This document shows, one piece after another, positions 1 through 35,907 of a stretch of 35,907 bases of DNA (position 1 is its first letter; every line of letters begins with the position of its first letter). The position numbers were made by a program, and so were the translations under genes. The notes beneath the pieces are model-generated. The model was not told the origin of the DNA. It saw only the letters and a program-made list of their open reading frames with translations, and did no database searches. This stretch comes from Actinomycetota bacterium (GTDB taxonomy: Bacteria > Actinomycetota > Acidimicrobiia > Acidimicrobiales > AC-14), in assembly GCA_040754375.1 (NCBI GenBank), contig JBFMCT010000034.1, forward strand, positions 1-35,907, in the 5' to 3' direction.

Positions 1-188
1 GCCCTCGGCCCCGGCCAACGCCCCACCGCCCTCCGGACCGCCCGCACCCGCCGGCCCCAACCCGGCCGGGCCCGCACCCCCGGCCGGCCCCGCACTTCCG
101 GCCGGGCCCGTACCCCCGGCCGCACCGGCCGGCCCCGCCTCGTCGTGCGAGCGGGACGGTCGGTGGCGACGGAGAGGCAAAGGGGGCC
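1..188. other. Low-complexity Pro/Ala/Gly-rich edge, coding uncertain
   Basis: This stretch is almost pure G/C with degenerate CCGGCC repeats. On the + strand one frame reads as a Pro-Ala-Gly-rich tail (PAGPAP-like) and stays open to a TGA near 291, inside the Rieske gene. On the - strand one frame reads as an Ala-Gly-Pro-rich sequence downstream of a possible TTG at 180, nine bases past the Rieske stop. Composition alone cannot decide between them, because any G/C-rich repeat looks open on both strands. It is probably the end of a low-complexity linker in a neighbouring protein. Confidence 0.4.
62..125. repeat. 18-bp tandem repeat, about 3.5 copies
   Basis: Units of 18 bases starting at 62, 80, 98 and 116 share the pattern CCGGCCGGVCCCGYAC with small changes at the end of each unit. 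The period is a multiple of three, so it would encode a six-residue Pro/Ala/Gly repeat on either strand. This fits a low-complexity protein linker. Confidence 0.6.
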
Positions 189-1043
189 TTACCGGTGGCG
201 CACGGCGACGCGGCCTTCGATCACCCTCACGTCGTAGCCGGGCTGGGGGCCGGTGGCCGGACCGTGCACGACGTGGCCGTCGTCGAGGCTGAACACACTC
301 CCGTGCCACGGGCAGGTCACGCAGCGGCCCTCGACCGTTCCCTCGTGCAAAGGGCCACCGGCGTGGCCGCACACGTCGGATACGGCGAAGACCTCGTTGC
401 CCAGCCGCACGATGAGAACGTCGTCGTCCCCCACCGAGGTGGCCACCGGGCGACCGTCCTCCAGGTCCGAGTAAGAGCCCACGTCGATCCAGCCGTCCTC
501 GTGGTGCTGGAAGGCATGGCGGTCGACGTTGACCCCCCGGCGCCACGCCAGGTGGCCGCCGACGTAGGCGCTGGCCGTGGCCACCGTGCCCCCGACCAAG
601 CCCAACACGACGCCCTTGGCGTGCTCCCCCCGGTGCCGGGCCCTCCACGAGAGGGCGTACAGGCCGACGGCCACGGTGTTGGTGACGGCGTGGACGAAGC
701 CCAGGCGACGGTCCTCGCCCAGGGTGTCGGACCAGTCAGAGAGGCCGGTGGCCGCCGTCGGGACCACGGCCAGGATGCCGGCGGCCACCAGGAACTGGGC
801 ACCCGGACGCCCCCGGCGACCCCCGAACAGGTCGAGCGCCATGGCGCTCGTCCAGCACCCGATGGGCAGGTCGGTGAGCAGCGGGTGGAGCGGGTGGCCC
901 AGCCAGGTGCCGCTCAAGGCGTCCTTGGCCGGTCCGTGGGGGACGGTGGAGGCGACCTTCTTGGCCAACGGCTTAGCCACGGTGTCGATCGCCACCGCGC
1001 CAGCCAGCTTCTCGATCAAGTCTTCGAGCGGTTGCGGTGCCAT
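189..1043 (-). CDS. DUF2231 membrane domain fused to Rieske [2Fe-2S] domain
   Basis: A 284-residue protein with two parts. Residues about 40-175 carry the GTWLGHPLHPLLTDLPIG motif and several hydrophobic helices of the DUF2231 membrane family. Residues about 185-284 form a Rieske domain with cluster ligands C225 and H227 (CGH) and C244 and H247 (CPWH). The Rieske half resembles bacterial ferredoxin-type Rieske proteins with a conserved tail ending in VRVIEGRVAV. It probably passes electrons at the membrane; the partner is unknown. The ATG at 1043 and the TAA at 189 are clear. The gene lies just downstream of the isomerase-like gene on the same strand (gap of 10 bases), so they may be co-transcribed. 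Domain calls are sure; the role is not. Confidence 0.9.
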   Translation of the reverse strand: MAPQPLEDLIEKLAGAVAIDTVAKPLAKKVASTVPHGPAKDALSGTWLGHPLHPLLTDLPIGCWTSAMALDLFGGRRGRPGAQFLVAAGILAVVPTAATGLSDWSDTLGEDRRLGFVHAVTNTVAVGLYALSWRARHRGEHAKGVVLGLVGGTVATASAYVGGHLAWRRGVNVDRHAFQHHEDGWIDVGSYSDLEDGRPVATSVGDDDVLIVRLGNEVFAVSDVCGHAGGPLHEGTVEGRCVTCPWHGSVFSLDDGHVVHGPATGPQPGYDVRVIEGRVAVRHR

Positions 1044-1053
1044 GACCCGCGGC

Positions 1054-1335
1054 CTACCCCGGGCTCAGGGGCAAAGACGACATATCCGCCAATGGCAAGA
1101 CCTGGAAGTGGGCGAAGTTGTAGACCGGCGACTTGGCCAGCAGCATCTCGAGCTCGTCGTTGGACTCGACGTTGTATATCCACGCCCCGCCGTGAGAACC
1201 GACGATGTGGTAGCGGCCGATCACCTTGCCCGACGCCTCCAGGGGCTTGGCGTAGTCGGGCATGGTCAGAACGGTCTTCATCATGTCGGCGCTGAGACGG
1301 GAGATCTCCATGCGCCAGATGACCAGGAACTTCAT
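1054..1335 (-). CDS. Muconolactone delta-isomerase-like small protein
   Basis: A 93-residue protein starting MKFLVIW and resembling the muconolactone isomerase / YCII-like ferredoxin-fold family: a short beta strand, then helices, then a glycine-rich stretch and a final strand (FAHFQVLPL). Members are small dimeric alpha-beta barrels; many in actinobacteria have no known substrate. I chose the ATG at 1335 over upstream starts in the same frame because a perfect AAGGAGG lies seven bases before it and the protein family begins there. No aromatic-degradation genes are nearby, so a catabolic isomerase role is not supported. Confidence 0.75.
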   Translation of the reverse strand: MKFLVIWRMEISRLSADMMKTVLTMPDYAKPLEASGKVIGRYHIVGSHGGAWIYNVESNDELEMLLAKSPVYNFAHFQVLPLADMSSLPLSPG

Positions 1336-1342
1336 CCGCCCA

Positions 1343-1349
1343 CCTCCTT
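1343..1349 (-). promoter_or_regulatory. Strong ribosome binding site for isomerase-like gene
   Basis: The - strand reads AAGGAGG, ending seven bases before the ATG at 1335. It is the best Shine-Dalgarno match seen in the window and fixes the start of this small gene. Confidence 0.85.
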
Positions 1350-1370
1350 GTGCAGGGTGTGAAGGCCCCC

Positions 1371-1376
1371 ACCATA
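1371..1376 (-). promoter_or_regulatory. Possible -10 box for isomerase-like gene
   Basis: The - strand reads TATGGT about 35 bases before the ATG at 1335, in the short divergent gap with the small + strand gene. No convincing -35 box accompanies it, so this is a weak call. Confidence 0.3.
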
Positions 1377-1389
1377 GGGCGGGGCAGGG

Positions 1390-1418
1390 TTCGCAGGCAC
1401 CGCCCCTGGGCATATACC
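1390..1418 (+). promoter_or_regulatory. Sigma-70 type promoter for small coiled gene
   Basis: A TTCGCA (1390-1395) and TATACC (1413-1418) are 17 bases apart and match the housekeeping -35/-10 pattern moderately. The ATG at 1424 follows the -10 box by only five bases, so the transcript would begin at or almost at the start codon (leaderless). Confidence 0.45.
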
Positions 1419-1423
1419 CGACC

Positions 1424-1654
1424 ATGACAGACCCGAGACTCGAGGACCACATGGTCGGCCTCGAGCTTCAGCTCGTCGAACTTGTCGAGAACAAGCGCCG
1501 GGCCGAGGTACAAGGCCGGACCGAAGACTCCCAGGCGATAGAACGCGAGATCGCCGCCATCCATCTCGAGCTGGCCGACGTCGCCGAGAGGATCAGCGGG
1601 GCCGACGAAGAAGAGGAGCCATCGGCTCGTCTCTCGGCTCCCCAGGCCGCCTGA
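1424..1654 (+). CDS. Small acidic coiled-coil hypothetical protein
   Basis: A 76-residue protein I do not recognise. Residues about 8-58 are a run of charged heptads (LELQLVELVENKRRAEVQG onward) predicted to be alpha-helical and possibly coiled coil; residues 58-66 are acidic (ADEEEE). There are no cysteines or membrane segments. The ATG at 1424 is preferred because it follows a good promoter at leaderless distance and the coiled region starts right after it. It ends 30 bases before the convergent DUF72 stop. Codon use fits the genome. Confidence 0.65.
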   Translation: MTDPRLEDHMVGLELQLVELVENKRRAEVQGRTEDSQAIEREIAAIHLELADVAERISGADEEEEPSARLSAPQAA

Positions 1655-1683
1655 GCTCCCGCGAGGGAAACCTCGAGAGCCGA

Positions 1684-2469
1684 TCAGCCGGCCCTCACCG
1701 AACCGGCGGTCGGCAGCCGGCCGACGTCGAGGCCCGCCCGCCGGGCCGCTCGCCCGAACATGGCCGCGTCTCGCGGGGCGCAGCCGTTGGTGTCGTTGTT
1801 GAAGTAGACGAACACGTCGTCCGCCGAGCCCCACCCCTCAGCCAGGCGTTCCACCCAGCTCGACAGCGCCCGGCGCCCGTAGCAGGGGGCGGGCGCCGCC
1901 CGGCCCTCGTGCATACGTAGATAACCCCAAGGGGCGGTACGCCACAACGGGGTGCGCCGGTGCGGGCTGTCGGCCAGGCACAAGGCCACTTCTCGCTCCT
2001 CCAGGAGCTCCTTCACCTCGTCGCAGAACCATGACTCGTGACGCAGTTCGACGGCCACCCGGACGGCCGCGGGGAACTCGTCCAGCGTGGCCGCCAACCG
2101 GCGGGGGTCGACCCGCAGGTTGGGGGGCAGTTGGATCAGCACCGGCCCGAGCTTGGGCCCCAGATGGCTGGCCCGGTCGAGAAGGCGGGAGACGGGCTCG
2201 GCCGGCTCGTCGAGGCGCTTGACATGGGTCAGGTACCTGCTGGCCTTGACGGCGATCACGAAGTCGGGGGGCGTCCGAGCGGCCCACGCCTCGAAGGTGG
2301 ACGCATCTGGCAGGCGGTAGAAGGCGTTGTTGACTTCGACGGTCGTGAACCGCTCGGCGTAGTAGCCGAGCCAACGCGGCTGAGCCAGACCCTCGGGGTA
2401 GAAGCGGCCGCGCCAGGAGGCGTACTGCCAACCCGACGTGCCGATGTGGACGGGGACGGGGACCCCCGG
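1684..2469 (-). CDS. DUF72 (YecE-like) protein lacking a standard start codon
   Basis: The reading frame encodes a full-length DUF72 TIM-barrel protein: the N-terminal signature HIGTSGWQYASWRGRFYP, VNNAFYRLP, AVKASRYLTH, then GPVLIQLPPNL, VAVELRHESW and VYFNNDTNG near the end. The family role is unclear. The frame is closed by a TGA at 2470-2472, and between that stop and the HIGTSGW motif there are only eight codons, none ATG, GTG or TTG. The first standard start in frame is a GTG at 2259, which would delete about 70 conserved residues. Upstream of the TGA the same frame continues as a Pro-rich leader (2470-2610). Either the TGA is a mutation or assembly error, or translation starts at a rare codon such as GTC. 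The interval given is the stop-to-stop conserved frame. Confidence 0.8.
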   Translation of the reverse strand, partial: PGVPVPVHIGTSGWQYASWRGRFYPEGLAQPRWLGYYAERFTTVEVNNAFYRLPDASTFEAWAARTPPDFVIAVKASRYLTHVKRLDEPAEPVSRLLDRASHLGPKLGPVLIQLPPNLRVDPRRLAATLDEFPAAVRVAVELRHESWFCDEVKELLEEREVALCLADSPHRRTPLWRTAPWGYLRMHEGRAAPAPCYGRRALSSWVERLAEGWGSADDVFVYFNNDTNGCAPRDAAMFGRAARRAGLDVGRLPTAGSVRAG

Positions 2470-2610
2470 TCAGACGGGTTGAGGGTCGGGGACGGGCGGG
2501 TCGGGCTGAGGCTCGGGGACCGGTGGGACGGGGATGGGACCGGGCCCGGGGTGGGGGGCCGGCGGGTCGACAGGCGGGAACGGCGGGGTCGGGGGCACGA
2601 CGTTCTTCAT
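2470..2610 (-). other. Pro-rich leader frame in phase with DUF72, closed by TGA
   Basis: An ATG at 2610 opens 46 codons rich in PxP pairs, ending PDPQPV-TGA. The next codons after the TGA, in the same frame, read PGVPVPV and then the DUF72 core. The proline pattern runs unbroken across the stop, which suggests leader and DUF72 were or are one protein. No clear Shine-Dalgarno sequence precedes the ATG. Low complexity means the leader could also be chance. Confidence 0.45.
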
Positions 2611-2680
2611 CCGGGCGCGCCTACCCCGGCGAGCCAGGGTCGAAACCGACGAAGCCGGGGTAGACGACCGCCGAACCGCC

Positions 2681-3784
2681 ATGACCTACCGCCTCCGCCG
2701 CAGCGACTGCAACTCCCCTGGCATCCGCCGGCGGCGGGCCGGGCGCGGCTTCACCTACGTGCGCCCCGACGGCCAGCGGGTCACCGATCCCGACCAGCTC
2801 GACCGCATCCGGGCACTGGTCATCCCGCCCGCGTGGACCGACGTGTGGGTGTGCCTCGACCCCCGCGGCCACATCCAGGCCACCGGCGTGGACGCCCGAG
2901 GCCGCCGGCAGTACCGCTACCACGACCTCTGGCGGGCCCACCGCGACCGGGAGAAGTTCGACCACATGCTCGACTTCGGACGGGCCATGCCCCAGGTCCG
3001 CCAGTGCGTGTGGGCCCACCTCGACCAGCCCGGCCTGGGCCGGGAGCGGGTCCTGGCGTGCGCCACCCGGTTGCTCGACCTCGGCTTCTTCCGCATAGGC
3101 ACCGAGGGCTACGCCGAGGAGAACCAGACGTACGGCCTGGCCACCATGCAGCGCCGGCACGTCACGATCGCGGGCGACCACGTGACGTTCGACTACGTGG
3201 CCAAGTCGGGCCAGCGCCGGGCCCACTCGGTGGTCGACCCCGCGGTCGTCGACGTACTGGCCGCCCTGAAGCGCCGCCGGAGCGGGCCCGACGACCTGCT
3301 GGTGTGGAAGGACGGCCGGCGTTGGGTCGACGTCCGATCGGCCGACATCAACGCCTACATCAAGGGCTGCGCGGGGCGCGAGTTCTCGGCCAAGGACTTC
3401 AGGACGTGGAACGCCACCGTCCTGGCCGCCGTGGCGCTGGCCGTCTCGGAGAACGCCGCGTCCGAGCACGGCCGCAAGCGGGCCGTGGCCCGGGCCATCT
3501 CCGAGGTGGCCCACTACCTGGGCAACACACCGGCCGTGTGCCGGTCGTCCTACGTGGACCCCCGGCTGATAGACCGCTTCCGCGAAGGCCGGACCATCCT
3601 CGGGGCGCTGGAGGCGGTCGCCTTCGACCTCGGGACCGCCCTCCCTCACGGGCGGACAGAACGGGCGGTCACGGGCCCGCCCTTCACCCCGGTGGGCTGG
3701 GGCCCGGTCGAGGAGGCGGTGCTCGACCTGCTCGACGAGGGCCCCGCGGGCCAGCCGGGCCAGGCGGGCCAGGCGGCCGCATGA
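2681..3784 (+). CDS. DNA topoisomerase IB
   Basis: A 367-residue type IB (eukaryote/poxvirus-like) topoisomerase, which relaxes supercoils by nicking one strand through a 3'-phosphotyrosine. The catalytic set is visible: R138 in FFRIGTEGYAEENQTYGL, K175 in VAKSGQ, R241 in AKDFRTWNAT, N282 (the histidine position of vaccinia, commonly Asn in bacteria) in LGNTPAV, and the nucleophile Y291 in SSYVDPR. The N-terminal domain (LVIPPAWTDVWVCLDPRGHIQATG) is typical. The ATG at 2681 matches the family start. The C-terminal 70 residues are less conserved, ending in a GQPGQAGQ tail. It is divergent from the DUF72 gene and followed after 34 bases by a methyltransferase. Confidence 0.95.
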   Translation: MTYRLRRSDCNSPGIRRRRAGRGFTYVRPDGQRVTDPDQLDRIRALVIPPAWTDVWVCLDPRGHIQATGVDARGRRQYRYHDLWRAHRDREKFDHMLDFGRAMPQVRQCVWAHLDQPGLGRERVLACATRLLDLGFFRIGTEGYAEENQTYGLATMQRRHVTIAGDHVTFDYVAKSGQRRAHSVVDPAVVDVLAALKRRRSGPDDLLVWKDGRRWVDVRSADINAYIKGCAGREFSAKDFRTWNATVLAAVALAVSENAASEHGRKRAVARAISEVAHYLGNTPAVCRSSYVDPRLIDRFREGRTILGALEAVAFDLGTALPHGRTERAVTGPPFTPVGWGPVEEAVLDLLDEGPAGQPGQAGQAAA

Positions 3785-3818
3785 ACCCGACAGAGCAGGC
3801 AGCCGGTGGACTAACAAG

Positions 3819-4673
3819 GTGGCTGTGACGAGCGGGTTCTCATCGCTGGCCCGGCCCGCCCGGCGGGTGGTCCGGACGGTGGTCGAACGGGGCGAGGTCA
3901 TCCTGCGCGGGCGCCATTCGCTCACCCCACCCCGCCACCTTGTGAAATACGTCGGAGGATCGTTCAAGGAGGTGGGCGAGAGCTTCCTCGGTTACCTCGT
4001 CGACCTGGCCGACCTCCGCCCCACGGCCTCGGTGCTCGACGTGGGCTGTGGCATCGGGCGCATGGCTGTGCCCCTCACTCGCTACCTCGGCACAAGTGGC
4101 AGCTACCAGGGGTTCGACATCGTCCCGGTGGGCGTCGAGTGGTGCCAGTCGCGGATCTCGCCCCGTTTCCCCAACTTCGAGTTCCGGTTGGCCGACATCT
4201 ACAACGACCGCTACAACCCGGGAGGCACCATCGCGGCCCGGGACTACGTGTTCGGGTACGAGACCGGGTCGTTCGACGTGGCCATTGCGACGTCGGTCTT
4301 CACCCACATGCTCCCCGACGACGTGGGCAACTACCTGCGGGAGACGGCGCGGGTCCTCAGACCCGGCGGGCGCTTCCTGGTCACCGCCTTCCTGATGAAC
4401 GACGAGGCCCGGGCCGCGCTGGCCGGCGGCGCCAGCGGCGACCTGACATTCCGGTTCGACCGAGGGGACCACCTGGTCGAGCGCGAAGAGGTCCCGTGTG
4501 CGGCCGTGGCCTACCCCGAAGACCGGTTCCGTGCCCTGCTGGCCAGCAACGGCCTCCGTGTCATCGAGCCCATCCGGTTCGGGTCCTGGTCAGGACGAGC
4601 CGACCACCTGAGCTACCAGGACGTCGTCATCGCCACACCCCTCGCGACTGACGGGCACCGGGCCCGGCAGTAG
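3819..4673 (+). CDS. Class I SAM-dependent methyltransferase
   Basis: A 284-residue Rossmann-fold methyltransferase. The SAM-binding motif I is VLDVGCGIGRMAVPL (about residues 71-85), the acidic end of strand 2 is GFDIVP, motif II/III are in FDVAIATSVFTHMLPDD and the post-motif is VLRPGGRFLVTAFLM. The substrate cannot be read from sequence. The N-terminal 60 residues are basic and may be an added helix. The start is uncertain: GTG at 3819 or GTG at 3825, both just after an AAGG. The stop codon TAG overlaps a likely promoter for the next gene. Confidence 0.85.
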   Translation: MAVTSGFSSLARPARRVVRTVVERGEVILRGRHSLTPPRHLVKYVGGSFKEVGESFLGYLVDLADLRPTASVLDVGCGIGRMAVPLTRYLGTSGSYQGFDIVPVGVEWCQSRISPRFPNFEFRLADIYNDRYNPGGTIAARDYVFGYETGSFDVAIATSVFTHMLPDDVGNYLRETARVLRPGGRFLVTAFLMNDEARAALAGGASGDLTFRFDRGDHLVEREEVPCAAVAYPEDRFRALLASNGLRVIEPIRFGSWSGRADHLSYQDVVIATPLATDGHRARQ

Positions 4674-4676
4674 CCT
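4648..4676 (+). promoter_or_regulatory. Sigma-70 type promoter before zinc-ribbon gene
   Basis: CTGACG (4648-4653) and TAGCCT (4671-4676) are separated by 17 bases and match the housekeeping consensus at four positions each. They lie at the 3' end of the methyltransferase gene. The transcript would have a leader of roughly 55 bases before the ATG at 4740. Confidence 0.4.
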
Positions 4677-4739
4677 GCTCCTTAGTGCGTCGAGGCCGCG
4701 GCGAAGGCGCCGGTGGCAGGAGCGGAGGTAAGCCAGAGG

Positions 4740-5063
4740 ATGGGTGACCCCGAGTCGGTGAACAGCCGGACGCTGGCCGAGCTGATGGCCGCCTTCGAGC
4801 TCGAGGGTTACCGCGGCCAGATGGCAGTGCGCCCTGCGGGGCACGTCGTATGCATGACCTGCCACCAAGAGAGCCCGGCGGCCGAGGTGCAGATCGACGC
4901 GCTGGAGCGGACGGAGGGCGCGTCCGATCCGGCCGACATGCTGGCTGTGGCCGCGCTGGTCTGCCCGCTGTGCTCGGCCCACGGGACGCTGGTGATGGCC
5001 TACGGCCCCGAGGCCGATGCCGACGACGCCGACGTGCTGGCCGCGCTCGGCGAGATCGACTGA
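4740..5063 (+). CDS. Hypothetical zinc-ribbon protein
   Basis: A 107-residue soluble protein with two CxxC pairs, C38/C41 (CMTC) and C75/C78 (CPLC), which should bind one zinc or another metal. Between them is an acidic helix-rich stretch and the C-terminus is acidic (EADADDADV). I do not recognise a named family. The ATG at 4740 is chosen over an upstream in-frame GTG at 4713 because a GGAGG lies 11 bases before it. The stop is 20 bases before the DUF983 start, so the two zinc-ribbon proteins are probably co-transcribed. Confidence 0.75.
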   Translation: MGDPESVNSRTLAELMAAFELEGYRGQMAVRPAGHVVCMTCHQESPAAEVQIDALERTEGASDPADMLAVAALVCPLCSAHGTLVMAYGPEADADDADVLAALGEID

Positions 5064-5083
5064 TCGCCGGCGCGGCGCGCCTG

Positions 5084-5479
5084 ATGCCCGAACCCGCTCC
5101 CGCCCGGATGCTGGCCCGAGGGCTCGTCAAGCGGTGCCCTCGATGCGGGGCCGGCCGGCTGTTCCGCAGCTGGTTCAGGATGAAGGACCACTGCCCGGGC
5201 TGTGGGTACCGCTTCGAGCGGGAAGAGGGGTTCTTCCTGGGGGCTTACGTCGTCAACTTGGTGGTGGCCGAGGCGCTCCTGGTGATCCTGTGCATCGCCC
5301 CCCTGATATGGCTCCTGGCCACCCGGCCCGATGCCAGCCTGTGGCCGGTGTTCACCGGCGGGGCGGTGGCCGCCGTGATCGCGCCCCTGGTCTTCTACCC
5401 GTTCTCGAAGACGATCTGGGTCGCCTTCGAGCTGATCCTGCGGCCCGCGGCGTCGTCCGAGCCCACGGACAACCGTTGA
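5084..5479 (+). CDS. DUF983 membrane protein with zinc ribbon
   Basis: A 131-residue protein matching DUF983. An N-terminal four-cysteine zinc ribbon (C18/C21 in CPRCGAGRLF and C37/C40 in CPGCG) is followed by FEREEGFFLGAY and two transmembrane helices (about residues 52-79 and 87-110). The function is unknown; the family is often found near respiratory or cytochrome oxidase genes in proteobacteria. The start could instead be the methionine eight codons later. It ends 16 bases from the convergent metallopeptidase-like gene. Confidence 0.85.
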   Translation: MPEPAPARMLARGLVKRCPRCGAGRLFRSWFRMKDHCPGCGYRFEREEGFFLGAYVVNLVVAEALLVILCIAPLIWLLATRPDASLWPVFTGGAVAAVIAPLVFYPFSKTIWVAFELILRPAASSEPTDNR

Positions 5480-5495
5480 GGTAACCGGTGTGGCA

Positions 5496-6833
5496 CTACG
5501 ACGGCGACAGGGCCCGCACGAGCAGGTCCCGGGTGGAGGCGTCCTGGGCAAGGACCAGCTCCACGTTGGGACCGGCCCGCACCACCCGGCCCGATCCCCG
5601 GGGACCGGTGAACCGGCCGTCGGCCGTCGGGCCCTGACCGCCCCCTGACCATTGCCGGGCCCAGCGGCCGAGGGCCTCGACCAGGCGGGCGGGGTCGGTG
5701 CCGGGGTCGGTGGCCCAGCGGTTGGCCAGCCCCAGCGAGTTGCCGCAGCGTACGACTGACAGGGCGTCGCCGTTCCACCCCTCTACGGCCCTGTCGGCAT
5801 CGGCCAGGGTCAGGTGGGTGTCGAGCACGGCCCGCATGTCGAACTGGCCGACCACGCCCGTGTAGACCTGGGCGCAGCCCGTGGCCGCCGCCAGGTCGGG
5901 CATCGGGGGCGGGGACGGCTGCTGGCCGGCCTGGTAGGTGGCGGGGCGCAGGATGTGCTCGGTGGAGGTGGGCGGGTTGGCATAGGCGGCGTCGACGGCC
6001 GCGAAGCCGCCGGCCCGGTGGAGGCCCCGCACGAACTCCAGACCCTCCCGGTAGGGGAAGAAGAGCGACTGGCGTACGTACTCGGGCGCCCGCAGGAACG
6101 TGCTGATGTCACCGCCTCCCCCCAACGCCGCTGACAGCCGCTCGGTGCTCGTGAGGTGGCGCTCGGCCCACAGTTCCGTGGTCAGTACGGCGTCGCCCTC
6201 CAGCAGCGAGCTGTAGGCCGTCAGCTCCTCGGTGCGGTCCTGCTCGTCGAGGGCGATGGTGGCCGGCCCGAAGTTGAACACCTGGTCGGTGAGGGCGTGG
6301 ACCATCTCGTGGACTATTACCAGCCGGGTGGCCACGTCGAACGCGCCGGTGTCCCCTCCCTCGCCCCCTACGAACAGCTCCCTGGTCTTGGGGTCGTAGT
6401 AGCCGAGCACCTGCTCGGCCAAGAGGTCCTCGATGAGCCGCCCGTAGTCGAGGTCGGCGGGCAGCAGGCCCAGCAACTTGAGCGTGGCCTCCACCGCCTC
6501 CACCTCGGCCTCGTCGGTGTCCTCGGTGAACGACTCCCGCACGAGCTCGACCAGTTCGTCCTTGGGGACGACCTTGAGGTCGAGCGGGCCGGTCCACTCC
6601 AGGCCCCGGACCTCGGCCACCTGGGCCATCAGTTCGTCGAACACGCCCTGCCGGGCGGGCGCGACCGTGGCCCCCGGGCCTACTCCCACGCCCCCGCCGC
6701 CGTCGCCACCATCGCGTAGGGCCAGGGCCAGCACGGCCCCGGCCAGCACGACCGCCAGCACGATGGCCAACGCCACCGGCCCCCGCCGGCTCGGAGCTGC
6801 GGGAGCGGGCGGGGGCGAGGTGGTGGGCAGCAT
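5496..6833 (-). CDS. Membrane-anchored HExxH putative zinc metallopeptidase
   Basis: A 445-residue protein with a short Pro-rich cytoplasmic head, one transmembrane helix (about residues 19-38), a glycine-rich linker and a large extracytoplasmic domain. The zinc motif is HEMVH (H175, E176, H179), and E212 in LLEGDA is a likely third ligand, giving a gluzincin-like set. GYYDPKTRELFV before the motif is a common surround in such proteins. The substrate is unknown. It starts two bases after the sdhD stop, so it belongs to the serS-sdhCD operon; the TTG six bases upstream is an alternative start. Protease activity is inferred from the motif only. Confidence 0.75.
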   Translation of the reverse strand: MLPTTSPPPAPAAPSRRGPVALAIVLAVVLAGAVLALALRDGGDGGGGVGVGPGATVAPARQGVFDELMAQVAEVRGLEWTGPLDLKVVPKDELVELVRESFTEDTDEAEVEAVEATLKLLGLLPADLDYGRLIEDLLAEQVLGYYDPKTRELFVGGEGGDTGAFDVATRLVIVHEMVHALTDQVFNFGPATIALDEQDRTEELTAYSSLLEGDAVLTTELWAERHLTSTERLSAALGGGGDISTFLRAPEYVRQSLFFPYREGLEFVRGLHRAGGFAAVDAAYANPPTSTEHILRPATYQAGQQPSPPPMPDLAAATGCAQVYTGVVGQFDMRAVLDTHLTLADADRAVEGWNGDALSVVRCGNSLGLANRWATDPGTDPARLVEALGRWARQWSGGGQGPTADGRFTGPRGSGRVVRAGPNVELVLAQDASTRDLLVRALSPS

Positions 6834-6835
6834 CG

Positions 6836-7231
6836 TCAAGCGGGGGAGAACGCCACGATGGTAAAGGTGCCGTACGCGAAAAGGACCGCGCTGGCCCCGT
6901 AGAGCAGGCCCTTGACGACCTTGCGGGCCCGGGGCCGGCGCACCGAGTCCTCGGCTACCCAGCGGGCCCCGTTGGCCCCGTGGAGCAGGGCCAGGGCCAG
7001 CAACAGCCAGTCGAACACCCGCCACAGGGGGTTCTCCCAGCGCTCGGCCACGAACCGGTAGTCGGTCTCGGCCACGTCGTTGATGATGTGGGTGATGGCG
7101 AAGTGGAGCAGGGCCAGGAACACCAGGACGAGCCCCGAGAGGCGCATGAACAGCCATGACCACGCCTCGAAGCCCCGCCGCTGGTGGCCGGGCCCGGGCC
7201 CCTGGCCCCGCCCCTCGACCTGGGTGGCCAT
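6836..7231 (-). CDS. sdhD: Succinate dehydrogenase membrane anchor subunit (SdhD)
   Basis: A 131-residue polytopic protein with three transmembrane helices. The first helix ends LLHFAITHIINDVAETDYRFV, typical of actinobacterial SdhD, and helix 2 is LLLALALLHGANGARWV. With SdhC it should anchor succinate dehydrogenase and bind quinone and possibly heme b. Its ATG overlaps the sdhC stop by one base (TGATG), so translation is coupled. The catalytic subunits sdhA and sdhB are not next to it in this window, which is unusual. Confidence 0.85.
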   Translation of the reverse strand: MATQVEGRGQGPGPGHQRRGFEAWSWLFMRLSGLVLVFLALLHFAITHIINDVAETDYRFVAERWENPLWRVFDWLLLALALLHGANGARWVAEDSVRRPRARKVVKGLLYGASAVLFAYGTFTIVAFSPA

Positions 7232-7695
7232 CAGAACCGGCCCTCCACGAACGGCCACATGATGACGACCGCCCCCGGCACGCCGGCCGCCACCGTCAGG
7301 ACCACGGCCGCGGTCAGGAGGTGGCGCTCGCGGGCGATGGCCCCCGGGAAGAAGTCGACGGCGATGATGCGCAGCCCGTTGAGGGCGTGGAACAGCAGGG
7401 CGAACAGCAGCCCGACCTCGAACAGTCGCAGGACCACGTTGCTGTAGAGACGGTGCACGTCGTCGTAGAGCGACGGCCAGCGCACGAGCGAGACGTCGAC
7501 GATGTGGAGGAGCAAGAAGGCGAACACCAGGAAGCCGGTGACCCGGTGGGCCAGGAAGGCCCACTGCCCGGGCGCCCCCTTGTAGGTCGTCTGCGCCCGC
7601 CGGCGGGGCCAGGACAGCACGAACCCGGCCACGACCATGACCCCGAGGGCCACGACGGCCAGGGCCACGGCGAAGGTCGCCTGGGCCCGGCTCAC
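7231..7695 (-). CDS. sdhC: Succinate dehydrogenase cytochrome b subunit (SdhC)
   Basis: A 154-residue membrane protein with about four hydrophobic helices. Family marks are HRVTGFLVFAFLLLHIVDV in the second helix and the conserved LLFHALNGLRII in the next, whose histidine is the usual heme b ligand region. It should pair with SdhD to form the membrane part of complex II. The GTG start at 7695 overlaps the serS stop (GTGA), so this gene is translationally coupled to a tRNA synthetase gene, an uncommon neighbour for sdhC. Confidence 0.88.
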   Translation of the reverse strand: MSRAQATFAVALAVVALGVMVVAGFVLSWPRRRAQTTYKGAPGQWAFLAHRVTGFLVFAFLLLHIVDVSLVRWPSLYDDVHRLYSNVVLRLFEVGLLFALLFHALNGLRIIAVDFFPGAIARERHLLTAAVVLTVAAGVPGAVVIMWPFVEGRF

Positions 7696-8972
7696 CCGAT
7701 CCTCGTCTGGCCCCGCATGTAGGGCTGAAGGACCGGGGGGATGGCCACCGAGCCGTCCGGCTGGCGGTAGGTCTCCACCAGGGCGGCCCACACCCGGGGC
7801 ACGGCCAGGCCCGAGCCGTTGAGGGTGTGGACGACGGCCGGCGGCCCTCCGGCCTCGGGCCGGTAGCGGACGTTCGCCCGCCGGGCCTGGTAGTCCGAGA
7901 ACCACGAGACCGACGACGCCTCCAGCCACATGCCGCAGCCGGGGGCGTAGACCTCGATGTCGAACGTCCGGGCCGACGACGCCCCCAGGTCGCCGGCACA
8001 CAGGTCCAGCACCCGGTAGGCCAGGCCCAGGGCGGCCAGCGAGCCCTCGGCCCGGGCCAACAGGTCGGCGTGGACCTCGGCCGCCTGGCCGGGGGTGGCG
8101 TAGGCCAGGATCTCCACCTTGTCGAACTCGTGGACCCGCAGCAGGCCGCGCGTGTCCCTCCCGGCCGAACCCGCTTCCCGCCGGAAGCAGCTCGTGTGGG
8201 CCATCAGCCGCCACGGCAGCCGGTCCTCGGTCAGCACCTCGTCGCGGGCCATGGAGGTGAGGGGCACCTCGGCCGTGGGGATGGCCCACAGGTCGTCGCG
8301 CTCGACGTGGTAGGCCTCGTCCTCGAACTTGGGGAGGTGCCCGGTGGAGACCATGGTCTCGGTCCGCACCAGCGATGGCGGCCGCACCTCCTCGAAGGCG
8401 TCGGCGTTGCGGTCGAGGGCGAGCTGGCACAGCGCCCGCACCAACGCCGCCCCCGCGCCCCGGTAGAGGGGGAACATCGACCCCGACAGCCGGGCGCCCG
8501 CCGGCAGGTCGAGGATGCCGAGGGCCGCACCCACGTCCCAGTGGGGCACCCGCTGGTGCGCCCCGTAGGACGCCTCGTCGTAGCCCTCCACCCGCAGGAC
8601 GACGTTGGACTCCTCCGTCAGGCCGTCGGGGGCGTCGGCCGAGGGCACGTTGGGGATGCGCAGGAGCACATCGCGCAGCTCGGCGGCCGCCCCGGCGGCC
8701 TCGTCGGCCAGCACCTTCTCCTCGTCACCCAGGCGCCGGCTCTCGGCCGTGGCGGCCTCGGCGGCCTCCGCGTCCCCGGCCCGCCGAGCCTCCCCCACCT
8801 GCTTGGACAGGGCCTTGACCTGGGCCCTGACCGACTCCTGGCGGGCGGTGAGATGGCGCCACCGCTCGTCGAGGGCGGCCGCCTTGTCGAGGGCGGAGGC
8901 GTCGACCCCCCGGCGGCCGAGAGCGGCCTTGAGGGCGTCGGGCTCGGTACGGAGCCGCCGGGCGTCGATCAT
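7692..8972 (-). CDS. serS: Seryl-tRNA synthetase
   Basis: A 426-residue class II synthetase that charges tRNA-Ser. Residues about 1-105 form the long antiparallel coiled-coil arm that grips the tRNA variable arm. The catalytic core shows motif 2 (SCFRREAGSAGRDTRGLLR followed by HEFDKVE), the TAEVPL loop and motif 3 (TLNGSGLAVPRVWAALVE). Length is normal for bacteria. The ATG at 8972 overlaps the stop of the YibE/F gene by four bases (ATGA), so it is in the same operon. Confidence 0.97.
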   Translation of the reverse strand: MIDARRLRTEPDALKAALGRRGVDASALDKAAALDERWRHLTARQESVRAQVKALSKQVGEARRAGDAEAAEAATAESRRLGDEEKVLADEAAGAAAELRDVLLRIPNVPSADAPDGLTEESNVVLRVEGYDEASYGAHQRVPHWDVGAALGILDLPAGARLSGSMFPLYRGAGAALVRALCQLALDRNADAFEEVRPPSLVRTETMVSTGHLPKFEDEAYHVERDDLWAIPTAEVPLTSMARDEVLTEDRLPWRLMAHTSCFRREAGSAGRDTRGLLRVHEFDKVEILAYATPGQAAEVHADLLARAEGSLAALGLAYRVLDLCAGDLGASSARTFDIEVYAPGCGMWLEASSVSWFSDYQARRANVRYRPEAGGPPAVVHTLNGSGLAVPRVWAALVETYRQPDGSVAIPPVLQPYMRGQTRIG

Positions 8973-10174
8973 CCCTCGGACGGTAGTCGGGCCGGGGGGC
9001 CCGGCGGTCGGGCTTTACTGGCCACCGCCGCGGCCAGGCCGGTGGTGATGGGCACCGACGCCACCAGGCCGATGCTGCCCACGAGCGTCCGTACGATCTC
9101 CTCGGCGATCAGGGCCCCGGTAAGCACGTCACCCACCGGCCGGCTGGCCAGCGTGAACAGCAGCAGCAGGGGCAGCGAGGCCCCGGCGTACGCGAACACC
9201 AGGGTGTCCACCGTCGAGGCGATGTGGTCGCGGCCCACCCGCATGGCCAGGCGGTAGAGCGCCATCGGCCCGGCTGTCGGGTCGGCGGCCCGAAGGGCCC
9301 ACACGGCCGACGCCTGGGTCACGGTCACGTCGTTGAGCACGCCCAGCGAGCCGATGATGATCCCGCCCAGCAGCAGGCCCCGCAAGTCGACCTGGGAGGC
9401 GCTGATCTGCAGGAATGTGGCCTCCTCACTACCCAGGTTGAAGATCCGGGCCGCGTCCAGGAAGGCCCCGGCCAGTAGAGCGATGATGGCCAGGCTGGCC
9501 AGCGTGCCCAAGAGGGCGGTGGTCGTCTTGGCGTTGAAGCCGTGAGCCAGGTACATGACGACGAACATCACCGCCGCCGACCCCACGATGGCCACCAGGA
9601 GCGGGCTGCTGCCTTCCAGCATCGCCGGTATGACGAACCTGACGAGCACGAAGAAGGTGACGGCCAGCCCGACCAGGGCGGCTACTCCCCGCATGCGCCC
9701 GATGGCCACGACCACGACCGTGAACAGGGCGGCCAGCACCAGCAGGGGGGCCCGCCGCTGGTAGTCGGCGAAGTAATAGAGCGTCCCTTGCACGGGGTCG
9801 GTGGCCCGGCCCACGACGATGCCGTCCCCGGTGCGCAGGCTCGGGTTACCCGGTCCCTCGCTGATGTCGAGGGTTATCTGGGACCCCTCGTCGGGGCCGC
9901 TGGTGATGCGCAGGGTGGCGTTCTGGCACACCGTCCGGTCCTCGGGCCCGAACATGCACGGCGAACGACGCACGTTCTCGACCGTGGCCGTCTCCAGCTC
10001 GACAGCCCCGCCCAGGACCGAGGGACGGTCGGGACCGTCACCCGAGGGCCACAGCAGCACCAGGCCTATGAGCGTGGCCAGCAGGGCGGGGGCGACGGCC
10101 GCCACCAGGATGCGACGGACCTTCGGGGGCACGGGGCCCGGGGTCGCCGCTGGGTGGCCATGGTCCCCGGACAT
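8969..10174 (-). CDS. YibE/F family membrane protein
   Basis: About 400 residues. An N-terminal transmembrane helix (VRRILVAAVAPALLATLIGLV region) is followed by an extracytoplasmic beta-rich domain (LRITSGPDEGSQITLD, GDGIVVGR) and then about seven helices including the YibE/F signature GVLNDVTVTQASAVWAL and DHIASTVDTLVFAYAGASLPLL. The family is found in many Gram-positive bacteria with unknown function; transport has been suggested. The ATG at 10174 is chosen over the in-frame ATG at 10252 because the longer start would overlap the divergent methyltransferase start. It leads the serS-sdhCD operon. Confidence 0.85.
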   Translation of the reverse strand: MSGDHGHPAATPGPVPPKVRRILVAAVAPALLATLIGLVLLWPSGDGPDRPSVLGGAVELETATVENVRRSPCMFGPEDRTVCQNATLRITSGPDEGSQITLDISEGPGNPSLRTGDGIVVGRATDPVQGTLYYFADYQRRAPLLVLAALFTVVVVAIGRMRGVAALVGLAVTFFVLVRFVIPAMLEGSSPLLVAIVGSAAVMFVVMYLAHGFNAKTTTALLGTLASLAIIALLAGAFLDAARIFNLGSEEATFLQISASQVDLRGLLLGGIIIGSLGVLNDVTVTQASAVWALRAADPTAGPMALYRLAMRVGRDHIASTVDTLVFAYAGASLPLLLLFTLASRPVGDVLTGALIAEEIVRTLVGSIGLVASVPITTGLAAAVASKARPPGPPARLPSEG

Positions 10175-10250
10175 CGTGGGATTCTGCCCCGCCCGGCCCC
10201 GCCCCGCCGAACCCGACGCCCGGTGGCGGCGGGGGGCAGGATGTCCGGCC

Positions 10251-10856
10251 ATGGACCGTCATGGGTGGGAAGAGCGTTACGCGGCGAGCGAGCAGACCTT
10301 CGTGCGAGGCCCGAACCGGCTGGTCGTGGCCGAGGTCGGGCCGCGGGCGCCGGGGGTGGCGCTCGACCTGGCCACCGGGGAGGGGCGCCACGCGGCCTGG
10401 CTGGCGTCGGAGGGATGGCAGGTGGTGGCCGTCGACTTCGCGGCCACCGGTCTGGCTCGGGCCCAGGCCCGGGCCCGCGAGGAAGGCCACCGGATCGCCT
10501 TCGTCCAGGCCGACGTGCACGCCCTGCGCCTCCCCGCGGGGCGCTTCGACCTCGTCCTGGCCGCCTTCTTCCACCCCCGGCCCCCCGAGCGGGCCGCCCT
10601 CTACCGGAGCGTGGCCGCCGCCCTGGCTCCCGGCGGGCGGCTCGTACTGGTCACCTACGACCTGGCCAACCTCACCGAGGGCACGGGCGGGCCCCAAGAC
10701 CCCGAGATCCTGCTCCAACCGGCGTTGGCCCGAGCCGAGCTGGAGGCCCTCGGCCTGACCGTCACGCGGGCCGACACCGTCAAGCTACGCAGCCCCATGG
10801 CCGACGGGACCGAGGTCGACGTGGTCGACGCCGTGGTCACCGCCGTCCGCCCCTAA
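10251..10856 (+). CDS. Class I SAM-dependent methyltransferase (TehB-like)
   Basis: A 201-residue compact methyltransferase beginning with WEERYAASEQTF, a form common in TehB/YcgJ-like proteins. Motif I is ALDLATGEGRHAAWLA, strand 2 ends VVAVDFA, then ADVHALRLPAGRFDLVLAAFFH and ALAPGGRLVLVTYD. The substrate is unknown. It stands alone on the + strand between two - strand operons; its ATG lies in a CCATGG palindrome that also contains an ATG on the other strand. It ends eight bases from the convergent ctaG stop. Confidence 0.85.
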   Translation: MDRHGWEERYAASEQTFVRGPNRLVVAEVGPRAPGVALDLATGEGRHAAWLASEGWQVVAVDFAATGLARAQARAREEGHRIAFVQADVHALRLPAGRFDLVLAAFFHPRPPERAALYRSVAAALAPGGRLVLVTYDLANLTEGTGGPQDPEILLQPALARAELEALGLTVTRADTVKLRSPMADGTEVDVVDAVVTAVRP

Positions 10857-10863
10857 TGGGTCA

Positions 10864-11748
10864 CTAGCGGTTGCCGGCACCCGGTCTCTCGAGCTCGTCG
10901 AGCTCGCGCTCCACGTCTTCCCAGACGAGGACGTTGCGGGCCTGGCGTTCCTCGCGTTCGTACCAGCGGAAGAAGATCACGATGATCACCGCCCACAGGT
11001 AGAGCCCAGCCCCGATCTTCATGACCAAGCCCGCCACCTGCTGGTCGGTGATGGCGCTGATGCCCCATAGCCGGGGGAACTCCCCGTAGACCTTGTAGAG
11101 CAGGCCCTCCCCGAAGGTCAGGAACGAGGCCGGCACGGTGGGCACGATCGTCTGGAGGAACAGGTACAGCATCTGCATCAGCGGGGGTAGGCGGGGCACC
11201 TCGGGCAGGGGGCTCACGACCGGCATCCACATCAACAGGGCCGAGGTCAGCAGCACGGCGTGGGCCACGAAGTGCAGAGGGTGGAACTCGACGGTTCCCT
11301 CGACGATGAGGGGCCAGTGGCTGAGGACCAAGATGGTGTTGGCCTGGATGAGGTTGGGCACCGGCTTGGCCACCGTCTTGACGGTGCGCAGAAGCCAGGG
11401 CGGCGACAGGATGCGCCGGGCCATCCACTCAGGCGTGCCCAGCAGGAAAAGGGGGGCGGCGATCAGGGTCATCAGCATGTGCTGGACCATGTGGGCGCTG
11501 TAGAGATAACCCTCGGCCACGTCGTGGACCGGCCAGTCCGAGGCGATGAAGATGGTGAGGACGGCCCCCGCGAAGGCGGTCTTCTGGCGGCGGGTGGCCG
11601 CGGGCCGGCCCGTGCGGGCCGAGTAGGCCCGCAGGGCGAGCACATAGGCACCCACCAAGAGGGCCACCAGCACCCACACGTCGGCGTGGAAGTGCCACGC
11701 CGGGAAGCCCGCCCGCTCCGCCGTGGCAGGAGCGGTGGCCGCCAGCAT
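10864..11748 (-). CDS. ctaG: Cytochrome c oxidase assembly protein, Bacillus CtaG (caa3_CtaG) type
   Basis: A 294-residue protein with about seven transmembrane helices, matching the caa3_CtaG family rather than the Cox11-type CtaG. Marks are FIASDWPVHDVAEGYLYSAHMVQHMLMT, FHPLHFVAHAVLL and GEFPRLWGISAITDQQVAGLVMKIGAG. Members help assemble the copper centres of caa3 oxidases. The many histidines near the membrane surface fit a metal role. Its ATG overlaps the subunit IV stop by one base, placing it last in the oxidase operon. Confidence 0.9.
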   Translation of the reverse strand: MLAATAPATAERAGFPAWHFHADVWVLVALLVGAYVLALRAYSARTGRPAATRRQKTAFAGAVLTIFIASDWPVHDVAEGYLYSAHMVQHMLMTLIAAPLFLLGTPEWMARRILSPPWLLRTVKTVAKPVPNLIQANTILVLSHWPLIVEGTVEFHPLHFVAHAVLLTSALLMWMPVVSPLPEVPRLPPLMQMLYLFLQTIVPTVPASFLTFGEGLLYKVYGEFPRLWGISAITDQQVAGLVMKIGAGLYLWAVIIVIFFRWYEREERQARNVLVWEDVERELDELERPGAGNR

Positions 11749-12107
11749 CAGCGGCTCCACACCCCGGAAACGGTGAGGACGATGGCGTAGATGGCAAACG
11801 CCAGTATCAGGCCGGTGACGAACAATCGCCGGAACAGCCGGCTGTCCTGCTTGAGGTGCATGAACCACAGCACCACGACCCCGAACTTGATGGCCGACAG
11901 GACGATCAGCATGACCGTCAGGAGGTCGCCCAGGTCCTCGAAGTAGTAGATGACCACCTCGATGAGGGTGACCACGGCCAGGAACAAGGCGATCTTGATG
12001 TACTGCCAGTCACTGAGATGGTGCTGCTCGCCGTCGTGGTCGTCGTGGCCGCCCGCGTGCTCGGCCTCGGGCTCGCCCGCTTCTTGGGAGTGGGTCACGT
12101 CGGTCAC
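11748..12107 (-). CDS. Cytochrome c oxidase subunit IV (caa3 type)
   Basis: A 119-residue protein. The first 38 residues are acidic and histidine-rich (EAEHAGGHDDHDGEQHH) and may bind metal; then three transmembrane helices, starting WQYIKIALFLAVVTLIEVVI, with VVLWFMHLKQDSRLFRR after the second. This is the usual small subunit of prokaryotic caa3 oxidases (COX4_pro-like). The GTG at 12107 overlaps the subunit III stop (GTGA); a GTG three codons later is the other option. Confidence 0.88.
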   Translation of the reverse strand: MTDVTHSQEAGEPEAEHAGGHDDHDGEQHHLSDWQYIKIALFLAVVTLIEVVIYYFEDLGDLLTVMLIVLSAIKFGVVVLWFMHLKQDSRLFRRLFVTGLILAFAIYAIVLTVSGVWSR

Positions 12108-12736
12108 TTGATCAGGTACACCAGTGTGAACAGGACGATCCAGACGATGTCGACGAAGTGCCAGTAGAGGCCGACCAGCTCGACTGACTCGGCCCGCTCC
12201 TTGGGCAGCTTGCCCTTCATGGACAGGCTGTAGAGCGACAACAACATCAGAACCCCGAGGGTCACGTGCACCCCGTGGAACCCGGTGAGGGCATAGAAGC
12301 TGCTGCCGAAGAGGCTGGAGCTGAGGGTCACCCCCTCCTGGATGAAGACCGTGAACTCGTAGGCCTGGCCCCCCACGAACGTGGCACCCAAGGCGGCGGT
12401 GGTGAGCAACCAGACCCGGCACCGGCGGTGCTCGCCCCGCTGGATGGCAGCCAGCGCCAGCACCATCGTGAGGCTGCTCATGAGGAGCACGAACGTGCTG
12501 ACCGAGGTGAACGGGATGTCGTAGACGTCGTGGGGGGTGATGGCCCCTTCGGGGTCCTGGCCCTTGTAGAGCAGGTAGACCGAGATCAGCGCACCGAACA
12601 GGAGGCACTCGGAGCCCAGGAAGGCCCACATCGCCACCTTCTCGTTGGACAACCCGGTGGTGCTGGGCGGGTGGTTGGCGCCGCCCGCGTCGCCGTGAGC
12701 GGCCCCGTGCTCTTCGGTCTTGGTGGGTGCAGCCAT
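12104..12736 (-). CDS. ctaE: Cytochrome c oxidase subunit III
   Basis: A 210-residue protein with five helices, as in short bacterial subunit III. Conserved features are present: the glutamate in WAFLGSECLLFGALIS, the pair of histidines in ALTGFHGVHVTLG, and YWHFVDIVWIVLF at the end. It stabilises subunit I and the proton-uptake entrance. The ATG at 12736 lies two bases after the subunit I stop. A longer in-frame reading upstream only overlaps ctaD and is not used. Confidence 0.93.
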   Translation of the reverse strand: MAAPTKTEEHGAAHGDAGGANHPPSTTGLSNEKVAMWAFLGSECLLFGALISVYLLYKGQDPEGAITPHDVYDIPFTSVSTFVLLMSSLTMVLALAAIQRGEHRRCRVWLLTTAALGATFVGGQAYEFTVFIQEGVTLSSSLFGSSFYALTGFHGVHVTLGVLMLLSLYSLSMKGKLPKERAESVELVGLYWHFVDIVWIVLFTLVYLIK

Positions 12737-12738
12737 GA

Positions 12739-14850
12739 TCAGTCGGTCCCCTGTGAGACGGGAGCCAGCTCGGTCGAGCTGGACAGCTCGGGCTCGGGCT
12801 CCTCGGGGGCGGTCGACGGCTCCAGGGCCCAGGCATAGAGGCTGCCCAGGATCCACAGCCCGCCCAACACGCTGACGGGCAGGTACTGGTAGATGAGGCC
12901 GTAGCTCAGCACGGGCAGGCCCAAGGACGACACGAGCGGCCAATAGGAGGGCGACGGCATGTGGATGTGCTCGGTGTGGTCGCCGGTGTGGTCGCCGGTG
13001 TGGTCGCCGGTGTCGTCGCCTTCGCCACTCCCGGTGCCGGTGGTGGCCTCGTCGCCCGCACCCTCGCCGCCAGGGGGCGGGGGCCCGTCAGCGACGGCCA
13101 CCGCAGAAGAACGCCGGCCGAGGAGGGCCACGACGTCGGGCGCCATCTCCTTGCGCCTGACGGCCCGCCCGTTCTCGTCTTCCTCGTACTTCTGGTGCCA
13201 CCAGTCGTCACGGGCGGTGACCACGGGGATCTTGGCGAAGTTGTACTCCGGCGGCGGCGAGGGGATCGACCACTCCAGCGTACGGGAATCCCAGGGGTCC
13301 TCGGGCACGAGCGGGCTCTTGCGGGCCTTCCAGACGTTGACCATGAACACCAGCACGGCCAAGGCGATCATGAACGACCCGACCGTGGCCGCCATGTTCC
13401 AGAAGTTCCAGCCCATCCCGTCGGGATAGGTGTACACGCGCCGGGGCATGCCCTGGAGGCCGAGGATGTGGAACGGGCCGAACGTGAGGTTGAACCCGGC
13501 CAGCATGAGCCAGAACTGCCACTTGCCGAGCGTCTCCGATAGCAGCTTGCCGGTGAACTTCGGCCACCAGTAATAGATGCCCCCGAACAGACCGAAGATC
13601 GACCCGCCGAACAGCACGTAGTGGAAGTGGGCGACGATGTAGTAGGTGTCGGTCTGCTGGGTGTCGTGGGGGACGATGGCGTGGGTCACGCCCGACAGCC
13701 CACCGATCGTGAACATGGTGACGAAGCCGACGGCGAAGAGCATCGGCGAGGTGGCGCGGATCTTTCCCTTCCACATGGTCGACAACCAGTTGAAGATCTT
13801 CACCCCCGTTGGCACGGCGATGAACATTGTCGACGCCGAGAACGCCGACGTGGCCACGGGGCCGATCCCGGTGGCGAACATGTGGTGGGCCCATACCCCC
13901 CAGCCGATGAAGCCGATGGCGATACCGGAGATCACCATCACCTGGTAGCCGAACAGGGGCTTACGACTGAACACGGGCAGGATCTCCGAGACCACGCCCA
14001 TGGCCGGCAGGATGAGGATGTAGACCTCCGGATGGCCGAACAGCCAGAAGAGGTGCTGCCACAGCAACGGGTCGGCCCCCGCCTGGGCGTTGAAGAAGTT
14101 GGCCCCGAACTGGCGGTCGAACATGAGCAGGAACAGGGCCACGGTGATGACGGGGAGGGCGAACAGCAGCAGGAACTGAGCCACCAGCGACATCCACACG
14201 AAGATCGGCATGCGGAACAGCGTCATGCCCGGGGCACGGAGGTTGATCACCGTGACGATGAGGTTGATGGCACCCGTAAGGGACGCGATGCCCAGGATCT
14301 GGAGGCCGAACACCCAGTAGTCCATGTTGTGCCCGGGTGTCAGCCGGCTCAGGGGGGCGTAACCGAACCAGCCCCCGTTGGGTGCCCCACCCAGGAAGAA
14401 GCTGGAGTACATGAACAGTCCGCCAGCCAGGAAGACCCAGAAGCCGAAGGCGTTCAGACGGGGGAAGGCGACGTCGCGCGCCCCCACCATCAGGGGCAAG
14501 AGGTAGTTGGCCAGACCGGCCGACAGGGGCATGACGACCAGGAAGATCATGGTCGTGCCGTGCATGGTGAAGATCTGGTTGTAGGCCTCGGCCGACAGGA
14601 ACGTGCTGTCCGGGGTGCCCAACTGCACCCGGAGCATCAGTGCCTCGACCCCTCCGATGATGAAGAAGATGAAGGCCGTGACCGAGTACATGATCCCGAT
14701 CTTCTTGTGGTCGACCGTGGTCATCCACCCCCACACACCTCGGGGGTCGGTGGGACGGCGCAGCAGCCGCAGGGGGGCCGGGCGGGCCGACCCCGGAGGG
14801 GGCGGCAGCTCGGCCGGGCTCGACGACTCGGGCTGGGTGACGATGGCCAT
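12739..14850 (-). CDS. ctaD: Cytochrome c oxidase subunit I, catalytic (caa3 type)
   Basis: A 703-residue heme-copper oxidase subunit I with an intact active site, type A1. Low-spin heme a ligands H97 and H410, CuB ligands H273, H322 and H323, the cross-link tyrosine Y277 (GHPEVY), heme a3 ligand H408 (AHFH), D126 for the D-channel and K351 for the K-channel (PTGVK) are all present. After helix 12 there is a tail of about 150 residues with DDWWHQKYEED, a TGDH repeat, and a further hydrophobic segment (YWPLVSSLGLPVL, LGGLWILGSLYAWAL) that looks like a fused accessory subunit. It couples O2 reduction to proton pumping. The ATG at 14850 lies 79 bases after ctaC. Confidence 0.96.
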   Translation of the reverse strand: MAIVTQPESSSPAELPPPPGSARPAPLRLLRRPTDPRGVWGWMTTVDHKKIGIMYSVTAFIFFIIGGVEALMLRVQLGTPDSTFLSAEAYNQIFTMHGTTMIFLVVMPLSAGLANYLLPLMVGARDVAFPRLNAFGFWVFLAGGLFMYSSFFLGGAPNGGWFGYAPLSRLTPGHNMDYWVFGLQILGIASLTGAINLIVTVINLRAPGMTLFRMPIFVWMSLVAQFLLLFALPVITVALFLLMFDRQFGANFFNAQAGADPLLWQHLFWLFGHPEVYILILPAMGVVSEILPVFSRKPLFGYQVMVISGIAIGFIGWGVWAHHMFATGIGPVATSAFSASTMFIAVPTGVKIFNWLSTMWKGKIRATSPMLFAVGFVTMFTIGGLSGVTHAIVPHDTQQTDTYYIVAHFHYVLFGGSIFGLFGGIYYWWPKFTGKLLSETLGKWQFWLMLAGFNLTFGPFHILGLQGMPRRVYTYPDGMGWNFWNMAATVGSFMIALAVLVFMVNVWKARKSPLVPEDPWDSRTLEWSIPSPPPEYNFAKIPVVTARDDWWHQKYEEDENGRAVRRKEMAPDVVALLGRRSSAVAVADGPPPPGGEGAGDEATTGTGSGEGDDTGDHTGDHTGDHTEHIHMPSPSYWPLVSSLGLPVLSYGLIYQYLPVSVLGGLWILGSLYAWALEPSTAPEEPEPELSSSTELAPVSQGTD
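12973..13020 (-). repeat. 12-bp tandem repeat in ctaD tail (TGDH)n
   Basis: About four units of ACCGGCGACCAC on the coding strand encode Thr-Gly-Asp-His, in the linker between the oxidase core and the fused C-terminal hydrophobic segment. The same core ACCGGCGA recurs in repeats inside treY and the small gene at 28086. Confidence 0.75.
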
Positions 14851-14929
14851 CAGAGGCCCCCGGGCCCGTCGAGGTGATCGGCCAACGAACGGGCGTTACC
14901 TGCCAGGACGGGGCGGAGCAGGTCTGTTG

Positions 14930-15949
14930 TCACTGAAGGATCTCCAGATAGGCGATCAGCTTGGTGATCTCGTCGTCGGTGAGGCCCAGCGCAGGCATCT
15001 TGGCGCCCGGCTTGACCCCCGGCGGGTTGTCCAGCCACGTCCGCAGGTTGGCCGGGGTCGTGTCGAACATCGACCCGGCGAAGGTGGACCGGCTGGCGAA
15101 GTGGGTCAGATCAGGGCCGGCGTTGCCGGTGGAGACACCCGAGATGGTGTGGCACCCGGCACAACCCTTAGCCGTGAACAGCAGGAAGCCATCCTCGGCA
15201 TCGGTACCGGCCGCGGGCTCGCGGGGCGGGGCCTGCTGGTTGCGCACCCACTCGTCGAACTCGGCGGGCGGAAGGGCGATGGCCCGGTTGCGCATGTTGG
15301 CGTGGGACAGGCCACAGAACTCCGTGCACTGGCCCAGGTAGACACCGGGGGCGTCGGCACTGAAGTGCATCTTGTTGGTGCGACCGGGGATGATGTCCTG
15401 CTTGCCGGCCAGCGACGGCACCCAGAACGAGTGGATGACGTCGGCCGGGTTGCCTTCGAGGGTGATGGCCACCGAGCGGCCCGCGGGTATGTAGAGCTCG
15501 TTGGCCGTGACGATGTCGAAGTCGTCGTAGCGGTACTCCCACCAGAACTGGTGGCCGACGACCGTGACGTTGAGGGCGTTGTCGGGAGTGCGGGAAAGGT
15601 CGAAGATGGTCCGGATGGTGGGAACGGCGATGATGAGCAGGACGAGGGCGGGGGCCAGCGTCCACGCCACCTCGAGGCGGGTGTTGCCGTGGACCTGGAC
15701 GGGCTCGGGGGAGTCGTCGTCGCGCTGGCGGAACTTGATGACGGCGTAGATCGCCAGTCCCTGGACGAGCACGAACACGACTGCGGCCACCCAGAAGACC
15801 GGGTTGATGAGGTCATCGGCCTGGCGGGACACCGGCCCCTTGGGCTGGAGCGTGTCCTGGGGGGCGTCTTTGGCGCAGGCGGCCAGGGCCACCAGCGGCA
15901 GCACGGCCAGGACGCCGCGCCGCGCGCCCTTTCGTAGCCGCGTGATCAC
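14930..15949 (-). CDS. ctaC: Cytochrome c oxidase subunit II with fused cytochrome c
   Basis: A 339-residue lipoprotein-like subunit II. The signal peptide ends in LVALAAC with the lipid cysteine at C25. Two transmembrane helices follow (about 50-73 and 94-115). The CuA cupredoxin domain has H173, C208, E210, C212, H216 and M219 (GQCTEFCGLSHANM). A C-terminal cytochrome c domain has C263, C266 and H267 (CAGCH) with M318 as likely axial ligand, so this is caa3 type. It receives electrons at heme c, passes them to CuA and on to subunit I. The start is GTG at 15949. Confidence 0.96.
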   Translation of the reverse strand: MITRLRKGARRGVLAVLPLVALAACAKDAPQDTLQPKGPVSRQADDLINPVFWVAAVVFVLVQGLAIYAVIKFRQRDDDSPEPVQVHGNTRLEVAWTLAPALVLLIIAVPTIRTIFDLSRTPDNALNVTVVGHQFWWEYRYDDFDIVTANELYIPAGRSVAITLEGNPADVIHSFWVPSLAGKQDIIPGRTNKMHFSADAPGVYLGQCTEFCGLSHANMRNRAIALPPAEFDEWVRNQQAPPREPAAGTDAEDGFLLFTAKGCAGCHTISGVSTGNAGPDLTHFASRSTFAGSMFDTTPANLRTWLDNPPGVKPGAKMPALGLTDDEITKLIAYLEILQ

Positions 15950-16035
15950 AGTGCGGGGACGCCTTTCGTGAACAGGGGGGCAAGGGTCATCGGACGGTCC
16001 CCCACTGTCGTCCGCGAGTACGCCAGGCGTCCAAT

Positions 16036-17004
16036 TCAGGCGACCGTCACCACGCCCTGCATGAGCGGGTGGATGTCACAGCGGAACCAGTAGGTGCCGG
16101 CTGCAGGGGCGGTGAAGCGGTAGTCGATCCGGCTGGACGTGATGACCGCTCCCTGGAAGATGGCCAGGCCCGAGAACTCGGGGTTGCGGTAGATGGCGAT
16201 GTTGTGGGGCACCGAGTCCTTGTTGTCGTAACTGATCACGACCTCTTCGTTGGCCGGGAGGGTGATCTCTTCGGTGTCGAAGGCGATGTCGATCGACGAG
16301 ACCCGGATGGGGTCGGGGCCGGTGTGGTGGGCGTGGATCTCGCGCTGGCCGATAATGCCGGCGATCGTGCCGCCGACGACCATGAGGGCGGTCAGGACTA
16401 CCAACCCGGCAAGCAGCGACTTCGACGACATGGCCGGCCTGTAGGCCACCAGGCTGGCGAACCCGAGGATGAGCACGGCGATGCCGAGCGCGGTCCACGT
16501 TGCCCCCAGGACGGGCAGGGCCAGCAGGATGCGGGACGTGAAGAACATGACGCTGGCGATGGCCAGAAGGCCCACGACGGGGATGCCGATGGGCATGAGG
16601 TTGGTTACCCGCCGGGTGCGGTCGGACGCGACGCTGGCGATCCAGCCGACGGTGGCGAAGGCCAGTAGGCCGATGCCGGGGACGGCGGCCGCCGGCCCGA
16701 TCACCAGGGCAGCGGTGGACACCCCGGCACCCAGGGCGGCGATGGCGGGCCAGGCCGGGCCTCCGGGGAGGCGCACGGGGGCGATGGGCCGCCAGCCCGG
16801 CGCCGGGGCGTCGGCCGGGACGGGGGCCACGAACTCGCCGTCGCGGGCCGTCGTGATGACCACCGCGCCCGCGAGGGCGGCCACGGCCAGAACCAGCCAG
16901 AGCGACACGCCGACATGGTCACCGGTCACGATGGCGTACACGACCGCGGCCACGCCGCCGATGGCGACCAGGGGGAGGAAGACCTTTGCGGGCTGGGTGA
17001 TCAT
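16036..17004 (-). CDS. Polytopic membrane protein with C-terminal blue-copper domain
   Basis: A 322-residue protein. Residues about 1-220 hold six or more hydrophobic helices of no family I recognise; the first two (residues 8-50) resemble the short two-helix CtaF subunit of actinobacterial oxidases. Residues about 235-322 form a cupredoxin with a likely type 1 copper site: H267 (VPHNIAI), C309, H312 and M315 (FRCDIHPLMQG). The domain should face outside the cell and could carry electrons. The gene lies between the second subunit III and ctaC, inside the oxidase operon, so a donor or relay role for the oxidase is inferred. It starts six bases after the upstream stop. Confidence 0.8.
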   Translation of the reverse strand: MITQPAKVFLPLVAIGGVAAVVYAIVTGDHVGVSLWLVLAVAALAGAVVITTARDGEFVAPVPADAPAPGWRPIAPVRLPGGPAWPAIAALGAGVSTAALVIGPAAAVPGIGLLAFATVGWIASVASDRTRRVTNLMPIGIPVVGLLAIASVMFFTSRILLALPVLGATWTALGIAVLILGFASLVAYRPAMSSKSLLAGLVVLTALMVVGGTIAGIIGQREIHAHHTGPDPIRVSSIDIAFDTEEITLPANEEVVISYDNKDSVPHNIAIYRNPEFSGLAIFQGAVITSSRIDYRFTAPAAGTYWFRCDIHPLMQGVVTVA

Positions 17005-17010
17005 CGGGAG

Positions 17011-17643
17011 CTAAGAGAGGGCCGAGAAGAGGAACAGGGCGGACAGGATGGCCAGCCAGGCGACATTGGAGTACTGCCACAGGGCGGACACGGCTTTGAG
17101 GGGGTCGTAGCCGAAGCGCCCGAAGTGACCGGCCATGGCCCGGGACCCGACCACCACCAGCGCCCCCACGGCGATGGCCATGTGCAGCAGGTGGTAGCCG
17201 ATGAGAAGGTGGAACATCGTGCCGTAGGCGTGCTCGGCGGTGCCGAAACCGATCGTGTCGAGGTAGTACCACTGCACGGTGACGATCGAGACGCCGAACA
17301 CCAGGGTGAGGCCCAAGGCCGCCCCGGCGCTGCGCTGGTCGTTGCGGCGGATGCTCGACACCATCCACTGCATGCTGATGGCGCTCATGGCAGCCGTGAT
17401 GGCGACGACGGACGGGATGTAGGTGTTGACCCGGACACCGGGGGGCGGCCAAGACGGAGAACCTGCTTTGATGACCCACCAGACGGCCAGCAGGGTGCCG
17501 AGCACCATGGCGTCGGCCACCAACACCAGCAGCGTGCCGACCACGTTGGTGTTGGCCGGAACGGCGTCGGGCGGCGGCGGCGGGGCGACGCCCTTGCCCG
17601 TTAGGGGGGCGGCCCCATAGGACGAGGTCTGGACGAGCGCCAT
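17011..17643 (-). CDS. Diverged second cytochrome oxidase subunit III homologue
   Basis: A 210-residue five-helix protein of the heme-copper oxidase subunit III family. It keeps the fold and the two-histidine GYHLLHMAIA motif, but the conserved glutamate of helix 3 is Asp (VADAMVLGTLL) and the YWHFVD motif at the end is LWQYSNVAW. This fits a partner of the inactive subunit I encoded just before it and not a second normal subunit III. Its ATG overlaps the upstream stop by one base (TGATG), so the two are translationally coupled. Exact function unknown. Confidence 0.85.
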   Translation of the reverse strand: MALVQTSSYGAAPLTGKGVAPPPPPDAVPANTNVVGTLLVLVADAMVLGTLLAVWWVIKAGSPSWPPPGVRVNTYIPSVVAITAAMSAISMQWMVSSIRRNDQRSAGAALGLTLVFGVSIVTVQWYYLDTIGFGTAEHAYGTMFHLLIGYHLLHMAIAVGALVVVGSRAMAGHFGRFGYDPLKAVSALWQYSNVAWLAILSALFLFSALS

Positions 17644-19325
17644 CAGTTGGCCTCCGGCGGACGCAGGTCGAGCAGGGGGGTGGCCGAGCGCACCTCGGGC
17701 AGCTCGTCGAAGTTGTGGCGAGGCGGGGGCGACGTGGTGGCCCACTCGAGGGTGTGCCCGCCCCAGGGGTCGCGGGCCGCCCGCGCCCCCCGGCGCAGGA
17801 CCACGCTGAAGAGCACGTTGAGCACCACGGCGAAGGCCCCGAGCACGAGCACGACGCTGCCCAGGCTCATGAGCATGTTGGCGATCTGCCAGTCGTCCCC
17901 CGAGGAGTAGGTGCTGGTACGCACGGGCATGTCCTGGAGGCCCAGGACCAGGGCGGGCAGGAAGCTGAGGTGGGCCCCGCCCGCCAGGAGAAGGACCTCG
18001 AGGCGGCCCAGCCCCCCCGAGAGGTGGCGGCCCCACACCTTGGGCGCCCAGTAGTGGAGGGCGGCGGCGGCCGCCAGGAGGGTGGGGACGAAGTAGAGCA
18101 TGTGCTGCTGGCCCACCTGCCAGTAGTTGCGGTGGAGGTCGCCGGTGGCGTCGAGGGCCGAGATGGCGCCCGCGCCCAGCCCGACGGCCAGGACCGAGAC
18201 AAAGCCGAGGACGTGCACCATGGGAGCGGCCAGCAGGCCCTCCCGGGAGGTCCCCGCCTTGGCCCCGGCTCGCAGGGTGAGCAGCCAGTTCACGACCAGG
18301 GAGGCCACGGGCAAGAGCACGGCCAAGGCGCCCAGCACGAATATCCAGCGAGCGGCCGGGATGTTGGTCACCTCGCTGCCCCAGCCCACGAAGGACAGGA
18401 CGCCGACCGCGCCCAGCGCGGCGATGGCCTTCGGGCGGTCGGCAATGGGTCGCCGGGCGAAGACGGGCAGGATCTCGGACACCGCCCCCAGGGCGGGGAT
18501 CAGCAGGGCCCACAGCAGCGGGTAGGCGCCGAACCAGAACACCCTCGACCACGCCAGGGGGTTACCACCTCGGTTGGACGTGAGCCCCGAGAAGATCTCC
18601 GAGCCGTAGTGGTGGTCGACGTAGGCCATGCCCATGGCGGCAATCAGGACCGGCGCCGCCAGCAGCAGGACGATCCCCGACACCAGCACCGACCACGAGT
18701 AGAGCGGGAGCCGGCGCAGTGTCAGGCCCGGGGCACGGAACTTGACGATCGTGGTGATCAGGTTGGCGGCCGCCAGCACGGCCGCGGCCAAGGCCAGGGC
18801 CACCCCCAGCACCAGGAACTCGACCGCCTCCCCGCGGAAGTCGTTGCCCGCGGGATAGGGGTCGGCCAGCGACCATCCGCTGGTGAGGCGGTTGGCCCCC
18901 TGAACGAAGGCGGCGGCGATCACCAGTGCCCCGGCCGAGAAGGTCATCCACAACGCCATCGTCTGCAGGCGGGGGAAAGCCAGGCGGGCGGAGCCGATCT
19001 GCAGCGGCACGACCAGGGTGGCCAGGCCGACCCACAGCGGTACCAGGAACAGGAATACCGAGAAGGTGCCGTGGAACGTGAAGAGGGTGCGGTACTGGCG
19101 GTCGGTGAACAGGTCCCCGTCAGGGGACACGAGCTGGGCCCTCATGAGTAGAGCCAGCACGCCCCCGGCCACCAGGAAGAGGACGGCCATCACCAGGTAC
19201 TCGGTGCCGACCACCTTGTGGTCGTTGCCGCCAGCCCCCGGTCCCATCGAGGGTGCGGGCGCGCTGAGCCCCGTCTTGGGCGCCTCGGGGGCTACGTTCT
19301 CAGGGCTCGTCTGTGTCAACGCCAT
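17643..19325 (-). CDS. Heme-copper oxidase subunit I homologue without O2-reduction site
   Basis: A 560-residue, 12-helix protein alignable along its whole length with the catalytic CtaD of the same operon. Both low-spin heme histidines remain: H85 (FTFHGTFSVF) and H408 (QQHM). The oxygen site is gone: CuB histidines become Y268, T320 and N321; the active-site tyrosine becomes W272; the heme a3 histidine becomes Q406. The D-channel Asp is R114 and the K-channel Lys is L343. The fold marks NLITTIVKFRAPG, ALGAVSEILPVFARRP and DPWGGHTLEWATTSPPP are well kept, so this is under selection and not a decayed gene. It cannot be a normal oxidase or NO reductase; a low-spin heme electron relay or structural partner is inferred. 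It is the first gene of the operon. Confidence 0.92.
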   Translation of the reverse strand: MALTQTSPENVAPEAPKTGLSAPAPSMGPGAGGNDHKVVGTEYLVMAVLFLVAGGVLALLMRAQLVSPDGDLFTDRQYRTLFTFHGTFSVFLFLVPLWVGLATLVVPLQIGSARLAFPRLQTMALWMTFSAGALVIAAAFVQGANRLTSGWSLADPYPAGNDFRGEAVEFLVLGVALALAAAVLAAANLITTIVKFRAPGLTLRRLPLYSWSVLVSGIVLLLAAPVLIAAMGMAYVDHHYGSEIFSGLTSNRGGNPLAWSRVFWFGAYPLLWALLIPALGAVSEILPVFARRPIADRPKAIAALGAVGVLSFVGWGSEVTNIPAARWIFVLGALAVLLPVASLVVNWLLTLRAGAKAGTSREGLLAAPMVHVLGFVSVLAVGLGAGAISALDATGDLHRNYWQVGQQHMLYFVPTLLAAAAALHYWAPKVWGRHLSGGLGRLEVLLLAGGAHLSFLPALVLGLQDMPVRTSTYSSGDDWQIANMLMSLGSVVLVLGAFAVVLNVLFSVVLRRGARAARDPWGGHTLEWATTSPPPRHNFDELPEVRSATPLLDLRPPEAN

Positions 19326-19336
19326 CCCGGCCGGAC

Positions 19337-19365
19337 TCTATACAGCCGCCCGCCGCGGCCAACAA
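19337..19365 (-). promoter_or_regulatory. Promoter of the caa3 oxidase operon
   Basis: On the - strand TTGTTG (19360-19365) and TATAGA (19337-19342) are exactly 17 bases apart, a good match to the housekeeping pattern. The ATG at 19325 is 11 bases past the -10 box, so the leader would be only a few bases. It makes the inactive subunit I homologue the first cistron of the oxidase operon and separates it from ctaB. Confidence 0.55.
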
Positions 19366-19397
19366 TCCTGGGGCCTCCCGGCGCACGTCACGGCCAT

Positions 19398-20300
19398 CTA
19401 CGTCGGGATGAGCTGGTCGAGGGCCATCGCCCCGAACAGCAAGCTGACGTAGGTGATCGAGTAACCGAAGAGGCGCATGGCTCGCTCCGGGCTGGCGTCG
19501 CGGGACAGCCGGTAGGCGTGCAGGGTGAACAATGCTCCCAGGGCCACGGCCGCCCCCAGGTAGAGCAGCCCCATGGCCCCCACCCAGTAGAACAGGAGGG
19601 TCGTGGCCCACAGGGCCAGGGTGTAAGCCAGGATGCGCTTGGCCGTGGCCGCCAAGCTCACCACCGCCGGCAACATGGGCACGTCGGCCGCCGCGTAGTC
19701 CTCGCGGTAGCGGATGGCGAGGGCCCAGAAATGGGGCGGCGTCCACACGAAGATCACGGCGAAGAGCACCACCGGGGCCCAGTCCAACGAACCAGTGACC
19801 GCGGCCCAGCCCACCAGGACGGGAACGGCGCCGGCCGCCCCGCCGATGACGATGTTGCGGGTGGAGGTGCGCTTGAGCCAAATGGTGTAGACGAACACGT
19901 AAAAGAGGGTGGCGCTCACCGCCAGCACGGCGCTGAGAGGGTTCACCAGCACCCACAGCTCGACGGCGGCCACCGTCTCGAGGGCCAAGGCGAAGATCAG
20001 GGCGTTGCGGGGCGTGATCTCTCCGGTGACCAGCGGCCGGCTCTTCGTCCTGGCCATCAGACGGTCGATGTCGCGGTCGATGTACATGTTGAGGGCGTTG
20101 GCCCCGCCCGCGGCCAGGGCCCCGCCGACGAGCGTCGCCGCGATGAGCCACAACGGGGGCATGCCGCGCTGGGCCACGACCATGGTCGGGACCGTCGTGA
20201 CCAGCAGCAGCTCGATGATCCGCGGCTTGGTCAGAGCGACGTAGGCGGCGAAACGGCTACGGCGGCCAGCATTTTCGGAACTACGGAGAGCCGGCTGCAT
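19398..20300 (-). CDS. ctaB: Protoheme IX farnesyltransferase (heme O synthase)
   Basis: A 300-residue UbiA-family prenyltransferase with about nine helices. The first Asp-rich motif is N71MYIDRDID (N71, D75, D79) followed by RTKSRPLVTG; the later conserved loop is YTIWLKRTSTRNIVIGGAAG and then WTPPHFWALAIRYREDY. It adds a farnesyl group to heme b, the first step to heme A for the nearby aa3-type oxidase. Starts at ATG 20300 or GTG 20360. Heme A synthase (ctaA) is not in the window. Confidence 0.95.
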   Translation of the reverse strand: MQPALRSSENAGRRSRFAAYVALTKPRIIELLLVTTVPTMVVAQRGMPPLWLIAATLVGGALAAGGANALNMYIDRDIDRLMARTKSRPLVTGEITPRNALIFALALETVAAVELWVLVNPLSAVLAVSATLFYVFVYTIWLKRTSTRNIVIGGAAGAVPVLVGWAAVTGSLDWAPVVLFAVIFVWTPPHFWALAIRYREDYAAADVPMLPAVVSLAATAKRILAYTLALWATTLLFYWVGAMGLLYLGAAVALGALFTLHAYRLSRDASPERAMRLFGYSITYVSLLFGAMALDQLIPT

Positions 20301-20379
20301 CTGGGCCTTGAGACTAGGCGGTTGCGTCAGCCGGTCCACAATCCGGAGCGCGACGGGCAACTTGAAGCGAGCCCCTCGT

Positions 20380-21504
20380 TCAGGGTCGGGTGGTCGTGGT
20401 GGTGGCCGCGCCTAGGCGAGTAGTGGTCGTGACGGCCCCAGTAGTCGTGGTCGCCCCTCGTACGGTTGTCGTGGTGGCGCCCCGGACGGTGGTGGGGACG
20501 GGGGCCGTGGTTAGAGGCGCGAGGTTGGGGGGTGCGGGCTCTGGGCGCCAGTGGGGCACGAAGTCGCCCGACCGGTTGTTCGTCAGGGTGGCGCTGCCCC
20601 GGCCGTCGAGGCCGACCACGAACAGGTCCGAAGTGGTCTGCCGGTTGCTCTGGAAGGCGACGAATGTGCCGTCTGGAGAGAACGTCGGCGCGAACTCCGC
20701 AGTCCGCCCGCTGGTGAGCTTGCGCTGGTTGGAGCCGTCGGCGTTCATCACGTAGACCTTGGTCGCCTCGTCCCGGGCGCTTTGGAAGGCGATCATCCGG
20801 CCGTCGGGGGACCACGAGGGAAGCTCGTCGGTGGCCTCGTTGTTGGTCAGTCGCACGATGCCCGAGCCGTCGGGGTTCATCGTGTAGATCTCCGACGCGC
20901 CGTCGCGGCTGCTCTGGAAGACGATCCGAGAGCCGTCGGGTGACCAGCGGGGCGAGAAGTCGGCGTCGGGATGGTTGGTAATCCTGGTCTGGCCCGTCCC
21001 GTCGGCGTTCATCACGTAGATCTCGAAGTTCCCGTCGCGATCGCTGACGAAGACGATGCGGGTGCCGTCCGGCGACCAGTCGGGGATGAGGTCCTCGGAC
21101 TGGTTGTTGGTCAGGCGCCGCTCGTCGGAGCCGTCGGCGTTCATCACGTAGATCTCGCTGTTGCCGTCCCGGTTGCTCTCGTAGACGATCTTGGTGCCAT
21201 CGCGGGACCACCGGGGGTAGGAGTCAGCGCTCTGGTTGCGGGTTAGCCGCACCTGGTCGGACCCGTCGCCGTTCATGGCATAGATCTCGTAGTTGCCGTC
21301 CCGGTCGCTGACGAAGACGATCCGGCCACCTCCACCGGTGCCCGGCGGCGGGCCGTCGCTCGAGCCCCCGCCGCCCTGCGAGGGCCACAGCAGGAAAACG
21401 GCCAGGCCGACCACCACCAGCACTCCGACGGCCACCGCCCCGATCAGCGGCAGGCGCTCCTTCCAGGCCGGCCCATCGTCGCCGGCTCCTCCCCACAAGG
21501 TCAT
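20380..21504 (-). CDS. Membrane-anchored TolB-like beta-propeller protein
   Basis: A 374-residue protein with one transmembrane helix near residues 20-43, a Gly/Ser-rich linker, and six to seven PD40/WD40-like TolB blades, each containing SPDG..IVFxSxRDG and EIYVMNADGS. The last 50 residues are a Thr-rich tail (TTTTVRGATTTT type) that could be glycosylated or lie in the cell wall. The propeller should face outside. Partner unknown; no Pal or TolA is present, as expected for an actinobacterium. The ATG at 21504 is chosen; it ends 80 bases before the ctaB ATG and may be co-transcribed with it. Confidence 0.85.
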   Translation of the reverse strand: MTLWGGAGDDGPAWKERLPLIGAVAVGVLVVVGLAVFLLWPSQGGGGSSDGPPPGTGGGGRIVFVSDRDGNYEIYAMNGDGSDQVRLTRNQSADSYPRWSRDGTKIVYESNRDGNSEIYVMNADGSDERRLTNNQSEDLIPDWSPDGTRIVFVSDRDGNFEIYVMNADGTGQTRITNHPDADFSPRWSPDGSRIVFQSSRDGASEIYTMNPDGSGIVRLTNNEATDELPSWSPDGRMIAFQSARDEATKVYVMNADGSNQRKLTSGRTAEFAPTFSPDGTFVAFQSNRQTTSDLFVVGLDGRGSATLTNNRSGDFVPHWRPEPAPPNLAPLTTAPVPTTVRGATTTTVRGATTTTGAVTTTTRLGAATTTTTRP

Positions 21505-21712
21505 GGCCACACAGTCAAGCAGGCCACCACCCCACGTGGCATAGCCGACGCGCTCAGACCTGTCTGGACCGGCCCAGGCCGGGCCCGTGGGCCCGGGCGG
21601 TCGGGAGCGAACTACCTGTCGGTAACATGTCCCGGTGCCTGGTCCGTCACTGCTCGCTCCCCCCGGCGCAGGCCGGGGGCTGAGCGTGAGCCCCCAGGGG
21701 AGGCGTTGACCG
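21505..21712. other. Divergent intergenic region
   Basis: This 208-base gap separates the beta-propeller gene (-) from the giant repeat gene (+). It holds a possible + strand -10 box TAACAT (21623-21628) without a clear -35, and GC-rich hairpins before the + strand start (separate entry). No small gene is convincing here. Confidence 0.4.
21660..21703 (+). promoter_or_regulatory. Leader with overlapping hairpins and Shine-Dalgarno sequence
   Basis: CCCCCGGC (21660-21667) pairs with GCCGGGGG (21672-21679) over a GCAG loop. GGGGGCT (21675-21681) can instead pair with AGCCCCC (21689-21695). The two structures exclude each other. The second ends just before AGGGGAGG (21696-21703), the ribosome binding site for the GTG at 21713. 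Regulation by structure is possible but chance pairing is easy in such GC-rich DNA. Confidence 0.35.
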
Positions 21713-24700
21713 GTGGGCTGGTGCCACGAGTTCGGCTGCCAGATCGCCGAAGGCTGCAACCACCCCATGCAGGCCGGGGCTACGGCCTGCGAGTGCACCG
21801 AGTGCAAGGTGGTGTGCGAGGGTCGCTTCGGTAGCTGCCCCGAGGTCTGGGCCCGCGGGCCCCGGCCGGTCCACCTCGTAGCCCGGGACTCGCCCCCGGC
21901 CGCGACCGCAGCCACTGGCACCCGGGAGGCGGGGCGGGGCGGCCGGTCCCGGCCCACCGCCACACCCGCGTCAGGGGAAGCCCCCAACGGGCGTGCCGCC
22001 GGTGACATCGAGTTCGCCCCGCCTCCTCCGCCCCCCCCGCCTCCGGCCCCGGCCGCCCCGCCGCCCGTGCCCGTCCCGCGGCCACCGGGCCGCGTAGATG
22101 ACGACGCCGACTGGTTGCGCAGCGAGCTGGGTCACCTTCACGACCAGGTGGAGTCGCTGGCCGCCACCGTGGCCCGCCAGCAGTCAGTGTTCGTCGACAT
22201 CGCCGGTGCCCGGACGGCCGAGCTCCAGACGGCCCTCACCCAGATGTCGAGCCTGGCCGCCGACCTCGTGGCCGAGACGGCCCGCCTGCGCGAGCTCCAG
22301 GACGCCATCTCGCACCACCTCCATGACCTCGTCCTCGACGTCGTGCAGCCCGAGCTCAAGGCCCAGCTCGGCAAGGGCCTCCAGCCCCTGATCGCCGAGG
22401 CCATGGCCCCCGAGCTGAGGCGGGCGCTGGCCGACCAGCTCCCCGCAGTCGTCGCCACCCACGTCAGCCCCGACGTACGCCAGCTCGTCTCGGACTGGCT
22501 GCCCGTGATGGTGGCCGACACCGTCCAGCCCGAGGTCCGCCAGCTCCTGGCCGAGAGGCTGCCCGACATCACGGCCGCCGCCGTGCAGCCCGAGCTGCGC
22601 CGGGTGCTGGCCGAGCGGCTGCCCCACCTGGTAGCCGACACCGTCCGGCCTGAGCTGACCCGCGTGCTGGCCGAGAGGCTCCCACTGACCGTGCAGGAGG
22701 CGGTGACGCCCGAACTACGGGACATGATCTCCGCCGAGCTGCCCAGACTGGTGTCCGACACGGTCCGGCCCGAGGTCAGGGCCGGGCTCGACGAGCGCCT
22801 GCCCGGAGTGGTCAGCCAGATCGTCGGGCCCGAGGTCAGGCGCCTGCTGGCCGAACGGTTGCCCCACCTGGTGGCCGAGACGGTCCAGCCCGAGCTGCGC
22901 CAGGCATTGTCCGACCGGCTCCCGCACCTGGTGAGCGAGACCGTCCGGCCCGAGGTCAGGGAGGCTCTCGACGACCGTCTGCCCGGGCTGGTGGCCCAGA
23001 TCGTGAGCCCCGAGGTACGCCGGGCCCTGGCCGAGCGTCTCCCCCTCCTGGTGGCCGAGACCGTGCAGCCCGAGCTGCGCCAGGTCCTGGGCAGCCGGCT
23101 GCCGGCCATCGTGGCCGAAGTCGTCGGCCCGGCCGTCGGTTCCCTGCTGGTCGAGCGCCTCCCCGCCATGCTGGCCGAGGCCGTCACCCCCGAGCTGAGC
23201 GTGACCCTGGCCGAGACCGAGAGCGCGGCGTCCGAGCTGCGCCACGAGGCCGCCAAGCTGAGAGGTCTGCGCGAGGTGGTGGCCGAGCGCCTGCCCGAGA
23301 GCGTCATGAGCGCCATCCAGCCCCAGATCCAGGAGGCCCTGGCCGTCCGCTTCCCCCGCCTGGTGGGCGAGCTGGTCGAGCCCATCGTCAGGGTCGTGAT
23401 GACCGACCAGCTACCGGCATTGGTGGCGGCCGCCGCCCAGCCGGGTGTCCTCGATGCCCTCAACAGCCGGGTCCCCGAACTGGTGGCCGAGGCGGTGAAG
23501 CCCGAGATGCGGTCGCTGGTGGCCGAGGCCCTGGGGAAGCAGTTGCCCGCGGCCGTCGCCGAAGCGGTGCAGCCGGAGCTGCGCCGGCGCCTCGGTGAGA
23601 ACCTCCCCTCGGTCGTGGCCCAGGTCGTCACCCCCGAGGTGGTTGCCCTGGTGGCAGCCCGCCTCCCCGCCCTGCTGGGTGAGCTCGTCCGGCCGGAGCT
23701 GACCGTCTCGCTGGCCGACATCGAGTCCACGGCGGCCGACATGCGAGCGGAGACGGCCCGGATCCGCGCCCTGCGTGAGGTCGTGGCCGAACGTCTTCCC
23801 GAGGCCGTGATGGCAGCCGTCACGACGGTGCTCGACGAGTCGCTCGTCCCCAAGCTGCCCGAGCTCCTGCCCGAGCTGTTCAGCAAGATCGTCCCGTCGG
23901 CGCTCACCGAAGCGGTGGCCAAGCCCCTGCCCGGTGCCCTCGACCGGATGCTGGAGCCGGCCCTGCGCCGGGCGCTCGCCCAGGAGCTGCCCGACCTGGT
24001 CCAGAACGCCATCGCCCGGGAGGTCCAGCTGGGGCTGGGGGAATCCCTCCCCGCCCTGGTGGCCGAGGTCACCACGCCGACGTTGCGGGCGGCCACCGAC
24101 CGCCTCTCCGAGTCGATAAGCGGTCTGGGCGACCTGCGCGACCGCCTGCTGGGGAGCGTCGCCCAGCTGACCCAGGAGGCGGCCGCCGCCCCCTACGCCC
24201 AACTCGAGCAGTCGTCGCGCCAGCTCACCGCCGAAGCCGAGCGGGTGGCGGAGGTGCGGGCCGAGCTCCTGCGCTCGGTGCCCGCCATGGTCGAGGCCGT
24301 GACCGCCGGGCCCCTGGCCGATTTCGAGGCCTCCGCCGCCCAGCTCCGGGCTGAGGCGGCCCGGATGGCCGCCCTGCGGACCGAGATCACCGCCCAACTA
24401 CCCTCCCTGGTGGAGGGCATGGCCTCCGCCCTTGGGGCCGGGGGCGCAGGGGCGGGTGAGCAGCTCGTGCAGGCAACGGTGGAGCAGGCCGTCGCCCGGT
24501 CCATGGTCGACCTGGAGGCGGCCGCCAGCCGGCTGCGGTCAGAGGCCGACCGGTTGCGGGACACAGGCGACGAGATCAGCGGGAACCTGCCGGCGTTGGT
24601 GGCCGCGGCCGTGTCCGCCACCGGCCAGCAGGGGGAGGGGGCCGACGGCCCGACGGGCGAGGGCGCCCACCTGTCGGGCCTTGTGTCCGAAGCCGTCAGG

Positions 24701-25423
24701 CAGCCCCTGGCCGCCATGGAGGCCATGACCGGCCAGCTGCGCCAGGAGGCGTCCCGACTGGGTGGTCTCCACGACGACGTGGTCAACCGTGTACCGGCCC
24801 TGGTGGCCGAGGCCGTCACTTATGCCCTGGCCACCTGGTCGGCCGCCAGCCCGGCACCGGCCGGCACCCGACCAAGCGCGGTCGACAGCCCGGTCCCCGG
24901 GCCCGAGCCCGGCTCGGCCCCCGACGGCCCAGCCGCCGGCCCCCCTCCGGTGGCCGCCGGGGGCACCGGTCCACCGCCGGCCACTGCCGATCGGGAGCCC
25001 AAGGGGCCCGAGACCGCCGGCCCTGGCGAAGGGCGCGGGCCGGCGGGCGCGCCCCGCGACATGGCCGGGGACGGCCCGGGAGACGGTGGCTCTTCGGCCG
25101 AGAGCGGCATCCCGCCGGCCGAAGACCACAGGGAAGCCCCCAGCGCCGAAGGCCCCGTGGCCGGCGGAGGCCCCGTGGGCCACGGCTCGGACGGGCCCAG
25201 CCCCCCGGCGGTGAGGGCCGGCGGCGCCCGGAGCGCCACCCCGGACGACCCGCCCCGGCCGGGGTGGAAGTCAAGCCCGAGGCCCGGCCCGAGGCCCGGC
25301 CCCAGGCCCGCGACGAGGGCGGCCCCGAGGACGGCCCCGAGGACGACGCCACGACGCTCGCTCTCGTCCTCGACGGTCTGGTCGTCGGCCCCACCCTGGC
25401 CCGGGGGGTGGCCGAGGCCGTGA
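21713..25423 (+). CDS. Giant proline-punctuated helical repeat protein, likely frameshifted at 3' end
   Basis: About 1,180 residues read clearly. Residues 1-46 are a Cys/His-rich motif (WCHEFGCQ, then CECTECKVVCEGRFGSCPEVW), probably metal-binding. A Pro-rich linker follows, with PPPPPPPPPAPA. Residues 211-490 are fourteen 20-residue repeats, pattern VxPELRxxLAERLPxLVAxT. A second block of similar units occupies about 535-660, and about 700-1040 are longer coiled-coil repeats of the type AAxLRxEAxRLxxLR. The rest is Pro/Gly/Ala-rich. After about 25264 this frame turns into Arg/Pro/Ser-rich shadow, while the frame of the next gene looks coding, so one base may be lost or gained near 25200-25264. 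Start GTG 21713 has AGGGGAGG nine bases upstream. I do not recognise the family. Confidence 0.8.
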   Translation: MGWCHEFGCQIAEGCNHPMQAGATACECTECKVVCEGRFGSCPEVWARGPRPVHLVARDSPPAATAATGTREAGRGGRSRPTATPASGEAPNGRAAGDIEFAPPPPPPPPPAPAAPPPVPVPRPPGRVDDDADWLRSELGHLHDQVESLAATVARQQSVFVDIAGARTAELQTALTQMSSLAADLVAETARLRELQDAISHHLHDLVLDVVQPELKAQLGKGLQPLIAEAMAPELRRALADQLPAVVATHVSPDVRQLVSDWLPVMVADTVQPEVRQLLAERLPDITAAAVQPELRRVLAERLPHLVADTVRPELTRVLAERLPLTVQEAVTPELRDMISAELPRLVSDTVRPEVRAGLDERLPGVVSQIVGPEVRRLLAERLPHLVAETVQPELRQALSDRLPHLVSETVRPEVREALDDRLPGLVAQIVSPEVRRALAERLPLLVAETVQPELRQVLGSRLPAIVAEVVGPAVGSLLVERLPAMLAEAVTPELSVTLAETESAASELRHEAAKLRGLREVVAERLPESVMSAIQPQIQEALAVRFPRLVGELVEPIVRVVMTDQLPALVAAAAQPGVLDALNSRVPELVAEAVKPEMRSLVAEALGKQLPAAVAEAVQPELRRRLGENLPSVVAQVVTPEVVALVAARLPALLGELVRPELTVSLADIESTAADMRAETARIRALREVVAERLPEAVMAAVTTVLDESLVPKLPELLPELFSKIVPSALTEAVAKPLPGALDRMLEPALRRALAQELPDLVQNAIAREVQLGLGESLPALVAEVTTPTLRAATDRLSESISGLGDLRDRLLGSVAQLTQEAAAAPYAQLEQSSRQLTAEAERVAEVRAELLRSVPAMVEAVTAGPLADFEASAAQLRAEAARMAALRTEITAQLPSLVEGMASALGAGGAGAGEQLVQATVEQAVARSMVDLEAAASRLRSEADRLRDTGDEISGNLPALVAAAVSATGQQGEGADGPTGEGAHLSGLVSEAVRQPLAAMEAMTGQLRQEASRLGGLHDDVVNRVPALVAEAVTYALATWSAASPAPAGTRPSAVDSPVPGPEPGSAPDGPAAGPPPVAAGGTGPPPATADREPKGPETAGPGEGRGPAGAPRDMAGDGPGDGGSSAESGIPPAEDHREAPSAEGPVAGGGPVGHGSDGPSPPAVRAGGARSATPDDPPRPGWKSSPRPGPRPGPRPATRAAPRTAPRTTPRRSLSSSTVWSSAPPWPGGWPRP
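22343..23182 (+). repeat. Fourteen tandem 60-bp coding repeats
   Basis: Exact 60-base periodicity from 22343 to 23182. Each unit encodes 20 residues with Pro at position 3, Glu at 4, a Leu/Val at 5 and RLP near position 12-14. Units are diverged in sequence but not in length, so they are old and kept in register by selection. They are predicted to be amphipathic helices broken by prolines. Confidence 0.92.
23315..23686 (+). repeat. Second block of the 60-bp repeat family
   Basis: Six more degenerate units (starting at 23315, 23375, 23435, 23495, 23567 and 23627); the fourth has a 12-base insertion (VKPEMRSLVAEALGKQLP). The 44-residue spacer before the block (LAETESAASELRHEAAKL and following) is itself repeated after it (LADIESTAADMRAETARI), showing a larger duplication. 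Confidence 0.8.
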
Positions 25424-27006
25424 CGCGCGCCCGGGCCCGCTACCGCCGGCGCCGCCAGGTTGGACCACCGGCCCCCGGGCTGCGCCATGAGGAGCCGTTC
25501 GCGGGGCCCGTCGTCCGGAGGCTCGACCTGTTCTCGGGCGCCCGACCGGCGGGCCCGGGCCGCAAGGGATCACGCACCCCGGCCCCCCGGGCCGACGCCG
25601 TCGCCGTGGGCGAGCGCGACGGCAACGAGGTAGTGCTGAGGCTCAGCGAGTCCGGCCACCTCAACCTCGAGGGCCCGGCGGCCCGGTCCGCCCTGCGCTC
25701 GCTGGTCATCTCCCTCCTGATGGCCAACCCGCCGACGGCCGCCGGGGCGATCGTCATCGGAGAGCTGTTTGCCGACACGCCGGCGTTCCCCGGGCTGGGC
25801 CGCAGTCGCGACACGGCTGCGGTCCTGAAGGGCGTGCAGGCGGAGGCGGCCCGGCGCTCCAAGGCCATCGCCGAGGCCGGGGTGCCGGACTTCTGGGCCT
25901 TCCGGGCCGGCCGACCGGACGAGCTGATGCCCTTCCTCGTCCTCACGTCGGCCACGCTCGACGCCACGGAAGCCTCCCGGCTGGCCGAGACCATCGAGGA
26001 CGGCGCCCGGGTGGGCATGGTCGCGGTCGTAGCCGGCCCGCCGGTGGAGGGCTTCACCCAGGTGCGGCTGCGGGGTGGCCGGGTCGAGAGCGTGGCCCCG
26101 AACACGAACACGACCGACCTGGTCGGCACCCGGCTGTTCACCTTCGAGCGCGACCCCGCCTCGCCCCTCCTCGAGCTGCTGGCCGCGGCCCGCAGCGATC
26201 CGGCCCAGGAACCGCCGATCGCCCCTGTCAGCCGGTTCACTGCGATCGCGGCCGACACCGCCCTGGTCCGGGTCAACATGCTCGGGGCCTACCGGATCGA
26301 GGCTCGGGGCAAGGAGGTGAGGGCCGGGCTGCGGGGCAAGGCCAAGGAGCTCCTGGCCTTCTACCTCCTCCACCCCGAGGGCACCACGCTGGAGCAGGCC
26401 ACCGAGACCCTGTGGCCCGAGGTCGACGGCCGGCGAGGCTCGGAGTGGTTCTGGACGGCTCTCGGCAACCTCCGCAGCCGGTTGCGAACGGTTACCGGCG
26501 ACCCCGACCTGAAAGTCATCGAACGCGAGGGCGACCAGTACAAGGTCGAGCCCGTGTTCGAGGTCGACCTGTGGGAGTTCGAGGGCGCGCTGGCGCGAGC
26601 CGAGGCTGCGGCCAGCAGCGAGAACCACGACTGGCCCGACCAGCTCCAGGACACGGCCGACCTCTACACCGGGGACCTCCTGGCCACCGCCGGCTGGCCG
26701 TGGGTGCGAGCCTGCCGGGAGGACCTACGAGGCCGGGCGGTGGACGTCCTGGTCTCGCTGGCCGGCGCCCGGGGTCGGGCCGGTGAAGTCAAAGCCGCCT
26801 TGGCCGCTCTCGAGCGGGCCATCGAGGTCGACCCCTTGGCCGAGCAGCTCTACCGGCGGGTCATGCGCCTGCACGCCAAGCTCTCCCAGCCCGACCAGGC
26901 CGACGCCGCCTTCAAGTCCCTGGTGGGCCGCCTCGGCGAGTTCGACCTGAGGCCCAGCCCCGAGAGCGAGAAGCTGCACACCGAGCTGTGCGCCGCCCCG
27001 AGCTGA
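25264..27006 (+). CDS. SARP/BTAD-type regulator domain protein, probably C-terminal half of the repeat protein
   Basis: A 580-codon frame. After an acidic/basic Pro-rich head (EARPEARPQARDEGGPEDGPED), residues about 100-330 form an alpha-beta region (VVLRLSESGHLNLEGPAA, then IVIGELFADTPAFPGL) typical of the middle of large actinobacterial BTAD proteins. About 335-430 is an OmpR/SARP-like winged helix (VNMLGAYRIEARGKEVRAGLRGKAKELLAFYLL...TLWPEV) and about 440-575 the BTAD TPR domain. The only usable start is a GTG at 25264 with no clear Shine-Dalgarno, 160 bases inside the previous gene. Taken with the frame quality on either side, I think both genes were one reading frame of about 1,760 residues split by an indel. 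It may regulate envelope or secondary functions; target unknown. Confidence 0.8.
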   Translation: MEVKPEARPEARPQARDEGGPEDGPEDDATTLALVLDGLVVGPTLARGVAEAVTRARARYRRRRQVGPPAPGLRHEEPFAGPVVRRLDLFSGARPAGPGRKGSRTPAPRADAVAVGERDGNEVVLRLSESGHLNLEGPAARSALRSLVISLLMANPPTAAGAIVIGELFADTPAFPGLGRSRDTAAVLKGVQAEAARRSKAIAEAGVPDFWAFRAGRPDELMPFLVLTSATLDATEASRLAETIEDGARVGMVAVVAGPPVEGFTQVRLRGGRVESVAPNTNTTDLVGTRLFTFERDPASPLLELLAAARSDPAQEPPIAPVSRFTAIAADTALVRVNMLGAYRIEARGKEVRAGLRGKAKELLAFYLLHPEGTTLEQATETLWPEVDGRRGSEWFWTALGNLRSRLRTVTGDPDLKVIEREGDQYKVEPVFEVDLWEFEGALARAEAAASSENHDWPDQLQDTADLYTGDLLATAGWPWVRACREDLRGRAVDVLVSLAGARGRAGEVKAALAALERAIEVDPLAEQLYRRVMRLHAKLSQPDQADAAFKSLVGRLGEFDLRPSPESEKLHTELCAAPS

Positions 27007-27018
27007 CCGCCCCACCCA

Positions 27019-27037
27019 GGCCCGGCTCCCGCGGGCC
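27019..27037 (+). terminator. Weak hairpin after BTAD gene
   Basis: GGCCCG (27019-27024) pairs perfectly with CGGGCC (27032-27037) across a seven-base loop, 13 bases after the BTAD stop. There is no following T run, so termination is uncertain. Confidence 0.25.
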
Positions 27038-27042
27038 GGCGG

Positions 27043-27048
27043 TACGCT
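27043..27048 (+). promoter_or_regulatory. -10 box for PHP gene
   Basis: TACGCT lies nine bases before the GTG at 27058, so the transcript would start within a few bases of the start codon. No clear -35 box. The same arrangement is seen before the transketolase gene. Confidence 0.4.
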
Positions 27049-27057
27049 CCCGCTGAG

Positions 27058-28089
27058 GTGGACACTCTCGACCCCCTCGCCGCCCTCGAACGCATCGCCT
27101 ACCTGCTCGAACGCACGGGGGCGCCGACCTACCGGGTCAGGGCGTTCCGGGGGGCGGCCGCCACCTTGCGCGACCTCGGGGCCGAGGAGGTGGCCCGGCG
27201 CAGTGCCGCTGGGCGACTGCGGGACCTGCCGGGCATTGGCCAGGTGACCGAGACGGTGGTGGCCGAGGCACTGGCCGGTGGCGTGCCCGCCTACCTGGCC
27301 AAGCTTGAGGAGGAGATCGGCGAGAGCGTGGCCGCCGACGACGAAGCCGCGGGCGCCTACCGGGCCGCCCTGAAGGGCGACTGCCACACCCACTCGGACT
27401 GGTCCGACGGCGGCAGCCCCATCTTGGAGATGGCCCTGGCGGCGCGTGCCCTGGGCCACGAGTACGTCGTGCTCACCGACCACTCGCCCCGGCTGACCGT
27501 TGCCCGCGGCCTGTCGGCCGACCGGCTGCGCCAGCAGCTCGACGTGGTGGCCGAGACCAACGAGGTGCTCGCCCCGTTCCGGGTCCTCACCGGGATCGAG
27601 GTCGACATCCTCGACGACGGCTCGCTCGACCAGGAGGACGAACTGCTCGACCGGCTCGACGTGGTAGTGGCCAGCGTCCACTCCAAGCTGCGCATGGACG
27701 CTCCCGAGATGACCAGGCGAATGGTGGCGGCCGTGACCAACCCCCGCACCGACATCCTCGGCCACTGCACGGGGCGCCTGCTCACGGCCCGGGCCCGGCC
27801 GGAGTCGACCTTTGACGCCGCCGCGGTCTTCGCGGCGTGCGCCGAGAGCGGCACGGCGGTGGAGATCAACTGCCGGCCCGAGCGCCTCGACCCGCCCCTG
27901 CGCCTGCTCGCCCAAGCGGTCGAGGCCGGGTGCTGGTTCTCGATCGACACCGACGCCCACGCCCCCGGCCAGCTCGAGTGGCTCCCCAACGGCTGCTCGC
28001 GAGCAGCCCGCTGCCAGGTGCCGGTCGAGCGGGTGGTCAACACCCGGGGGGCCTCCGACCTGGTGGACTGGGCACGCGAGCGGAGGTGA
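27058..28089 (+). CDS. PHP-domain phosphoesterase with N-terminal helix-hairpin-helix (PolX-like without polymerase)
   Basis: A 343-residue protein. Residues 1-85 resemble the 8-kDa domain of X-family DNA polymerases, with the helix-hairpin-helix LPGIGQVTETVVAEAL at 57-72. Residues 105-330 are a PHP domain with an apparently complete metal site: H110 and H112 (CHTHSDWSDG), H142 (LTDHSP), E181, H208, H236 and D299/H301 (IDTDAHAP). The PolX palm and fingers are absent. Such proteins may be DNA-end phosphatases or nucleases; activity here is inferred. GTG start; it overlaps the next gene by four bases. Confidence 0.88.
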   Translation: MDTLDPLAALERIAYLLERTGAPTYRVRAFRGAAATLRDLGAEEVARRSAAGRLRDLPGIGQVTETVVAEALAGGVPAYLAKLEEEIGESVAADDEAAGAYRAALKGDCHTHSDWSDGGSPILEMALAARALGHEYVVLTDHSPRLTVARGLSADRLRQQLDVVAETNEVLAPFRVLTGIEVDILDDGSLDQEDELLDRLDVVVASVHSKLRMDAPEMTRRMVAAVTNPRTDILGHCTGRLLTARARPESTFDAAAVFAACAESGTAVEINCRPERLDPPLRLLAQAVEAGCWFSIDTDAHAPGQLEWLPNGCSRAARCQVPVERVVNTRGASDLVDWARERR

Positions 28090-28349
28090 CCACCGGCGAG
28101 GACACCGGCGGGGACACCGGCGAGGACACCGGCGGGGACACCGGTGGGGAGGTCGAGGTCAGGCGGGCCCAGCCCTACGAAGCCCGCAAGGTCTACCTGT
28201 GCCCCGGCTGCAACCAGGACATCGCGGTCGGGCTCGGCCACCTGGTGGTGGTACCCACGAGAACGCCCGAGCTGCGCCGGCACTGGCACCACGCCTGCTG
28301 GCAGCACCGGGCCAACCGCCGCCCGGGACGCCCTAACCCACGCCGATGA
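28086..28349 (+). CDS. Small zinc-finger-like protein with acidic TGD repeat head
   Basis: An 87-residue protein. Residues 2-21 are Thr-Gly-Glu/Asp repeats encoded by a 12-base tandem repeat. The core YEARKVYLCPGCNQDI, GLGHLVVVP and LRRHWHHACW holds C39, C42, H52, H66, H68/H69 and C71, a metal-binding pattern seen in a small conserved actinobacterial family sometimes labelled ATP/GTP-binding protein; that label is not supported by any P-loop here. The GTG overlaps the PHP stop (GTGA). Its stop overlaps the 3' end of the convergent FKBP gene by 17 bases. Confidence 0.75.
   Translation: MTTGEDTGGDTGEDTGGDTGGEVEVRRAQPYEARKVYLCPGCNQDIAVGLGHLVVVPTRTPELRRHWHHACWQHRANRRPGRPNPRR
28091..28150 (+). 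repeat. 12-bp tandem repeat (TG[E/G]D)n
   Basis: Units ACCGGCGAGGAC and ACCGGCGGGGAC alternate about five times at the start of the small zinc-finger-like gene, encoding Thr-Gly-Glu-Asp and Thr-Gly-Gly-Asp. Confidence 0.8.
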
Positions 28350-28712
28350 GGTCGACGACGAAGACCAAGGTCTCGTCGCCCCGGATGGCGGCGCCCGCCC
28401 CCCGTTTGCCGTAGCCCAGGCTGGGCGGGATGGTCAGCTTACGGCGGCCCCCGACCTTCATACCGGCCACCCCCTGGTCCCACCCGGCGATCACCTGGCC
28501 GCCGCCCAGACCGAAGCGGAACGTGTCGCCCCGGTCCCACGAGGCGTCGAACTGCCGGCCCGTGCTCCAGGCCACGCCCACGTAGTGGACCTCGACCCGG
28601 GTGCCGGCCGGGCCTCGGGCCCTTCGCCCTCGACCAGGTCCTCGATGACCAGGCGAGCCGGGGGTGAGGTGTCGGCCGGGATCTCGACCGCGGGTTTCGT
28701 CATGTCGGACAT
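28333..28712 (-). pseudogene. FKBP-type peptidyl-prolyl isomerase, frameshifted
   Basis: Two overlapping frames together give one full FKBP of about 126 residues. The first (start ATG 28712 or 28703) reads MTKPAVEIPADTSPPARLV then IEDLVEGEGPEARP. The second continues AGTRVEVHYVGVAWSTGRQFD, SWDRGDTFRF, GGQVIAGWDQGVAGMKVGGRR, IPPSLGYGKRGAGAAI and ends LVFVVDLIGVG. The join needs one extra base near 28608-28611, in a run of GGCCGGGCC-like sequence. All FKBP active-site positions in the second half are intact, so this is either a recent inactivation or a sequencing indel. The gene follows treZ on the same strand. Confidence 0.85.
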
Positions 28713-28741
28713 CGACTGACCCTACCCGGGCAGCTTCCGTC

Positions 28742-30436
28742 TCACCCCGTGACGGCGACCGCACCGGGGCCCAGGCGGAGTGCGCCTGTGGCCTGCCCGG
28801 CGTCGCCCCAGGCCATCAGCACCTCCCCGGCACGCACCGGCACGCTCACCTCGGCCGTGCCGAAGTTGACAGCCACGGCCACCGCCTGGCGGTCGAGGAC
28901 CAGCCACCGGGCCTGCTCGTCATAGGTCACTTCCGCCGGCCCCGCCCGCCCCGAGGCGTGCAGGCCCCGGTCCCGGCGCAGGGCCACCAGGCGGCGGTGC
29001 CAGTCGAGCAGGCCGGCGTGGGGCTCGCCCCCCACCTCGTCCCACCGCAGCCGCGACCGCTCGAACGTGGCCTCGTCCTGGGGGTCAGGCACCTCCTCGG
29101 GCGCCCACCCGAAGGCCGCGAACTCCCGCCTGCGGCCTTCGCTCACAGCCCGGCCAAGGTCGGCGTCCTCGTGGTCGGTGAAGTACTGGAAGGGGGTGGA
29201 CGCCCCCCACTCCTCGCCCTGGAAGAGCATGGGCACGAACGGCGAGCACAGCACGAGGGCGGCCGCCACCCGGGCCCCGCCCTCGCCCGCCAGGTGCACC
29301 AGCCGCTCGCCCTGGGCGCGGTTGCCCACCTGGTCGTGGGTCTGGGCATAACCCAGGAAGCGGGAAGGGGGCACCCCGAGCGGTGGGCGGCCGTGGCGGC
29401 GGCGGCGCGACCGCGAGTAGCGGCCGTCGTAGACGAAAGCCTGGCGTAGGGCCTTGGCCAGGTCGGCGAGCGAACCGAAGTCGGCGTAGTAGCCAGTCCG
29501 CTCCCCCGTCAGCAGGGCGTGCAGCGAGTGGTGCAGGTCGTCGCTCCACTGGGCGTCGAGGCCGTAGCCGCCCGCCTCGACGGGGCGGACGAGGCGGGGG
29601 TCGTTGAGGTCGCTTTCGGCGATCAGCACCCGGTGCGGGGGGACCGACCCGGCCAGCTCCTCCAGCAGGTGGACGGCTGACGTGTCCAAGATGGCGTGCA
29701 CGGCGTCGAGGCGCAGGCCGTCGAAGTGGTAGTCGTCCAGCCACATGCGGGCGTTGTCGACGAAGAAGGCCCGCACCTGGTCGCTGTCGGGGCCGTCGAG
29801 GTTCACGGCCTGGCCCCAGGGCGTGCCGTAGCGGTCGGTGAAGTAGGGACCGAAGGTCCCGAGGTAGTTGCCCGAGGGCCCGAGGTGGTTGTAGACGACG
29901 TCGGCCAGCACAGCCAGGCCCCGGGCGTGGCAGCCGTCGACCAGCGCTTTGAGCTCGCCGGGGGTGCCGTAGCCGCCGTGGGGGGCGAACAGGTCGACAC
30001 CGTCGTAGCCCCAGCCCCACCGGCCCGGGAACTGGGCCACGGGCATCAGCTCGACGTGGGTGACGCCTAGCTCGCACAGGTGCTCGAGGTGGTCGAGCAC
30101 CCCGGTAAAGGTGCCCGGCCCCGAGAACGTCCCCACGTGCAGCTCGTAGATGACGGCCTCGGCCAGCGGCGGGGCCGTCCAGCGGGCGTCGGTCCAGGCA
30201 AAGGCCGAGTGGTCGACGGGGGCCGAGGGCCCGTGGACGCCCTCGGGCTGGAGAGGGGACCGGGGGTCGGGGCGTACCGGGCCACCGTCCACCGAGAACC
30301 CGTAGGTGCGGCCCGCCAGTTCGAAGCCGGCGGGGGCGGCCCACCAGCCCCGCTCGTCGGGACCGCCGAGGTGGGCCCGTTCACCCCCGCAGACGAGCTC
30401 GACCGATTGGGCGTAGGGCGCCCAGACCCCGTTCAC
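28742..30436 (-). CDS. treZ: Malto-oligosyltrehalose trehalohydrolase
   Basis: A 564-residue GH13 enzyme that releases trehalose from maltooligosyl trehalose. The N-terminal beta domain starts at VWAPYAQSVEL; the barrel has VIYELHVGTFSGPGTF, ADVVYNHLGPSGNYL, the nucleophile in FDGLRLDAVHAI, the acid/base glutamate in LIAESDLND, and the third acid in THDQVGNRAQGERL. FVPMLFQGEEWGASTPF is typical of TreZ and branching enzymes. The GTG at 30436 overlaps the treY stop (GTGA), so the two pathway enzymes are translationally coupled. No debranching treX lies in the window. Confidence 0.95.
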   Translation of the reverse strand: MNGVWAPYAQSVELVCGGERAHLGGPDERGWWAAPAGFELAGRTYGFSVDGGPVRPDPRSPLQPEGVHGPSAPVDHSAFAWTDARWTAPPLAEAVIYELHVGTFSGPGTFTGVLDHLEHLCELGVTHVELMPVAQFPGRWGWGYDGVDLFAPHGGYGTPGELKALVDGCHARGLAVLADVVYNHLGPSGNYLGTFGPYFTDRYGTPWGQAVNLDGPDSDQVRAFFVDNARMWLDDYHFDGLRLDAVHAILDTSAVHLLEELAGSVPPHRVLIAESDLNDPRLVRPVEAGGYGLDAQWSDDLHHSLHALLTGERTGYYADFGSLADLAKALRQAFVYDGRYSRSRRRRHGRPPLGVPPSRFLGYAQTHDQVGNRAQGERLVHLAGEGGARVAAALVLCSPFVPMLFQGEEWGASTPFQYFTDHEDADLGRAVSEGRRREFAAFGWAPEEVPDPQDEATFERSRLRWDEVGGEPHAGLLDWHRRLVALRRDRGLHASGRAGPAEVTYDEQARWLVLDRQAVAVAVNFGTAEVSVPVRAGEVLMAWGDAGQATGALRLGPGAVAVTG

Positions 30437-33129
30437 GCCCGTCCCAGCAGGGCCACCGGGAACCGCCCGAGCAGGTCGCCCACCGCCACTGTCCCCTGGA
30501 ACACGGTCCCCTCGGGCCCCGTGCCCTCGATGCCTGGGCCCTCGAGCCCCGAGCTGGAGAGCTCGTCGCGCCAACGGCCGGGGGGCAGGGCCAGCGCCGT
30601 GGCCCCCCAGTCCCACCCGGCGGCCGCCAGGCCGACCACGAGCCGGGGCACGACCACGACCACACCGTCGCCGGTGCCGTCGCCGGTGCCGTCGCCGGTG
30701 CCGTCGCCCCGGAGGTAGGCCACGGCCCGCTCGGCCCTCTCACCCTGGGCGTACAGAGGCCGGTAGGAGGAGCCCGGTGCGAACGACGAGGCCCGGCGCC
30801 GGCGGGCAGCCAGCGCCCGGTGGACGAGCCACAGCTTCGGGGCGCCCTCGTCGGCCATGGCCAGCACCTCCTCGGGCCGGGCGTCGCGCACCTTGGCCAG
30901 CAGGGCGCGGCGGGCCTCGAAGTCGACGGGCCGGCGGTTGTCGGGGTCGACCAGGCTGAGGTCCCACAGCTCGGTCCCCTGGTAGATGTCGGGAACCCCT
31001 GGTGACGTGAGCTTGAGCAGCACCTGGGCCAGCGAGGTGACCCGCCCGGCCTCGACCAGCGGCCGGACGGAGGCCGCGAGGTCGTCGCCCAGCTCCTCGT
31101 CGGACAACACGGCGTCCACGAAGCGGGCCACCGACGCCTCGTACTGCTCGTCGGGGACGAGCCACGACGTGTGCACCTTGGCCTCCTTGACGGCCTTGGC
31201 CATGTAGGCCACCGCCCGCTCGGCGTCGATGGGCCACGCCCCCACCAGCGTCTGGAAGAGCAGGTAGACCGTGTTGGGGTCGGGCGGGCCGTGGCGCTCG
31301 CACAGGGCCGACCAGCGCCGGACGGCCAGCGCCCACTGCTCGGGCACCTCCGAGATGGCGGCCAGCCGCGCCCTTACGTCCTCGGACCGCTTGGTGTCGT
31401 GGGTCGAGGTCGTGAGCATGGTGGCCGGCCAGCGCTCGGCCGCCTCCTGGTTGCGGGCATGGAACTCCTCGACACCGGTGCCGAACCTTCCCGGGGACCC
31501 CCCCACCTCGTTCAGAGCCACGAAGCGGGCGTGGCGGTAGAAGGCGGTGTCCTCCTCCCCCTTGGCGGCCACCGGGGAGGTGAACTGCTGGAAGCGCACG
31601 GCCAGTTCGGCCTCCGCCTCCCCGGGGACCTTGGCCAGCAGGACGTCGTGCAGGAAGGAAAGCAGGTCGGGGTCGAGGTCGGGCCGGCGGGCGGCGGCCG
31701 CGGCCACCGCCCGGGAGACCACGGCCTCGTCCTCGGGGGCGGGCCGCTCGCCGGGGACCACATAGGTCCGGTAGACGCCGAAGCAGGCCGCCACCTCGCG
31801 CAGTGCGTCCCGGACCTCCCGCCGCGTGTAGTCCACGTAGAGGCGGTGGCGCTCGCACACCCGCAGAGCGAGCACGGTGAGGCGCTCCAGGTCGGCACCG
31901 AGCACGTCGCGCATCACGTCGTGGCGGGCCTGGTGGGCCACCACCTCAAAGTCGGGTTCCTCTCCGGTGTAACGGGCGTACTGCTCGGTGAGCGGCCCCT
32001 CGCCGTCGGGGTCGACGAACAGGCCAGTGAGCTGGTTGAGGAACTCGTAGCCGGTCGTGCCCGCCACCGGCCACGAACCGGCCAGCGCCTCGCCGGGGCC
32101 GAGGATCTTCTCGACGACCACGTAGGTCGAGGGGAGGCGCCGCAGGTAACCGAGCGGGTCGCTGAGCCCGTCGGGATGGTCGACCCGCAGCCCGTCGACC
32201 TTGCCCTCGGCCACGAGGCCCAAGACGAGGCCGTGGGACTCCTCGAAAACGGCCTGGTCCTCGACCCGCAGGGCCACCAGCTCCTGCACGTCGAAGAAGC
32301 GGCGGTAGTCGAGCTCCTGGCCCCCCGTGCGCCAGAAGGCGAGCCGGTAGTTCTGGCGCTGCAGGAGGGCGTCGAGGTGGTCGGGGTCGGCGTTCACGGC
32401 CGCCAGGGCCGAGCCGACGGCTGCGGCCACGGCCGGTTGGCCGGCGAGTAGTCGGGCCAGGGAGGCCCGCAGGACCTCCTTGTCCCGGTGGCGCTCCTCG
32501 ACGCTGTCGCGGTCGACGGCGGTGGCCAGGGGGAGGCGGCCGAGGGCGACGGCAATGCTGGCCAGTTCGTCCGAACCGGCCTCTTGGGCGGCGCCCGCCA
32601 GGAGCTCGCCGAGGGACCGGGGCGACACGGGGGCCTCGTGGTCGAAGTAGGCGACGACGAACGAGCCGCCTCGCCGCACCACGGCGATCTCACCGGCCTC
32701 CAGCACCCGGCCGTAGTGGTCCCCGAGGACGGGCAGCAGCACGCGGTCGCCGGCCGCCCAGTCGACGTCGAAGTACGACGCCCACCGGCTGGACTGGCCG
32801 TTCTCCAGCACGTCCCACCACCAGGCGTTGGCCCGGGCGGGCACGACGGCCATGTGGTTGGGCACGATGTCGGCGATGTGGCTCAGGCCGTGGTCGGCCA
32901 GGGCCGCGACCATGGCCTCGAAGCCCTGCTCGCCTCCCAGCTCCTCGTTGAGCCGGCTGTGGTCGACCACGTTGTAGCCATGGGTGCTGCCGGGCACGGC
33001 CTGGAGGTATGGCGAGCAGTACACGTGGCTGACCCCCAGGTCGGCCAGGTAGGGCGCCAGGGCGGCGACGTCGTAGAACCCGAAGCCGGGGTGCAGCTGG
33101 GTCCGGTAGGTGGCGAGGGGCGCGGGCAT
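30433..33129 (-). CDS. treY: Malto-oligosyltrehalose synthase
   Basis: An 898-residue GH13 enzyme that isomerises the reducing-end bond of maltodextrins to form maltooligosyl trehalose, the substrate of TreZ. TYRTQLHPGFGFYD at the start, YCSPYLQAVPGSTHGYNVVD, HIADIVPNHMA, the nucleophile in GLRVDHPDGL, the glutamate in VVVEKILGPGE, and STHDTKRSEDVRARL identify it. LTSPGVPDIYQGTELWD is near the end. A TGDG repeat (30665-30708) interrupts the C-terminal beta domain. Start ATG 33129, or ATG 33144 five codons earlier; neither has a Shine-Dalgarno. It is divergent from ligC with 6 to 21 bases between start codons. Confidence 0.95.
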   Translation of the reverse strand: MPAPLATYRTQLHPGFGFYDVAALAPYLADLGVSHVYCSPYLQAVPGSTHGYNVVDHSRLNEELGGEQGFEAMVAALADHGLSHIADIVPNHMAVVPARANAWWWDVLENGQSSRWASYFDVDWAAGDRVLLPVLGDHYGRVLEAGEIAVVRRGGSFVVAYFDHEAPVSPRSLGELLAGAAQEAGSDELASIAVALGRLPLATAVDRDSVEERHRDKEVLRASLARLLAGQPAVAAAVGSALAAVNADPDHLDALLQRQNYRLAFWRTGGQELDYRRFFDVQELVALRVEDQAVFEESHGLVLGLVAEGKVDGLRVDHPDGLSDPLGYLRRLPSTYVVVEKILGPGEALAGSWPVAGTTGYEFLNQLTGLFVDPDGEGPLTEQYARYTGEEPDFEVVAHQARHDVMRDVLGADLERLTVLALRVCERHRLYVDYTRREVRDALREVAACFGVYRTYVVPGERPAPEDEAVVSRAVAAAAARRPDLDPDLLSFLHDVLLAKVPGEAEAELAVRFQQFTSPVAAKGEEDTAFYRHARFVALNEVGGSPGRFGTGVEEFHARNQEAAERWPATMLTTSTHDTKRSEDVRARLAAISEVPEQWALAVRRWSALCERHGPPDPNTVYLLFQTLVGAWPIDAERAVAYMAKAVKEAKVHTSWLVPDEQYEASVARFVDAVLSDEELGDDLAASVRPLVEAGRVTSLAQVLLKLTSPGVPDIYQGTELWDLSLVDPDNRRPVDFEARRALLAKVRDARPEEVLAMADEGAPKLWLVHRALAARRRRASSFAPGSSYRPLYAQGERAERAVAYLRGDGTGDGTGDGTGDGVVVVVPRLVVGLAAAGWDWGATALALPPGRWRDELSSSGLEGPGIEGTGPEGTVFQGTVAVGDLLGRFPVALLGRA
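30665..30708 (-). repeat. 12-bp tandem repeat in treY (TGDG)n
   Basis: About 3.5 units of ACCGGCGACGGC on the coding strand encode Thr-Gly-Asp-Gly in a surface loop of the C-terminal domain of TreY. It shares its ACCGGCGA core with the repeats in ctaD and the gene at 28086. Confidence 0.8.
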
Positions 33130-33150
33130 CAGGCACGCGATCATTGCCCA

Positions 33151-34230
33151 ATGCGCCTGCCGGTCATGCCGCCCGTCCGTCCCATGCTGGCCAAGCTGTC
33201 TCGCGAGATGCCCGCGGGCGGCCCCTACGTCTACGAGCCCAAGTGGGACGGCTTTCGAGCCATCGTGTTCCGCGACGGGGACGAGGTTGAGATCGGCAGC
33301 CGCAACGAGAAGCCCCTGACCCGCTACTTCCCCGAACTGCTGGGCCCGGTCAAGGAGAGCTTCCCGGACCGGGCCGTGGTCGACGGCGAGATCGTCATCG
33401 CCACCTCCGGCGGTCTCGACTTCGACGCCCTGCTTCAGCGGGTCCACCCCGCCGAGTCTCGGGTGCGCATGCTGGCCGAGCAGACGCCCGCCTCGTTCGT
33501 CGCCTTCGACCTGCTGTCGGTAGGCGACGACGACCTGCGGGCGCAGCCCTTCGCGGCCCGGCGGGCGGCCCTCGAACGGGCCTTCTCGGGCGCCCACCCG
33601 CCCGTGCACCTCACCCCGGCCACGCGCGACCGGGCCGTGGCCGAGGACTGGTTCGACCGCTTCGAGGGGGCTGGCCTCGACGGGGTGGTGGCCAAGCGCG
33701 ACGACCTGCCCTACCGGGAGAACGACCGGGTCATGCTCAAGGTCAAGCACGCCCGGACCGCCGACTGCGTGGTCGCCGGCTTCCGGTGGCACAAAGGGGG
33801 TGGAGGGGTGGGCTCCCTGCTGCTCGGGCTCTACGACGACGAGGGGACCTTGCACCACGTGGGCGTGGCGTCGGGCTTCAGCCGGGCGCGCCAATCCGAG
33901 CTGGAAGCCGACCTCACGCCGCTGCGGGCCGGCGCCCTCGAGGGCCACCCGTGGGCCGGCTGGGCGCAGGCCGCGGCCGATGCCACAGGGGGCGGGCGGC
34001 TGCCGGGCGGGACCAGCCGGTGGAACGCGGGCAAGGACGTGTCCTGGGAGCCGGTCCGGCCCGAGCGGGTGGTCGAGGTCGCCTACGACCACCTTCAGGG
34101 TGACCGGTTCCGCCATGCCACGTCGTTCGTGCGATGGAGGCCCGACCGCGACCCCCAGTCGTGCACTTACTCCCAGCTTGAGTCGGCCGTCCCCGAAGAA
34201 CTGGCCGCCGTCTTCTCGCTGTCGAAATGA
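33151..34230 (+). CDS. ligC: ATP-dependent DNA ligase, LigC type
   Basis: A 359-residue ligase made of an adenylation domain and an OB fold, without the zinc or polymerase/nuclease parts of LigD. The adenylated lysine is K31 in EPKWDGFRAI; motif III is FVAFDLLSVG, motif IV GLDGVVAKR, motif V VMLKVKH. It seals nicks in repair, possibly as a backup ligase. MRLPVMPPVRPMLAKL is the usual LigC start, supporting the ATG at 33151. The C-terminal FRHATSFVRWRPDRDPQSCTY is typical of actinobacterial LigC. Confidence 0.93.
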   Translation: MRLPVMPPVRPMLAKLSREMPAGGPYVYEPKWDGFRAIVFRDGDEVEIGSRNEKPLTRYFPELLGPVKESFPDRAVVDGEIVIATSGGLDFDALLQRVHPAESRVRMLAEQTPASFVAFDLLSVGDDDLRAQPFAARRAALERAFSGAHPPVHLTPATRDRAVAEDWFDRFEGAGLDGVVAKRDDLPYRENDRVMLKVKHARTADCVVAGFRWHKGGGGVGSLLLGLYDDEGTLHHVGVASGFSRARQSELEADLTPLRAGALEGHPWAGWAQAAADATGGGRLPGGTSRWNAGKDVSWEPVRPERVVEVAYDHLQGDRFRHATSFVRWRPDRDPQSCTYSQLESAVPEELAAVFSLSK

Positions 34231-34245
34231 GGTTTCCTGAGCGCC

Positions 34246-34251
34246 TAGGTT
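34246..34251 (+). promoter_or_regulatory. Possible -10 box for RsbW-like gene
   Basis: TAGGTT follows the ligC stop by about 16 bases and would start transcription near 34258, just before the GTG at 34268. No good -35 box. Confidence 0.3.
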
Positions 34252-34267
34252 GGGAACCGTTCACGTC

Positions 34268-34669
34268 GTGATCCAGGCGCGCGCTCTGAAGGAGGCACCC
34301 GTAGCGCACCCAAGGTCGCTGTCCCGCCGCCCGGCGCGCGCCCGCCAGGAGCTGCGTTCCCTACTGGTCGCCACGGGATGGCCGGGCGAGATCGACGACG
34401 TCCTGCTCGCCGTTCACGAGGCCATCATGAACGCCCTCCAGCACGCCGGGGGGTGCACGGGCGCCACCGCCTTCGTCGACGGCCGGTCCGTCCACGTCGA
34501 GGTGCGCGACCGCGGGCCGGGTTTCGCCTTCGAGCCGTACACCACCCGGGCGCCCGACCCCCTCTCGGAGCGGGGCCGGGGGCTGTGGCTCATCTCCCGG
34601 ATCGCCACCGAGACCGACATCTCCCGCCGCAACGGCGAGACCTGCCTGCACCTGGTGTTCGTGCCCTGA
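34268..34669 (+). CDS. RsbW-like HATPase_c protein (serine kinase / anti-sigma type)
   Basis: A small GHKL ATPase domain with the N box around E51, N55 and H59 (VHEAIMNALQHAGG), the G1 box DRGPGFAFEP and the G2 box GRGLWLISRIATE. It has no dimerisation or sensor domain, so it belongs with RsbW/SpoIIAB-like regulators rather than sensor kinases. The start is unclear: GTG 34268 is taken because of the -10 box before it, TTG 34250 is in frame, and the best Shine-Dalgarno (34289-34295) points at a GTA codon. It lies 77 bases before a group-2 sigma factor, a suggestive but unproven pairing; no anti-anti-sigma gene is seen. Confidence 0.82.
   Translation: MIQARALKEAPVAHPRSLSRRPARARQELRSLLVATGWPGEIDDVLLAVHEAIMNALQHAGGCTGATAFVDGRSVHVEVRDRGPGFAFEPYTTRAPDPLSERGRGLWLISRIATETDISRRNGETCLHLVFVP
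34289..34295 (+). promoter_or_regulatory. Strong Shine-Dalgarno pointing to a GTA codon
   Basis: AAGGAGG is followed after five bases by GTAGCGCACCC, in frame with the RsbW-like gene. A GTG in place of GTA would give a standard start encoding MAHPRSLSRR. Either GTA is used, the base is wrong, or the motif is chance. Confidence 0.4.
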
Positions 34670-34713
34670 CCCGCCCCTCGGGCGCCGCCCTGTGCATTGG
34701 CTGGGGGCTCTGG

Positions 34714-34719
34714 TAGCGT
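34714..34719 (+). promoter_or_regulatory. -10 box for sigma factor gene
   Basis: TAGCGT, preceded by TGG (extended -10 like), lies 33 bases before the TTG start, with AAGGGGAGG (34727-34735) between them. No clear -35 box. Weak call. Confidence 0.35.
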
Positions 34720-34746
34720 CAGCACCAAGGGGAGGCTGTAGTCGAT

Positions 34747-35682
34747 TTGGGCAAGCAGCGTGGGTGGAGCGGCGAGGAGGATGACCTCCTTCAGCTCTAC
34801 CTGAACGACATCGGGAAATACCCGCTGCTAACCCGGGCCGAGGAAGTACACCTCGGCGAGCTGGTCTTGGCCGGCCGCAGGGCCGAAGCGGAGCTGGCCA
34901 AGATGGGCGACCGGGTCGACGCGGCGCGGCTGGCCGATCTCCGTGACCGGGTCCGGGTGGCCGACGACGCCGCCCGCCGCTTCGTGAGGGCCAACCTCCG
35001 CTTGGTGGTCTCGATCGCCAAGAAGTACCAGGCCTCGGGCCTGCCCCTGCTCGACCTCGTGCAGGAGGGCAACTTCGGCCTCATGCACGCCGTGCAACGC
35101 TTCGACCCCCGCCGGGGCTTCAAGTTCTCGACCTACGCCACGTGGTGGATCCGCCAGACGATCTCCCGGGGGATCGCCAATACGGGCCGCACCATCCGCC
35201 TGCCGGTGCACGCCGGCGACCAGCTCCTGGCCATCCGCATGGCCAACTCGGCCTTCGAGGTGCGCAACGGGCGGCCCCCGACCCCGGCCGAGCTGGCCGC
35301 CGCCGTCTCGGTCCCGGTCAAGAAGATCGACGAGCTCATCCCCTACCTCAGCGAGCCCCTCTCGCTGTCGGACAGGGTGAGCGACGGCGAGATCGAGCTG
35401 AGCGACCTGGTGGAGGACACCTCGTCGGTCCCCCCCGACCAGGCCGCCCTCGACGCCATGCTGCCCGCCCAGGTGGCCGAGCTCCTGTCGGTCCTCGAGC
35501 CGCGCGAGCGCGAGATCCTGTGCCTGCGCTACGGGCTCGACCGGGGCAAGCCCCGAACCCTCGAAGAGGTGGGCGAGTTCTTCGGCCTGACCCGCGAAGG
35601 GGTCCGCCAGGCCGAGCTCAAGGCCATCGCCAAGCTGCGCCGGCGTTCCGCCCGCGGCGGCCGCGACCTGCTGTCCGCATAG
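34747..35682 (+). CDS. RNA polymerase sigma-70 family factor, group 2 (RpoD-like)
   Basis: A 311-residue sigma factor with regions 1.2 (DLLQLYLNDIGKYPLLTRAEEV), 2 (ANLRLVVSIAKKYQASGLPL, then DLVQEGNFGLMHAVQRFDP, FKFSTYATWWIRQTISR), 3 (RPPTPAELAAAVSVPVKKIDEL) and 4 (LEPREREILCLRYGL, TLEEVGEFFGLTREGVRQ). It lacks the long acidic N-terminal extension of the main actinobacterial SigA, so it is probably a SigB/HrdB-paralogue type (group 2) factor recognising near-housekeeping promoters. Start TTG 34747, 11 bases after AAGGGGAGG. A terminator-like hairpin follows the gene. Confidence 0.93.
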   Translation: MGKQRGWSGEEDDLLQLYLNDIGKYPLLTRAEEVHLGELVLAGRRAEAELAKMGDRVDAARLADLRDRVRVADDAARRFVRANLRLVVSIAKKYQASGLPLLDLVQEGNFGLMHAVQRFDPRRGFKFSTYATWWIRQTISRGIANTGRTIRLPVHAGDQLLAIRMANSAFEVRNGRPPTPAELAAAVSVPVKKIDELIPYLSEPLSLSDRVSDGEIELSDLVEDTSSVPPDQAALDAMLPAQVAELLSVLEPREREILCLRYGLDRGKPRTLEEVGEFFGLTREGVRQAELKAIAKLRRRSARGGRDLLSA

Positions 35683-35724
35683 CGGCGGGGCCGGCCCGCG
35701 GGGCGCCGTCCCCTCACCCGCTCT

Positions 35725-35742
35725 GTCCCCCTTGCGGGGGAC
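35725..35742 (+). terminator. Hairpin after sigma factor gene
   Basis: GTCCCCC pairs perfectly with GGGGGAC over a TTGC loop, 43 bases past the sigma stop, followed by GGCCGTCGTTTCC, with only a short T run. It is a likely intrinsic terminator, partly overlapping the -35 area of the transketolase promoter. Confidence 0.5.
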
Positions 35743-35756
35743 GGCCGTCGTTTCCC

Positions 35757-35762
35757 TACGAT
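35757..35762 (+). promoter_or_regulatory. -10 box for leaderless transketolase transcript
   Basis: TACGAT ends six bases before the ATG at 35769, so transcription should begin at or next to the A of the start codon. A TTGCGG at 35732-35737 is a possible -35 with a rather long 19-base spacer. Confidence 0.5.
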
Positions 35763-35768
35763 GTCGCC

Positions 35769-35907
35769 ATGAGCCAAACCACCACTGCCGACGTTCACTA
35801 CCTCCAGGAGCTGGCCCAGCAGCTCAGGGTGGACTCCGTGCGCATGAGCGGGAGGGCCAACTCGGGCCACCCCACGTCGTCGATGTCGGCGGCCGAGCTC
35901 ATGGCGG
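35769..35907 (+). CDS. tkt: Transketolase, N-terminal fragment (runs off window)
   Basis: The first 46 codons encode LQELAQQLRVDSVRMSGRAN and SGHPTSSMSAAELMA, the N-terminal thiamine-diphosphate domain start of a transketolase; the GHPTSS histidine is a substrate/cofactor contact in the family. It should move two-carbon units in the pentose phosphate pathway. The frame continues past the window edge. ATG with no Shine-Dalgarno but with a -10 box six bases away, so likely leaderless. Confidence 0.9.
   Translation, partial: MSQTTTADVHYLQELAQQLRVDSVRMSGRANSGHPTSSMSAAELMA

What the first reader, a model, noticed from the sequence alone, without database searches (positions are those of the whole stretch)
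17643..19325. Heme-copper oxidase subunit I homologue that has lost the whole oxygen site but kept the low-spin heme ligands
Aligning this protein by eye with the catalytic CtaD in the same operon (12739-14850) gives a gap-poor match over 12 helices. H85 and H408, the two axial ligands of heme a, are kept. The three CuB histidines are Y268, T320 and N321; the cross-linked tyrosine is W272; the heme a3 ligand is Q406; the D-channel Asp is R114; the K-channel Lys is L343. Losses are confined to the catalytic and proton-pumping sites while the fold motifs remain strict, which is what one expects of a protein repurposed as a single-heme membrane electron carrier or scaffold. I know of no described heme-copper oxidase class with this ligand set.
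Basis: partly seen in the sequence, partly recalled or inferred. Interest (0 to 1): 0.88.

Follow-up and report, generated by a model that had tools for sequence, protein, structure and literature searches.

The report
Dead oxidase subunit beside live one
An actinobacterium carries, next to its working oxygen-consuming enzyme, a conserved look-alike of the enzyme's core that has lost the whole oxygen-burning site but here still keeps the holders for one electron-carrying heme; many relatives keep the look-alike even after losing those holders too, so it probably serves as a helper or scaffold.

Summary
The 560-aa protein (minus strand) is a 12-helix CtaD/COX1 homologue lacking all three CuB histidines, the cross-linked Tyr, the heme a3 His, the D-channel Asp and the K-channel Lys, while keeping both low-spin-heme histidines. 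It is not local decay. I found 65 full-length copies, 56 of them in genomes of the window's order (Acidimicrobiia) and 9 in named actinobacterial records. The 47 put in a tree form one clade nearest aa3-type CtaD, not the caa3 CtaD beside it. The usual order is ctaB, pseudo-CtaD, pseudo-CtaE, a 7-TM subunit (here with a type-1 copper domain), then a complete caa3 operon. Close pairs show purifying selection.

The single-heme-carrier reading is only partly supported. None of 65 keeps the first CuB His, but both low-spin histidines survive in only 19; the rest keep gene, neighbours and cytoplasmic face. The order-wide role is therefore most likely structural or assembly-related (caa3/CtaB platform); in the window's family it probably still carries one heme beside a blue-copper domain.

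A precedent exists: Acetobacter keeps a 'deranged' COX1 in a cluster with ctaB (PMC10715153). New here: it accompanies a live oxidase, persists widely in an order, and has a one-heme stage.

The parts
17643..19325 (-). Pseudo-CtaD: COX1 paralogue without oxygen site, both low-spin heme His kept (H85 codon 19071-19073, H408 codon 18102-18104; Q406 18108-18110; Y268 18522-18524; W272 18510-18512; R114 18984-18986)
   Evidence: Pfam COX1; alignment and residue table; model and fold match
17011..17643 (-). COX3L: divergent CtaE-like subunit III; its ATG (17643-17641) overlaps the pseudo-CtaD stop TGA (17645-17643)
   Evidence: Pfam COX3 1.6e-10, best NCBIfam aa3_CtaE_Actin 59.9 bits, below its cut-off of 190; sequence; 38 homologues form one group
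16036..17004 (-). CuPR: 7-TM membrane subunit with C-terminal cupredoxin
   Evidence: Cupredoxin_1 2.6e-8; weak, sub-threshold Cyt_c_ox_IV match of membrane part; model 7 helices + beta domain
16042..16308 (-). Cupredoxin domain of CuPR with type-1 copper loop C-x2-H-x2-M (CDIHPLM)
   Evidence: fold match auracyanin A 2aan Z 14.1, 1.6 A over 94, 35% identity
19398..20360 (-). ctaB (heme O synthase, UbiA family), directly upstream; start codon not settled
   Evidence: Pfam UbiA 1.2e-65; upstream of pseudo-CtaD wherever the contig reaches
14930..15949 (-). CtaC with CuA domain and fused cytochrome c (caa3 type)
   Evidence: COX2 3.2e-21, Cytochrom_C 2.2e-11
12739..14850 (-). catalytic CtaD with all ligands
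   Evidence: TIGR02891 over its cut-off; residue row HNDHEYHHKHDHFHRR
12104..12736 (-). CtaE (subunit III of caa3)
   Evidence: Pfam COX3 2.5e-23
11748..12092 (-). CtaF (COX4_pro); start not settled
   Evidence: Pfam 3.9e-12
10864..11868 (-). Caa3_CtaG assembly factor; start not settled
   Evidence: Pfam 1.5e-43

Best explanation
It is a non-catalytic paralogue of CtaD, derived once from an aa3-type subunit I. With its own subunit III-like protein and a 7-TM subunit it forms a companion membrane module of the caa3 oxidase in Acidimicrobiia. Inferred order-wide job: a structural or biogenesis platform whose cytoplasmic face docks partners, most likely holding CtaB (heme O synthase) and/or nascent caa3 so that heme and subunits are delivered in place. 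In the window's family the module has not lost all cofactors: it should still bind one low-spin bis-His heme beside a type-1 copper domain, so a side role in passing electrons is possible there. Shown: homology, fold (predicted), ligand loss, single origin, conserved gene neighbourhood, co-occurrence with caa3, purifying selection, cytoplasmic-face bias. Inferred: complex formation, the CtaB link, heme binding, the role itself.
For: Recurrent order ctaB, pseudo-CtaD, COX3L, CuPR, CtaC-D-E-F-G. Both low-spin His kept in only 19 of 65 copies, first CuB His in 0 of 65, so no oxidase metal ligand is common to all. dN/dS 0.12-0.44 over 8 close pairs, 0.117 in a pair without either low-spin His. Mean column identity in the 47 tree copies is 0.384 on the cytoplasmic side and 0.251 on the periplasmic side (p=9e-8); the catalytic sets show no such bias (caa3 0.692 vs 0.728, p=0.34; aa3 0.656 vs 0.625, p=0.46). 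One clade of 47, SH-aLRT 100. Five sister-order genomes carry the caa3 operon without the trio (in L192 the contig ends inside CtaC, so its upstream side is unseen). Precedent: deranged COX1 in a cluster with ctaB in Acetobacter, there proposed to stabilise CtaB (PMC10715153).
Against: No protein-protein data; the CtaB link rests on adjacency, on the cytoplasmic-face bias and on an analogy. In five loci of the window's family (L031-L034, L038) an opposite-strand CtaG-like frame lies between ctaB and pseudo-CtaD (three checked, all Caa3_CtaG), so the two are not always one transcript. Cytoplasmic motifs are also part of the general fold of COX1, so their survival may reflect folding rather than docking. 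In the window's own clade the bias is weaker (0.561 vs 0.475, p=0.007), and H85, H408, R62, W151 and F263 are kept 10/10 although mostly lost elsewhere, which points to a retained heme there. 18 of 64 assessable modules keep a type-1 copper domain, odd for a pure scaffold. The cyt/peri test depends on helix ends from a predicted model and assumes canonical topology.
Confidence: 0.5

Rival explanations
1. One-heme electron relay: type-1 copper on CuPR replaces CuA above the pseudo-subunit and exchanges electrons with its single low-spin heme, linking a donor (quinol, bc complex or a soluble carrier) to the cytochrome c of the caa3 oxidase.
For: Both heme His, R62, W151 and F263 kept 10/10 in the window's clade; intact type-1 copper loop in 18 of 46 assessable tree copies, auracyanin-like fold; ligand pair and copper domain are both present in 16, both absent in 26, discordant in 4.
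Against: Cannot be the order-wide role (46 of 65 lack the ligand pair). The heme/copper association rests on only two changes of each trait on the tree and two independent pairs, so it is not significant phylogenetically. No obvious exit for electrons from the heme.
Confidence: 0.25
2. Dead protomer: pseudo-CtaD occupies a fixed place as a stoichiometric subunit in the mature caa3 complex (an asymmetric pseudo-dimer), as CydB pairs with CydA (recalled).
For: Near-strict co-occurrence with caa3: 37 of 41 genomes with the pseudo-subunit have a caa3-type CtaD, and the only genome of 19 without it in which I found one is cut at a contig edge.
Against: No structural evidence; sister orders have the same kind of caa3 operon without it; G033 has the pseudo-subunit but no caa3-type CtaD was found; linkage is just as strong to ctaB.
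Confidence: 0.15
3. Copper or heme storage/insertion factor: CuPR binds copper (cupredoxin or acidic His tail) and the pseudo-subunit presents heme to caa3.
For: G-x-R-[DE]-[FI] motif followed by His after TM7 in many copies, with short acidic, often His-bearing tails where the cupredoxin is absent.
Against: The tails vary and some are nearly His-free (L060, L059); a dedicated factor (CtaG) is also present.
Confidence: 0.07
4. Pseudogene or assembly artefact.
For: High divergence; one genome (G033) has a truncated CuPR and no caa3-type CtaD found; one (G034) has the gene in two frames.
Against: 65 full-length open copies, none more than 95% identical to another; purifying selection; single clade.
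Confidence: 0.02

Closest known systems
Actinobacterial aa3-type CtaD (e.g. Mycobacterium smegmatis subunit I, 6adq_F)
   Same: Fold, 12 helices, C-terminal DPW...LEWAT.SPPP..NF motif; aa3-type CtaD rows are the nearest group in the tree
   Different: No CuB ligands, no heme a3 ligand, no D/K channel residues; cannot reduce oxygen (inference)
Deranged COX1-like protein in a cluster with ctaB in Acetobacter (PMC10715153, citing Matsutani 2014, which I did not see)
   Same: COX1 homologue without metal ligands, retained with ctaB; a structural role was proposed
   Different: There it is said to lack all cofactor ligands, in acetous taxa where bo3 ubiquinol oxidase dominates; here it sits in a live caa3 operon, has its own subunit III-like and cupredoxin partners, is retained widely in an order, and the window's clade keeps the low-spin heme ligands. 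I did not compare the sequences
CydB of cytochrome bd (recalled)
   Same: Cofactor-poor paralogue retained as partner of a catalytic oxidase subunit
   Different: Different protein family; whether pseudo-CtaD is a stoichiometric subunit is unknown
Auracyanin and amicyanin (blue copper proteins)
   Same: Cupredoxin fold with type-1 copper loop
   Different: Here fused to a 7-TM subunit inside an oxidase gene cluster

Membership tests
Heme-copper superfamily subunit I (by descent) | COX1 fold and profile match | tested here: met
   Pfam COX1 255 bits, cut-off 34.8; Z 46.0 to 6adq_F
A-type heme-copper oxygen reductase (CtaD/CoxA) | Three CuB histidines and cross-linked Tyr | tested here: not met
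   Y268, S317/E318, W272; TIGR02891 386.7 bits, below the 670.75 cut-off
A-type heme-copper oxygen reductase (CtaD/CoxA) | Proximal His of high-spin heme a3 | tested here: not met
   Q406
A-type heme-copper oxygen reductase (CtaD/CoxA) | Low-spin heme bis-His ligands | tested here: met
   H85, H408, kept in 10 of 10 of the window's clade
A-type heme-copper oxygen reductase (CtaD/CoxA) | D and K channel residues | tested here: not met
   R114, L270, L343
Nitric oxide reductase (cNOR/qNOR and relatives) | Histidines for a non-heme metal and for the high-spin heme (recalled) | tested here: not met
   same columns
Ligand-less COX1-like protein retained with ctaB (Acetobacter) | COX1 homologue lacking all metal ligands, clustered with ctaB | tested here: not met
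   adjacency to ctaB met, but the window copy keeps two heme ligands; sequence relation to the Acetobacter protein not tested
Type-1 copper cupredoxin (CuPR C-terminus) | Fold and Cys/His/Met copper loop | tested here: met
Cyt_c_ox_IV (PF12270), CuPR membrane part | profile match over cut-off | tested here: inconclusive
   E 0.5 in the window, 0.012 in L047, both below cut-off
One-heme redox protein | bound low-spin heme, no CO-binding heme | not testable with these tools
   needs spectra

The most novel reading that the evidence does not exclude
A heme-copper oxidase core turned into an oxygen-inert one-heme electron wire: in the window's family a type-1 copper domain takes the place of CuA and works with a single low-spin heme to feed, or buffer electrons for, the neighbouring caa3 oxidase; other lineages of the order later stripped both cofactors and kept the complex as a scaffold.
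Probability: 0.25. Interest if true: 0.85.

Novelty: new variant of a known kind. Interest (0 to 1): 0.7.

Why it matters
If right, a subunit of one of the best-studied respiratory enzyme families has a second, non-catalytic life kept across much of an order, and annotation as 'cytochrome c oxidase subunit I' over-counts oxidases in environmental genomes. The graded series (two-heme, one-heme and no-heme ligand sets on one fold) makes it directly testable which parts of the oxidase core serve heme insertion and assembly rather than catalysis.

Tried and rejected
Local error or decay: rejected (65 copies). Duplicate of the neighbouring CtaD: rejected by the tree. Replacement ligands: tested by sequence only. 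No copy has more than one His at the three CuB columns; the window clade instead carries a conserved set (W272 and S317 10/10, Y268 and E318 9/10), which looks like filling of the cavity (inference). Presence outside the order: of 30 loci fetched in the phylum search, the two degenerate ones are in the window's order and the other 28 (26 from outside the order) keep the CuB and heme ligands; the best candidate of another order (L249) and one order member (L250) are catalytic. Five sister-order genomes gave only catalytic hits, and their caa3 loci show no trio. The searches capped the candidates scored per genome (4, 5), printed capped lists, and I looked only at the top, so cases elsewhere are not excluded. 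The named-genome scan kept the best 80 of 599 matches. Three short fragments found (G058:C27, G233:C11, G037:C80) were not examined. Heme/copper co-loss: strong in the raw table, not supported once the tree is counted. Fold search of CuPR matched its cupredoxin part; the membrane part stays unplaced. Literature: ten searches of the held open library (listings seen). Of the six papers opened only PMC10715153 describes something similar (abstract, passages and part of the reference list). PMC8239418, PMC9145763, PMC8357290 and PMC4013037: passages for search terms only; PMC4007555: the terms were not found.

Full report
What is there. The gene runs on the minus strand, 17643-19325, in a tight cluster: ctaB, pseudo-CtaD, a CtaE-like gene (COX3L), a 7-TM protein with a cupredoxin (CuPR), CtaC with fused cytochrome c, CtaD, CtaE, CtaF, CtaG. 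The pseudo-CtaD stop overlaps the COX3L start (TGATG). The predicted fold is intact.

It is a family, not an accident. Of 60 relatives, counting the window's own genome, 41 carry such a copy; three of these are partial or interrupted (G034, G045, G054). For the 19 others and five sister-order genomes a profile of 47 copies found only catalytic COX1 in the loci I looked at: 30 of 30 fetched with that call and 10 more stretches; three short fragments were not examined. From a class-wide search of 247 genomes I picked 20 further loci: 18 are copies, all in the window's order, and two (L249, L250) are catalytic. Total 65 full-length copies: 47 in the tree (38 from the relatives, 9 from named records) plus 18; no two are more than 95% identical. 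Named records with a copy are Acidimicrobiia where NCBI class ranks are given (L071-L073, L125, L131 Ilumatobacter, L149 Ferrithrix), except L110, which is labelled Actinomycetes; the others bear only phylum-level titles, and L142 is titled Ca. Microthrix. L071-L073 match contigs of G003, G008 and G007 in length and are not counted again.

Gene order and company. ctaB lies upstream in 39 of 41 relatives' loci, the other two being cut by the contig end, and in 18 of 18 extra loci. In five loci of the window's family (L031-L034, L038) an opposite-strand CtaG-like frame lies between ctaB and pseudo-CtaD; the three I scanned are Caa3_CtaG. CuPR was not detected in L064, L257 and L258, nor where the contig ends. 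Of the 41 genomes, 30 have the caa3 CtaD on the same stretch (in G013 only a fragment at the contig end) and 7 have one elsewhere at 65-79% identity to the window's CtaD. In 4 it was not found: G007 and G009 (81% and 70% complete), G038 (contig ends inside CtaC), and G033, whose CuPR is also truncated. In L032 and L034 about 5 kb separates CuPR from CtaC. Of the 19 genomes without a copy only G010 showed this caa3 CtaD, on a 4.2-kb contig that begins with a CuPR piece; the other COX1 genes measured there are at most 52% identical to the window's CtaD. Five sister-order genomes have the caa3 operon without the trio (in L192 the contig ends inside CtaC, so its upstream side is unseen). So the trio was most likely added to the caa3 operon within the order.

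Origin. In a tree of 109 COX1 rows the 47 copies form one side of a branch (SH-aLRT 100, stem 0.76). They fall with 16 aa3 CtaD rows of the same order and one Conexibacter row (support 84, not high), away from the 28 caa3 CtaD rows (100). The 38 COX3L rows, labelled by best match to the window's COX3L or CtaE, likewise form one group (97). Long end branches make the inner order uncertain.

Graded loss. None of 65 keeps the first CuB His and none keeps more than one of the three. The heme a3 His survives in 6 of the 47 tree copies, all of which also keep both low-spin His, so an oxygen-inert two-heme ligand set exists (L040-L043, L046, L102). Both low-spin His survive in 19 of 47 and 0 of 18. 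In the window's clade (10 copies) H85 and H408 are invariant, as are R62, W151 and F263, which are rare elsewhere (7, 0 and 0 of 37). That R62 matches the bovine arginine near heme a is recalled, not tested.

Still functional. NG86 dN/dS is 0.12-0.44 for eight close pairs of pseudo-CtaD and 0.07-0.26 for three CtaD pairs; the pair L059/L149, which has lost both low-spin His, gives 0.117. Conservation has moved to the cytoplasmic face: 0.384 against 0.251 (p=9e-8), a bias absent from both catalytic groups and weaker in the window's own clade (0.561 against 0.475, p=0.007). Residues invariant in all 47 are P107, Q109, A116, R119, R197, G280, G432 and G489.

The partner CuPR. Seven helices and a cupredoxin in the model. 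The type-1 copper loop is present in 18 of the 46 tree copies that could be judged (L035 is cut by its contig) and was found in none of the 18 extra loci. Many others end in short acidic tails, often with His, after a G-x-R-[DE]-[FI] motif. L036 and L037 have two tandem cupredoxins. Heme pair and copper loop agree in 42 of 46, but only two changes of each lie on the tree, so this is a lead, not a test.

Reading. No metal ligand of the oxidase core is common to the family, while the gene, its place beside ctaB, its partners and its cytoplasmic face are. That favours a structural or assembly role, as was proposed for the deranged COX1 clustered with ctaB in Acetobacter (PMC10715153). UbiA-type enzymes such as CtaB have their active site towards the cytoplasm (recalled), which would fit a docking face there. 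In the window's family the residues for one heme and one blue copper remain, so a one-heme electron relay is a live alternative that spectra could settle.

Known or new. A non-catalytic COX1 relative at ctaB is mentioned in one of the papers I opened. One kept widely in an order, in the operon of a live caa3 oxidase, with subunit III-like and cupredoxin partners and a one-heme stage, did not turn up in ten searches. I rate it a new variant of a known kind.

Noticed in passing
L036:2503-3858 and L037:5744-7087: CuPR of two family members carries two tandem cupredoxin domains, each with a copper loop.
   Followed up: partly
L031:2559-3356, L032:5842-6483, L038:5510-6475: A second Caa3_CtaG-family gene lies on the opposite strand between ctaB and pseudo-CtaD in members of the window's family (a similar frame is seen in L033 and L034).
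   Followed up: partly
L065:8737-9861: CuPR ends in a stretch that looks like a cupredoxin domain but in which no type-1 copper loop was found.
   Followed up: partly
L040-L043, L046, L102 (pseudo-CtaD): These copies keep both helix-X histidines and the helix-II histidine without CuB ligands: an apparent two-heme, copper-less oxidase core.
   Followed up: partly
L054:5641-7820: The catalytic CtaD of genome G049 is split over two frames while its pseudo-CtaD is open.
   Followed up: no
L053 (G033): CuPR is truncated and no caa3-type CtaD was found: possible breakdown of the module once the oxidase is gone, or a chimeric contig.
   Followed up: partly
window 21713-25423 (+): Long open frame (1236 aa) with many repeats of the type 'ERLPxLVxExVxPELR', overlapping a frame at 25264-27006.
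   Followed up: no
G000 contigs C50 and C79 (L193, L194): The genome has two further COX1 genes and three cytochrome b genes (C41, C50, C79); two of these lie on the same contigs as the COX1 genes.
   Followed up: no
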